A stretch of 64,000 bases of DNA from Owenia fusiformis (Eukaryota > Annelida > Polychaeta > Sabellida > Oweniidae), in the NCBI GenBank assembly GCA_903813345.2, contig CAIIXF020000004.1, forward strand, positions 28,149,986 through 28,213,985, read 5' to 3'. A model generated the notes under the pieces. The model was not told the origin of the DNA and ran no database searches. It saw nothing but the letters and a program-made list of their open reading frames with translations. Position numbers and translations under genes: made by a program. Shown here piece by piece: positions 1 through 64,000 of the stretch. Numbering within the stretch: the stretch's first letter is position 1; the number at the start of each line of letters is the position of its first letter.

Positions 1-70
1 CATGTCTTCTGACAGACACTGCACTGATGTTATGCACCCTTTACTTTATGTGCACTTATACTTTATCAAA

Positions 71-487
71 GTATCATCCTGCTCATCGGGATTGTTCATA
101 TTAGGATTTGTTGGAAAATTTTTACGGCTATAAAATAAAATTAGTGCAGTTCAGTTCAACATTATTATTGATTTTGATTTTTAAATGCAAATGGTGGTTC
201 TGACCCGCACAGGATTTTGGATTAGATTTAATGAGATTTCGTTTTAATTGGTGGGAACCAATTGGGTTATTGTCATGCACATGCACATCAAGATTACAGA
301 AACTTCTATGAATATTTATATGCTGCATCTTTTGGCAAGTTGTTCATTGTGGTAAGGTGAAAATAATAAAAAATTGAATTCCTTTTTATCATCTCTGTCC
401 AGGCTTTTATTGTTCTTCCTTTTCTTTTGTTGCAAGGTTTCCATGTCTTGCTCATTGAGCCTTTGTACCATTGTACAGTTGTCATGT
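71..487. repeat. Dispersed repeat, copy 1 (partner at 4512-4985)
   Basis: This block matches 4512-4985 in the same orientation with scattered substitutions and indels. Shared landmarks are the TGCTCATCGGGATTGTTCAT stretch near the start, GGTGGGAACCAATTGGGTTA in the middle, and a GTACCATTGTACAGTTGTCAT ending. The partner copy holds about 100 extra bases after the first landmark. No protein is recognisable in this copy, so it is probably part of an uncharacterised mobile element. Confidence 0.8.
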
Positions 488-763
488 TTTTCATTGTCAA
501 ACTTTTTCAATTTACTCCTGCTCAGTGAAATTCTTTTGACTTAGGAGCTTATTCCAGAAGCACTTCTTTCTTCAGTTTCAACTATAAGCTGACCATTTTC
601 CAATTGAAACTTCTTTGCAAGGGCCATAATTTGACTTTTCTCTATCTAGACTTACTGTCCCTGATGTCTATGTCCCTGATGTCTATTTGAATTTGTTCTT
701 CTTTTGTATTGTATAATTGTCTAGTTCTGTAGTCTTTTCCTTGAAAATGTCCATACTTAATAC

Positions 764-1338
764 TTTACGGCAAACATTTTTGTTAACATTCTTTTTTTTA
801 GTGCAATTGTTTTTCGTTCCTTTCTACCAATTCTTGAGAATGAAATAAAATGTCTTTCCGAACCTTGTTGGAACAAAATAGCATATACAACATTTTCCTA
901 GACCTCTCAATATTATAGTTATACAAAATAAATTTTAGTCGATTTAACAAAAAGTATGCAAAAACTCAAAACAAAAATCCCCAAAATTGTTAAAAATTAA
1001 GATAAACCTTTTATTTCATTAATAAGATTTTTAAAATCAACCAAACTTTCTTTACGGCAAACATTTTTGTTAACATTCTTTTTTTTTAGTGCAATTGTTT
1101 TTCGTTCCTTTCTACCAATTCTTGAGAATGAAATAAAATGTCTTTCCGAACCTTGTTGGAACAAAATAGCATATACAACATTTTCCTAGACCTCTCAATA
1201 TTATAGTTATACAAAATAAATTTTGGTCGATTTAACAAAAAGTATGCAAAAACTCAAAACAAAAACCCCCAAAATTGTTAAAAATTAAGATAAACCTTTT
1301 ATTTCATTAATAAGATTTTTAAAATCAACCAAACTTTC
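764..1338. repeat. Near-perfect 287-bp tandem duplication
   Basis: The segment starting TTTACGGCAAACATTTTTGT at 764 starts again at 1051 and both copies end in AAAATCAACCAAACTTTC. They differ at only a few bases, including one T-run length and A/G changes, so the duplication is recent. The content is AT-rich and has no recognisable gene. Confidence 0.9.
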
Positions 1339-1647
1339 TTTTGTACAATTACAGTATTGAGAGACCTAAAAATGTTTTTTTATGTAGTTTTTTTCTAAAT
1401 GAGGTTCGGATAGATGTTTCATTTCATTCTGAACATATGATACCGATAACAAAAGGAGTGATTATAAACCATTTATGATTATATGGCTCAGGAGCTTTTT
1501 TCCAATCTCGAAACGGTTTTACCACAAACTTCATTATTCCCACCTGTTGTGAATAGGCAACATACTGAAAGTCAAAAGTGTCAAAAAAGTAATTATGAAT
1601 ATGAATATATAAACTATAACATCCCTGTTTAATTCTGGACTTTTAAG
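1339..1647. other. Gene-free AT-rich stretch
   Basis: I see no ORF, repeat or structural signal here beyond general AT richness. Confidence 0.5.
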
Positions 1648-1863
1648 TTAAATATGGATTGCTTCTTTGATTTTACTTTTTAACCAGTGTTTTTCATTAT
1701 CAATAACCGATACACCTGTCCAATTTATTTCATGTTCTTTATTAACAGAGTGTTCCATAATGACTGAAGCTATCTGTCCATTATGCTCCTTTAATCTACA
1801 TTCCAAATCCCGCCCTGTCTCACCAATCTCCAATACATTACTACCAGAGAGATGAATATTCAT
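1648..1863 (-). pseudogene. GIY-YIG endonuclease-like fragment (Penelope-like retroelement)
   Basis: The 71-residue reading frame contains EIGETGRDLECRLKEH followed by SVIMEHSVNKEHEINW and ends in WLKSKIKEAIHI. Order and spacing match the GIY-YIG endonuclease found at the C terminus of Penelope-like retroelements, where the usual form is YxGETGRxLxxRxxEH, then an H-x-IDW motif and a KIKEAIYI-like tail. The first tyrosine motif is degraded (LEIGE), and no reverse transcriptase is joined upstream in frame. It is therefore a truncated, probably inactive remnant. The family call rests on motif order alone. A DIRS-type or stand-alone GIY-YIG protein is a weaker alternative. Confidence 0.6.
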
Positions 1864-2009
1864 AGAAGTATAACATTATTTATTTGAGCTCTGGTGAAAA
1901 TTTTTACTTTTACACAAGTAACAAGTTCCATTTAAAATAATATTGGCAGTACTGCCTTGATGCAAGATATTCACAAAATCAGATAATCCAGTCACTGTAC
2001 AATTTTTAT

Positions 2010-2450
2010 TAATGTAGAGCCATAATTTTCAACAAAATAAGGCAAAACCCAGTCTAATTTTGAACCATATTTATCTTTTAAACCAATGATATAATCAAGA
2101 ACCTTTCCATCACCTACAATAACTAAATGTTCTAACCAAGTATTTATTCCCACTTATTTAGCCAAATCTTCAAGAAAACATAATAAATTGTCAGATTTAT
2201 CAGAAGTTTCTTCAGAAATATTGTAATATAAAAAATCAGATTTCTCAACATCAGGAGAACCTTGATTAAAAATATATGATTTGATAGTAGGGTGACTGGC
2301 ATTTGTGACAATATTTGAATTTCCCAATTGGATTAAGTTATAATAAAATAAATCTTGAAGTAGAGAATTAAATTCTGATGATTCTTCAAGTGATGGAGAA
2401 TAAAGAGTATTTAAAATATCATCAATCTCTAAATGAAGATTGGAAATCAA
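2010..2450 (-). pseudogene. DUF6589-like transposon protein fragment
   Basis: Read on the minus strand, 2450-2154 gives 98 residues ending CFLEDLAK. After one stop the same frame continues with a stretch containing LVIVGDGKVLDYIIGLKDKY and KLDWVLPYF. The VxVGDG...LKxxYGSxLxWLLP pattern is the hallmark of the DUF6589 family, common in transposon-like proteins of cnidarians, molluscs and other invertebrates. The function of the family is unknown, and the GDG may be catalytic or metal binding. The in-frame stop and lack of neighbours show a decayed copy. The assignment is from motif recognition without a database search. Confidence 0.5.
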
Positions 2451-2504
2451 AGGGTCGAGAGTAAGAAATGAGCATTGTTTCTCAAAAGTTACCTAAAGTT
2501 GGTC

Positions 2505-2632
2505 AGTCGTTATCTAAATCAATATAAGAGGGTAAAGCATTAATTCAAATATTGAAGGCCAAAGGAGAAATTGGGTCACCTTGCCGGAGGCCTATTGTTG
2601 CTTGTCTGAAATCAGTGTTTTCATTAAGTTAT
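2505..2632 (-). pseudogene. Non-LTR reverse transcriptase fragment
   Basis: The minus strand reads TDFRQATIGLRQGDPISPLA, then after a stop INALPSYIDLD. GLRQGDPxSPxxF is the conserved reverse transcriptase block just before the catalytic YADD segment in LINE-type retrotransposons, and INxLPSY matches the segment that follows. Two stops interrupt the frame and the YADD motif is not preserved. This is a dead fragment lying in the same orientation as the neighbouring remnants. Confidence 0.65.
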
Positions 2633-2711
2633 CCTTTCTACAAAACTGACTTTTTGTATACATATTTTATGCTTTAACTGCCTCATTTAACTTGTTAAAC
2701 CTATAACCATG

Positions 2712-2984
2712 CTAGACACACCGACCTACCTGCTGCAAATAATCAAGGAATGACCTGGGAACACCAAAATTCACAACAAAATTCACAACAAAATCAACAT
2801 TTGGAATATCAATCCAAAGACCAAAAGCAATTGTGCAAACCACGACCCTTAAGAAACTACAAACTACCGAAAATTCTCCAACATGACTCCTCCATTGAAC
2901 TTGAACCTCTACCATGTTAACCCCAATCCTCTTTTTATCAAAAGACATTGAACCTCCAAAAGAAGAAATTATGACGCAATCCAA
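2712..2984 (-). pseudogene. RecQ-like DNA helicase C-terminal motif fragment
   Basis: The 90-residue minus-strand frame contains VVVCTIAFGLWIDIPNVDFV, then NFGVPRSFLDYLQQVGRC. This matches RecQ-family superfamily 2 helicase motifs V and VI (VVATIAFGMGIDxPxVxxVxxxGxPxSxxxYxQExGRxGR). The tetrapeptide VVNF is duplicated, the first conserved glycine context is altered (GLW), and motif VI ends at GRCV followed by a stop, losing the final arginine. It is a fragment only. RecQ-like ORFs of this form occur within some invertebrate repeats, so it may not be host DNA-repair machinery. Confidence 0.6.
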
Positions 2985-3031
2985 TATGGCGGCAAATATA
3001 TAAAAAGTTTTGAACTGCTGCCCTTTTTACA

Positions 3032-3119
3032 GTATATACGATGCACAAATAGATTTGAGCCAGAAATATATGATTTAAAGACTTGAAAGTAACGTGAGTA
3101 TTGAATATTCTCCAAAATC
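3032..3119. repeat. Short dispersed repeat (partner at 62562-62649)
   Basis: The block beginning GTATATACGATG and ending CTCCAAAATC recurs at 62562-62649 in the same orientation with about a tenth of bases changed. The two copies are about 59.5 kb apart, marking an interspersed family. Confidence 0.8.
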
Positions 3120-3639
3120 TTACTAGGCCTAGGGGCCAGAATACAACACCACCCCCTTTCTTTTAAAACTAAGCTTCCCCGCTTAATCCCATAATTTAAT
3201 GTACTACCTTTTTTTAATTTTTAATGTTACACTGTGTACCTATACATAGAGATACCTTATACTTAGGGATTGGTTGCAAATGAAAAATTGAATTGAATAA
3301 TAATGTCCATGATAATTTGTAATTTAATCACTATAGTCTATTGTTGTATTAAATGCAATATTGCATATTATTCCATAGTTGAGGTCAAATCTGTAGAATA
3401 ACATGTACATATATTAACGATATTTTGCAAATGCGTGGAAAAAAGTGATATCTGTGGAATGCGGATTTGAAAACTCCCCCCAATGTGACGTGCATTGTTA
3501 CATTAGCTTACATGGTAATTTAATGACGTCACAAATATTGAAATGATTAATTAATAAAACTGAATGTTGTTTTGAATGCTTTGTTAGGTTGTGGGTGTAT
3601 GGTTAAGTGGTTAAGTGTCCAACTATGGGATAAATAGAA

Positions 3640-3782
3640 CATCCTATGATTTTTTCGTGATATCATTTTAATCCACTCGTTGATATCAATATCTGTACCC
3701 ATTCGCTACACTCACTCGTCCAGATATTGGTATCAACTCGCAGATAAAAATGATATCTCTCAAAATCATTGGATATCCTATA
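3640..3782. repeat. Imperfect inverted repeat, MITE-like hairpin
   Basis: The left arm 3640-3695 (ending TTGATATCAATATCTG) is the imperfect reverse complement of 3721-3782 (starting CAGATATTGGTATCAA). A 25-bp loop separates the arms, and they include GATATCATTTT/AAAATGATATC pairs. It could be a small foldback element or a decayed terminal-inverted-repeat element. No coding capacity. Confidence 0.7.
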
Positions 3783-3959
3783 CATATATAGTATCAGTAT
3801 ATCATCACTGTAGGATACATTTGGAGCCATGTTGGACCTGAGCCATCACCTTCTACGTCATAGGGTATGACATGCAGCCACTCATTTTGATAGAGCCCTT
3901 AAGTCACCACAGTCTGAATCTCACATCTTGGGTATGTAAGTTGATCCCAGATAGTTGTT

Positions 3960-4259
3960 CTAGAAAGGCCCCAATTCTCGACCTACAATACTGTATAATA
4001 TCACAATCATTCTGGTGTCAGGCACCTCAGTCACCGTCCTTCTAATCGAATTTCCCGTAGTTTGATCATATGTGTCCACAGTGTAGGTATAAGAGTGGGT
4101 CACGTTCGTTCCGTCCAGCTGTATCTTACTAGTTGTCATATTTTGTCCTTGTTCATTTGTCAATTCGGTTATCTGTTCATGTGTTGGCTTGTCTGTCGTC
4201 TGTTCCACTGGTACTGGCTGATATGGTTTAAGATGATATAAATACATAGGGCATGGCAA
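3960..4259 (-). CDS. Unrecognised hydrophilic ORF, 99 residues
   Basis: The minus-strand frame is rich in T, Q, E and D after residue 15 (for example KPTHEQITELTNEQ and SYTYTVDTYDQTTGNS) and looks more coding-like than its AT-rich surroundings. A possible 3' splice acceptor (ATATCAG) precedes the PVPVEQ segment. I recognise no domain. It could be an exon of a host or element protein, or chance. Confidence 0.3.
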   Translation of the reverse strand: MPCPMYLYHLKPYQPVPVEQTTDKPTHEQITELTNEQGQNMTTSKIQLDGTNVTHSYTYTVDTYDQTTGNSIRRTVTEVPDTRMIVILYSIVGRELGPF

Positions 4260-4329
4260 TCATTTTGTGATTCCTATAATCTCAAGAGTTCCAGCATATA
4301 CACCTCGTTAACATATAAAACCTAAAACC

Positions 4330-4511
4330 ATCGACACATTCTCAAACTAGACTATCTTCCTTAACTTCTAGCCAAATTATTATCCACAACGTGACTTATA
4401 AGTAGGTGTAAATCGGGAAATAAAATAATCTTACCGAAACCTAGTCCCGGAAGTAGTTCCGCAATGATACACTGACGATACATCTGTGTAACTAGTTGGG
4501 TAGCAGTGAAA
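4330..4511 (-). repeat. Repeated start-codon/5' splice-site cassette, copy A
   Basis: On the minus strand this block carries the end of a frame reading ELLPGLGF followed immediately by a strong donor (G|GTAAGA, junction at 4435/4434). Related blocks lie at 21583-21742 (plus strand) and 21822-21998 (minus strand). In the other two copies the sequence is ATGGCxGAACTACTTCCGGGA, an in-frame ATG (MAELLPG). Here the ATG has become ATT. A longer frame, 4690-4361, runs through and contains GGERCTLQHLFKGETGDSSR. The same coding piece plus donor in several places suggests a mobile cassette or gene-family first exon. Confidence 0.5.
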
Positions 4512-4985
4512 GTATCATCCTGCTCATCGGGATTGTTCATATCAGGATTTGTTGGAAAAATTTTACAGCCTCTGGAAGAATCCCCAGTTTCTCCTTTGAA
4601 TAGATGCTGCAAGGTACACCTCTCTCCACCACAGAAGTCTATTTCACTTTCCAGATATTTTAAGAATTTCAGATTTATAATAATTGTCAATAATGCAAAT
4701 GGTGGTTCTGACCCGCACTGGATTTTGGATTAGATTTAACGAGATTTCGTTTTTGGTGGGAACCAATTGGGTTATTGTCATGCACATGTACATCAAGATT
4801 ATAGAAACTTCTCTGAATATTTATATGCTGCATCTTTTGGCAAGTTGTTCATTGGTGTAAGGTGTTAAATAATTGAATTCATTTTTATCATCTCTGTCCA
4901 TGCTTCTATTGTCCTTCCTTTTCTTTTGTTGCAAGGTTTCCATGTCTTGCTCATTGAGCCTTTGTACCATTGTACAGTTGTCATG
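4512..4985. repeat. Dispersed repeat, copy 2 (partner at 71-487)
   Basis: This copy matches 71-487 and adds about 100 bases near its left end that include TCCCCAGTTTCTCCTTTGAA. It directly abuts the ELLPG cassette at 4330-4511, so the two may be parts of one larger element. Confidence 0.8.
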
Positions 4986-5284
4986 ATCAGGTCTAAAAAA
5001 TTAAAAACATGTTAAATAGAGATGTATGATTGATATATGATCTGCAAGAATTGTACATTTTCTTAGATATTGTCATTTCCTATTTCACTGGTTCTTTTGT
5101 TTCCATTTTTCTCAATGTGATTTTTACTTTTTTACTTTGGATATTCATTTTTTGGAGTTTAACTGGTCTGCTAATATTAGCTTTTTATAGCTTTTTTTAT
5201 TACCTTTTTAGTGTATTCTTCAACATTTTATATGAATGGCCATATAAACAGTTGCAAACACTAGGGCAGAGCATTTGTACTGAA

Positions 5285-5625
5285 AGATGTACTAGTTTTG
5301 TTACAGTACAAATTTAAGTATATTTTTGTACTGAAAAATGCACTGAATTTTTTTTCAGTATATTTTTCAGTACAAATTCATGTACTGAAAAATATACTGA
5401 ATTTTAAGTACAAATTTAAGTATAAATATGTACTGAAAAATGTACTGAATTTTAAGGACACATTTAAGTGCAAAAATATACTGAAAAATACACTGAAAAT
5501 TTAAGGATAAATTTAAGTCCAAATATATACTGAAAAATGTACTGAAAGTGCAAAAGTTAGTATAAAAATGTACTGAAAAATATACTGAAATTTAAGGATA
5601 ATTTTAAGTATAAATATATGCAATG
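5285..5625. repeat. Degenerate ~55-bp minisatellite
   Basis: The tract is built from alternating TACTGAAAAATGTACTGAA and AAGTACAAATTTAAGTATAA modules, repeated about six times with drift. A short open frame through it (LKNxLNF repeats) is a by-product of the repeat and not a gene. Confidence 0.8.
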
Positions 5626-5720
5626 AGAAATATTTGTGCCCAATAATACTTTATAGTATTATATTTAGATAATTACATTGTTCTAATAATTACATTGTAC
5701 ATAGACTGTCATATCATATA

Positions 5721-6436
5721 ATAGTGATAAAGGAATTGACAAATATTTGAAAATTACCTCCTGTTCAAGTTCCAATCATTTTTATAGATTATATTGATAG
5801 ATTTAATATCACTGAATATGGTGTTGCTTGTTGAGGATCACACAACATTACCGTTTATCATTTATTTGAGATTTAAGCAGGGGTCCATTTTTTTAAAGAA
5901 ATAATCGTTTTAAAAGATTTCTTGTGAATAGATAATAAATAAGTACAAAAAGCATGAATTATTATATATCAAGAGCATAATGTCAAATTTAAACTGAAAA
6001 ATTAGATCAAAATGGAATCCATGTTCACAGTGGGGGTATATTCATCAAACACTAGATAATATTTTAAAGCTTATTATTACAGCCTAATGTTTTTAATTTG
6101 CTTTTTTTTAGTTAGAATTATAGCATTGACCATTTATGAATTTTTGAGCACCACACAAAGTTACAGAGCTTCATTTATGAAGGATTTCAGCAGGGGTCTA
6201 TTTTACAAATATTAAATATTTTCCCAGATAGTTCTTAGATGAAAAGCTAGTACATTGTTACAAGTAAATTACATCATTGAGGTGTATAAATCATGAAAAC
6301 AGGTTTCATCCTGATGTCTTCAACCTAATTCGTATAACGCCATGTTTCAAATGGGGGGAGGGGACAATGACCTCCACTTGGGTATCTTTATTTAATTACT
6401 TATATGATTTCAATATTACAGTAATGTCGGTACCTC
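5721..6436. repeat. Duplicated block, copy 1
   Basis: The block from ATAGTGATAAAGGAATTGAC to CAGTAATGTCGGTA is repeated at 7254-7961 with few differences. Within each copy two weaker sub-repeats share TTTATTTGAGATTTAAGCAGGGGTCC-like segments, so the block itself arose from an older tandem module. No coding content. Confidence 0.85.
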
Positions 6437-6437
6437 A

Positions 6438-6935
6438 TGAATCTTGGGCAAACTTTACATTATTCAAAGAAGGAAGTAGGTATGTACACGAGAACCCATG
6501 TATTGTATACGCTTCATTGACTACATCCCATCTGTTCATATTGAATACAATCTACCTCGTTAATCTGGGCAAACTTTGATTATTCAAGGATAGAAGAGTA
6601 TGTACACTAACACTCCTGTATACGATTCATTGACTACACCCCAACTGTTCATATTGAGTACAATCTACCTCATTAATCTGGGCAAACTTTGATTATTCAA
6701 GGATGGAAAGAGTATGTACACTAACACTCCTGTATACGATTCATTGACTACACCCCAACTGTTCATATTGAATACAATCTACCTCATTAATCTGGGCAAA
6801 CTTTGATTATTCAAGGATGGAAGGAATATGTACACTAGCACTCCTGTATACGATTCATTGACTTCATCCCATCTGTTCATACTGATTACAATCTAATCCT
6901 TGAATCTTGCGCAAACTTTACACCATTTAACGTTA
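6438..6935. repeat. ~113-bp tandem repeat, about four and a half units
   Basis: The TGGGCAAACTTTGATTATTC landmark starts units near 6438, 6561, 6674 and 6788, with a partial unit near 6900. The middle units are almost identical (period 113-114); the edge units are more diverged. Units also share CACTCCTGTATACGATTCAT. No gene. Confidence 0.85.
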
Positions 6936-7050
6936 AGGAAGTAGATGGTCAGTATTCAAAATTCTGCGATGTTAAACCTGTCATAATGGCAGCTTTGCGA
7001 TCTGAAGTTTAAAGGCACCATATAAAGTTTTAACCACGTTGGTCTATATT

Positions 7051-7316
7051 ATAGCCTTACATCATTTGAAACGGAATGCTATAAAGGCTCCCTCTATCCT
7101 TTGACAATTTTGCTACTATAATAGTGATAAAGGAATTGACAAATATTTGAAAATTACCTCCTGTTCAAGTTCCAATCATTATTATAGCCTTACATCATTT
7201 GAAACGGAATGCTATAAAGGCTCCCTCTATCCTTTGACAATTTTGCTACTATAATAGTGATAAAGGAATTGACAAATATTTTAAAATTACCTCCTGTTCA
7301 AGTTCCAATCATTTTT
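7051..7316. repeat. 133-bp tandem duplication
   Basis: ATAGCCTTACATCATTTGAA starts at 7051 and again at 7184. Each copy runs into AATAGTGATAAAGGAATTGAC, linking it to the larger block at 7254. The copies are nearly identical. Confidence 0.85.
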
Positions 7317-7961
7317 ATAGATTATATTGATAGATTTAATATCACTGAATATAGTATTGCTTGTTGAGGATCACACAACATTACCGTTTATCATTTATTT
7401 GAGATTTAAGCAGGGGTCCATTTTTTAAAGAAATAATCATTTTAAAAGATTTCTTGTGAATAGATAATAAATAAGTACAAAAAGCATGAATTATTATATA
7501 TCAAGAGCATAATGTTAAATTTAAACTGAAAAATTAGATCAAAATGGAATCCATGTTCACAGTGGGGGTATAACTCATCAAACACTAGATAATTTTTAAA
7601 GCTTATTATTACAGCCTAATGTTTTTAATTTGCTTTTTTTAGTTAGGATTATAGCATTGACAAGTTATGAATTTTTGAGCACCATACAAAGTTACAGAGC
7701 TTCATTAATGAAGGATTTCAGCAGGGGTCTATTTTACAAATATTAAATATTTTCCCGGATAGTTCTTAGATGAAAAGCTAGTACATTGTTACAAGTAAAT
7801 TACATCATTGAGGTGTATAAATCATGAAAACAGGTTTCATCCTGATGTCTTCAACCTAATTTGTATAACGCCATGTCACAAATGGGGGAGGGGACATTGA
7901 CCTCCACTTGGGTATCTTTATTTGATTACTTATTTGATTTCAATATTACAGTAATGTCGGT
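7254..7961. repeat. Duplicated block, copy 2
   Basis: Partner of 5721-6436 at an offset of about 1533 bp. The copies differ by scattered substitutions and small indels and diverge abruptly after AATGTCGGTA. Confidence 0.85.
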
Positions 7962-8156
7962 ATCATTATAAACAGGCATTATAAGGTAGACTATTATAAA
8001 TACGTTGACAGCAAGAAGATTTATACAATTTAAACTGTAAAATGAGATAACAATGGGCTCTAAAATCACAATGATTGGTGTAACTAATCAAATTTTTACT
8101 TTATAAGCTTAGTATCATGTCCTAACAATTTAAATTAATTTTAAATAGTTATCCCA

Positions 8157-8699
8157 TTGAACGAAGTTCGGGGGGATATAGGGAACGGGCCTCCGTCTGT
8201 CCGTCCGTCTGTCCGTCCGTTCGGGCAATAACTCAAATACCGTTGGCCCGATTTTGTTCATATTTTGTACACATATACCCTATGGGGGTAGAAGTTCTGC
8301 TCGAAAGCCGATTTCCATATAAAAATAGCGGCCATTTTAGTGACGATTTTACAGTAATTTAGGTGCAATATGCAAAACTGTAATAGCAATATCTTTTAAA
8401 TGAAAAAAATTATATAGGACATTAATAAAGCTAGAAATGTAGATATTAAAGAAGCACATGGCAGCCATCTTGAAAAATGGTGGCCTTTACTTGTTATTTT
8501 ACAATTTTTGCTATAACTTGAAAAGCAGTGGAATGATTTCATTCATATTTGGTATGTGAATACTATAAGCATGGCACATTGTCTAATAACACTTTTGGTA
8601 GAAGGCGGCCATTTTAAACATTGCCACCATTTTAAGGTATTTTACTATAACTCGAAAAGTTGTGGAGCGATTTTGATCATCTCTGGTATGTGAATACTA
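8157..8699. repeat. Dispersed repeat with GTCCGTCCG tract, left part
   Basis: The unit opens with TTGAACGAAGTTCGGGGGGA and a GTCTGTCCGTCC microsatellite (8189-8222). It continues with approximately 140-bp internal modules containing GCTATAACTTGAAAAG and GGTATGTGAATACTA. Sequences of this type (short-motif head, then 'ataactc...' modules) occur widely in marine invertebrate genomes. The unit is cut by the mariner at 8700 and resumes at 9768. Confidence 0.75.
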
Positions 8700-8889
8700 C
8701 AGGGCGTTCAGTAAGTAAAGCTAATTTTGCTCTCAAACTTTTATTTCTTGTCTATCATCGTTCAAATTTTCAGTGGAGAAGCATCAGACACTTTTCTAAC
8801 TATCCTGAAAAAATGATTAAGATATAATGAATAACAGCAAAATGGTGGTTGTCATAGTAACGCGAATATGGGTTCTGCGGAGCAATTTT
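8700..8889. repeat. Mariner left terminal inverted repeat
   Basis: Begins CAGGGCGTTCAGTAAG immediately after a TA dinucleotide and ends at GGAGCAATTTT. Pairs with 9579-9767. Confidence 0.9.
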
Positions 8890-8986
8890 AAAAGTTCACA
8901 GCCTAGTAGATTTTGTTAACGTTAGTTTCTGTCCTGTCTATATTTCAACCATAGTTCTGTGGCTACTCCACATTTCTACTTTCAAG

Positions 8987-9397
8987 TTAGCATTCTATTT
9001 CATGTTCAAAGTAGTTTCCCTTAGCTTTCACACACAGCTGATGTCGTTCTATCCACTTCTGATATATCCTGTGGAAGCCATCTGGAAAGTTCTTTGTCAG
9101 CGAACGTTGAACGGCATTCTGAAGCTCATGGATATTTGCGTGGATCTTATCATCACTTGTTGTTTTTCTCACCTTTTGGAATTTCTGATACCATTTGTAG
9201 ATTGTGTACTTAGGCACACTGTCCCCATATGCTTTTTGGATATCCCTAATGGTATCCTGCTTGGATTTCCCTAGCAACACATTGTATCTGATGCTACTTC
9301 TCAATTGTTGTTTCATTTCATTGTTCATTTTGCTTCCATTGACAATCCTGGCAGCCATGATTTTGATGATGTCATGGAGCAGTGTCTGATGGATCAT
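8987..9397 (-). pseudogene. Mariner transposase with catalytic core deleted
   Basis: The 136-residue frame joins two separate parts of a mariner transposase. Residues about 29-84 are the N-terminal helix-turn-helix DNA-binding part (QDTIRDIQKAYGDSVPKYTI, then YKWYQKF). Residues about 90-133 match the C-terminal tail (GFHRIYQKWIERHQLC followed by GNYFE). A mariner transposase is usually about 340-350 residues with a D,D34D/E core between these parts; here the core is absent but the frame stays open through the junction. If expressed, the product could bind its ends without cutting, a known route to repressor-like behaviour in transposon families. That role is inference only. Confidence 0.8.
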
Positions 9398-9578
9398 TCT
9401 GGATCATTCCATCTGTTGTATCATCTGTCTGTGATGTCATAGACTACTGTTGCCATGGTATCATATTTGTGTATGTTGTTGTTATGTTTGTCGTGACTTT
9501 CAGCCATAGCAAACAAAGACATATGCAGCATTAATCTTAATCCATTTCATTGCATTATAACATTTTTATTAAAGTAAG

Positions 9579-9767
9579 AAATTGCTCCGCAGAACCCGTA
9601 TTCACGTTACTATGACAACCATTGTTTTGCTCTTATTCATCATATCTTATTTAATTTTTTAGGGTAGTTAGAAAAATGTCAAATGCTTCTTCACTGAAAA
9701 TTTGAAAGATAAATGACAAAAAATAAAAGTTTGAGAGCAAAATTAGCTTTACTTACTGAACGCCCTG
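9579..9767. repeat. Mariner right terminal inverted repeat
   Basis: Ends CTTACTGAACGCCCTG and is followed by TA. It is the reverse complement of the left end, with about 15% mismatch beyond the first 47 bases. Confidence 0.9.
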
Positions 9768-10240
9768 TATAAACATGGCACACTGAATTTTTTGAAATCT
9801 TAAAGTGGTTCAGATTTTCATTTATTGAAGATTTAATTCAAGATAAATTCAAAAAGATGAATATTTTTGTGGATAGTTCTCGGATCAATTACTATTATTA
9901 TCACCTTGCGGGGCATGTTTTGGCGGTATTAGTGCTAGTTTAGGTGACATTTATGTTACTATATCGACCTGAGCAATAATTCTAATAGCGTCATTTCTGC
10001 GGGCAATATTAAACAGATACTGGATGATCAGAAGCTGGATATGGCAGATTCTTCAGGTAGAATCCTACTTGGTACACCACTTACATCCAAGTAAAACTCT
10101 TGATAGATGTTCAAGGTTCTTGCCATCACATCAAGATTCCCTTTCTGTGCCCATAACAGATAATAACATCGCCAGATTTATCTTTTCTATGAAGTATCCA
10201 TCAACAATTGAAATTAGACATCTGCTGTAATCTACTGCAT
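9768..10240. repeat. Host repeat continuation, then unassigned sequence
   Basis: Sequence after the mariner (AAACATGGCACACTG, then TTTTTGTGGATAGTTCTCGG) continues the module pattern seen before 8700 and in the 5.7-8 kb blocks. From about 9950 to 10240 I see no recognisable element or gene. Confidence 0.6.
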
Positions 10241-10690
10241 CTTCCCATACCTCTTCCCATACCTCTTCCCATACCTCTTCCCATACCTCTTCCCTTACTA
10301 CCGGCTCTCCCTCCCCAATATAAACATTGTCCCCAATATAAACATTGTCCCCTCCCCCATGTCCTCCTAAAAATCAGGAAACTACCTCCTCCCGCTCCTT
10401 TATATCTCTCATGAACTTCTCCCGTCTTTTCTTTGCCCCCAAGTCCCTTTCCCTTCCTGCTCCGCCCACATAATCTCTTTCTCCCTTCTCAGCTCCATTT
10501 CCCGTCCATTTCATCCCTCCTTTTCCCTAAAACTACCCTCCAGCTTCTCTCCAAATTTTCTCTCCTACTTGCCAAAATCTCCCTTAGTTCCCTCCCCTGC
10601 CTATCTATTTCAGCCCTCTCTTTTCTGTTCAATTCCTCCCTCATAGCCCTTTCCCTGCTTATAAAATCTTGCCTCAACTCTGCTCACCAA
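10241..10690. repeat. Pyrimidine-rich tract with 12-bp tandem repeat
   Basis: About five copies of CTTCCCATACCT occupy 10241-10300, and an 18-bp unit CCCCAATATAAACATTGT is duplicated near 10314-10350. The rest is strongly C+T rich on the plus strand. Proline/serine-rich plus-strand frames across it are composition artefacts. Confidence 0.75.
10489..10677 (-). CDS. Charged coiled-coil-like ORF fragment
   Basis: The frame contains RERAMREELNRKERAEIDRQ and RELREILASRRENLERSW, strongly helical and rich in E and R. A second minus-strand frame just downstream continues in the same style (AKKRREKFMRDIKEREE), so a frameshift may have broken one coiled-coil protein. The purine bias of this strand could create such composition by chance. 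No family assigned. Confidence 0.3.
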   Translation of the reverse strand: MRQDFISRERAMREELNRKERAEIDRQGRELREILASRRENLERSWRVVLGKRRDEMDGKWS

Positions 10691-10699
10691 TCTTAGCCT

Positions 10700-11264
10700 T
10701 AACCCACCAGTATCAGGTCTTTCTAAAAAGTTAAATGCATTAAAAAAGGCCTTGAAAATACAAATGTATAATGTGGAAGTGTAAAATCATGTTACTCATT
10801 GTTACTGAGCTAGAAGGTTTAAGATGATGCATACATGATGTTGCTGACTTTTTGAATCCTGTAAGTCTTGTATTTTTTGTGGTATTGATATTGTTGGTGG
10901 TATGTATCTATTGAACATTCCTATGTTTTGTTTAGAGGATTCATATTTTGGTCATATTCATATTGATTGGTCAGTGTTCTTGCAGTCCCAAACTCAATGT
11001 TTAAGCCATTTTAAGGAAATATTCTAAAAACAGAAAGTACATTAAAGAGTGTTTTATGAGACGACAGTTGATTTATAATGATTCAGTAAGAGAGAATCAC
11101 TCATTTTATATTATGTAGAAGTGTTTGACATAAAGACAAAGAAACATCTTCATACACATTTCACATTCATACAATGTACAATACTACATTATTCATAAAT
11201 CAAATCTCTCTTGAAAGTTCTGGTGGCTCTGAAAAGGGCCTTGTTTGTGTTGCTTGATTTGAAC
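10700..11264. other. No recognisable feature
   Basis: AT-rich sequence without repeats or convincing ORFs. Confidence 0.5.
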
Positions 11265-11567
11265 TCATTGTCTCCTGAGATGATCGATTTGTTTATCAAT
11301 GCCGCAAACCAGCTCTTTCTGTATGGTGAGGTAGCGATTGAGGTACACCTCAATGCCCAACAGCACAGATTTTCTTGCTACATGGATGTCCCCAAGATCA
11401 GGCCTCATCATTCGTTTAACACATTCGATGCGATGAGATAAGTGATGAATTTGTTGCTGCAGTATCTCAAGTTGAGATTGGCCCTCTTGTACCTTTCTCA
11501 ACTTCTCCTCTGCAACAGCTTCAGCCTGTTCAATTTGGTGTTGCTTCATGTTGGCTTGCATGTGCAT
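11265..11567 (-). CDS. Unrecognised coiled-coil ORF, 100 residues
   Basis: Residues about 1-50 (KQHQIEQAEAVAEEKLRKVQ, then LEILQQQIHHLSHRI) form a heptad-like coiled coil. The second half is basic and hydrophobic and ends KQIDHLRRQ. It starts at an ATG and has balanced codon use compared with the AT-rich flanks, so it may be a real small ORF or exon. I recognise no family. Confidence 0.4.
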   Translation of the reverse strand: MHMQANMKQHQIEQAEAVAEEKLRKVQEGQSQLEILQQQIHHLSHRIECVKRMMRPDLGDIHVARKSVLLGIEVYLNRYLTIQKELVCGIDKQIDHLRRQ

Positions 11568-11947
11568 AAATGCTCAAAGCTATTGTGTACTAGGCTATTT
11601 ATATGCAATAGATTAAGTAGATTAAGTATGCAAATTAATGGATTGGGGCTGCAAAGAAATTGCCATTAATGGGAACACTGCATTCTGATTGGCTAATTGT
11701 TTTGCTATCTTTATTACATCGCTGCAGTCTGAATCCACTTATTAGACCTCAAACTCTCAGTTATGCTGTGGTCACATTTGCTCTGATTTTCCAGTACCAG
11801 TGCCCTGCCGATGAGAATTTGCACTTAAAATTGTGTCAAGTGATACCAGGGTGTGCTCTTGCATATGATCACATTCAGCCATCCATCCCTCTTTCACAAA
11901 CCTTGCATACGCTCATACACCGCATTCATGCCATCTCTCACACTAAG

Positions 11948-13025
11948 TAGCATCATTCTTGCAACATTCACATCATCTGGATCATTTGAAGCAAGAGGTC
12001 AATGCAGTCTTGTAGCATTTTTCTTTTTTTACTCTACCATAGTAACTCTACTTCCCATCTAAATTAGTGCACATTCTGCTTTCAGTTACATATGGAGAGT
12101 AATGTGTGCATCGTTATTTTTACCATTGGCATAAAATGGACTGTATCCATAACATAGATATGGCCACAGCTCAGATGTTATGAGTTTCCTTGCCTCTAAA
12201 AGTAGATGAAGAGGAGATCATGCTTCTTGAGTAATTTGGAAGCAACCCAAAGCTTGCTGTCACTCCTACAGTTTTGCCCTTGTTCTTTGTAAAGGTAATC
12301 CCAGTGCCTGCTTGGCCACATGCAACTGCCATTTCCTGACTATGATCCATATTTGGATTAATTTGCAGAATGACAACACTTGTAGCAGACGATTATTTGT
12401 AACTTCCGCTATTTCAATTTCTTAATCATTTATAGATGTCAGGCAAAAAGATAAGACCCGAGAAAATGAAGATAGTTTGAATCAAACTTTTTTTCTGAGT
12501 TACTTATCCTTCAATATGTCTAAGATACATCTGAATGTTCAATATTGACTGCCGCCTGGGTGTTTCACACATATAACCCGTCCAAGGCCAATTTGTAGGT
12601 TGCCTTGACTGAAACGAATACTTTGCTTACTTTAACCTTGCAAAAAGCTCCATTGAAAATATAATGTCAGACTCGTGTCAGACTGTTCTGAAATTTTGAC
12701 AGAAGGGATTTCAAAGTTTTGATTGATTTAGATTCAATGTGTGAATGAATTGATTTACTATAGTATTTTGCTGCATCTTAGCAATCCTGTCTTAAAAGTG
12801 CAAAGTCTCACTCTTATAGCAGCATCAATCTCACAGCATTTCAGTCATATAGATCATTGGTAGCAAGGGGAGGCCAAAAAGCATTTAAACATGCCTTCAC
12901 TATTGTAACAATTTTTCTTGTTTAGGAAAATGACTATGGTGATTGCAGTCTTGTAGCATTTTCATTTTTAACTGACCCTGATAGCTCTCAACAACCCACC
13001 TAAGTTATGTTCACATTCTGCTTTC
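11948..13025. repeat. Diverged repeat modules (11948-12095 and 12822-13025)
   Basis: Both modules contain the order AGCATCA, a GATCATT-like step, AGCAAG, then GCAGTCTTGTAGCATTTT and CACATTCTGCTTTCA. They are old direct repeats about 900 bp apart. Between them (12100-12820) I see no gene. Confidence 0.6.
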
Positions 13026-13134
13026 ATTTGCCTCTTTACACCTGTGCTGTGTTTGACATCCTAGTATCATATCCTCTGAAAAATAGCTAAAAGTAGGAGG
13101 TAGAAAAGGCCACTGAACAGCATCTTTTGAACAG

Positions 13135-13560
13135 AGTTAGTGTTCTTGAGCAATCTATACTTCTTGGCCTGGTGTTATATACTTAGGTCAGTCAAAAAGT
13201 TCTGTTTGATATAAGCTCGCAAATGGTGTAAGATATGAAAACCTATTAGTTTCTGAGATAAAAGTTTCTTTAAAACAATCTCTAAAAGTATGAAATCATA
13301 CCTTGTTACCACAGCCAGAGAGCCATAACCAAACTGAAAAATATGAAAGACTATTAGTTTCTGAGATAAAAGTTTCATTAAAACAATCTCTAAAAGTATC
13401 AAATCATACCTTACCACAGCCAGAGAGCCATAACCAAACTGAGTTGATGTTCTGGAGCAATCTGTACTTATTGGCCTTAGTGTAATATACCTAGGTCAGA
13501 CAAAAGGTTCTGTTTAATATGAGCTCACAAATGGTGTACAAAAAATATGAAATATGTACT
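13135..13560. repeat. Tandem modules of about 108 and 310 bp
   Basis: CTATTAGTTTCTGAGATAAA to CCATAACCAAACTGA is tandemly duplicated (about 13243-13440). An outer module with GAGCAATCTGTACTT...TTGGCC occurs at about 13150 and 13455, with a further fragment at about 14590. Short ORFs here are by-products of the repeat. Confidence 0.7.
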
Positions 13561-15495
13561 TACAAGAAGATCAAGCCAAAATCCATGTAAGGTGCCTGGT
13601 ATCAAAACAGGAATGGCACAGTTTGCCACTATTGTTGTAGATGTCACTTATGATTAATGATAGTTTTAACATGGATTAAGTAATTACCCCTTCCTATAGT
13701 GCCATATTAATGTTAACCATGTCTCTACAATCCATTCGCTCCTATTCCACTGAAGTATGATACAGAAACAGAAGTGGGGCTGCCTTTTTTCGTTTTTAAG
13801 ATCCTGGTAGGGGAAACTAGCAATCACATCAATCATCTCATTTTGTGATCTAGGCTCACTATTCAGATCTTCATCTTCCTTATAAACAGGGCACATGCCA
13901 AGCAGAAATCACCATCAACCTTTATAAGTTTATACCAGTCATGGTTGTATAACATACTATCCAATAACCCGGAAGTGAATTAAAGAAATAGGTAGTGTGA
14001 ACCAGAACAAAGGGAAATTGGACTAGTCCTTCATACGAAATTACTAATAAGGTGAGTGATGAATACGTTTCAGGGATGTGATAGAATGATAGGTCTAGTG
14101 TCAAAAGGGTGAAGTTACAAGGTGAAATATAAACCTACACAAATACAACACAGCAAGCTAAAAAGAATAAGGTATTAGGTACTTTAAATATCACCACACC
14201 AACTACCAACTAATAGTAAATCACACAAGAAATATATTCATACAATAAAGTCTATTCTGTTATACTTGCATTTTATGTCGCGACTGAAATATATATGTCC
14301 AGTGGGAATAAATACTATTCAGATTATATAGATTATAGTTTAATTTCATTCTTATAGATTTAAAGAGATTAAACATTTATGTAATCTCAATAACACTGAA
14401 ATCTGCAGTCTGTTTAAATGTCTTCAAAATTATGACCGGGATACTACTTCTTCCAATTATAATCAAGTTCAAGTTAAAAGCAGTCCTCTTAAATTAAAAA
14501 ATTCAAACACAGAAAACATTCCGTATAAAATGGTCAGGACAATATCTCTATATACTATTAGTTTCTCAGATAAAACCTAACTTGAGTTGATGTTCTGGAG
14601 CAGTCTGTACTTCTTGGCCTTGGTGTGTTGCAAGATTATAGATGCGCAAACACCAAAACTTACCACAAATAAAGTAAAACTTGTTGTCAAAATATACATC
14701 ATTAAGCTGCTTTTAAGCAATCATTTTCAATAAATATTAAAAAAGTACATATTGAATATCACAAGCTTGAGTGGAATATTAGAATTTGAATACTTAGTAA
14801 ATCAAATATATAGAGCAATATGGAAAGTGATTATTATAGAAACTTTGAAAACAGAGAATTAATTTTAATTAAGCAATAAATAAGACAATTATAATCACAA
14901 ACAATCATAAATTATTAAAGATATGAATGAAGTAATACTCCTCATTTAGTTTGTTGCTGTTTCACCAAAAGCAGTCTTGTTACGTAGCCTAGGAAACCAT
15001 GGATTGTGGACTGGTGTTTGGTTGATCATTTTGGTTTCTAAAATGTTCTATAATGTTAATACTGTTGTCGTCGATATCAGGAACAGTCCCAGTGAAAGTA
15101 ACACACAATGCAATCGAGCAATTGTGGTCATATATGATGACTTATAAGCATTTCATAGCTGTTCATTTAAATGAAAGAATACTCAAAATCTCTTTTTCAG
15201 TGATGAATACTCATATTTCTTGTGCTAGAATATTCATCGCAAATGAATGAATTTCTCCATTTTATGCCATTTACATTTCCTCGTAATTATCTACTGGAAC
15301 CATAACTGATGCTAAAATTTTAGTGTTCATCTAATAATACTCCTGGGTGTTTATGATTGCTTGTTCTACTGATTTTTTATTTACTTAAAGAAACAAAATG
15401 TTTTCCCTCTTGACCCTTCAAAATTTTTTTACACTTTTGGAAGGTTTAAAATTGGATTTCCATTTAAGGGACCATAGTGAAAGTCTGTTAAGGTT
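13561..15495. other. AT-rich tract without recognisable genes
   Basis: Apart from the short repeat fragment near 14580-14625 I see only low-complexity AT-rich sequence. Short frames at 13684-13896, 13922-14104 and 15053-15250 match nothing I know. Confidence 0.5.
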
Positions 15496-15816
15496 TTACT
15501 TTAATTTGTTAAGTTCAAAAGTATTTTTACTTCTGTCACATTGAAAGACTATACAGCTATCATCAGCATGCAGATATAATTGTCTATGATTCAGAGCTTC
15601 ATTAAGATCTTTTAAATAGGAGAGGAAGCACAAAGGAATGATGCTGTATTTTATTTCTAGTTTTAAGCAAGAGAATGTGTCACACATAAAAGAAAAGGCT
15701 TCATTTTTCGTATCCGGTTTAAAATATTTGAGCAAAAATTGCATTTCTTGTTTTATCATATTTAAAATCACCGATTTACTTATCCCTTTATTTTGATATT
15801 TTGCGATATAGTACAA
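15496..15816 (-). pseudogene. Degenerate non-LTR reverse transcriptase core
   Basis: The minus-strand frame contains LCFLSYLKDLNEALNHRQLY, then LHADDSCIVFQ. This matches the LINE reverse transcriptase palm (LLFLIYINDLxxAL...LYADDTCLVFQ), where the two aspartates of ADD bind metal. The preceding GVPQGSILGP block is no longer readable and tyrosine of YADD is now histidine. It is a decayed fragment in the minus orientation. Confidence 0.6.
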
Positions 15817-16806
15817 CTCTGAATCTGATGTTTCAATTTGTTCTCATTGTGGATGACTTTTGATGTTTCTGATTCTTCAGATTCTGAAACATCAGTATTA
15901 AAATTAATGGAAGATATTTTCTCCTATGAGGAATCGATCCCTTTCCGAATACATTGTTTCCTTTTTGACAACATCTTTATCAAGTCAACTATGCAGGAGG
16001 TGTTTCATCTCGACTTCTTAACATGGAATTACAACAGACTGAGGTATATTCTTAGGTATGGTGTAGCTATTAAACTGTCCATTCTCACATTTCTGTCTTT
16101 TAATGCTCTTAGAGATAAGAACTGATAAGTGTGGTACCCAAAATGGTTTTTCATGCTCCTTGAATGCTCCAAGAATATTACTGTTGCAACACCATCAGCA
16201 CAGCTCAATGTTTTGTGAAGTTTGTGAAATATGTACAAGGGTACAAATACAATTGATTATCATCAGGACACATTTAGGACAATAGAATCTGTTGTTTGAA
16301 ATGATATTATAATTATTATGAAGACTATAATTGAACCAATGATGGGTTAATGAAGATGGATGATTAAAGTAGTTGATTTAACTAGATATCAACTTGTTTT
16401 GAAAGCACACGCTAAAATATACTGGAAGCTATTCTGCCCTTTCTTTGCTCGAACCATTCCTTAGAGTTACTCTGACCTAGTGTTGCTTGCTCAATTATTT
16501 TTATTTCATTTTGATTGAAAGTTAATTTTTCAAGTATAAGTATCTTTGCACAGATATTCTAAATTTTGAGCAATGACTGTGGGATATTAAGCTTTCTCAC
16601 AGCAAGACAGAAAAAGGCTGGATTGCAAGTCACAACCTACCATATCCTCCCCATCCATTATGGTCCTATGTTTTTCCGAAGCCCTGCTGCTATACAGGGA
16701 GCCTTCCAGGAAAATCTTTTTAGTCCTTGAATATGGTATGTGGTGAAATGTCTTCATTGTTTCCTTTTTAACGTCCTTCTCAAGGTTTTGAATCCATTGT
16801 GAAGTT
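15817..16806. other. Unassigned region with short frames
   Basis: A plus-strand frame at 15838-16125 (starting MFSLWMTFDVSDSSDSETS) and minus frames at 16029-16238 and 16587-16895 are open but match no family I recognise. The GATGTTTCTGATTCTTCAGA area repeats a nearby GATGTTTCAATTTG motif. Confidence 0.4.
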
Positions 16807-17076
16807 TTATTGGTCTTTACTAGTCCCCCGCCTACATACGAGTTTACTGTTTGAGTGTTCAGTGTGATGTGTAACACATTCATTATTCCGCGCACAAAAG
16901 TATATCATGTTATTACTTAGCAGTGATTCAAATTCATATTGTATGGAGTCCAGCTCAGATTGATTACAAAGATGTCCTGAGAGGGGAATTGATCTAATAT
17001 CATCCCCAGTTGGAAGTTTTCTTGACAATTGTCCAGATGATATGTGGCCAGCTATATTTATATTGTTAACTTTCAA
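16807..17076 (-). CDS. Repeat-borne ORF of unknown function, copy 1
   Basis: The frame contains SGQLSRKLPTGDDIRSIPLS and SELDSIQYEFESLLSNN. A paralogous frame at 35427-35675 reads SAGQLSRKLPTWDHIRSIPL, and a shorter nucleotide match lies at 30537-30640. Protein-level conservation between copies suggests a real coding segment of a mobile element or gene family. I do not recognise the family. Confidence 0.45.
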   Translation of the reverse strand: MKVNNINIAGHISSGQLSRKLPTGDDIRSIPLSGHLCNQSELDSIQYEFESLLSNNMIYFCARNNECVTHHTEHSNSKLVCRRGTSKDQ

Positions 17077-17902
17077 ATTTGTATTTGAGGATAAGACCAG
17101 CTCACCCCGGGATCCAGCTTCCCACTGATCAATTTCACATTAAATTTCTGATTAAATGAGGTAGTTCATCGACCAGCAGTTAGGTATCGCATCATAAATT
17201 TTCAGTGAATGGGATGTGATAATCATTTTTATATGATACTTGACATCAAAATAACAGGCACTATTGGATTACTTGTCTATGTTATAAGGTTTGTTATGCC
17301 ATCACCACAAGTAATTAACTAGTAATCTATGAAACAAGTCAACTTTTTTGAAATTACATGGCCTAACATGGGAACGCAGTATTTATTTTTCAATTTATTT
17401 TGAAGATCAGATTTGATTTGATTTTGATCACCTTTTTTATTTTGCATCTTCATTTGTGGAGTGAAAGTCTCCTGGAAATCATCTGCTCTGATATGCCTAA
17501 GGTTCACCAGCCAAAACACCTTATGGATGTGTTACATAGTTCGTCTGGGTTTGGGCATGAGCATGTCATGATATGGTGACAGAGGCCAATATTAAACAGG
17601 TTAAATTATAAATGTATAGTAGTATAACGAGAGCAGTAATACAGTATATCAGTTATGTGAGATGATGATGTGAGATATGCCTTGGTTCTTGCCTAAATAT
17701 TGTATATTGAATTACGAGTAATATTTCTTTTATCTATAAAAGAATACTTGGATGAACATCTAATTCCACTATATCATTTTTATTTTTATGATCTACTCTG
17801 AAATAACTTGATAGCAGTAAAGTATTAAAAATTCATAATATGATTATTATAGGCTAACAGTAGTACACAGTCCTTTTTCGAGCCTTTTGCAATATTACTT
17901 AC
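17077..17902. other. No recognisable feature
   Basis: AT-rich sequence; one 66-residue frame at 17319-17519 matches nothing known to me. Confidence 0.45.
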
Positions 17903-18122
17903 CAGCTAGTGATTTTTCAACTGATGTATTTTTCAATGACTCTTCCTCTGTGATGTCTTTCCACTTTGATCCAATGTAGTTCTCAATTTCAGAAAATGTT
18001 TTTTTATTGAGATGTCCAACACCCATTGTTGTGAACATCTCATTCAATTTTGTAACTCCAAATTGCATGAAAATGAAATTACAACTCTTTGTAAAGAGAT
18101 GAATGAAATGTTCCTTTGTTTT
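17903..18122 (-). CDS. Transposase-like exon (MULE-type N-terminal helix region)
   Basis: Bounded by an AG acceptor (18124-18123) and a consensus donor G|GTAAGT (17902-17901). The 220-bp exon is open and includes GVTKLNEMFTTMGVGHLNKK, then TFSEIENYIGSKW. The pattern Gxxxlxxxxxxmgvxxlskktfxxiexxig, followed by charged helical residues, is typical of N-terminal regions in invertebrate MULE-like or related transposase proteins. No neighbouring exon with the catalytic domain was found. Splice signals and frame make a genuine exon plausible; the family name is tentative. Confidence 0.45.
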
Positions 18123-18124
18123 CT

Positions 18125-19200
18125 AGTTAATTTTAGTTCATATATCTCATCATCATTATAGCTGTAAAATAGCTCTTCCCCTTCATTCATGTGTTGTTTT
18201 GCTATAAAGCGATTTTGGGTTTATCTTCCACAGTTACTTGACTGAATGGCTGGATGTTTCCAGCGACTGAGTGGTTGATGTATCTTTAAGTATAAAATAT
18301 ACAAATAGTGAGTAATAGTCACAGTTTATTGGTACACTTTAATAACAACACTATAATTTTTGTCCATCCTTTGGCTTATACATTTCCATTGATGACATCC
18401 CTTGTTTCAGCCCATTATTCACATACGTAATTGAATTAGCATTGCTAAGCTGTTGTCTTTCTGTCTAGCTGTTGTCTTTCTTTTCACTCTTGGCAAAATA
18501 TAAGAGAAGCAAATTGTAAAATAAGGAAAAACGTCCATTGGAAATGGAAAAAAAAACGGGAAATTTTCCAATACAGATAATGCTATAGTTCCTTTATATA
18601 TTGATGTCACAAATTTTTGTTCCTTTTCCTCCTTGATTCGTCTTACTGTGAATGTGTGGATGTTTCTCTGGAGATAGTGCTTGGTCTGTCACTGTCACAG
18701 TTATCCGTTTGATTACTAGTTTTAGCCTCGGTCACCTTATTTTCCCTGGATAATGCACATGCAATTATCCGCTCATGGGAAGTTGTCGCCAACTTGATAC
18801 CCTGAAGTTCAAGACTTAGGTGGTTAATGTTGATACAAAGCTTGTTATGACACAGGTGAGAAACATCTAGTGTTTAGGTAAATCAAAGTAGGCTATCATG
18901 AAACCCATGTATCACCACTCTCTCTTGTCTTACATAAAATGCATGTATCGACACTCTTTTAAGCCTTACATCAAACCCTGGTATCACCATTCTCTCTCAA
19001 ATAACATAACCATACTTAAATTTTCTGCATCATTTGACTGGTTCTCAAGTTTCCCTTTCTTTGACCTCACATTTATAGAATTGCACTACTACACAGTCTA
19101 TTCTGTTTTTTTTAATAATTCAAATCGTACAAAATCCATAGATTTTTTTGCACAAAAGGACTGTGGATTGAGCATGTCAGATTGTGCTGTGGGGAGGTGT
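18125..19200. other. No recognisable gene
   Basis: Contains a short internal repeat of the form CACTCTCTCTTGTCTTACAT...AAACCCATGTATCACCA near 18900-19000. Nothing else is identifiable. Confidence 0.45.
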
Positions 19201-19202
19201 CA

Positions 19203-19545
19203 AGCAATACAGTAAATTGGGATATAAAGTTAGGAATGCTAGTTAGTTTCTTGTAAGAAGAAGGATTGCTTCAAACAGGTTTTCACAGACCTGAGTAACA
19301 AAATAGCAAGACTAAAATGAGGAAGTTATATTGAACTATACAAAGATATTTGGAGTGAAATTAGTATTTGTAAGAGGAAAATCTTAAACAAAAGATTATT
19401 TAATGGTGAAATAAAACTAATCATTAATTAAACAAATATATCACAGAATTCTCAATTCTCTACAGTAAATTGGGATATAAAGTTAGGAATGCTAGTTAGT
19501 TTCTCGTAAGAAGAAGGATTGCTTCAAACAGGTTTTCACAGGAAA
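19203..19545. repeat. Direct duplication of an ~85-bp segment
   Basis: TACAGTAAATTGGGATATAA to CAGGTTTTCACAG occurs at about 19207-19292 and again at 19461-19543 with one substitution. The flanks also share ACAAAAGATTATTTAAT and TATATCACAGAATTCTCAAT. Confidence 0.8.
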
Positions 19546-19591
19546 ATCATGAACAAAAGATTATTTAATTAAATAAACAAATATATCACAG

Positions 19592-19680
19592 AATTCTCAA
19601 TTCTTCATTGGGAGAAAGCATGAAGTCTTTATTGACTTATTTGATGTGGTGATTCCATTCTCAGTGGTTGAGGAAATGGA
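19592..19680. repeat. Dispersed repeat (partner at 22502-22585)
   Basis: The order TTCTCAATTCT, GGAGAAAG, ATGAAGTCTT, then GTGGTGATTCCATTCTCAGT is shared with 22502-22585. Confidence 0.7.
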
Positions 19681-19694
19681 TTCTCTCCTTATAG

Positions 19695-19861
19695 CTACAG
19701 GTATATAACAATCAAATTTTGGTTTAATATTGTCACATAGGAATACTGAATGAATATCATATCCCTAGCTGCCTGTCTTTGTGCTCGCCTTAACATAGAC
19801 TGCACAGATCCTGGCAGTTCTATGCTTTGAACGGCATAAGGCCTCAGCTGTTTTTTTGAAA
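19695..19861 (-). CDS. Candidate second exon of the THAP gene
   Basis: An acceptor (TTTCATTTTCAG) precedes 19861. The exon's frame, entered with one base from the previous exon, reads VSKKQLRPYAVQSIELPG and then SMLRRAQRQAARD. The THAP exon at 20675-20468 ends in phase 1, so the junction keeps the frame. The true 3' end of this exon is unknown; the frame closes at 19695. I recognise no domain in this part. Confidence 0.35.
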
Positions 19862-20467
19862 CTGAAAATGAAATGTACAAAATCATAAATATTACAAATT
19901 CAAATTAATTATGGGATTTTACAAAGAGATAGAGGTCCATGAAAAAATCCACCTCTAAAATATTTCAAATTGGTAGATGTAGAAACATGTAGATGTCCAT
20001 GGTAGAGCGGAAAATTAATGTCCTTTACTGGGAAAAATTTAATATAAGCCCCTAGTGACAGTGAATAATATATACTCCTTGTAACATTGATTACTAAGCT
20101 TACTAAACAGTAAAGAGAATTTGTAAGAACTCATTCAGTGAATCTACACGAATCAAAACAAATGAAAACTGCAGTTACAGTACATGTACATGTAAACATA
20201 TGTAGTACAGTCGCCCTGAACATGGATACCGAGTCTTATATGCTAGGTTTTCCTAGAAGAGCATGGGTAAACTGACAGATTAAAATATATATACATGCTG
20301 TGGGCACCGCAATGATCTGATTGGTCGATAAAAGGTCAAATTGACAGTCAATGTCAGCCTGTACTAAAAGTTTGTTTTTCCTCCAAATTCAAATAGACGG
20401 GCAATGGCTTATAATTTATCACTTAATAAATTACCAGACTAATTTTGACTAATTTATATCAACATAC

Positions 20468-20675
20468 CTCCATTCGAATCCATATAATCAGTATCAGTAA
20501 AGTGCCACTTACAAATGAGATCATGTTTTGTTGCTTGCCATAGTTTTTTGCAGTCCTTTGTTCGTCTGCACACTATGATCCATTTTAGCCTTCGTCCCTT
20601 GTCCACGGGGAATCTATGACCCCCTGTGCGACTAATGCAGCCATAAACCGCACACTGGGATGGCATTATGAGCAA
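20468..20675 (-). CDS. THAP zinc-finger first exon
   Basis: The frame opens MLIMPSQCAVYGC; the inner methionine (20666) gives the usual MPxxCAxxGC start of THAP domains. It then shows HRFPVD, a conserved tryptophan (LKWIIVCRR) and LICKWHFTDTDY, so the C2CH ligands (C-x4-C ... C-x2-H) and the HRFP and HF residues are present. THAP domains bind DNA in host regulators and P-element-type transposases. A donor GGAG|GTATGT lies at 20468/20467, so more exons are expected downstream; a phase-compatible one is at 19861. Whether this is a host gene or an element gene is not decidable here. Confidence 0.75.
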
Positions 20676-20831
20676 ATTTAAAGCATTTTTCTTTGTGTTT
20701 ATAATTCATCAATATTTTTTTTTTACCCTGGCATCCATCTGCGAGCAATCTGTCCTCAAATGGGCGATAATGGGTGTGCAAATGACTCCTTGACTTCACT
20801 TACGACATTGGCGCTTTACGCCATTGGCGCT
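20676..20831. other. Upstream of THAP exon; short direct repeat
   Basis: CCATTGGCGCTTTACG-type sequence occurs twice in tandem near 20805-20838. It may be promoter-proximal but no defined promoter element is visible. Confidence 0.4.
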
Positions 20832-21437
20832 TTACGCCATTGAGTGGTTGTTGTGATGTATCGAACCAAGTATTCCATTGAAACGTTCAAAATTGAAACA
20901 CCAAAATGAATACACAGGACCATAGTCAAAAATACATTGTTTGAGATGAAGGTGAAGATGCATATTCATGGTGCATTTTTCTTCATAAATTTCAGCAAAT
21001 TCCTTGCAAAACAGTTTCAAATATCCATCAGCTTCCATATCTCTAGATATTACTCTTGAACATAATGTCCTACATGCTCGTACAAAAAGGGACCAGCATT
21101 TAAAATCTCTATTTGGAATCACATTCTTTAAAGCTACCTGAGAATATACCAAAACAAAATTTTTCCATTGGTCTCCAGTAAATCCTGAAAACCCACAACC
21201 AATTTTTCGAGGGATTCTGCCAATATAAGTTGGCACCTTAACATTATCGACAATTGCCTGTATTTCATCTAATTTTTTCTTATCAAGGATATCGGCATCA
21301 ACCCAGGTATTAATGATCATTTTCGCTGTACCCAGTAACAAATTATGTAATGGCATATACAGGCATATAATAATGGAGTCTAAATAAATCTGACCATCTG
21401 GCTCCATATTCAAGTTCTTCTTCTCTGGTTGCAGCAA
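20832..21437 (-). pseudogene. CACTA/EnSpm-like transposase C-terminal part
   Basis: The 201-residue frame contains MPLHNLLLGTAKMIINTW, SGFTGDQWKNFVLVYS, LFVRACRTLCSRVISRD, and MNMHLHLHLKQCIFDYGP then FWCFNFERFNGILGS. This order (H-LLLG, W-F, LC, NMHLHxHL, GPVxxFWxFxFERxNGxLG) is the C-terminal half of CACTA (EnSpm-type) transposases as found in many invertebrates. The upstream catalytic residues are missing and no CACTA termini were found, so it is a truncated copy. The frame itself is clean over 600 bp, so decay is not severe. Confidence 0.7.
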
Positions 21438-21582
21438 GAGTATTAATATTTCTTAACTTTATCAGCATATTCTATATGTTGGAGGTCATTTTGGATTTCA
21501 GAAGGATTGAGAGAAAACCCAGAATAATAAACGTTCTCACCAAAAGTTCTATGAAATTTTCCTGTGCACGTATTCACTGCTA

Positions 21583-21998
21583 CCCACCTAGTTACACAGA
21601 CGTATTGTCAGTGTATCATGGCTGAACTACTTCCGGGATTTGAATCTGGTAAGATATTTTTATTTCTCGATTTACATCTACTTATAAGTCACGATGTGGA
21701 TTATTATTTGGCTCGAAGTTATGGGAGATAGTCTAGTTTGAGAATGTGTCGATGGTTTTAGGTTTGGTATGTTAACGAAGACGCATTTCACATATTTAGT
21801 CCCTCACTTTTGTTACACTGACACATTCTCAAACTAGACTATCTTCCTTTACTTCGAGCCAAATTATTATCCACAATGTGACTTATAAGTAGGTGTAAAT
21901 CGGGAAATAAAAAAATCTTACCGAAATCTAGTCCCGGAAGTAGTTCCGCCATGATACACTGACAATACATCTGTGTAACTAGGTGGGTAGCAGTGTTA
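21583..21998. repeat. Large inverted repeat with ~165-bp arms
   Basis: The left arm (21583-21742) and right arm (21822-21998) are inverted copies with a loop of about 80 bp. Shared landmarks are CTAGTTACACAGA, GTGTATCATGG, ACTACTTCCGGGA, and TAGTCTAGTTTGAGAATGTGTC with complements. Each arm carries the MAELLPG start and a GTAAGA donor, so two copies face each other; a third copy lies at 4330-4511. It can form a strong hairpin. Confidence 0.85.
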
Positions 21999-22049
21999 TT
22001 GCAACCCCTTAGAGCGCCATGTCCAACAAATCCCCCACATTTACACGTT

Positions 22050-22440
22050 GGTAGTATATCACAAGTCAAACAATGAATCTTAAATCTATGATAAATTGGG
22101 CGATAATTAGTGAAAAAATATGCATCATCTTTTTTGTATATAGGAATAACTTTTGCTATTTTAAACCGATCCGGGAAAATTCCGCTTTTAAGAGATAGAT
22201 TAAAGATATGTAAAAGAGGATGGTGAAATAACAATCCACAATCTTTAATGATAAAAGTTTTAAAATCATCATGTCCTGCTGCAGAGGGTTTTAAGTTGGT
22301 AATTATTTTATTCAATTCATTTGCTTCAACGGTATCTAACAAAAGAGTTTGAGCTTGTCTTCCTATTGATTGCATAAAGTCCAAAGAATTTCTTTTTGAT
22401 TTTGGTATTTTACTTGCTAATTTTTCACCAACCTTTACGA
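22050..22440 (-). pseudogene. Non-LTR retrotransposon fragment (linker and RT fingers)
   Basis: The minus strand reads KVGEKLASKIPKSKRNS, then ELNKIITNLKPSAAGHDDF, LSLKSGIFPDRFKIAKVIPI, and ends in FFTNYRPI. This matches the linker and first reverse transcriptase blocks (PxKAxGxDxI, GxFPxxxKxAxVxPIxKxxD, NYRPIS) of CR1/jockey-group LINEs. The linker resembles the one in the ORF at 63092-64000 (IGKSLADKIP), so both probably come from one family. The frame then breaks into the inverted repeat at 21998. Truncated and inactive. Confidence 0.7.
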
Positions 22441-22501
22441 AAAAAATTATTAAATTGATTAGATTATATAAAACTAATTATTTATCAAACAAATATATCA
22501 T

Positions 22502-22585
22502 ATAATTCTTAATTCTCCTTTTGGAGAAAGAATGAAGTCTTAATGGACTTATTAAATGTGGTGATTCCATTCTCAGTAATTTTAT
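22502..22585. repeat. Dispersed repeat (partner at 19592-19680)
   Basis: Shares AATTCTC, TTTGGAGAAAG, ATGAAGTCTT and GTGGTGATTCCATTCTCAGT with the partner. Confidence 0.7.
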
Positions 22586-22779
22586 AGTCAGATCGAGGTT
22601 GCAAAATATTGAACTTAGGTAAATCAAATAAGGCAGTTTTACAATCTGGGCAAGTGTAGAATACATTGCATGCATTCTTTTACATTGGTTTTCATATTTC
22701 ATAAACTTAATATGTTTCTTTTAAAGCACAACATATGTTTCAAAATACATATATATTTCTCTAACATTGAGATCTGAGC

Positions 22780-23004
22780 TATTGCGCAGTATAGTAATCT
22801 ATTTTTAGACTAGCTTGTTGTTCTGAATTTGAGATCAGCGAGGTGAGATCTCAGCGACCTTTCTTAGGATCAATAAGGTGAGACCTCAATGATCTCTGAT
22901 TCTTGGATCAACTGCTAGACCTATATGATCTCTGATTTTAATGACCTCTGATCTCGAGGTTAGGTATAAAAGCCAATGTTTTCAGGAATTGCGCAGTTTT
23001 TAGA
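22780..23004. other. GATCTC-rich flank of the RAG-related transposon
   Basis: GATCTC, GAGATC and GATCTCTGAT motifs recur about eight times in both orientations between 22830 and 22960, forming a short degenerate repeat. It ends at TAGA (23001-23004), the left target duplication of the adjacent element. Confidence 0.5.
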
Positions 23005-23020
23005 CACAGCTTCCCCAGAT
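23005..23020. repeat. Transposon terminal inverted repeat, 3' side of gene
   Basis: CACAGCTTCCCCAGAT, preceded by TAGA. Its first five bases, CACAG, equal the start of the V(D)J recombination signal heptamer (CACAGTG); this is suggestive only. Confidence 0.85.
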
Positions 23021-23458
23021 CTGATACTTAGCTGTAATTATTAGATTAACCACAAGTGGCGCTGCTTAAGTTTCTTAACTGCATGCCTCTGATAAGACAG
23101 AGTATCAATTACAAGCCTATCTGCTGTACAGTGGGAAGTATCAGTGTTTCACTATGAAGGCAATATTTGACCAAATTATAGCATTATTCTTTATTCTTTT
23201 TTACATTATTTTGCATCTAGAATAAATTGCTGTAAAGTAAAATGATTAGTTTAAAGTATGGTCTATGTATGTAACTAATTTTAATTGGAGGGGCAAAGCT
23301 TGTAAATCCAAATATATCACACCAAAATGTCTACATAAAATGAGATATCTTTCAATAAGCTCCCCATACCATGCAGGCTAACTCTTCTACAGATGCCTAT
23401 TAATTGATTTATACAACCAACCATAGTATGTTGAATATAAACTAAAATGTACTTACAA

Positions 23459-23953
23459 TTAATCCAGAAGTTTTTTGACAAAATTACGTTTCTTGATGAT
23501 CGGATTTGATGTTAATAGTTCTGGTTGACAGCTTACAAAATGTTCGGTCATGGTTGCTACGAGTCTATTTAAATTGTTTTTAATTCCACGCATTCTATCT
23601 CCAAGATCATTGTAAACAGCGTGGATACTTTCCACTCCCTGCTCACCCATGAGACCCATACCACATTTGTATTTTATTATCCAATCAACCATGTGGTCTT
23701 CTAACAGATGTTGTTTAAGGATGATATTTGCTTTAGGGAAGCAAACTCTGTAAACATCTAAATAGTCATCTATGGCATCTTGGATATTTGATGTGTCTGA
23801 TCCATCTATATAATTCATATGGGAAATCATTTTATGAACTGAAGAAAATTTTTCATTTACAGCTTGTAGCCTCTCTCTTATTTTTTCAGCTTTCTTGATA
23901 ATTTTTCGTTCATTTTTTAGTCCCTTGCATATTTTCTGACAACACTTTGACAC
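23459..23953 (-). pseudogene. DDE transposase, C-terminal part (after frameshift)
   Basis: This frame continues the transposase after a one-base shift near 23930-23950. It contains HLLEDHMVDWIIKYKCGMGL, then MGEQGVESIHAVYNDLGD and LNRLVATMTEHF. In related proteins the GLMGEQGxESIH block carries the last acidic catalytic residue, here a glutamate near 23630-23645. The end (KKRNFVKKLLD) and stop look natural. The shift leaves the upstream frame to stop at 23917 after YARD. The upstream exon and this segment together give the expected length of the family, so the break is likely recent or an assembly error. Confidence 0.75.
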
Positions 23954-25419
23954 ACATCATTGTACACTGTGGGGTCCAAATACTTATGGCAGTGATTCCC
24001 AACGAATGACTTGCCGTGATATGGAGCTCTGTTTATATGGTGTTTTTTTAACGTTTCATCTAAACTTGCTGCCACAGTGCCAGATTCTTCATTTAATGTA
24101 TTTTTTGCTACCCTTTCTTCAATTTCTGTTTTTAATTGTTCCCTCTGTTGTTCGTTTCTTCTTGAATTTAACTTGTCTCTCAATTTTTGAATTTTTCCAG
24201 TCTCTATGATATATTTGCCATATGGTGTGTCTGCCCTTTCCATAATTAATCTGTTTTCACTGGCGATGTTATCAGCTATTAGGAGGTCAAGTCTGTGGCA
24301 TAATGACAGGAGGTGGTCATGGTGTTTTTTCACAACACCCAGCAGGACATGTAAATATGGGGGGCAAATATGATCTATCTCTATAGGGAGTAGAGGCTTG
24401 TTAATCACGTTATTGTGAAGTTTTGCATGACTCAATTTACCTTTAGATTCAGTAGAGAACTTTTCGTAGTCAGTTGACATTTTATCTAATGTTCTGCATG
24501 GAGACTTTCCTCGCATGTTCTGTGGTACTTTTAGATTTTCTGATTTTATGTTGCACCATAAACATGGATGACAACCAGCTGCCCCTGAAATTCCCATGCA
24601 TGTGCACAGAAACAGGTAATCACCACATATGAAAAGTTCAATAGTTTTGTCATGCCATTTCATATTTTGCAATGTCAAAATCTGGTCCTTATATCTTCCT
24701 ATACATATTTCAAGGTTTTCCCTGCTGTCCTTTGCATTCATCGCTGCAAAAACAATCACATTATTTGTCGAGTTGGGATTTTCAGTATTGACTATTTGTA
24801 AAGTCATCTTTAGGCTTTTGCCCCCATGGTCCCCACCAAGTTTTATCCAAATTTTGTTTTCTGGTATAATAGATTCGTTTTGTTGTAACATATTGTATTT
24901 GTTTAACTTGTCCAAATGGTTGTGTACATGTATAGGTAAATCACTCATATAGGCTAAGGGTAATTTTTTGTATACTTTACCCTTCCTTGAATTTGGTGAT
25001 ATGGTATTTCTTGTTGCTAATTTTATCATTTCCCCTCTCAAATCAATTGCTTTCAATAATTCCTTCCTGTACTCCCTTTGTTTATTTTGACTTTCTACAC
25101 TAACATTGCACGATTTTAAATGTCTAGTAATGTTTTTGAATTGTCTCCATGACAATTTGGCGGATGATTTTATTGCTAGGGCTTGTTTCCTTGATATCTT
25201 GATTTTATTTTTCTCATAACAGTTAAGAGTTTCTCTGTTTGCCTTTTTTCGATACTGAATGAGCCATTCTTTTGATATTTGCTTTAAAACCGCTTCATTG
25301 TTTTTCCCAGATGATGTTTTTCTATATATATTCATCTTTCTCGCACGTCTCCTCTTTAGGGGCGAGGAAGCAACTGATGAATTGACCTGTGCCCTTTCAA
25401 CTCTTAAAAACACAAGTGG
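23917..25419 (-). CDS. DDE transposase, main exon (RAG1/Chapaev-related)
   Basis: Exon 2 begins after the acceptor TTTATTTCAG (25421-25420). A basic N-terminal helix region (LKRRRARKMN, RKKANRETLN) leads to a catalytic core. Candidate first Asp is in KLGGDHGGKSLKM (24829-24831), second Asp in FICGDYLFLC (24619-24621), followed by GISGAAGCHPCLWC. The C-x2-C after the second Asp is typical of the CMC/Transib/RAG1 transposase group and likely binds zinc together with later histidines. The frame runs clean for about 500 residues until the frameshift at its end. Transposases of this group cut at inverted repeats and insert DNA. Family is inferred from motif order. Confidence 0.8.
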   Translation of the reverse strand, partial: PLVFLRVERAQVNSSVASSPLKRRRARKMNIYRKTSSGKNNEAVLKQISKEWLIQYRKKANRETLNCYEKNKIKISRKQALAIKSSAKLSWRQFKNITRHLKSCNVSVESQNKQREYRKELLKAIDLRGEMIKLATRNTISPNSRKGKVYKKLPLAYMSDLPIHVHNHLDKLNKYNMLQQNESIIPENKIWIKLGGDHGGKSLKMTLQIVNTENPNSTNNVIVFAAMNAKDSRENLEICIGRYKDQILTLQNMKWHDKTIELFICGDYLFLCTCMGISGAAGCHPCLWCNIKSENLKVPQNMRGKSPCRTLDKMSTDYEKFSTESKGKLSHAKLHNNVINKPLLPIEIDHICPPYLHVLLGVVKKHHDHLLSLCHRLDLLIADNIASENRLIMERADTPYGKYIIETGKIQKLRDKLNSRRNEQQREQLKTEIEERVAKNTLNEESGTVAASLDETLKKHHINRAPYHGKSFVGNHCHKYLDPTVYNDVCQSVVRKYARD

Positions 25420-25605
25420 CTGAAATAAATTTAATTTAGCGTTTAGTAAAAGAGCTGTATTTGAAACTATGGATTTTGATATCAAATGTCTGAGTATGAG
25501 TATTTCAGATTTTCATCAGCTTATCTTTATATTTAATCATATTCTCCATATTTACATACATTTACTTAATTATCTTATAATGATTTTTAAAGCAAAGTAA
25601 CATAC
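25420..25605 (-). other. Intron of the transposase gene
   Basis: Bounded by donor AAAG|GTATGT (25605-25600) and acceptor TTATTTCAG|CC (25421-25420). Both flanking exons are in phase 0 (exon 1 is 645 bp, exactly 215 codons), so removal joins the zinc-domain exon to the DDE exon. It is 186 bp and AT-rich. Confidence 0.7.
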
Positions 25606-26250
25606 CTTTCCCCGGGTTTTACATGTCAATTGTTCTTTATTAACAGAGTTTTTCAATTTTCTCTTTACAAGACATGTAAGTAGCTTTTCCTCCATAACTG
25701 AGAGATGATCATTTATACTTCTAGACATAATTTCTTGTATTGTTGCCTCTCTCCCACGGCCAGGTGTCATTTCCGTTGACATATCAAGACTGACGTCCAT
25801 ATTAGCGCATTGTTTTTTAGGGGTACTAGCTATTGGACTAACAGGGCAGCCCTCCAACGAATTTGGCAACTTTCTTTTCTTTCCTAGTACTTTGTTATTT
25901 GAGTATTCATTGCAAACCCAGCAGTCTTCACAATTATCCGAAATGTTATTCCATTTGCTATTTATGCTTACATAATGTTTCACTTTGGTGTCCTTGTTTT
26001 TTTCATTGCCTCTTCCCTGCTTCTTTGAATCTTTTAAAGTTCTATAGCATTTTTCACAGACTTTATTTGGGTGAATGTTTGGATTATCTAAATCTAACTT
26101 TATGTCTGGACAGTACTGTAGAAGTTCAGCTTGAATCAATGTACACGATTTTGGTACATATTTTTTACGAAATACTCTGTTTTTTAATCCACAAAGTCTG
26201 CATAATGTTTCTAAAGCACATTTGTGATAATCTGTATGATTATCCATCAT
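25606..26250 (-). CDS. RAG1 N-terminus-like zinc-binding exon of transposase
   Basis: Starts at ATG 26250. Residues 17-20 are CRLC followed by G; residues 59-61 are IHP; residues 65-68 are CEKC (NIHPNKVCEKCYRTLKD). The CRxCG...IHPxxxCxxC arrangement matches the zinc-binding stretch in the RAG1 N-terminal region (CRICG...IHPxxFCxxC) and the N-RAG-TP proteins. A second cysteine cluster (NCEDCWVC) lies near residue 110, then a basic KKRKLPN stretch, a possible nuclear localisation signal. The end (CKTRGK) meets a GTATGT donor. The domain likely serves DNA or protein binding for the transposase; that is inference. Confidence 0.75.
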
Positions 26251-26826
26251 GAAAATATTACATCCAGAGCATCTAGCATCAACTGAGTAAGTTGTAACAA
26301 ATTCTTATCCTAATTAAGGCATCTACTTGGAACATTAATTTCAGGAAAACTTGCTTTGCCCCTCACTTCAAACCTTTTCAATCTGATAGGGAACACTTAA
26401 AAGTTAACATATCTGAAAAATCATTGATATGGATGTGCAGGAAACATAGATATTTAGTGCTAAAGAGGAGAGAACATTAGCTTATCTCACTAAATTCTGA
26501 TTTCAACTCCCACAAGACATGTGGTTCTGATAACACATTTATTAAAGTCAACTTTACTTTGAAATCAAGATTTTAGACCACAGAAGTAGTTAGACAGCAG
26601 ATAGACTTATAATTTATTGCCCAGATGTATGGCTTAACACTGTTTATATTTGAAGAAAGTTGTAAGATGAAGTAAACATCACTCTCCATCATGGCTGATG
26701 ATGCTATCAGTTGCCAGGCAATAACTCAGAATGAGGCTCATTAAATATTAATGCAGGCTCATTGAATATTAAAGCAGCAGATTGGGTTTCACAAGCTCTG
26801 TGAACTAAATAACACAGGCAGAGGCT
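26251..26826 (-). promoter_or_regulatory. 5' leader of the transposon gene
   Basis: The 576 bp between the start codon and the right terminal repeat must hold the element's own promoter if it is autonomous. Visible content is AT-rich with a direct repeat of GCTCATTAAATATTAATGCA / GCTCATTGAATATTAAAGCA at about 26736-26775. No canonical core promoter stands out. Confidence 0.4.
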
Positions 26827-26842
26827 ATCTGGGGAAGCTGTG
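26827..26842. repeat. Transposon terminal inverted repeat, 5' side of gene
   Basis: ATCTGGGGAAGCTGTG, exact reverse complement of 23005-23020, followed by TAGA. Confidence 0.85.
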
Positions 26843-27083
26843 TAGAGAAGAATTAAATTCAGTTTTGAAACAGTAAGAGATATTGTAGTTATTAAGAGAT
26901 TGAAGAAATAAAATATATTTTAATACGCCTCTGAAGAGAAAGTATTTTGTGTTTGAATTAAACATTTAGAAATATGTAACACAAGTATGCTTCTTCTTGT
27001 ACCGTTTTTTGCCTATAAGACCTATATTTGATGGCTGAAATTTATTATATAAAAAGAGAAATGAAATTGATGATTCTGATTAC

Positions 27084-27173
27084 CTTTCATGAACATGATC
27101 ATCATCACTGTCATCATCAGATGCACCAGGACTGCTTGGCCTGGAATTACCCGGTGAATCATCACGATTATTC
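27084..27173 (-). CDS. Small acidic exon
   Basis: An acceptor TTTCAG precedes 27173 and a donor AG|GTAATC follows 27084. The 90-bp exon reads NNRDDSPGNSRPSSPG, then SDDDSDDDHVHE, an acidic serine-rich disordered segment. It lies outside the transposon boundary and has no identified partner exon, so its gene is unknown. Confidence 0.4.
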
Positions 27174-27214
27174 CTGAAATAAATTTTATGTCAGACTTGT
27201 AAAACTAATAAACA

Positions 27215-28075
27215 TCATGTAGACTTGAGAGTGTCAATATTTCCTATTACCTCCACAATATCTTCCAAATTGTTATTCCAAACCCAAAGTATTTGCACCC
27301 TATGAAAAAATGGAAAAGGCAAGATTAGCATAGGTGTAGATAAGCCTTGAACTCTATCACCATAATAAATCAGTATGAGATCCAAGGCTGTCATAACTCT
27401 GATTGGTAAAAACATATATGAAATGAAACTAAAATCCTTGATTCCTAGCTCTCTCTATTAGCGCCCGGTCCATTTTTTGTGGAGTATATTTGCAATGATA
27501 TTATACAGATTTTAGTCAAATATAGTCTAAAGCAATTTCTATTTTACAAATCATCCTATTTGTTTGTTTATAATTACTTTGACTTAACAATATGTAATAT
27601 TACATGTATTTACATGGATAAGAAAAAAATTTATATTTTTTATTCTATGATTAATGGATGTTACAGTTGGATGACCTTAATCACATATTAATCGAGGCAT
27701 CTGGCAATAGGTAGAATAAAATGTGAGGTTCTTTGCCATAACTTATAGAATCGAGGTCTTTGTTATGATTCTTATGTGATAAACAAATTTCAAAAACAAC
27801 TATTTGCAATCTTGAGATTTTAAGTGATCACGTGCAGTAAATCAATTCTTCAAGTTATGGTGACAATATATTTTATAAGACATGTTAGAAGGAGAGAATA
27901 AAAATACCAAGATTTTATGATTTATGGTGGAATATAATATCACCTAAGATTTTACTAGTTCATTAAAATACTGAAACCATCTGCTGATGTAATTGTTTGG
28001 TTTGTTATTTTTTTATTTTTAGATTCTTAGATTCTTTTTTCTTTTCCTTTTCTCTCTGTTTCAGTGTGTAATTGT
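27215..28075. other. No recognisable gene
   Basis: A 49-bp segment near 27300-27252 on the minus strand has acceptor- and donor-like edges but its phase does not join the acidic exon. The remainder is AT-rich with no assignable feature. Confidence 0.4.
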
Positions 28076-28479
28076 TCATCCACCTCCCCTTTTTGTAGCG
28101 CCAATACGTTTATCTTGCAAATTTGCTCCATCAATCGTATATGGGAAATTAATAACTTGGCCACGGATTGCAGCTTGACCATATAGTAGGATGACTAATT
28201 TAAGATATGCTTGGGTATCGGATATAAGCTGTTTTCTACTGAGGACAGATTTTGCAGACACTCAGGGATTTGACCAGGGTCCAAATTGTTCAAAATTGAT
28301 AAGTTTGGCATATATATGTCCTTTTTCTTCAAAGCATTGGTACATTTATTACAGAGTAATAAGAGATAATTGTTTGATTTGAAAGTTGATAAATATGGTG
28401 CAAATTCATCATCATTGTGTGTATATATTTTTTGATTTACGGAATGTGGAGCAAAATGGGGCTTGTGAGAGGAGTACAA
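28076..28479 (-). pseudogene. Helitron-like protein fragment (DUF6570-like region)
   Basis: Two overlapping minus-strand frames give LCNKCTNALKKKDIYMPNLS, then DPGQIPECLQNLSSVENSLY, and after a frameshift YLKLVILLYGQAAIRGQVIN followed by FPYTI. The C-x2-C...P-LxxLxxxExxLI...GQxAIxGxVINFP pattern is the region found just before the Helitron-like N-terminal domain in animal Helitron Rep/helicase proteins. Rep and helicase motifs are absent. The frameshift lies near 28240. It is a dead fragment. Confidence 0.55.
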
Positions 28480-28560
28480 GAACTCATACTTTTTTGAATT
28501 TAGGAATCAATGGTCCCCATCACTGTGTTTATAGGCATTCCAAGTGTCTGCACCTAAGTA
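28455..28560. repeat. Dispersed repeat (partner at 45755-45835)
   Basis: GGGGCTTGTGAGAGGAGTAC and GGTCCCCATCACTGTGTTTA are shared with 45755-45835; this copy has a 25-bp extra segment in between. Confidence 0.8.
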
Positions 28561-28579
28561 ACCTTCCATGATAATTTCT

Positions 28580-31490
28580 TTAGTACATGTTTATATTTCT
28601 GCATTATTTTCTACTCATTTGCCATCTATTTTAACAAAGTACATATAACACACAACACACAACAGATGATACATAAGTCAGGGAAGATATAAGGCTCTCG
28701 ATGACAAAGTCCACTCACTGATTGATATGTTTTGTCGCAAGAAGGGCAGTTGAATTTTTTTCCAATTTGTTTACACTCTCATTACATTCTTCATTCAAAT
28801 CATGATCAATCACAACTAAATCCAAATAATATCATCCCAACAAACAAAGTCACTATTAGAAGTCATTTCTGATGAAAATCAAAAAAACATTTTTAAACTC
28901 CCTGCTGCAAAAGGAACATTAACAACTTACCATCATTAGGGAGACAATGCACTGGATTAAATGTGGTGTAATTCGCCTAAGCAACCAGGGGTTTGTTATT
29001 TTTAACAATGGGAGACAGACATGGAACAATGGAGCAATAGATACAAAATGGAGTTGCCATTCCAGGTGATTCTATACTAATTATAATATTGCACAAGTCT
29101 GGATCTCCTTGGTGTAAAATACTTATCATTGTTTAACATTGGTGGAAAAGCCAAGAGAAAGAGAAAGTAAGCTTATTTTTGTGTTGCTAGAATGGTAACT
29201 GTTGATTCCCCAAGACCTTGCCAATTTATCCACTTTCTTTGTATTCAATTACTTAATACCATGAATGTTGATTAATTTGGAAGTCATCTGTAAAATAAAA
29301 AGTAAATAATATTATCATGGTTATTGACAATTTATTCTCAATTGATTATTGGGGCTTGAGAATTTATAGGTTCCTCTTCATCAACTTATGCCTCCCAAAT
29401 CTCCTTGTCATCGCTGTCTTCATCAGATTGAGATAAATCTGGCTGGCTAATCATCCTCGTCATATTAAAGATATACTTTCCCGGCTGGACATTTTTAACG
29501 ATAAACAATAACAGATAAATTAGACAATTTGGTTGTGAAAGAGGTGCTTTCTATTTTGATACCTCATTTGCACAGCTTGTCAGGCATATACTGCTTGATT
29601 TGAATGTCCATTACATGATCAGTTGGTATGGCCATTTAAATGATGTTTGTCAATCATTTTATTGATTCTAAATAGGGCTTCCTAACATACAATGGAACTC
29701 TTGCTGCCTTCAGTTTTATTAGGTTGCACATAAGCCAGTCATATCTTGTTCTGGTTACAGGCTGGTATCTTTTAACACCATATACAACCAACTGAGAATA
29801 ATCACCATTACTTGACCCAATGACTCTACTCTAGAAAAATAACAATATTATCTAAATAATTTTTTATGTACCTTTCAAATATCATATGATTCATATATCA
29901 TGAGATATATGATCTTGTTTTTACTGTCTCACCAGTTAGCATGTTGGTTTTGTTTTATTGCAAAGATCTTCAGTCTTAAGTACCAGAATAAAAATTACGT
30001 CTAATTAAAATTTTCCCGGCACAAACGACTCTTATTTTACTTTTTTGGGCTTCGTGAATGCACCAATTTCTCATTACATCCGAACAGGCTTTGGGCATTT
30101 GCTAAATTAAAACAATATGGTTGAGCCCATGAAACGTAAGAAAATAGTTATTAAAACAATTTTTGTATTTGGATTTTATAAAAGTTTCTCCCATGAACCT
30201 TCTCCCTCAAAGTCTCCCTCTTAATTTCACCAGTGACAGAATACATCTTACTTTTATAGGTGATGAAACAGCAACACTTCAGGGGCATTGTAGAATGTGT
30301 TTTCCATGACACTAATGTTCATGGTAAATGTCATTATTCTTCCATCATTCTAATCTTTTAAAGTAATTACCAGCATTTGTTTTGCCTTTTCACCAAGTTG
30401 TGAAATGAAATGTAGAACAATGTAGAACATGTCTATCAGGTCTACTTGTCAAGTCTTTGGCAACATATTGATGCAATATATACCATGTCACTCCCTTTGT
30501 TTTTATTTTTGTCCAGTATACCAAGCACAACCACCTCAGATTTACTGTTTGAGTGTTCAGTGTGATGTGTCACACGTTCATTATGCCATGTTTTAAAATA
30601 TGACATGTTATTGCTTAGCAGTTATTCAATAATTGCATATAATGTCTATTTATCTCATCAATTTCTAGGTTAATATTAATTTGCCATCAGGGAGTCTTTT
30701 GAAAATGGTTTTCAACTGTGATTGACTTTTCAACTTTGTTTCTGGGTGAACAAAGTGAAACAGTGGTTTAGTGGTTCAGCCGCCATTGACTTTTCTCACA
30801 TCCAGATGGTGCAGGCAGGCACAAAAGCCAAGCAAGAAAAAAGAAAAAACATTGGTATGATTTTAGAGTTTATCATTTGGTGTCATGAAAGCATTATCCC
30901 TTTTAATTATTACTTCATCTTTTCAACAGAAGTTTCTCAAGTATTCCAGTCTGTGAACGGGTAACCTTAATCTAACTTCAAATCTTGCATATGGGATGGA
31001 GTTAATGTCCCTGATATTGATTCATGTGAACGCAACTCTTGCGAGAATTGTTCACCCAATGGGGCTCCATCATAGGTGGCCTATGACAACACAATTCTTA
31101 TTGAGGCATATATGGGATATATCATCTGTTCACCTTTTCACCTGGTCATTTTTGGCTCATTATTAAAAACAATAATGGTAAAGCATTTTATATTTCTGAC
31201 CTTAAAATGCCATTTTAATTCATAAGTCACAGTTGTTAATGATAATTTTCCTATTTTACAATTTAATGGATTCTAAATATTCCAATCATCAATATATAAG
31301 TGTTTGGCAAAGTAAACAATAATAGGGCTCACACAAGGAGTAACTTTATTTCCAACTTTTTCATATTTAGGGATGTTTTGAAAACATACTAATTTGAACA
31401 TGACTTTATTTGTTAAATGCGAAATTGTTCTAAAAACAAGATAATAAAAGTTTTTTAATTTGTTTTAGTACAACTTAAATAAAGTTGTTG
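28580..31490. other. Long gene-poor AT-rich tract
   Basis: Contains a 40-bp dispersed repeat at about 28787-28828 (CATTCAAATCATGATCAATC), also at 41227-41268. A short acidic minus-strand frame near 29465-29388 (starting MTRMISQPDLSQ) is unassigned. 30450-30660 matches the family at 35235-35470. Nothing else is recognisable. Confidence 0.5.
30450..30660. repeat. Dispersed repeat copy (family at 16840 and 35235)
   Basis: GGCAACATATTGATGCA, CCATGTCACTCCCTTT and TTTGAGTGTTCAGTGTGATG occur in the same order at 35249-35470; the latter part also matches 16849-16960. Confidence 0.75.
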
Positions 31491-31494
31491 CAGG

Positions 31495-31650
31495 ACCCTT
31501 ATGACCTCTGTTGATAAAGTTGATGAAGGACTCTTACGACAAGTGTTAATAAAGTTGATGCAAGACACTTATCACCAGTGTTAGTCAAGTTGATGCAAGA
31601 CACTTATCACCAGTGTAAGTCAAGTTGATGCTTGACCAGTTTTAATAATG
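31495..31650. repeat. ~43-bp minisatellite
   Basis: About four units containing AAAGTTGATGCAAGACACTT or its variants; the last two are nearly identical (ATCACCAGTGTTAGTCAAGT / ATCACCAGTGTAAGTCAAGT). Confidence 0.85.
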
Positions 31651-32413
31651 TTTTAAGATCTATCAATAATTTTGAAGTATTCTTTGGTGTCATTAATGTT
31701 CAGTTAAGTTCCAGAGGAAATATTTATCGCATTGTAGAGAGAAGAAAGTACACATGCTCCCTTTTGGTGGTGGGCCTTAAATCTCGAAATTTATAACTCA
31801 CCTTTTTGGATGAAATATATTTTTGAATATCCCCAAAGTCCACAGTTTGATTCCTTGATCATCACCTTTTCGATACCTCGACATCCATCCGGGCAACAGC
31901 ACTTTTGGATTAATCTATGCCACTATTTTGGGAACACATGTAAAGAGAATGACCATCCAAGTAAGCCTTGAAGTATATTGATAAAGAAGTTTTTAAGTGA
32001 TCTTACAAAAAATTGAGTTAGGGGGAGTAGGGATTTCTGAATAAATATTAAAGAATTTTGAAAAAAAATTTCAAGAGAAGGTTTCAAGTTTAATTGCTAA
32101 CATTTTATTCTCACAGAAATTTGATCTTATCTTACCTTTATGAACATGATGATGTCCAGGACTAGATAGTGCGAACTATCGAAAATACTGAATTTTTTAA
32201 TTGAAAATTTGTGGTTACTGCATTTCATACATTTGTAACACTTAAATCAATACCCAACACGCCATTGTCTTGTAACCATTGTATGGTTTTATTTGCATTA
32301 AAATATATATTTTACTTCCAGAAGAAAGTCCTTTCCTCATCTGCTCTCAATGTACTTATAGAAAACTCCCAAGACTAGGAGCTAGGTCCTTGACGTAAAT
32401 GTCCCGAACAGAG
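31651..32413. other. No recognisable feature
   Basis: AT-rich with no repeat or ORF that I can assign. Confidence 0.45.
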
Positions 32414-32983
32414 TTATTTGTGCCATCCCAACTCAACATCTTGGTGAACTGTTTTACCAACCCCAATTTGAACAGGTGCAAGGAGCCATATGGTACCTTT
32501 CTGCAAAAAGGAAACTCTTATAACTAATGGAAATATTATAGTCTTGTCTCTGAGGTGTTCCAACAAAATCAGTTTATCTTTGGCAGGTTTGCCAGTATTG
32601 CTCAGGATATGTGCATTTAGCACCGCTACATGAAGCTGAATGTAAGTTCTTTTGTACAATTTGGTAGATTTTCTCACAAAATTGTAGGGCTCAATCATTG
32701 TCAATTGGTTAAGAAAAATTCATAATCGTTTATGATGCAAGCTCAAATAAGTTGATCCTTATAAAGTGGAAGAGATGCGTGCTATAAAATTCCCAATTTA
32801 CAGAATACAGGTCAAGGACATGAATCGCACCACATATCCTTAGGAATTGTCCTTTTGCTTTAGCAAGTACACCTCTATGGTTTTCATCATCCTTTATGGC
32901 CGTTTTCCTACCGACAAATTCATTGTTGATATATGACGTCATGTGCTTCTTACTGGTACCTTCAAAGGTATATACCAAAGGTC
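32414..32983 (-). pseudogene. Possible DUF3987-like or other element protein fragment
   Basis: An acceptor TTGCAG precedes 32983. The first frame reads LVYTFEGTSKKHMTSYINNE, then HRGVLAKAKGQFLRICGAIH. The second, after stops near 32705, reads NTGKPAKDKLILLEHLRDKT. The pattern of aromatic-ES, then RGxxAKxxGQxLRxxxAxHVL, resembles the end of DUF3987-type domains in invertebrate repeats. Stops between the frames indicate decay or an intron. Weak assignment; it may be another element protein. Confidence 0.3.
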
Positions 32984-33639
32984 CTGCAATACATATTAAA
33001 AACACAATTCATTACTATCCATCATTAATTATATCTATCACTCAGACCCGTACACTCGGATTTGCCAAGGGGGGTTCACTTTTTTTTAAATTCCGTGGGG
33101 GTTCACTTTTGACAACTTAGACCAAAAAGGGCAAAATCACTTAAAAAGTGCGGTGGTGATGGTGAGAAACTGCATGATTTTGATAGAAATTTTGACGAAC
33201 CCCCCTCTTGGCTAAGAGGCCGATCACTTGAAAATTATGCTGATGATTAAGAGTCGGTGTATTTGTTATAGTCATATTGGTAATTATGTATGTATGTATC
33301 TTTATTTATCCCACATCAAAGTGGATTTCATATTAATTTATATTCATATGCAATTTTGCATATCAGATAAGATTCTGAACTTCTCTTTAGTCACTGTTTT
33401 CTTGATGACCAAAATATAATTATTCTTTGAATGTTTTTTTTTAACAGAAATGTCATCCTTGTCTACTACATTTATTTCTAATGTTTCCTAAATTCACTCT
33501 ATTCCCTGCTGGGTAAAGTCAAAATGACTGCTTATACAGGTTTTACGCTTAAGTATATTGTTTATAAGGTTTTACTACACTTTCACTTCATCTTTTAGAA
33601 TAAGTCTATGGACATTTGCAAGATCATGCTGAGCTGAGA

Positions 33640-34215
33640 CAAAATTTTGGGTATCTCATTTAAATACAGAACAGCATGAATTGAGATTTATGTCTATAAG
33701 AGATTAAGCCAGGGTGGTGTTGACTCTATTGTTGGGTTTCCTTAGTTGTCCTTTTATTAAGCAGATCATTAATTAAAATTTAAATACAGAACAGCATGAA
33801 TCAAGATTTATGTCTACAAGCGTTTAAGCCAGGGTGGTGATGACTCTATTGTTGACTTTCCTTAGTTGTCTTTTTATTAAGCAGATCCTTAATTTGAATC
33901 ATTACTAAAATTGCTGTCCCTATATGTTCTTCGATGTAGAATAGAATTCCTGGTATCTCATTTATATACAGAAGAGCATGAATTGAGATTTTAGTCTAAA
34001 ACCGATTAAGCAAGGGTGGAGTTGACTCTATTGTTGGGTTTCCTTAGTTGTCTTTTTATTAAGCAGACCATTAATTAGAATTATTACTAAAGTTGCTGTC
34101 CCTATATGTTCTTCGATGTAGAATAGAATTCCTGGTATCTCATTTATATACAGTGCATCATGAATTGAGATGTTTGTCTATAAGCGATTAAGCAAGGGTG
34201 ATGGTGACTCTATTT
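33640..34215. repeat. Long tandem repeat, about four units of 120-195 bp
   Basis: Units share TACAGAACAGCATGAAT or ACAGAAGAGCATGAAT, AGATTTATGTCTA, GATTAAGCCAGGGTGG and TTGGGTTTCCTTAGTTGTC. Two units carry an extra TTGCTGTCCCTATATGTTCT segment. Unit length varies because of that insertion. Confidence 0.85.
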
Positions 34216-34299
34216 TGACCCTTGGCATCCGCGGTTGTCAGCTTGCCAAACATGTCCAAGATTTCAATTTCATCTTCATCTTATATCCACTTTTAGATG

Positions 34300-34490
34300 A
34301 ACTTGTTCAGACTTTTGGTCCTCTGAGCTCCCTCAGATGTGTTGTTTCAGAAGTACCTGCCTGTCTAAGTATACAAACCGATGTCCATTGGCAACAAGAT
34401 TTCTGCATAAGTCAACTTGTGGATTGCGGAAATTTTCCGTTTTTAGGCCATGCTGTATTACCCAGGATGCATCTCTGAGAAGAGGAGATT
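34300..34490 (-). pseudogene. Unrecognised coding-like remnant
   Basis: The minus strand is open for about 55 residues with unusually protein-like content (SWVIQHGLKTENFRNPQVDL, NGHRFVYLDRQVLL). It is then closed by a stop. I do not recognise the family; a remnant of a transposon or host protein is possible. Confidence 0.3.
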
Positions 34491-34499
34491 TAGGTAGAG

Positions 34500-35234
34500 A
34501 TTTAAAAGAAATTTAGCTTGAGGACGCAGTTGAGAAACATTTTGTGAAGAATGAGCACATTTGAACTGTTTTTACGATGTCCATGTATAAGGTCAATTGT
34601 ATACTTGAAAAGTGCTCAGAATGGTAAAAACTTAATAAACTTGAAAGAATTAAGGCTTGGGGGTCCAACCTCACCTCCATGGCTACCTTCCTGATCTTTA
34701 ATGTTAAAACAAACATGATTTTAAGAAATAATGATGTTAATTTGGAGTTAATATAAAATAGTGTGATGTATGTCTGTTGGCACTATGCTGCAGTCATGTT
34801 TTCCTTCACTTGTTCTCTTTAGCTTGTTTTTGATCAAGTATATCATTATTGCCATCAATAAAAAAACAATTGTCACTGTGATTGTGAAATAATGATTAAA
34901 ATTTCTATATCACCCTTCTCAAAATCATTTTCCTTAGAAACCTGATTCTCTAAAGTGTCTAAAATGTTTTGAACAGAGTCGTCCTTGTCTTGTAGTCTTT
35001 GGTGTATTGATGGATCTTCTATTGATTGAGTACTATTACATTTTGCTGCGAGTTAACCGGAATATCATTGTTTCGATATATCTCTAACCATACATTTGTG
35101 TCCTACAACACATACATGACACAAGTGTCCTTGTATAACATGACACGTCTCACCAATATGTCTGTTTTTTATTTTCTATTATATGCTTTGAACATTCTCT
35201 TCTTGCTAATATATTTTTGTTGCCCTATTAGTAA
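34500..35234. other. No recognisable feature
   Basis: AT-rich sequence with short unassigned frames only. Confidence 0.45.
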
Positions 35235-35660
35235 TGGTCAAGTCTTTTGGCAACATATTGATCCAACCACACACCAAGATCTACCATGTCACTCCCTTTA
35301 TTTTTATTTTTTGTCCAGTAAACCAAGCACAGCCACATAAGATTTATTGTTGGAGTGTTCAGTGTGATGATGTGTAACACATTCATTATTCCGCGCACAA
35401 AAGTATGACAATTTATTACTCAGCAGTCATTTAACTGAGTTCAAATTCATGTTATATGGAATCCAGCTTAGATAGATTACATATGTTAAGAGAGGGATTG
35501 ATCTAATGTGATCCCAAGTTGGAAGTTTCCTTGACAATTGACCAGCTGATATGTTGACACTGTTAAAGTTGTTAGTGGCCACAAACCCTGCATGTTCCTC
35601 TTCAGCTGGAAAAATGTCTAATGTCTTTCCAACTTTGATTGGTAGTCTTGTTGAAGAATG
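35235..35660 (-). repeat. Dispersed repeat with unknown ORF, copy 2
   Basis: Minus-strand frame 35427-35675 contains SAGQLSRKLPTWDHIRSIPL, paralogous to the frame at 16807-17076. Nucleotide similarity extends leftward to 35249 and is shared with 30450-30660. Confidence 0.65.
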
Positions 35661-36032
35661 TATTGTAATATACATTCAGCTAAAAGTTTAACTGTGCAAT
35701 AGTGCTTGTAAACAGAATACATTATAGATTGTAACCTAAGAGAACGGGTCTCACGATATTTCTAAACAATCAATAATTATTTAATTAATCACGACTTCAC
35801 ACCAAAGAATATTCAATGCATTACATAATACAAAGCTAACCTCAATCTAATAAAACAAGAGAAGTCAAAAACACGAGCAGGTTGTAAAACTTTATATTTA
35901 ACTTTTATATAGAGACATTTGAATAAAGCAGCTGCTTCATCATGTAAACTCTCAAGGTTGCCTTGCATACCCATTACAATGGTTGCCATAGTAACCATAA
36001 CTTTGTCAATACTTAGTTGATTGTCAGAAAAT

Positions 36033-36528
36033 TTAAACCTGCACATCGCTCCAAAACGCAATATGTTGACATATATTGTTTTTACATTTCTAAGCTCTAA
36101 TATAAAGTTTATGTAAATAAAAATTGTTTTTTCTGCGTAATATCAAAGAACAATCATTTAGTTAAAAAAAATAAAAAGGCGAATGCTGGATTCGAACCTG
36201 GTCCTCCCGCGTGCTAAACGAGAATTCTACCGCTACACCACCGCGTTATTATGAATGGTGGAAGTAATTAAAAGCTACTTATTTTGAATGCTATGATTCG
36301 GAAGTGACGTCACATTCTTCATTTAGAAACCTTTCCAAAATCATATCGTCGGCGCCGATCGAAGCAATTCAATGAAAAATCTTTGAAATGACACATTTAT
36401 CGTAAGTATTTCTACACAAGATTTGCCCCATTTGTTCATCATTCTATAATCTTTCATTAAGCTCAAAATGATAAAGTTCACCCCCGAAACAACACTAGAT
36501 TGCGTTTTGGAGCGATGTGCAGGTTTAA
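36033..36528. mobile_element. 496-bp element with 29-bp perfect inverted repeats
   Basis: TTAAACCTGCACATCGCTCC and nine further bases (36033-36061) are repeated exactly in inverse at 36500-36528. Outer ends read TTAA on both sides, which could be the target site of a TTAA-specific DNA transposon (piggyBac or Kolobok type). No transposase is inside, so it would be a non-autonomous MITE-like element. It carries a tRNA-like sequence at 36178-36244. Confidence 0.7.
36178..36244 (-). tRNA. tRNA-like sequence (possible pseudogene or SINE head)
   Basis: On the minus strand the sequence has a perfect RNA polymerase III B box (GGTTCGAATCC), an A-box-like GTGTAGCGGTAG, and an anticodon-arm-like CTCGT-TTAGCAC-GCGGG whose loop centre would be AGC (alanine), although the arm resembles tRNA-Gly. 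A T-run (complement of 36173-36177) follows directly as a terminator. At 67 nt it is short, and the acceptor and T stems have mismatches, so it is more likely a pseudogene or tRNA-derived repeat than a working tRNA. Confidence 0.5.
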
Positions 36529-36529
36529 T

Positions 36530-37380
36530 AGAATAATGTCAGATATTTGTTCCTTATGTTGCGGAGGTTTCAAGGAGTAAAAAGCAAGATAATAAAAGGT
36601 ACAGCAAGTGAGGATTTGAGGACATTAATTTCCAAGTTCGTTTTCTTTTAAGTGTTATCATCATCATTATTTTTAAGAAATTCATTGACATTTTTGTCAG
36701 GGCACTGATTTTTGTATCAGATCCATTGGAGTATTCAGATGAGTCAAAAAAAAACCTTTACGCCTATTAGGTGGTTCTTCATTTTGACCATTTGGGCTGT
36801 AATAAAACACACATACGTTTTTGTTTTTGTCAGTCACTGAATATATGCACAATTGCCAGATAGAAAGGACAAAAGATTGTTACAGAAAACAGCAACATCT
36901 ATGAGTATACATGTAATATATATAATATATGTCTATGTTATATAATGAAAACAAATACTATGATTCATTTTTACATACATGGTGTAATGGAAATTTTGAA
37001 AATTCTCTGGCTTGTAGACATCAAACACAACATCCAGTCTGAACACTGACCTGAGCCTTTGTGACAAGTAACTATTGAATCTTAAGGTCAGCAGCATACT
37101 GCTGAAATATTTCACCTTTTGTTGGTTTTACGATATGTGCTGCAACTACTCCATCTATGATTGCAACTTCAATATCAGGAGCATCCACTACCTTCTCTTT
37201 AATCAAACCTTCGAGGGGTTCTAAAATGTCACTCTTTTTTCCCTGGTGGAGATCACCATTCTCAGAGAGAGAACTGGAGGGTATGCTTGGTTTTCATGAG
37301 TGAAAAAGTCATCAAGATCACCATTGCGTGACTGACAAGCTATAAACAATCTAGAGAAGAGAGCAGAATCTTGTTTCAGG
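36530..37380. other. No recognisable gene
   Basis: AT-rich sequence upstream of the minisatellite. A minus-strand frame (36933-37115) is unassigned. Confidence 0.45.
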
Positions 37381-37382
37381 TG

Positions 37383-37540
37383 GGTCATGTTGTTGTGGGC
37401 CCTGTTAAAGGTTGTTGTGGGCCCTGTTAAAAGTTGTTGTGGGCCCTGTTAAAGGTTGTTGTGGGCCCTGTTAAAGGTTGTTGTGGGCCCTGTTAAAGGT
37501 TGTTGTGGGCCCTGTTAAAGGTTGTTGTCGGCCCTTGCTT
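37383..37540. repeat. 22-bp minisatellite, about seven units
   Basis: GGTTGTTGTGGGCCCTGTTAAA is repeated about seven times with almost no change; a final unit reads GTTGTTGTCGGCCCTTG. Confidence 0.9.
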
Positions 37541-37713
37541 GTTAGCTTCAAGAAACCTGTTTCCTCCACGCTGTACAGTTTGTAATTTCTTTATTGACAA
37601 TATCTTTGTTATCAATAGTAAACAATTCATCTGAGACTTCCAAAATAATAGCATTGGACTTTTTAAAGGTCACAGAAAATCAACCAGAGGTCAAATGTAA
37701 GGTCACATATGAT

Positions 37714-37830
37714 TTCCAGAGACTAATGAAGATGATTTTGAAGGAGAAATTGCTATATTTGATATGTTCCTTTGACTTTCTGATTCTTTTTTCAATATCT
37801 TTTTTCGAGGGACATATTTTTCCTTTGATG
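37714..37830 (-). pseudogene. Displaced piece of the recombinase/SANT exon
   Basis: The last 51 bp (37780-37830) are identical to 38949-38999, inside the exon at 38951-39294, and read IKGKICPSKKDIEK on the minus strand. Here the frame continues KRIRKSKEHIKYSNF, likely the original exon sequence, before a stop downstream. GATTTCCAGAGACT at 37714-37727 is also present at 38938-38951, so the direct repeat may once have been longer. Confidence 0.6.
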
Positions 37831-38948
37831 TATATTTATATTATAAATTAATTTTAATGAAACAGATGTATGAAATATCCCCGGGGATCAACATTCGTTC
37901 AGTGTAAAATTGCACTCTGGGCGGAAGTTCGCTGGGGGTCTTGAAAAAATGTTTTTAAATTTTGAAGTTTTGTGAGATTTTTATCAATTTATCATCTATA
38001 GAACTTTGTAAACATGTCCGAAACAGAAGAAGGTGCGAGAGCACGATGCTGTAGTATGTGTGGAAATCCCACGAAAGGACATTTAGGGCCTTACGGTCCG
38101 AGTTGCACGATTAAAGAAACAAATGAAAATATGAATTTTCACACAAAGGAAGAAGTGGAACATACACAAGTGACACAACCCCCATGGATGAATGCTATTC
38201 TCGAAATGGGTAAACAAATTGCCGAATTAACAGTAGTAACATCAAAGATACAAAAAGACCAAGACGAAATGCGAACTTTTATGTTACAAAACATTTCGAA
38301 ACCTGTTCAAACCTTGCCATTGTTGCCTGAACAACCTCCACTGCCATCAAATGTGCACACAGGAGACATTAATTTACAAGTGTCACATGAAGGATGCAAA
38401 GTGGGAGTACCACCTAAGATCTCAAAATCGATAGTCAATGGTGAGTACGTCAATATGACGGAATTGTTACCAACAAATCTATATAATCAGTATATCGATG
38501 TACAAGGAAATGAACAAATAATATGTAGTGACAATGGTGAATTAAAGTTGGCCAAAAAACATAAACAAACACATATACAGTCTTTTATGACATGGATGAC
38601 AGCATGGAATATTTATGAGCTAATAGTAATGGAGAAACACCCTGGAGTATATAATGAGCTTCGTGACTACAGATCTCATATACAAGATTGTGACAAAAAG
38701 TACAATTGGTCAGCAGTTTACCAGTACGATACAAAATTCCGAATAAAATTAGGAGCTACCAAATCATTCAAATTTAGCACTATAGACACATATTTGTACA
38801 CAACTAATTTGGATGCATCTGCTGTGAAACAATCAACAACAAGATGTTATCGATGCAAAGGAGACCACCTTGTATCTAATTGTCCTTTTCATGAGGACAA
38901 CAAGGTGGAAACAAATAAAACGTCAGAGAAAGTAAAGATTTCCAGAGA
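37831..38948 (+). mobile_element. Insertion carrying a gag-like ORF, with 51-bp direct repeats
   Basis: The 1118-bp segment sits between two identical 51-bp copies of exon sequence (37780-37830 and 38949-38999), as expected for an insertion with an unusually long target duplication. No long terminal repeats, poly(A) tail or inverted repeats are visible. The C-terminal codons of the ORF run into the duplicated sequence. Confidence 0.65.
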
Positions 38949-38952
38949 CTGA
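38014..38952 (+). CDS. Retroelement gag-like protein with zinc knuckle
   Basis: The 312-residue ORF starts with MSETEEGARARCCSMCGNPT then GHLGPYG, a zinc-ligand-like head. Middle residues (about 140-260) read LLPTNLYNQYIDVQG, FMTWMTAWNIYELIVMEKHP and YRSHIQDCDKKYNW, and the C terminus holds a C-x2-C-x3-H-x4-C knuckle (CYRCKGDHLVSNC). The FxxWxxAWxxYExxxxxxxP...YRxxIxxCxxxYxWxxVxxYDxxFR pattern is known from gag-like proteins of DIRS-type and other retroelements in invertebrates, where it packages element RNA. The frame is clean for 940 bp, so the copy is young. No reverse transcriptase or recombinase is linked. Confidence 0.7.
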   Translation: MSETEEGARARCCSMCGNPTKGHLGPYGPSCTIKETNENMNFHTKEEVEHTQVTQPPWMNAILEMGKQIAELTVVTSKIQKDQDEMRTFMLQNISKPVQTLPLLPEQPPLPSNVHTGDINLQVSHEGCKVGVPPKISKSIVNGEYVNMTELLPTNLYNQYIDVQGNEQIICSDNGELKLAKKHKQTHIQSFMTWMTAWNIYELIVMEKHPGVYNELRDYRSHIQDCDKKYNWSAVYQYDTKFRIKLGATKSFKFSTIDTYLYTTNLDASAVKQSTTRCYRCKGDHLVSNCPFHEDNKVETNKTSEKVKISRD

Positions 38953-39294
38953 TTCTTTTTTCAATATCTTTTTTCGAGGGACATATTTTTCCTTTGATGA
39001 AGTTTCTAAATAGATGCTCCAGTTCTGTTGTCTCAAAGTCAGTCCATTTCTGTCTCACTGGTCCGACTTTCCTTTTCCTCTTTAGAATAGGTGTAGATAA
39101 CTCTGGTTCACTCAATAGAGGAGTATCAAAGTCCTTCAGGTTTTCAGCAGTTTTGTTTATAGCTTTCTCTAAGTTAGCTTCATCTTCTGGGCATACAGGG
39201 ACATTTAGCACTGTGTTGAGCAACTTTTCGTCCAAAGATGCATCATTACTGGATCCAGCTTCATCTTTTTGGCTGTCATTAGAATAGACCATGT
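38951..39294 (-). CDS. Recombinase gene exon with SANT-like domain (interrupted)
   Basis: Begins after acceptor GTTTAG (39296-39295). It is acidic at first (SNDSQKDEAGSSNDASLDEK), then KRKRKVGPVRQKWTDFETTE, LEHLFRNFIKGKICPSKKDI. The R-x-KWTxxExxxLxxxFxxxIxxGKxPxKxDIE stretch is a SANT/Myb-like helical motif that follows the tyrosine-recombinase-like domain in related animal proteins. The entry phase (2 bases) matches the preceding exon. The reading frame is cut at 38951-38999 by the gag-like insertion; the continuing sequence lies at 37830-37714. Confidence 0.6.
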
Positions 39295-39608
39295 CTAAAC
39301 AGAAAAATTTGAATATAAACTTAAAAGGTGTAATCCAAGATCATATTGCAGTGAAGGTTGTATCAAGATTATAGCTTCAGTATTGTTCCAATTATTGCAT
39401 CAACTCAAACATTACTTCATTTTGCCAGTTGCTCTCTTCACGTTCTCTCATATATTTTTTATGAAATACAGGAGCGATAAAAATAAAATTGCTTTTTAAA
39501 ATTATGTTTTACCTCACATTCTGTTAAGATATGGCATTCAACTAGACATTAAAAATATAATAATTAATTTTGAAAAGCCTATACATGTAATTAAATTCCT
39601 ACATGTAC

Positions 39609-39804
39609 TTTGGAGACTGATATCATCCAGATTCTTTCCAACATTTTGTTTCACTTTATAATTATCCACCAGTAAGCAAAGTTTTGCCACCTCAATTCGC
39701 TCTATTGAAGAAGACGTTGATTTGTAATGAAGCTTATGTACATCTTCGCAATGGCCCAAGTGGTTGAAGAGCCATCCTGCTTGTTGGTGTGTTAGGTTTA
39801 TCAC
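39609..39804 (-). CDS. Tyrosine-recombinase-like C-terminal exon
   Basis: Acceptor TTCCAG before 39804, donor CAAA|GTACAT after 39609. The exon reads VINLTHQQAGWLFNHLGHCE, then DVHKLHYKSTSSSIERIEVA and NVGKNLDDISLQ. The xLxxxxxxWLxxHLGHxxxVHxxxYxxxxxxIExxxVAKLxLxVD...GKxLDDI pattern is that of tyrosine-recombinase-like proteins found in many animal genomes. The LGH motif and tyrosine in HKLHYK are the candidate catalytic histidine and nucleophile. Phases agree on both sides. The protein may derive from a Crypton-type element. Whether it retains activity is unknown. Confidence 0.65.
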
Positions 39805-39839
39805 CTGGAAAAGAAGATACAATAATTTTCATGTGTCAG

Positions 39840-40884
39840 TGTTTAGTCGAGATATATTTATTTTACCGTATTCGTTTGAACTATCGCACTGTGCACTTAA
39901 CAAAGTCTAACAAACATAGTTTAAAAGAAGAAAAAATAACCACAGTCAGTGTTGAAAATAACAAATTCAGAAAATGAAATTCAAGCCTGTAAGTTGACTA
40001 AATCTGACACTCACCAGTTAATGCCCACATATTCAACTTCTAACAGTGCTAATTAGTATTAGGTATTTGTGTAAGCATTAAGCTTTTAAAATCTGTATGA
40101 ATAAGGTCAATTTAGGGTGACATTAATTTCACCAAAATATTCGAGAGGGTGATTCAGTTTTCTTTATAGTTGAAGTCGTATGTGTGCTTTTTGGAACATG
40201 TGCTGTTGTTCAAACAAATATGATATCTAATTGCTAAGAAGTGCATTGCAACATGACAATATCTCATTGGTTTTGTTTCAAATCCCCCAGTGTGAAAAAG
40301 AAAGTGATATTCCTTAGTGTAATTCATTTCAGTAAATATTAGTACTAATGAATATTATAGTACACAATGATAGACTTTATTCTAATGTAATAAGGATTGT
40401 TGTTTGTGATATTATACCTCTAAGGGCCGACTTTTGATCCACTTGTAATTTGTTGTGCCAGTTTTCTTGGAGCATGGGCAATTATAAAAACATAACAAAA
40501 ACAGTTGAAATGTAACCATGATACGGAGATTGCTGTATCCTACTATCAATATCCATATCAGTTATCTCGCACTATACGGCAATTGCCGTATGACGCTTTA
40601 ATCACCTCATTATACGGCAATCAAGCCTATCATCTCTACTGCCTTAACACTACTACTCTTGGTGAAGCCAAGGGTACTCCTAACACAACTGGTCTGTCAA
40701 CTGTTTTTTGCTCCAAATAAAATGCCTAGGTCGAGATCTAGGAATGAAAAGCTAAAATTATTGTATCAATGCATAAATTATTCAAATATCCAAATTAGGT
40801 ACGGATCATCAGTATGACTGCCATTTGACTTTTTAGAAAAATTATGCTTTAAAATACAACTCAAGACAATCATAGCTAAAGTAC
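39840..40884 (-). other. Intron of the recombinase/SANT gene
   Basis: The sequence between 40884 and 39805 has a GTAC donor and TTTTCCAG acceptor at its ends in phase 0. It is AT-rich; an ATACGGCAATT motif occurs three times in alternating orientation near 40570-40620. Confidence 0.5.
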
Positions 40885-40993
40885 CTTCAAAACTGGGTCT
40901 GTCAAAGGTTTCCCAAATGGTAAATTACGATGTCTGAAGGTTGTTGGATCTTTTAGATAACCGCACCAAGATGAAATACACATTGCACGGTTC
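40885..40993 (-). CDS. Recombinase gene exon (middle)
   Basis: Acceptor AATTTCAG before 40993 and donor AAG|GTACTT after 40885. The 109-bp exon reads NRAMCISSWCGYLKDPTTFR, then HRNLPFGKPLTDPVLK. Entry phase (1 base) fits the exon at 41412-41590, and exit phase 0 fits the exon at 39804. I recognise no domain. Confidence 0.5.
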
Positions 40994-41411
40994 CTGAAAT
41001 TATGCGAAATAATGGCTTGTATGGTTCACTTTATGGCATCTGGTTTTCCCTTATTTTGGGACAGGGCATAACTGAATGTTGAAAATGTCTTCTCTTTTTT
41101 ATTTGAAAAAGATACCTAAAGACAAAAATGACCAAATTAAAAGTTTTAAGCCTGTCAATTGCATCAATGGTGTACTGAATTGGCCTGCATATTTTCGCTC
41201 TTATGCTTAGTTATTTGAATTCTAATTCTTCATTCAAATCATGATCAATCACAACTAAATCCAAACAAAATGATTGAAATAATCACTTATGATTTAAACT
41301 CAACTCTTATACTGGGAGTGGATTTTAAAGAATCCTTTTAACTCTGAACTAGCATATTGACATATAACTCAAACAATAAATGATTTCATAAAGTATTGAT
41401 TCAAATTTTAC

Positions 41412-41590
41412 CTATGATGAGTCCCAATTCTTCTTGGATCCAACTTTCCAATGATTCTTTTCCGGCCTTGGGCCTTGCCATTCAAATTCATCTCTGGAAA
41501 GGTGAAATTGGCATTACAATGGATCCTGGTGGCTCTCTTCCACCCAACACCTTTGGCTGCAATATTTCTCTTGGTAGAATCAGGAATCTC
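41412..41590 (-). CDS. Recombinase gene exon (BEN-like segment)
   Basis: Acceptor TTTTTTCAG before 41590 and donor AG|GTAAAA after 41412. The 179-bp exon reads WKRATRIHCNANFTFPEMN, then LNGKAQGRKRIIGKLDPRRI. The F-xPExNLNGKA...KLDPRRI pattern resembles the last helices of a BEN domain (FxxxELxxSNLxGK...LDPxKL), a DNA-binding domain. The resemblance is modest. Exit phase 2 joins the next exon in frame. Confidence 0.45.
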
Positions 41591-41795
41591 CTGAAAAAAG
41601 TAATGAAAAGGCCGTGAGAATTAAACAGCCATACTTATAAATATTAATATACACTACTATAAAAGTGGTGACATGTTATAATTTGGTAATATAATAATAA
41701 TAACTGGACATTGAGTTGGAGGACGAAAATATACACACGGAGCTAGCTAAGTTTATAATTAGTGCAATAAAACAACACTAAATATTAACGCTGCC

Positions 41796-42353
41796 AAGGA
41801 TACATGTGGAGACTTGCAAAGTCACACAAACACAAGCGTTCAAGTTCTACACCGTGAACATTGTATGAGGGCCTTAAAATGAGTATTCATCAAAGTGTTA
41901 ACATTTGACTCAATAGCCTCAGGGAACAGTACAAAAATTGTCCACTATCTTTCTTTTGGCGAAGCAAAATCGATAATGTTTATTTTGTTCGACCCTTCTC
42001 AGGGAAACATCGAGGGGTCTTCTAATTTGGGGGTTGGTCACTTTTAAATGGGGGACTGTAATTTTATTATGTACAAGGATACATGTGGAGACTTGCAAAG
42101 TCACACAAACACAAGCGTTCAAGTTCTACACCGTGAACATTGTATGAGGGCCTTAAAATGAGTATTCATCAAAGTGTTAACATTTGACTCAATAGCCTCA
42201 GGGAACAGTACAAAAATTGTCCACTATCTTTCTTTTGGCGAAGCAAAATCGATAATGTTTATTTTGTTCGACCCTTCTCAGGGAAACATCGAGGGGTCTT
42301 CTAATTTGGGGGTTGGTCACTTTTAAATGGGGGACTGTAATTTTATTATGTAC
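41796..42353. repeat. 279-bp tandem duplication, essentially perfect
   Basis: The segment AAGGATACATGTGGAGACTT to TTTTATTATGTACAA occurs at 41796-42074 and directly again at 42075-42353. I see no differences, so the duplication is very recent or an assembly artefact. It contains GAAACATCGAGGGGTCTTCT and no gene. Confidence 0.9.
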
Positions 42354-42359
42354 AAATGC

Positions 42360-43138
42360 CCTCATACTGTGTCCATATTAATAACTTCACTGGCACGTAT
42401 GTTTAAGGTGAAACCCTTGCATTTTACCACTTCTTTACCCTTGACTGTTTTATAACAGTAATTTTTTAGGGCCAGCGCAATACGACGATGTGGACGTCAT
42501 CATCTAACTCATTGGTCATCTGGACCAGAAAGTCACCAATGTCTAGATCAATGTGTTTGTTCTCTTCCTTCTTGAATTTTTAAAGAATGTTTAAAGTAGC
42601 AGATGAGATGAGCAACAAGGTTGCAGCCCTTCATTAGACTCCTTCGACCCATGCGCATTGGGATTATATGAGCATTCTTCCATATGTAGGAAGTTTGCAC
42701 AAAATGCATGTTGCATTAGAGAATACCAGCATGGTGGCCATAGGGATAAGTCTGTTCTTTCATATGATATTAAACATAATGAAGTGCTGTATATCATTGG
42801 AGGTCAGTGGGCATCAGTAGATTTCTTCCCTGAGATTGGTTGCACACTTGCATACTTGATGAGGGTTGAGGAAAAGAACATGAAGCATTCCTTGATGAAT
42901 TAATGGAATGATTGTGCTTTGCATGCCATCTTTCTTGATGATCATCTGTTAATTAAATGCCTTAACTTTTGCTAAAATATCAAACAATGTCATATTGGGG
43001 GTAACAAGTGACCTTTATGGGCCAAAATTGTTAAAAGTGACCCCCTGGACTTTTTCCAAAAGGATAACATAGTGAAGTAGAAGAAATCAACAGCTTACAA
43101 GACTATAGAGAGGAGCCCTCAACAAATGCACCGACAAG
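42360..43138. other. Unassigned, possible 5' extension of LINE remnant
   Basis: No recognisable ORF. The last about 90 bases before 43139 are open in the same direction and may be eroded retrotransposon coding sequence. Confidence 0.4.
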
Positions 43139-43985
43139 ATGGAGTGTAAATATTTTCAAAGGTATCAAAATGATAGGGCACCCTCCTATGTAACTGATAT
43201 ATTTCGACCATTCAAAAACCACAACCCAAGACAACTCCGATATATTCGTGATTACCAAATTCCTCTTAATATATCTACAAAATTCAGAAGATCACCATGT
43301 ATACAGTTGATGGAAAAATGGGACTCAGTCCCCAGCAATATCAAAAATAGCCCGTCTTCTTATTCATTCAAAAATGAGATCAAATATAAAAACAAAATTA
43401 TATCAACTTCCAATTTGACCCTGTCACGATCTCAAGAAATCATTCTTAACAGAATGAGAGTGGACTTATTTTTAAAATCACAAATGTACGCTCATAACTT
43501 CACAAATGTAGACTCACCAAACTGTCAATGTGGCGAAGTCGAAACTGTCAAGCACATATTTTTCAATTGTGGTCTCAACCTGAACTCTCATAATCTAAAT
43601 GTCAACATCCTCCACTTATTAGGTAACCTTCAAATGGACAAAAATGGTCTAATCAAAACATTTTTATTTGGTCATCCTGATCTTTCAACTGAACAGAACA
43701 TTATGATTTTCAAACTAGTTACAAATTTTTTATCAGACAATTCCACTTAATGCTCAAAATGGCCTCCTTATGCTCCAACAGATCATCTTATCACCTTGCC
43801 CCAGCACCATTGCCCAGCAAAGACCAGCAAACCCCTTTGTCAGAAAAATACATCTTTTTCACATACTCAATGTTCTTTTTATATTTAAAGTGAACCTATA
43901 ATGCTATCCTTCCATAGCGATTGGTCACTTATATCAGAAACTATTTGTACTTGTATATAATGAAATAAAACAGATTATAAAAAAG
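43139..43985 (+). mobile_element. Non-LTR retrotransposon 3' end (C-terminal ORF and tail)
   Basis: The 203-residue ORF reads FKNHNPRQLRYIRDYQIPLN, MEKWDSVPSNIKNSPSSYSF, then LNRMRVDLFLKSQMYAHNF and CQCGEVETVKHIFFNC. This matches the C-terminal region of LINE polyproteins after the reverse transcriptase, ending in a C-x-C...H-x3-C knuckle (zf-RVT-like). A trailing AATGAAATAAAACAGATTAT near 43960 supplies a polyadenylation signal before the copy ends. The reverse transcriptase itself is absent: a 5'-truncated copy, the usual outcome of target-primed integration. Confidence 0.7.
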
Positions 43986-43989
43986 GTAA

Positions 43990-44535
43990 GTTTGACTGCC
44001 AAATAATTCAAAGTTATCAAGATCACTTTATATATAGTCCAAAGTGGGGATGGTGACCGAGATGCAGTGTGATATTTTCTTCTTTTTCTTATTTTTATCA
44101 TTTATTTTTCAGGATTTTTGTTTTGGCCTAAGAAATCTAGGCTAGGCTAGATCTACAGATTTTTTGTATTTTCAGGTTGGCTGGCAGAAAATTATGAGGA
44201 AGCAGTAACATTTTAGGCAATGACACCTGATGAATTGAACACTACATGTTCTCACAGAGGCATAGAATCACTTTAATGTAAATGCGAAGTGTACAGTAAG
44301 TCTGGATTAGTCGCTTTACATGCAGGACTGCAGCGACATCTGATTAAACATGACATAAAAATGAACATAATTGTTGATAGGGATTTTCAGTCTACCAATA
44401 ATGTATTGAAAGGAATACTGAAGAAAATAAGACGTGATGGTAATGACAAATAAAATGCTGTGGGTCATAAATATGCATAGTTTCTAAGTTTGAAGTTTTA
44501 CATCTAAATGTGCACAACTGAAAAATATGATTAAT
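43990..44535. other. No recognisable feature
   Basis: AT-rich sequence between the LINE end and the mariner fragment. Confidence 0.45.
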
Positions 44536-44985
44536 TTATACCTTGGTGATGTATGTTGCATTGACCTTTTGTCCAACCGGGACAAAGTGAGTCAAGACTA
44601 CCTCAGCATCGAAGAATGTGATTATCATTTGTCTCTTCACTGGGCCTAGCTCATTTTTATGCTTTGTTGGAGATGGGGAATCTCTGTGTTTCCATCCTGA
44701 TGCTTCTTGTGTGGTTTCTGGAGTATAGAATGAGAGTGGTGATTTGGCTGATGTTAAAATTTTGTGGAGGAAGTTCTCTTTTGCTCGCTCAAACTCGGCA
44801 AGGAATTCCCGGAACAATGTCACACTTTTATCACGTTGTGCATCATTCAGTAGATGTGGTACCCACTTTGCAGACACTTTAGAGAGATTGCAGTACTTGG
44901 AATGATGGTGTGTATTTTTCCACATACAAATCAAATTTGTCTGAGAGTTCCCTAAAGCTATGTTCACACCAACTGCGAATGCCAA
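44536..44985 (-). pseudogene. Mos1-like mariner transposase fragment, catalytic Asp lost
   Basis: The frame reads LSKVSAKWVPHLLNDAQRDK, EFERAKENFLHKILTSAKSP, then WKHRDSPSPTKHKNELGPVK and ITFFDAEVVLTHFVPVGQKV. This follows the Mos1/SETMAR transposase: SxRWVPxxLTxxQKxxR, FLxRIVTGDETWxxYYxPETK, EWKHxxSPxPKK, FWDxxGVxxxxFLPxGQTxNxxYY. The first catalytic aspartate (TGDETW) is replaced (TSAKSP), while the second (FFDAEV) remains. The DNA-binding domain and third acidic residue are missing, so the copy is dead. It is a different lineage from the element at 8700. Confidence 0.8.
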
Positions 44986-44989
44986 GCTT

Positions 44990-45754
44990 TAAATTCGGCG
45001 AGCAAAGCACTGTCATTTTTGTTTATTTTCAAAAATACCACGATCTCCTAAGTAATGTTACGCTCTGATACGCTCTGATACGCTCTGATTTCCCGACTTG
45101 TTACGGTTCTTCACGCTTTGATCCCACTTCGACCAGGCTATGTTGCGCTTGAAATCACACCTTTTGCAGACATAAGAAGCTAAGGTTGAATCAATGTATC
45201 ATCCCAGCCGATCTCGTTTTCATTCTTCAACATCCAAGGGATAAAACTGGAACATATACAACCATTGGATTGTTGATAAAAGCAGCTTTAGTCCTTGCAG
45301 GTTCCAATTCACTGGACTTGAAATTCATAAGATTCTGATCAGCAACACTGCTTGAAGTAAAATGTTAAAATTATTACTTTTCTAATGACAACTTGGCTAG
45401 TGAGGAACCATTCTAAAATGGTGGCCTTTCTATTGTGTTATGCCAGCCATTTCTCTTCAATGGGATTTGCTACGCTTTTGTGCTTTGATATTGCATGATT
45501 TCGTCAGAAATGACAATAAATTATTCTCCAAAAATACCTCAAAGATGGTCAAAATTCACAAATTTCTTCGGTATTTCAGTAGATAGTTCTTTTATACAGC
45601 CATGTACGTAGTTTATTATTTAAGGTATAATCCTCAGTTTATTTACATAAAGAATGCTCAAAAGCCTGGACCAAAGCTAAAAGTGCTTTTTCATAAGCCT
45701 GCATTCGGAACAACCAGTTCTTATAATGGTAATGGCCTCTCTTGTGTAACAAAT
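44990..45754. other. Unassigned; short GATACGCTCT triplication
   Basis: GATACGCTCT is repeated three times at about 45062-45088. No gene. Confidence 0.5.
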
Positions 45755-45835
45755 GGGGGCTTGTGAGAGGAGTACAAGAACTCATACGGTCCCCATCACT
45801 GTGTTTATAGGCATCCCAAGTGCCTCTGCAGAGAA
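45755..45835. repeat. Dispersed repeat (partner at 28455-28560)
   Basis: Same GGGGCTTGTGAGAGGAGTAC...GGTCCCCATCACTGTGTTTA order as the partner, lacking its 25-bp extra segment. Confidence 0.8.
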
Positions 45836-45967
45836 GTTGTTCTTCAAAAGCACTTCCATTATGTGAAAATTCCCTGAAAATGTTGAAAATGCACTATCCA
45901 ACATTGTCATCCAAATTTGAGTTGTCTGAGTCGCTTGATAGATCAGAAAAATCATTGTCAGTGATAA

Positions 45968-48900
45968 CTAGACTTGGGAAATTGAACGAAGTTCAATTTC
46001 AGACTCCAGATCCAGACTCCAGATCCAGACTTTTTTAAGCCCAGTCATCTAAAATAAGCCGAGTCATCCAGAATAAGCTGAGTCATCCAGAATAAGATGG
46101 ATGGATAAAATAGGAAGGTAGGATAGGATAGAATGGGAAGGAACGATAGGATAGAATAAGAAAGAAGGATAGGATAGAACAGATTAGGAAGAAAGGATAT
46201 GATAGGAGAGGATAGGAAGGATAGGAAGGAAAGGATACGAAGGAAGGATAGGATAGGATAGGATCAGATAGGAAGGGTGGATGAATTTTTCAATATTTTC
46301 TTCTCTACTCTTGACTTTCTATCAGGATACCATCAGATTGATTTTCCGAAATTTCAAAACGCCATAACTTCCGAACCGGAACCTGGACATGTACCTGGAC
46401 TTGGATTGAATGAGAAGGAAGAATAGGATAGAATAGGAAGGAAGGATAGGAAGGAAGGATAGATAGGAAGGGAGAATCATCCAGAATAAGATCATCTAGA
46501 TAGAAAGGATAGGATAGACCTAAATTTTGATCTAGGTTCTGGACTGGATTTGGACCTAGACTTGACGTGGACAAAACTGGACTTGGACCTGGACTTGACC
46601 TTGACTTGGACCTGGAAATGGACTGGACTGGTATTTTTTCAATTTTATTTCACTTTTCTTGACATTCTATGAGGGTACCATCAGATCGATTTTCCTCGAA
46701 CTTTCAAAACGTCATAACTCCTGAACTGGAAGTCGGATATCAATTCGGTTTTGAGATTCGGAATCCTGAGAAAATTTCCTATAAGACTATTATCCTGGAC
46801 ATCGGATTCGGAGAACTTTTTTTCGGACCTCGTTTTCGGACACTGATATCTCGAAATAGGTTCGAGATATCAAAAAACTAAATCGAGCCTAGCTTTCCTA
46901 CTTTTTTATGAGGAACACAATGAAAAAAAACCGGATCGAAAATACTGAAGGACGACTGAGAAAATTGAAAAAAGTGACAAAGTACTGGATTTGACCCAGT
47001 TCCTGACCTTTGACCTAGATAAAAATTTGACCTAATTTCCGAGAAACTAGATACTGGACCTAAATTAACCATATACAGGTCTTGACTCAATGTCTTCTAG
47101 TTAAGGAGAAAACGTTGGAAGAATAATAATAATAATAACTAGACTTTGGAAATTGAACAAAGTTCAATTTCAGACTCCAGATCTAGACTTTTTTTGGCCG
47201 AGTCATCCAGAATAAGCCGAGTCATCCAAAATAAGCTGAGTCATCCAGAAAAAGATGGATGGATGGATGGATGAAAAAGGAAGGAACGATAGGATAGAAT
47301 AAGAAAGAATGATAGAATAGAATATGAAGAAGGAATAGAATAGGAAGGATGGGAAGGAGAGGATATGAAGGAAAGGTAGATAAGAAGGATACGATAGGAT
47401 CACAAAGGAAGGATGGATGCATTTTTCAATATTTTCTTCTCTACTCTTGACTTTCTATCAGGATACCATCAGATCGATTTTCTCGAAATTTCAAAACGCC
47501 ATAACTTTCGAATCGGAAGTCGGATCGAAATTTGGTTTGCAGACTCGGATTCCTGAGAAAATTCTACCCTTAATTCATAACTCATATGTTAAATTTGGAG
47601 AACTTTTTATTTTGACCTACTTTCGGACACCATATCTCAAAAGTGGGTAGAAACACTTTCTGACGGCAAAAGGCTAACACTATTAGCACACTTTTTCCTA
47701 CCTGTATACAAAATTTTGAAGCAAATCATTTAAACATAGTGTCAGAATCGCAAAAATAAGGAAAAACTATGAATTTGACCTAGATTTTGACCTGGGGATT
47801 TTGGTGTCCAAATTTTGAAGTTAGGTAGCCTTCGAGGTCCCCTTCTTTCATAGGCTTACATTATTTTAAGCTGTACTTAGTCTATATCTCGAATTTTACA
47901 CTTCAAAAAAATCTTTTTTCCCATTGACATAACATGGTGCACCAAATTTAGCAATTTTTGAGCTTTCAAAATGTCATAACTTCCGAACAGGAAGTCGGAT
48001 CGAAATTTGATTTGCAGATTCGGATTCCTGAGAAAATTCTATACTTAATTCATAACTCAAACGTTAAATTTGGAGAATTTTTTATTTTGACCTACTTTTC
48101 GGACACCATATCTCAAAAGTGGGGCAAAATACTTTCTGACGGCAAAAGGCTAACACTATTAGCACACTCTTGGCTACATGTATACAAAATTTTGAAGAAT
48201 ATAATTAATCTGTAGTGTCAGAATCGCAAAAATAAGGAAAAACTTTGAATTTGACCTAGATTTTGACCTAGGCATTTTGGTGTCCAAATTTTTATGAAAA
48301 GAAGATTTTGAGGTCCCTTTCTTTTATGGGCTTCCATTATGTTTAGCTGTGCTTAGTCTGTATCTCGTATTTTACACTTCAAAAAAATATTTTTTCCCAT
48401 TGAATTAACATGGGGCACCAAATTTAGCGATTTTTGAATTTTCAAAACACCATAACTTCTGAACCGGAAGTCAAATCGAAATTTGGTTTTCAGATTCGGA
48501 ATCCTGAGAAAATCTCCTATAAGACTGATATCCTGGACATTGGATTTGGAGTACTTTTTTTTGGACCTCGTTTTCGGACACTGATATCTCGAAATCGGTT
48601 TGAGATACCAAAAAACTAAATCGACCCTAGATTTTCTACTTTTTTATGAGGAACACAATGAAAAAAAAAACGGATCAAAAATATTGAAGGACGACCGAGA
48701 AAATCGAAAAAAGTGACAAAGTACTGGATTTGACCTAGTTCTTGACCTTTGACCTAGATAAAAATTTGACCCAATTTCCCACCAACTAGATACTGAACCT
48801 AAATGAACTGTATAATGGTCTTTACTGGATACCTTATAGTTATTGAAAAAACTCTTAAAGAAAAATAATAATAATAACTAGACTTTGGAAATTGAACGAA

Positions 48901-50820
48901 GTTCAATTTCAGACTCCAGATTGAGACCATTTTTAGCTGAGTCATCCAGAATAAGCTGAGTCATCCAGAAAAAGATGGATGAATAAAATAGGAAGGTAGG
49001 ATAGGATAGAATAGGAAGGAACGATAGGATAGAATAAGAAAGAAGGATAGGATAGAACAGAATAGGAAGAAAGGATATGATAGGAGAGGATAGGAAGGAA
49101 AAGATACGAAGCAAGGATAGATAGGAAGGATAGGATAGGATAAGATCAGATAGGAAGGATGGATAAATTTTTCTAAATTTTCGACTTCTCTACTCTTGAC
49201 TTTCTATCAGGATACCATCAGATCGATTTACCGAAATTGAGCTTTCAAAACGCCATAACTTTCGAACCAGTAGTCGGATCGAAATTTGGTTTGCAGACTC
49301 GGATTCCTGAGAAAATTCTACCTTTAATTCATAACTCACATGTTAAATTTGGAGAACTTTTTATTTTGACCTACTTTTCGAACACCATATCTCAAAAGTG
49401 GGTCGAAATACTTTCTGACGGCAAAGGCTAACACTATAAGCACACTCTTTCCTACCTGTATACAAAATTTTGAGGCAAATCATTTAAACAGAGTGTCAGA
49501 ATCGGAAAAAATAAGGAAAAACTATGAATTTGACCTAGATTTTGACCTAGGGATTTTGGTGTCCAAATTTTGAAGTTAGGTAGCCTTTGAGGTCCCTTCT
49601 TTCATAAGCTTTCATTATTTTAAGCTTTACTTAGTCTATATCTCGTATTTTACACTTCAAAAAAATCTTTTTTTCCCATTGACATAACATGGGGCACCAA
49701 ATTAAGCGATTTTTGAGCTTTCGAAATGTCATAACTTCCGAACCGGAAGTCGGATCGAAATTTGATTTGCAGATTCGGATTCCTGAGAAAATTCTATACT
49801 TAATTCATAACTCAAACGTTAAATTTGGAGAATTTGTTATTTTGACCTACTTTTCGGACACCATATCTCAAAAGTGGGTCAAAAGACTTTCTGACGGCAA
49901 GAGGCTAACACTATGAGCACACTCTTGGCTACATGTATACAAAATTTCGAAGAATATAATTAATCTGTAGTGTCAGAATCGCAAAAATAAGGAAAAACTT
50001 TGAATTTGACCTAGATTTTGACCTAGGCATTTTGGTGTCCAAATTTTTATGAAAGAAGGTTTTGAGGTCCCTTTCTTTTATGGGCTTCCATTATGTTTAG
50101 CTGTGCTTAGTCTATATCTCGTATTTTACACTTCAAAAAAATATTTTTTCCCATTGAATTAACATGGCGCACCAAATTTAGCCATTTTGAATTTTCAAAA
50201 CGCCATTACTTCTGAAACGGAAGTCAGATCGAAATTTGGTTTTCAGATTCGGAATCCTGAGAAAATTTCCTATAAGACTGATATCCTGGACATTGGATTT
50301 GGAGAACTTTTTTTTGGACCTCGTTTTCGGACACTGATATCTCGAAATCGGTTTGAGATATCAAAAAACTAAATCGACCCTAGATTTTCTACTTTTTTAT
50401 GAGGAACACAATGAAAAAAAACCGGATCGAAAATATTGAAGGACGACCGAGAAAATCGAAAAAAGTGACAAAGTACTGGATTTGACCTAGTTCTTGACCT
50501 CTGACCTAGATAAAAATTTGACCGAATTTCCCACCAACTAGATACTGAACCTAAATAAACTGAATTATGGTACTTACTGGATACCTCATAGTTATTGAAA
50601 AAACTCCCAAAGAATAATAAGAATAAGAAGAATAATAATAATAAGAATACTGGCAAAAACAATAGACTCCAGATTGACATCTGGAGTCTAATAAGAAGAA
50701 GAAGAAGAATACTGGCAAAAACAATAGACTCCAGATTGACATCTGGAGTCTAATAATAATAAAGAAGAATACTGGCAAAAACAGTAGACTCCAGATTGAC
50801 ATCTGGAGTCTAATAAATAA
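45968..50820. repeat. Higher-order repeat array, 1739-bp unit
   Basis: The unit head CTAGACTTxGGAAATTGAAC starts at 45968, 47139 and 48878, giving one short unit (1171 bp) and two full units of 1739 bp, the last ending near 50617. Each unit has a palindromic head (ATTGAACGAAGTTCAAT), AGACTCCAGAT, GAGTCATCCAGAATAAG copies, a GGATAGGATAG-rich tract, and two or three about 480-bp modules containing CATAACTTCCGAACCGGAAG and TTCCTGAGAAAATT. The array ends with AATAATAATAA and three hairpin copies. Many short ORFs here are repeat by-products. Confidence 0.9.
50655..50815. repeat. Triplicated hairpin (AGACTCCAGA / TCTGGAGTCT)
   Basis: Three copies of about 60 bp contain ACTGGCAAAAACAATAGACT followed by a perfect 10-bp stem AGACTCCAGA-TTGACA-TCTGGAGTCT at 50664, 50726 and 50786. 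The AGACTCCAGA half also occurs at each unit head in the array, tying the hairpins to the array family. Confidence 0.85.
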
Positions 50821-51015
50821 TAATAATAATCACAGGACACAAAGGGCTACATTTTGGAAAACCATTCCATCAAATTTGAGAATGGGTAGGTCTTCTTGAA
50901 CTTTGATCACATCGCTGTTTTCTTTGCTCCATGCCGACTTTTGAAAGCACCTGAAAGGTAAAAAGGTATTACCACATGAGTGTAAAAAATTGAAGTTAAA
51001 GCATATTGTGAAAAA

Positions 51016-51315
51016 TCAGTTGTTTTTTAAGGATTTTATTATGTCTTTATAATCTCCATCTTTTTTTTGTTCCATGACATCTCTACTTCTAACATTGTCG
51101 TACCCGATGCTATTACCACATGCGTGTAAAAGACATGCGTGTATTTTGGCTCGATGGATTAAAGCATCATCACCACAATGAACATCATCATGCAGGTTGT
51201 TTTCTATGACACTAGCCCCTTTGCAAAGGAAAGATAGAAATGTGTACAAGCTATCTGGCACAAAGAGTTTTGCATGCTCTAAGTCTATACATTGAAAAGT
51301 TGAAAACTTAACCAA
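51016..51315 (-). CDS. Unrecognised transposon-like ORF
   Basis: The frame reads CIDLEHAKLFVPDSLYTFLS, then DDALIHRAKIHACLLHACG and GYDNVRSRDVMEQ. The xxxVPxSLYxFLxxLxxG...GxxxxYDxVxxxD pattern recalls segments in repeat-encoded proteins of cnidarians and other invertebrates, but I cannot name the family. It sits between the two recombinase-like loci on the same strand. Confidence 0.35.
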   Translation of the reverse strand: MVKFSTFQCIDLEHAKLFVPDSLYTFLSFLCKGASVIENNLHDDVHCGDDALIHRAKIHACLLHACGNSIGYDNVRSRDVMEQKKDGDYKDIIKSLKNN

Positions 51316-51329
51316 TTTTTGTTTTCTCG

Positions 51330-51935
51330 CCTACAATTGTCCATTTGTAAATATAGTATTGGGGGAATCTCATGAAGTGACAGTAGTGTCATTAATATAA
51401 TCGTATCAAAACTGTTTTGTTTTCTCGCCCACAATTGTCCATTTGTAAAAGTAACAGAATTGGATTCCCCTCAGTGAAGTCAAGAATAATAGTGGAACTT
51501 GCTTTTCTTGGCACAAGTTGCATCAATTCTCATAAATATGTTTGTCCTGACTTATTATGTCTTCTTAAATTAAATTGATTTCATTAAGGTTGTTCACTTT
51601 CTCTTCCTGTCATGAATGACTTCAAATAAATTGTACTGTCTGGCTGTTGTGATTGGAAAAAGATAACATGATTTTAAGTTTTAGGGTTTAAGACAATTGT
51701 CCATTTGTAAATATAGTATGGGGGAATCCCATCAAGTGTCAGTAGTTTCATTAATATGATTAAAACTGTCAAATTTGACCAGTGTGGATATTGATTCATG
51801 TCCAAAAATCCATAATTCCCAATATCATGTCAGATGAACCTAAATATAAAAAGTGTTTTAAATATATGACTTTTGCTTGTAACATTGAAAACATCAGATT
51901 TTTGGTTTCTCACACAATTGTCCATTTGTTTTCCA
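51330..51935. repeat. Direct repeats of CAATTGTCCATTTGTAAATA
   Basis: The motif occurs near 51336, 51433, 51692 and 51915. The first and third are followed by GGGGGAATC, GTCAGTAGT and CATTAATAT, showing a diverged direct duplication of about 100 bp. Confidence 0.75.
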
Positions 51936-52084
51936 CAGTTTTAACCTCCATTTGTCTGGTCATCTCTACCACATTTCGTTGAATTCTTTGAAATAATTGC
52001 GAAGTTTCCAAATTTTCAGATCACACCACCATTTCAACTTTTTGTAGGAGCATTCATTAATTGGTTTTCAGTTTTCACAATCTT

Positions 52085-52260
52085 GACGTTCTTTAGGTCG
52101 TACATTTACAACCTTATGGTCGTAAACATTACAACTATGAGGTCTTTTTTTTTACGTTCTTGGAACTTAAGGACGTTAATTAACAACCATATGGTCGTAT
52201 ATTTATTATGTTCTTGTGGTCGTACATTTATGACCTTATGGTCGTAAACATAACGTTGTA
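52085..52260. repeat. Short repeats of TATGGTCGTA / GGTCGTACATTTA
   Basis: GGTCGTACATTTACAACCTT and GGTCGTACATTTATGACCTT, each followed by ATGGTCGTAAACAT, flank related ATGGTCGTATATTTA copies. The array has about six units in about 175 bp, with internal inverted symmetry (ACGTTC/GAACTTAAGGACGTTAA). Confidence 0.7.
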
Positions 52261-52263
52261 ACT

Positions 52264-52680
52264 TTGAACTGCTTGGCCAGCCATATACATGAGCTTCCCG
52301 CTTCAGTTCTTTTATTGATCAAAAATTCAATTGGGGCAATTGAGTCTTCAGGGATGATTACTGGGACTAAACGTTGGCCTTTGCCTGCTATATATAGAAT
52401 CTTCATTCCATCTATAATATCTTCTTCCTGTTCAGTGACCTACTCTTCCTTTACATCAGCTGACCACTCATCCAGTGTTATTTTGCCCTCCTTGCATTGA
52501 ACAAGGTCAACCTGGATACTAATAAGGCTCTAAGGTGGGTGAACTCCACATTTTCCATTTTTTGTTGCAAGTAGTGATCCTCTTGAACTCTTTGAACTAT
52601 TCCAATGTATAATCTCTGAGGAGAGCTACATCGTTCTAAAGAGGAAGACTGCCTGGTTTCCTCAACCGTTCTTGATTATC
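52264..52680 (-). pseudogene. Tyrosine-recombinase-like N-terminal catalytic half
   Basis: The minus strand reads MENVEFTHLRALLVSRLTLF then NARR, and after a one-base shift GKITLDEWSADVKEE, a stop, and IAGKGQRLVPVIIPEDSIAP followed by IEFLINKRTEAG. The order LxRLTLFNxRRGxE...W...xGKGxxLVPVxIPxD...IxxLIxxR is the first half of the tyrosine-recombinase-like family whose second half appears at 39609-39804. The arginine in NARR is the candidate catalytic residue. One frameshift and one stop mark decay. It lies upstream on the same strand as the later exons, so both may come from one gene. Confidence 0.6.
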
Positions 52681-53311
52681 TAAGGAAATAGCATGCAAAC
52701 TTTGAGAAAAAATTGATCCCCACATTGTGTCAAGAAGTGTGGAAAAGTGATCAAGCTCTTGTTTTTGGACATCTTGTTTTTTATGGACAAACATCCACTT
52801 GTATACTTCATACATGTGTTCATGGTATACCCTGCATGAAGTCTTGCATGAGGTGGCTGAATGTTCAATAAGGCTTCTTCAACTTTTTGAAAATGTTCTC
52901 TAGAAAATAGTTCTCTTTGAAGCAGACTTCCCATGGTTCTCATTGAATTTCTGATTTATTTTGATATAAAAGTACAATGTACTGACATGAAATAGATTTT
53001 TAAATAATATTTATTATAAATAAAGAGTATATTGACATATAACTTTTTCTTATGATTTAATATATAATAGAATCTGCCCTTTTTTCGACATTCATGTTAT
53101 ACTGTCCTATTACATTTTTAAGACCGTGTTACAAATTCGTATAGTGTGCAATGAAATGCATTGTATTCGAAAATCCTTCACCTTTTGTACGCCAAAGTGT
53201 TTAAAAAAAGAAATAGCAAACTAGTGATTAATGTTAACGAAAGTTAAGTATATCTTTTCTGAATATCCTCCTCATTAGAGTTTAAACATACATATCTACG
53301 ATTAGTCTTAC
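52681..53311 (-). other. Unassigned, with a possible exon
   Basis: A minus frame at 52943-52680 contains FSREHFQKVEEALLNIQPPH, which looks coding-like, but no domain is recognisable. The rest is AT-rich. Confidence 0.35.
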
Positions 53312-53479
53312 TCGATAGCTTGCTGCAACAGTGCAGCTTTGTCCACGGCATATAGATAAGCAGCCAATCGTGTCTCTGTTCTGCTTGCCTGCTTGCAGTG
53401 TATTTTGATATCACTTGGAGTTGCATTCTTTGGTGGTCCAAGATTGTGACACTCACGTAGACGAGTCGTGCAACTTTGT
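53312..53479 (-). CDS. Candidate exon of the 54-51 kb minus-strand gene
   Basis: Acceptor CTTTCAG before 53479 and donor CGA|GTAAGA after 53312. Two frames are open. The more protein-like reads CTTRLRECHNLGPPKNATPS, then QASRTETRLAAYLYAVDKAA. It does not join the 53966-54250 exon in phase in that frame, so either the other frame is used or an exon is missing. No family recognised. Confidence 0.35.
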
Positions 53480-53965
53480 CTGAAAGTATGTAAAATTTAA
53501 TCATATAAAGCAAACAAAAACACTAGTTAATTTACACTGGAGAAATATTTGTTTACACAGTACAGACTTTAGCAAGTGTTTTATTTTATATATTAGTCAA
53601 CAGAATAACTATATCAAGTGTATGTTTATTATTGGTTATGCTGCATTCTGATTGGTTTAGAAATTCAAATAGAGCACGGTCATGTTTGAATATTCTTTAT
53701 TTTGATATATCAATGAGTTATTGAAATGAAAACTGAACTCTCTTAAGATGAGTGTTCACAATGTTATTTCCCCATTTAGAAAAACAATTGGTTTCAACTC
53801 ATTTTGGTCATCCAAATTCAGTATCTTTTAAGTCACTATATCCACTATATTCAACTTCTAAAATAATCAACGGAACCATTCGGAATACTTTTATTTTAGA
53901 AAGTTAATAAACATAGTTTGGCCAAATGCATAGGTGGGGGACAAAGTGAGTTTTAAAGTATTCAC

Positions 53966-54250
53966 CTCCACAGGGTAATGGGAGTCTCTTGATGTGGAGT
54001 TGTAGTGTGGTCTCATTAATGGAGACCTTGGCTTCTTCCCTCTGGAGGTCCTTTATTTTCTGTTCCGTTATCCCAAAATGGTGGGACCTATACTCAAATC
54101 CCCCGACTTCCTTCTTGAGATATCGTTTATGCACTTTAAGGTCCTGTGTGAGGTGCCGTCTCATTTCAAGTTCTATAACATGTTCGATTTGATTATCCCC
54201 GGTATTGCAGTAGCAGCACTTAAACATATGCGGTAACATATGCTGCCGTT
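53966..54250 (-). CDS. Candidate exon with a zinc-finger-like motif
   Basis: Acceptor TTTTTTTAG before 54250 and donor GGAG|GTGAAT after 53966; 285 bp. The frame reads MLPHMFKCCYCNTGDNQIEH, then VHKRYLKKEVGGFEYRSHHF and GITEQKIKDLQREEAKVSIN. CYC...H-x-x-H-like spacing suggests a zinc site followed by a charged helix. Splice signals on both sides support a real exon. The protein is not recognised. Confidence 0.45.
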
Positions 54251-54570
54251 CTAAAAAAAGAAATAACACATATACATTTCTTTGTTTGATTATCAATGGC
54301 TAAACATAACCGTTTCGGTAACAAGTGTGTTCAAATGCGTGACCGTTGTCATATTATCATCAATTCGTTCATGTAACCAAAGCTAGGGATTGAATGGGCG
54401 TTCCTGCCACCCTACAAACTATTTCGATTAAAATCACTTGGTTGTCCAGAAAGATATATTGCTTATCCATATTTTGGCCTAAAAGATCTGGATGATTCGT
54501 GCTGTATCTCGAGATATCAAGGAAAACAAAAATTGTTACCGATTTCTCTAGCCGGAACGGCAGCCATCTT

Positions 54571-54597
54571 GTTACCAAAACAATTCGTTTTGGTAAC
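54571..54597. repeat. 27-bp perfect palindrome
   Basis: GTTACCAAAAC-AATTC-GTTTTGGTAAC. A related GTTTCGGTAACAAGTG lies at about 54311, so it may be one end of a small decayed foldback element. Confidence 0.75.
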
Positions 54598-54919
54598 CAG
54601 CGTAATCGAGCGGATCACCAGTGTACATGATGTTTGATGCTAATATTTTTTATTATTAATTGTGATACAAGTTGATATTTTTGTACTTTCAGAAGAAGGA
54701 TAAGATATTGAAGTGTAATAATATGTGAGATTGAGTTGGTTTTTCAGACATTACAATCTTCTAAGTCGATACCTAGACTCATCCTTTTAAATCCCCCATT
54801 CTAAACCCGAAACCCTGAGGCTGAAAGAGTATCTGAAGTTGACTAAAGCGCAGATAAACTTTGCACGCTCGATATATTCCTTTGTTAAACCATGTACTTT
54901 CAGTTGACGGTTAGGCTGT

Positions 54920-55140
54920 GAAAAACATTGCTTAAAATAATACTGCATCCACCGGCAAATTATTCTTTCACCATTTTGAGCAGTTTTCGTGTGATTTTGA
55001 ACAAATATCAAATGTGACCCCACCCCTGGAATAAGTTAGCCCCCCCCTCGCCGCCAGAGATGTCTAGTTTAAAATAATACTGTATCCCCTGGCCAATAAT
55101 TCTTTCACCATTTTGAGCAGTTTTACTCTTTTTGATTTGA
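54920..55140. repeat. ~70-bp direct duplication
   Basis: TTAAAATAATACTGCATCC...TTCTTTCACCATTTTGAGCAG at about 54926 recurs near 55065 with small changes. Confidence 0.75.
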
Positions 55141-55254
55141 TATCCCGTATTTAGCTAAAGCAAAACATGAAATATTAACACGTGCGGTAAATTATAATTT
55201 AAATGTTTCAATATATAGCGCAAAATCTCACATGGCAATTTAATAACGACTAAT

Positions 55255-55430
55255 TTTGTCTTGTGTCTAACCACGGCGTGCTTAGAGATTTCTAGACTCT
55301 AGTCACGCTCTGTCCACGCCAGCTCTAAGCACGTCTAAGCTCGCCTAGAAATCTCTAGATACACGGAGTTCCTAGACCGACTAAGCACGTCTAGAAATTA
55401 CTAGAAATTCCACATTTGATGCAGTGATTC
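55255..55430. repeat. Cluster of CTAAGCACG/CTAGAAAT inverted motifs
   Basis: CTAAGCACGTCTA and its complement recur with CTAGAAAT and AGATTTCTAG in both orientations within 170 bp, directly to the left of the large palindrome. Its base content (more GC, CTAG-rich) differs from the surroundings. Confidence 0.6.
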
Positions 55431-55436
55431 CAGTAT

Positions 55437-58270
55437 GTGATAGCATTGCCACAGTTGTAGCTAAATGGGTGTTATCACCCATTTTTCAAAATGGCCGCCG
55501 GTGCACGTGTTACAATATAAGAGTGGGTATATCTAAGCACACTGAGATGCAGAAACTGTGATTTTAGGGCCTATATTGAGGTTTTAGGGGTCAAGGATTT
55601 CATTTATGCCAAAATCTAAGTCATCAAGCAATTACTTCTTATAGAAATCCAAGATGGCCACCAAAATGGGTGCCAAAACGAATACCGGTATGTAACCATT
55701 GATTTAAGCTCAAAGAACAGTTAAGAACAGTGATTTTGGAGATCATGTCACAGTTCTCGAGTCAAGGATCTCATTTATGTCTATATCAGAGTCATCAAAT
55801 AATAAACTTTTCATAGAAATACAAGATGGCCACCAAAATGGATGCCAAAACGATTGCCAGTATGTAACCATTGATTTAAGCTCGAAGGAGAGTTAAGAAC
55901 AGTGATTTTGGAGATCATGCCACAGTTCTAGAGTCAAGGATTTCATTTATGTCTAAATTGGAGTCATCAAATCATTACCTTTTCATAGAAATATAAGATG
56001 GCCGCCAAAATGGGTGCCAAAATGAATATGTAACTATTGATTTAAGCTCAAAGAACAGTGATTTTGGAGATCATGTCTTGGTTTTAAGGGTCAAAGATTC
56101 CATTTATGTCTAAATCTAAGTCATCAAACAATTACTTTTATAGAAATCCAAGATGGCCACCAAAATGGATGCCAAAATGAATATGTAACTATTGATTGAA
56201 GCTAAAAGAACAGTTAAGAACAGTAATTTTGGAAACTCTGTCTATTTTGTAGGGGCCAAGGATTTTATTTATGTCTAAATCGGGTAAGTAATCAAATAAT
56301 AATTACTTTTTATAGAAATCTAAGATGGCCACCAAAATGGGTGCTGAAATGAATATGTAACTATTGATTTAAGCTCAAAGAACAGTTAAGGACAGTGATT
56401 TTGGAGACTATGTCCAGGTTTAAGAGGCCAAGAATAACTATTTTGTCTATAATTATGTCATAAAACAATTCCTTTATTTTGATATCCAAGATGACCGACC
56501 ACCAAAATGGCTCCAGAGTCACGATTTTGAGGACTGACTAAAATGTTTATCTTCATCAAACTCTTTCTGGTTTATCATACACTTGTCTTTGAGGAATTTC
56601 TTGTGCTTGATCTTCTCCATCCAATAATCTACTTCTTCCCATGGGCAGTCTACTTCTTTCTATAGTCAATGTTTATGAAACTGAGCCACCACAAAACTAA
56701 GGGAAAGGAAGGCAAATTACAGTAATATTGCTAATGCGATGGTTATAAGATTTTATTTCGCAAATCTTCATGTAATTGTTTGTTCTTATTTGACCTTTTA
56801 TAATATTAACACTTTGGCATCCATCTTGAATTCTGATATTAATCATAGATTGTTTGGTGATCTGTGTGGTTAAATGGATAGTTATATAAATTCACTTTGG
56901 AGGCCATCTTGGATATCCATATAAATAAAATATTTGTTGATTTTATTAAAGACAAAATTAAAATCATTGACCCCACAAACTTAAAATATCAAAAATTAAT
57001 GTTCTAACTCCTCTTTATGTTTGGATAATAAATCTTATTTTCACTTCGGCAGCAATGATGGAAGCCATCTTGGATCCAAATAAAGGAATTAGTTATAGTT
57101 TTAGACATAACTGAAATTCTTGACACCAAAAATCTTGACATGGTCTCAAATTACTGTTATAAACTGTTCTTTGAGCTTAAATCAATATTTACTTGTTATT
57201 GGCACCGTTTTTGGTGACCATCTTGGATTTCTATGAAAAGCAATTATTCGATGACTCAGATTTAGACATAAATGAAACCCTTGACCCCTAAAACCTAGAC
57301 ATTGTCTCCAAAATCACTGTTCTTAACTGTTCTTTGAGCTTAAATCAATAGTTAAATATTCATTTTGGCACCCATTTTGGTGACCATCTTGGATTTCTAT
57401 GAAAAGCAATTATTCGATGACTCAGATTTAGACATAAATGAAATCCTTGATCCTTTAAACCAAGACATTGTCGCCAAAATAACTGTTCTCAACTGTTCTC
57501 TGAGCTTAAATCAATCAGTTACATATTCATTTTGGCACCCATTTTGGTGGCCATCTTGGATTTCTATGTAAAGTAATTGTTTGATGACTCAGATTTAGAC
57601 ATAAATGAAATCTTTGACCCCTAAAACGCAGACATGTGCTCCAAAATCACTGTTCTTAACTATTCTTTGAGCTTAAATCAATAGTTGAATATTCATTTTG
57701 GCACCCATTTTGGAAACCATCTTGGAATTTTTATTTAAAGTAATTGTTTGATGACTTAGATTTAGACATAAGTCAAATCCTTGTCCCTTAAAACCTAGAT
57801 ATGGTCTCCAAAATCACTGTTTTTAACTGTTCTTTGAGCTCAAATCAATAGTTACATATTCGATTTGGCATCCATTTTGGTGGCCATCTTGGATTTCTAT
57901 GAAAAGGAATTATTTGATGACTCAGATTTAGACATAAATCAAATCCTTGACCCCTAAAACGTAGACATGGGCTCCAAAATCACTGTTCTTAAGTGATTCT
58001 TGAGCATTAACAGTAGTTACATATCCGTTTTTGCACCCATTTTGGCGGCCATCTTGGATTTCTATGAGAAACAATTGTTTGATGACTTAGATTTAAACAT
58101 AAATGAAATCCTTGACCGCTAAAACCTAGACATAGGTCCTAAAATCACAGTTTTTGCATCTCAGTGTGCTTAGATATACCCACTCTTGTATTGTGACACG
58201 TACATTGGCGGCCATTTTGAAAAATGGGCGATAACACCCATTTAGCTACAACTGTTACAATGTTATCACC
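55437..58270. mobile_element. 2.83-kb palindromic element with opposed tandem-repeat arms
   Basis: The outer ends pair: left TGATAGCATTG...CAGTTGTAGCTAAATGGG against right CCCATTTAGCTACAACTGTT...CAATGTTATCACC, with the pairing continuing for about 150 bp. Inside, a 155-172-bp unit (AAGATGGCCACCAAAATGGG ... AACAGTTAAGAACAGTG ... GTCTAAATC) is repeated about six times on the left (starts near 55641, 55813, 55985, 56140, 56312, 56480). About eight inverted copies lie on the right (CCATCTTGG near 56901, 57066, 57218, 57384, 57551, 57718, 57883, 58049). A unique centre of about 350-400 bp remains. No transposase. Confidence 0.85.
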
Positions 58271-58630
58271 TATTTTCTTTCTCTAGAGGTCTTAACCTTC
58301 CCAAAAATCACTATGGCGATTATTCCCCTAATTTGATACCGACCAACCCCCCAGGCTGATGGCCTACATGTCTAATGGTCAGTATAAATAATTTATACAA
58401 TATTAAACAGGATTTAGAGACTCCATCAAAATTTATACTTTCTCCTATACTGCTTGAGGTTCATCCATCTGTTCTGGTTGTTTTACTGTTTCCCCATTCT
58501 GAAACAAATTCAATCCTGTATTAGTAGACATTTTCCCTTGTGTCATCTTGGCAGAGGTGAATCACCTAGGCCTAGATTTAGGCCCTAGATTTGCAGTCTT
58601 TTATTTTGTTATAGTCTAGTTTTTTTTATT
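58271..58630. other. No recognisable feature
   Basis: AT-rich sequence to the right of the palindromic element. Confidence 0.45.
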
Positions 58631-58633
58631 TTG

Positions 58634-59115
58634 TTCTTGTAAAAAGGTAAGTTTAATATTTACAGATTTCACTCTCCCTTCAATAGACAGTCTCCTTTTT
58701 TCCTTGGCAAGGCTGAAGCATCCACAATGCTTACAACTTCTGCTTTGAGAAATTTTTGAATTGTCATAGAAGGCAATTTACTTCAGTTTTTTCCATAAAT
58801 GAAAGGAAATCTCCTCGTTTGCAAACTTGTTGGAACTTGGAAGAACTATGTTGTTGCAGAACAGCTGTGTTTTTTGTAAGAGTACTGTCATGACTCAGAA
58901 AATATCAAGATAGGACCTTGGGAACTCATCCTCCTTGTAAAAAGGTGACTTTAATATTTACAGATTTCACTGTCCCTTCAATAGACAGTCTCCTTTTTAT
59001 TTTCCTTGGCAAGGCTGAAACATCTGCAATACTTACAACTTCTGCTCTGAGAAATTTTTGAAGTGTCATAGAAGGGGATTTACTTCAGTTTTTTCCATAA
59101 ATGAAAGAAATCTCG
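58634..59115. repeat. Direct duplication of an ~180-bp segment
   Basis: CTTGTAAAAAGGT...TTTCCATAAATGAAAG occurs at 58636-58804 and 58935-59107, offset about 297 bp, with under ten percent divergence. Confidence 0.8.
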
Positions 59116-59119
59116 TTTG

Positions 59120-60927
59120 AAACTTGTTTTAACAAGAGAAATTTGTCTCCTGCAAACATTTGCCCAAAGAGAGTCAAATCAACTCTTGCTTTTGTCTCCT
59201 TTTGTAGCCCAACAATATGTAGAAAATTGGGGCATTTTATTGTTCTTTTTTTCACATTCTTAAACCAGTAGTTTCATCTCCTAGTATGACACCATTCACT
59301 CAATGGGATAAATGTGTATAATGTTTCGTTTATTTTAGTTTTTAGTTTTTGAGCTTTTTGAATTCTTGTTCATTCATTGTGAGTAGGTTAAAAAACATGT
59401 AATACAGAAGGGAGACAAAGCTGATCAGCATAGTCCTGGAGATTAAAGTTTTTGAAGAGACAAGACAAGACACAAAAACATGTGGCTGAACGCATCTGTT
59501 CGAACATTTCTCCAACAGGAGGTTTTGCACACCTTTGCTCTCAAGACAGTTCTCTATGAGTTTTTGAAATGCTCTCTTATCAGTTGCCCATGTTATTCCT
59601 GACTTTTAATAATTTTACTGAAGATCCAAAGTCTTTAATCCACTCAATTTGAACGTAATGTTACGGCCCATGTCTGTTTCTTTGACAGTACAGTTCTCAG
59701 CCAGTTCATATAAGACATCGTTTATCTCAATATATGTCCTAAATATTATCACACCACTATGTGAAGATATGTAGTATAACCCTGCTTTTTTACCAACCTT
59801 TAGGAATCAAAGGGTTACTTATTCAAAAATGCTTTTCGCTCAAATGCCAGAAGAAATACAACAGACATTTATATACAGATCAATTCGTCACTACCATAAA
59901 CTAGATGAAAGAATCAGAACAAAATATTATAAAAGCCACCCTTATGACTGAAATTTGAAAGAGGGTGCCACTATAATAGCTGATTAAAAATTCGCTGACC
60001 ACTTTTCAGACAAGCACCTCATATGTTCTTGGACCCTGGGGCGTGTGTTCAAGGTTGAGAAAGTCAAATTCCATGACTTTTATATTTTCAGTAGATCACC
60101 CCAAGCAACTGGAGTAGTACGTACTATTCAAGGCTAATGGAGTGAAATCTTTTATACACCCAAACTGCCAAGTTTGTAGTGCTTCTGATTTGTGACAGTA
60201 CTGTTTCATCAATGTGATTAATGACCCAGCAGTTTGTTTCTCTGTAAAACTATTTTTGAATGCTTGAAAACAATAGTTTTAATTTAATTACCTCAATTTA
60301 ACATTTTTATTATGAATGTCCTGCATTAACCAGCATTATTATATAGCATACCCTATCTGTTTATTATTATTATGTGAATTCATATATAATCATTAGTTAT
60401 GATCATAAGCATATTTTTTTCTTAGCTTTTTTATATTTGTACCTTGGTAACAATAATCTTTGGCTACTGTATACAAATTTTCAATTAATTTGGTTCATCA
60501 GTTATCGAGAAAATAATAGTCAAAAATTGATTTCTCACCCAAGCAAGTGTCCCAACATTTCTCTTGTTGTTCCCATCATCATAGAATTTGTTAAGAATGT
60601 CCTGTAAATCAGTTAACAAAAAAAATACTAATAATGTAACAATTTTAAAGTAATGAAATTCATCTTCTTTTCAAACATATGATAAAATTTACTTTTTACT
60701 TTACATTTTTGATTTTATCCTTGTTCATGACTGTGAAACTCTTGGGCCTGAACGCAGAACCCCTGTAATTTTTAAGCGAACTACCTGCTGTCAGCCTTGC
60801 CCTCTGAACATTAATGATTTTTCTCTGGACAGCTGGTCACAATGAAGGGCTATCTGTATAGGTTTAATATCCAGTGCTCAAAAGTCCATGGCATGAATCA
60901 TATGCATCCCAATTAGTCCCAAACTAT
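59120..60927. other. Gene-poor AT-rich tract
   Basis: Only short unassigned frames (59342-59530 minus, 60374-60607 plus) are present. No repeats of note. Confidence 0.45.
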
Positions 60928-61094
60928 CACATTATCCAATTTCCCTGGACTTCTAATGAGGCTTGGGACCGTGAGGATTCTTTCTTGAAACTAGAATCCA
61001 GAGGAGTATACACCCCATGTAGCCAGTCTACAACCAGTCTATCCATTGTCTCATTGAAGTTGTTGAAATGAAGGGTAATAGGGAAATCCTTTAT
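60928..61094 (-). CDS. Candidate terminal exon, unknown protein
   Basis: Acceptor ATTCTCAG before 61094. The frame reads IKDFPITLHFNNFNETMDRL, then VVDWLHGVYTPLDSSFKKES and ends EVQGNWIM before a stop. It looks like a genuine C-terminal exon. It lies downstream of the CACTA-like piece at 61665-61408 on the same strand, but I cannot link them with confidence. Confidence 0.35.
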
Positions 61095-61407
61095 CTGAGA
61101 ATTGAGTTTTATTTCCTTCTACATAAATAATTTTATTGAATGATCTATATTAATGTTAAACAGAGGTTATATTTATATTTAATATGGGGTGGGGGGATGG
61201 TGGGGGTGGAATACATGTATATACATTTTATCCAATAAGACACTATGGAATTGTTTGAGATAGGAGTTTGTATAAAACAGTTTTGATTTCAGGTTTCACT
61301 TAACATTGTTACTTCTTGTCCTGTTATATAGGCTACATGTTTTGAATAATGTAATGACTTACAGTAGTTCCAGTTTCTTTTGCTTCCTCTGCATGTTTGG
61401 TCATGTT

Positions 61408-61665
61408 CTAAGATATTGGCAATATCTGTGTCTCGTCAAGTGGAAGACAAGGATATACATGTGAGTAGCCTTTCCCAACTTTATCTGAATGACCAGGCTG
61501 CTCGTAGAAACCACATACATGTTTCCAATTTAACTGAATCATTTCTTGAATAGCACACTGGACCATAAGGTCCAACGATCCGACTAACATCACTTTGCAT
61601 GTCCTCTCATGTCCAGCAGTTGAATGAATCTTTACACCTAAAGTAATCACATTTTCAGTATACAA
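61408..61665 (-). pseudogene. CACTA-like transposase core fragment
   Basis: The frame reads MLVGSLDLMVQCAIQEMIQL, then NWKHVCGFYEQPGHSDKVGK and GYSHVYPCLPLDE. In CACTA-type transposases the second catalytic aspartate is followed by xxxxMxQxNGxxGCxxCxxPGxxxxxGxGxxxVYP; here the order is kept but one of the two cysteines is a tyrosine. It is a diverged fragment and could be from the same family as 20832-21437. Confidence 0.45.
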
Positions 61666-61777
61666 AAAGTGTGTACAGGATGTATAGTAACAACGGAAAG
61701 TGAACAGAATGTCATTTTTAATTGTTTGTTTTGCTGTGTTAGTAAGGAAAAGGACCTATGATGTCCTAAACTGTTGG

Positions 61778-62215
61778 CGCTCACTGACTGGTGATTGGCT
61801 CTCACTGACTGGTGATTGGCTCGCACTGACTGGTGATTGGCTCTCACTGACTGGTGATTGGCTCTCACTGAGTGGTGATTGGCTCTCACTGACTGGTGAT
61901 TGGCTCTCACTGACTGGTGATTGGCTCTCACTGACTGGTGATTGGCTCTCACTGACTGGTGATTGGCTCTCACTGACTGGTGATTGGCTCTCACTGACTG
62001 GTGATTGGTTCTCACTGACTGGTGATTGGCTCTCACTGACTGGTGATTGGCTCTCACTGACTGGTGATTGGCTCTCACTGACTGGTGATTGGCTCTCACT
62101 GACTGGTGATTGGCTCTCACTGACTGGTGATTGGCTCTCACTGACTGGTGATTGGCTCTCACTGACTGGTGATTGGCTCTCACTGACTGGTGATTAGCTC
62201 TCACTGACTGGTTGG
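61778..62215. repeat. 21-bp minisatellite, about 20 units
   Basis: CTCTCACTGACTGGTGATTGG is repeated about 20 times with rare single changes (for example GAGTGG at about 61870 and GGTTCTC at about 62007). Because 21 is divisible by three and no stops occur, both strands stay open as seven-residue repeats (plus SLTGDWL; minus ANHQSVR). These are not evidence of a gene. An isolated partial unit lies at 62700-62720. Confidence 0.9.
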
Positions 62216-62219
62216 ATCA

Positions 62220-62560
62220 TCCCATCTTTGTCATGCCCCCGCAGCCTCAATCCTCGCGAAAACGCTTTTCATGCATCTCTTTGAAATGCCTGCAGAGGTC
62301 ACCCAGAGACCTGGTCTTGGCACCACAGGGGCGCTTCAGCCAGACCTCTTCACCACCCCAATAACACTTCACTGGGGCCTTGCACTCATGGAAGTATAAA
62401 GAGAACAACTATTCATAGATGAAAATAAGTATAGTTTATATCCTTCTAGCCAGCTCTGTTATTTCCTAACATGTCTCATCTGACAGAGAGGGTGCCTGCA
62501 GAACTTCTTCACAGGGCTGGTCCAAAGTAACACAATGATGTGACTCAGCAAAATCATTAC
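62220..62560. other. No recognisable gene; slightly GC-richer than flanks
   Basis: Contains GCGAAAACGCTTTTCATGCA and a GGGGCGCTTC patch. No assignable feature. Confidence 0.4.
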
Positions 62561-62561
62561 T

Positions 62562-62649
62562 GTATATACGATGTAAAAATAGATTTGATCCAGAAATATG
62601 TGATTTAAATACTTGAAAGTAATGTGAGTATTGAATAATCTCCAAAATC
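62562..62649. repeat. Short dispersed repeat (partner at 3032-3119)
   Basis: See partner; same orientation, about 90% similar. Confidence 0.8.
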
Positions 62650-62659
62650 CAAGATTGGA

Positions 62660-63091
62660 TCCATCTGTTGATCGCAAATCATCAATTACAGGGCTCTCAC
62701 AGCTCTCACTGACTGGGCTGTAAAGAAACAGAGTTGAGTTGTTTAAACAAACTGAATGATAACTATATGAGTTACCTTGATGAGCAATTGACTGATTATT
62801 TGGTAAGTGACCTTAATATCCCACCAACCAAAGTTTTAGGGGATATAGAGAACCCATCCATTCATCCATCCATTTCCCCAGCCTTTGTATTAAAAACAAA
62901 ATCAATACTTCTTTGACATCAAAAATTTGCACATACTCATTAATATTTAATTTTTTTTCTGCAGGCATGTGATGGTTATAAAAGCATTTATGCAAAAGAA
63001 ACAGATTATTGGATGTAAAATATTGATGTTACTTTTTGTTTGTGTAATCAACCATCTCTTATTTATATATATGATTATAAGCACTTCTTGA
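62660..63091. other. Unassigned 5' flank of the LINE ORF
   Basis: AT-rich, with a TCCATTCATCCATCCATT microsatellite at about 62855. A TGA in the retrotransposon frame at 63089-63091 closes the frame upstream. Confidence 0.5.
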
Positions 63092-64000
63092 TACTATCTC
63101 CAAGGAAAAAAAACAGTGTATTTTCTTGGTGATTTTAATTGTGACCTTTTAAAAGCAGAAAGCAACCATGCTACTCAGGATTTTTTAAATCTATTTTACT
63201 CACATAACCTTATACCACTTATCTATAGACCAACCAGAATAACCAGAAACACTGCGACTCTAATTGACAATATATTTACAAATGCTCCAAGTATTTCTAG
63301 AGCAGGTATTATTCTTGAAGACATATCTGATCACTTTCCAATATACGCCCTTACTGAAATGCAAGCCCAAAAAATTAAAACGTCCACAGTTTCATTCAGG
63401 CAATTTAATAACACCAATAAATCAAGCTTCAAAGAACAAGTCAAAACTATGATATGGCATAATATTGAAAATACTAACGATGTAAATGAAGCTTATTCCA
63501 ATTTTGATAAAGAACTTTCAATCATATTCAATCAATGTTTTCCTATAAAAACATTCAAATCTTCATATTACTTTGACCCCTCACGCCCATGGCTTTCAAC
63601 TGCAATACTGACATCAGCGAAACGTAAGAATAATTTATACAAAAAATTCATCCAATACCCCAATGAACATAATAAGAAAATCTACAAATCATTCAGTCAT
63701 AAGCTCAAGCATATTATTAGATATGCCAAACAAATGCACTTTGAAAACAAATTTGCAATGGTGAGTGGAAACATGAAAAAAACATGGCAACTAATAAATC
63801 AAGTGTTGGGGCGCTCAAAGTTCAACAAAACATCAACTGTCCCTATGCTTATTAACGGGGTCCTCAGTAATGATAGTTCAAAAATATCCAATGGTTTCAA
63901 TAATTATTTTGCCAATATTGGTAAATCATTGGCAGATAAAATCCCCACATCTAATTCATCCTTTAAAGAGCATCTCAAGAAGATTAAACAAGTCTCTTCA
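63092..64000 (+). mobile_element. Non-LTR retrotransposon ORF (endonuclease end and linker), runs off edge
   Basis: The frame is open from 63092 to the end of the window (303 codons). It reads KTVYFLGDFNCDLLKAESNH, then LIPLIYRPTRITRNTATLID, NIFTNAP, ISDHFPIYALTEM. It continues through PWLSTAILTSAKRKNNLYKK and FNNYFANIGKSLADKIP. This is the end of an AP-endonuclease (GDFN, SDHxP motifs) followed by the linker that precedes reverse transcriptase in CR1/jockey-group LINEs. The first half of the endonuclease is missing upstream (stop at 63089), so the copy is 5'-truncated. The reverse transcriptase should start just beyond position 64000. Confidence 0.8.

Follow-up and report, generated by a model that had tools for sequence, protein, structure and literature searches.

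A Chapaev-type DNA transposon with a RAG1-N-like zinc domain in the annelid Owenia fusiformis

Architecture and genomic copies of the element

The window, a stretch of 64,000 nucleotides from the annelid Owenia fusiformis (contig CAIIXF020000004.1), harbors a DNA transposon with one predicted spliced gene on its minus strand. The features of the locus are listed below (TSD, target site duplication; TIR, terminal inverted repeat; catalytic and zinc-ligand codons were counted by hand).

23005-26842, gene on the minus strand: DNA transposon of ~3.84 kb, with ends read from the sequence
23001..23004, no strand: left copy of the TSD, TAGA (sequence and unoccupied relatives)
23005..23020, plus strand: TIR at the 3' end of the gene (sequence, sister copies, and genome pattern search)
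23459..23938, minus strand: final stretch of exon 2, out of frame with the main part in the window copy; approximate point of frame change
23630-23632, minus strand: codon of the candidate catalytic Glu
23708-23710 and 23693-23695, minus strand: codons of the H-x4-H pair
23939..25419, minus strand: main part of exon 2, DUF1280 (Chapaev) transposase (Pfam match and alignment)
24553-24564, minus strand: C-x2-C
24619-24621, minus strand: candidate catalytic Asp in GDY
24829-24831, minus strand: candidate catalytic Asp in GGD
25420..25605, minus strand: predicted GT-AG intron of 186 bases, phase 0 (splice sites kept across loci)
25606..26250, minus strand: exon 1, with the RAG1-N-like (Chapa) zinc domain and a linker; the first ATG of the open frame is taken as the putative start codon
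26827..26842, minus strand: TIR at the 5' end of the gene (sequence, sister copies, and genome pattern search)
26843..26846, no strand: right copy of the TSD, TAGA (sequence and unoccupied relatives)

The initial annotation had described perfect 16-bp TIRs flanked by TAGA, and the sequence agrees in every respect: the TIRs match exactly (23005-23020 against 26827-26842) and TAGA is found on either side. We then searched the host assembly (498 Mb, 525 contigs), in which the TIR 16-mer occurs at six places, two for each of three copies of the element, and the 16-mer read backwards, used as a control, at none. The two sister copies, on contigs C7 and C9, have ends identical to those of the window copy and 99.3% identity to it. 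The annotation had asked whether further copies with 4-bp TSDs exist and whether their boundaries would differ; both sisters share the boundaries of the window element and are flanked by other TSDs (CATA and CGAA, compared with TAGA in the window; 4 bp in 3/3). Pairwise, the three copies differ by 8, 16, and 18 substitutions over ~3.84 kb, and thus look young. A decayed relative of exon 1 is found on contig C6 (83%, two stops).

The element lies within a host repeat of ~0.5 kb, which is dispersed in the genome and occupies positions 22653-23004 and 26847 to ~26982; its left flank was found at 15 places among the matches listed, the window's own included. We joined the window flanks without the element, keeping one TAGA, and aligned them to the fetched relatives of the flank repeat. 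The joined flanks aligned through the junction in 7/7 relatives (88.8-92.8% identity; 19-27 gap positions per alignment). One of them (L034) has TTTTTAGAGAAG intact at the junction, corresponding to an unoccupied site, and the remaining six show differences from the window close to it, no more than a few bases away. The relatives spanning the junction and the TAGA flanks together reveal the pattern of a cut-and-paste insertion with a 4-bp duplication. Two pairs of copies of the flank repeat were also noted on contig C12, ~5.0 kb apart and on the same strand, an arrangement that may correspond to the LTRs of a retroelement.

The phase-0 intron that had been proposed at 25605-25420 has consensus splice sites, and a GT-AG intron of phase 0 is present at the homologous place in 16/16 loci examined (the window, L001-L013, L017, and L018). 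This count left out L014, L015, and L016 and includes L018 through a match to the last part of exon 1 only; in L011 and L012, the acceptor was taken to lie one codon 5' of the BLAST match. All the motifs that had been pointed out in the gene (CRLCG, IHPNKVCEKC, GGD, GDY, C-x2-C, and GEQGVES) are indeed there, with GEQGVES lying in a different frame from the main part of exon 2 in the window copy. Near 23938, the window copy lacks 10 bases relative to its two sisters, which breaks the frame of exon 2; the sisters both have 656 open codons in this exon, so that the description of the window copy as near-intact is apt. A second intron at the frame change (~23.94 kb) was considered and rejected; the sister copies read through this position without one.

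The genome contains at least 51 matches to exon 1 and at least 39 to DUF1280. CAC/GTG termini together with an exact 4-bp TSD were found in 12 of 19 elements (the window and 18 loci) by an end search that allowed at most one mismatch in 14 and required CAC, so that the CAC feature is built into this count; the 12 TSDs all differ. Run on 64 overlapping control pieces of the window and on 180 shuffles of the flanks from 9 loci, the same search yielded no such pair; a single control piece held an inverted pair without duplication. No ends were accepted in the 7 other elements (L011, L012, and L014-L018). A looser search of 11 loci yielded a single candidate in L012 and another in L017, neither beginning with CAC and neither accepted, and inverted pairs without duplication, obtained in the first search in L004, L005, L008, L010, L013, and L016, were not used.

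Other frames with a similar beginning were noticed in the genome. In L019 (positions 1951-5052), a 1034-codon frame begins in a Chapa-like manner (CRVC...VHP) and later matches DUF6589, with no match to DUF1280, and it is perhaps another transposase lineage with the zinc domain. L020 and L021, whose frames start alike as printed, each have a Chapa-type frame of 551 codons and, after it, a second frame that carries GGDHG close to its beginning; in L020, this second frame gives a weak DUF1280 match, below the cut-off.

The zinc domain of exon 1

RAG1 is the recombinase of antibody genes, and exon 1 had been annotated as containing a domain like its N-terminal region. Taken alone, exon 1 gave a weak match to zf-AD (E of 0.044-0.054), no match to RAG1_imp_bd, and RAG1 in the PDB at an E value of 2.5, i.e., at chance level. 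Profiles built from the family placed the RAG1 N-terminal domain (21wb) at the top of the PDB search, with E values of 1.2e-6 (10 rows) and 4.6e-12 (18 rows). Since both profiles include rows also drawn from the RAG1_imp_bd search, we repeated the search without such rows and found 21wb first again, at 6.5e-5 with 8 rows and 2.3e-10 with 13 rows; full-length RAG1 chains had E values of 2.8 and 3.1e-8, respectively. The printed alignments of the profiles to RAG1 pair the His, CRxCG, IHP, C-x2-C, Trp, and last C-x2-C positions. At E ≤0.01, 11/18 members match RAG1_imp_bd and 10/18 match zf-AD, the window member matching neither. The relationship of exon 1 to the RAG1 N-terminal zinc region is therefore confirmed at the level of family profiles, not by exon 1 alone. 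The zinc-domain frames of L014, L015, L026, and L029, unlike exon 1 of the window, score above the curated cut-off of RAG1_imp_bd as single sequences.

Next in the PDB search came a Drosophila chain (7po9), which we take to be a ZAD, with E values of 0.0033 (18 rows), 0.0071 (13 rows), 0.066 (8 rows), and 0.4 (10 rows). The genome has three zf-AD matches over the cut-off, all at places that exon 1 also matches. A bacterial Fin protein scored like 7po9 (0.0013 with the 13-row profile) and a FYVE domain came close with 8 rows, so the likeness to ZAD may reflect nothing beyond the common treble-clef fold, as this shared zinc fold is called. No paper linking ZAD with RAG1 was found in the literature searched. 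Single-sequence structure predictions gave a mean pLDDT of 40.6 for exon 1 and 37.4 for the main part of exon 2, neither yielding a usable fold.

The transposase of exon 2

We analyzed exon 2 against Pfam and obtained a match to DUF1280 at 2e-16 (5.9e-17 for a sister copy), a family that PMC3985635 identifies as the Chapaev transposase. NCBIfam gave one match, far below its cut-off. In our alignment, Asp 197 (in GGD), Asp 267 (in GDY), Cys 286, and Cys 289 are invariant in 10/10 family members. Further downstream, a His-x4-His pair is located 21 residues before the Glu of a GxES motif in 14/14 longer exon 2 translations. The set includes near-identical pairs but neither the window copy nor L009, both of which have broken frames, and several of its translations hold additional His-x4-His pairs.

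The catalytic residues of RAG1 are D600, D708, and E962, and its zinc ligands are C727, C730, H937, and H942, according to PMC4914335. The distances from the second Asp to the Cys-x2-Cys (+19/+22) equal those of D708, C727, and C730, the distance from His-x4-His to Glu is 21 here compared with 20 in RAG1, and the gap between the two Asp is 70 compared with 108. Apart from the gap between the two Asp, the Asp-Cys-Cys/His-His-Glu layout predicted in exon 2 thus closely resembles that of RAG1, a likeness noticed post hoc in a comparison with RAG1 alone.

When searched against the PDB, the exon 2 profile found no RAG1 chain; its best match, pelota (E of 0.021), was taken as chance. The Pfam RAG1 core (PF12940) gave no match in this genome and none in the controls. 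As the profile misses RAG1 in the PDB, homology of the catalytic part rests on the literature and on residue spacing. Of the DDE transposase annotated in exon 2, what stands is a transposase of the Chapaev type, through DUF1280; a sequence match to the RAG1 core was not obtained.

Transib and TransibSU (ProtoRAG) elements resemble the window element in their DDE transposase, their CAC termini, and a proposed common ancestry. The zinc domain common to the element and RAG1 at the profile level, the identical +19/+22 spacing, and the His pair at 21 instead of 20 residues before Glu would all suit an element of the Transib or ProtoRAG type, i.e., one directly related to the RAG1 core. We nevertheless consider this very unlikely. 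The flanks fit 4 bp and not 5 bp (the latter judged by eye) in all 12 resolved elements, whereas the TSDs of Transibs have 5 bp according to PMC4411706; exon 2 matches DUF1280 and its profile retrieves no RAG1 chain; and besides the exon frames, the element has no frame longer than 136 codons. The silence of PF12940, shared by its controls, carries little weight here.

Assignment to Chapaev and relation to RAG1

Chapaev transposons have 4-bp TSDs and CAC termini, like the element described here. We conclude, with a probability of about 0.95, that this element is a Chapaev DNA transposon of the autonomous type that has moved recently, and that its window copy has lost its reading frame. Its assignment to the Chapaev type is made through the DUF1280 match and published descriptions rather than through reference Chapaev or Chapaev3 sequences.

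We propose that the single spliced gene of the sister copies would encode a transposase of ~870 residues that presumably binds zinc. A linker would connect its RAG1-N-like (Chapa) zinc domain to a DDE catalytic domain, in which Cys-Cys/His-His would form a zinc site. This protein, perhaps contacting DNA with its zinc domain, would bind the terminal repeats, catalyze excision of the element, and insert it at a staggered cut in the target, which would account for the 4-bp TSDs. The window copy would then be mobile only with transposase supplied in trans from elsewhere, for instance by its sisters.

The three separate frames of the coding parts in the window copy might suggest that zinc domain and transposase belong to distinct neighboring elements or genes, brought together by chance; this idea is made extremely improbable by the order of the parts and the intron, alike in 16/16 loci, by the three copies with common ends, and by L016, in which a start matching zf-AD (E of 0.0028, below the cut-off) and DUF1280 belong to one 904-codon frame. 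Equally improbable is a domesticated host gene retaining transposon ends, for which one could cite the frames open in 2/3 copies, since three dispersed, near-identical copies, each with its own TSD, point to recent transposition.

The pairing of domains in this Chapaev element has precedents. In PMC4411706 (2015), the truncated N-terminal part of RAG1 is named the Chapa domain after Chapaev transposons, which are attributed to Kapitonov and Jurka (2007), and reports in Repbase from 2007 and 2008 are cited. The Chapa domain is described there as the RAG1-N-like domain of Chapaevs, present in their transposases and followed by a RING finger in two Chapaev subgroups. The combination in the window element is thus the published Chapaev layout, with a DUF1280 transposase and a Chapa zinc domain in one protein, and the element is a further example and no new element type. 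It differs from those two subgroups in the RING finger, for which there was no match after Chapa in the members scanned here.

Compared with vertebrate RAG1, the element shares the N-terminal zinc domain, as judged by profile, and a similar spacing of catalytic and zinc-binding residues; it differs in a catalytic part without sequence match, in the RING finger, not matched here, and in RAG2, no partner of this kind having been seen in the window element, as judged without a RAG2 profile. N-RAG-TP of Aplysia, known here by description, likewise has RAG1-N-like sequence within a mobile element. It is said to be composed entirely of such sequence in PMC8355894, whereas the window element has a transposase in the same gene.

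The initial annotation had presented the pairing as new evidence on how RAG1 acquired its N-terminal region. This claim does not hold, as PMC4411706 already describes the pairing and infers that an ancestor common to Chapaev, Transib, and RAG1 had the Chapa/RING domains fused to its core, so that the evolutionary inference on the RAG1 N terminus has been in print since 2015. The value of the present element lies elsewhere: its young copies, open frames, exact ends, and distinct TSDs make it a clean, testable example of a transposase with a RAG1-N-like domain, in which the job of this domain in a transposase could be asked, with a bearing on its role in RAG1. As a tentative and rather doubtful extension, the RAG1 N-terminal zinc domain, Chapa, and insect ZAD might form one ancient treble-clef family, the combination of Chapa with an Asp-Cys-Cys/His-His-Glu DDE transposase might predate the split between Chapaev and Transib, and N-RAG-TP might be a Chapaev recognized by its first exon only.

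The window, in which an Rfam scan gave no match, contains several other repeats. A separate repeat of ~367 bases (22095-22462) has many dispersed copies with 67-98% identity across the stretch, and an inverted repeat of 176 nt, 90% complementary and with a 69-nt spacer, occupies positions 21575-21750 and 21820-21995. Finally, an open frame on the minus strand (61647-62216) reads SVRANHQ over and over, which identifies a tandem repeat at this place.
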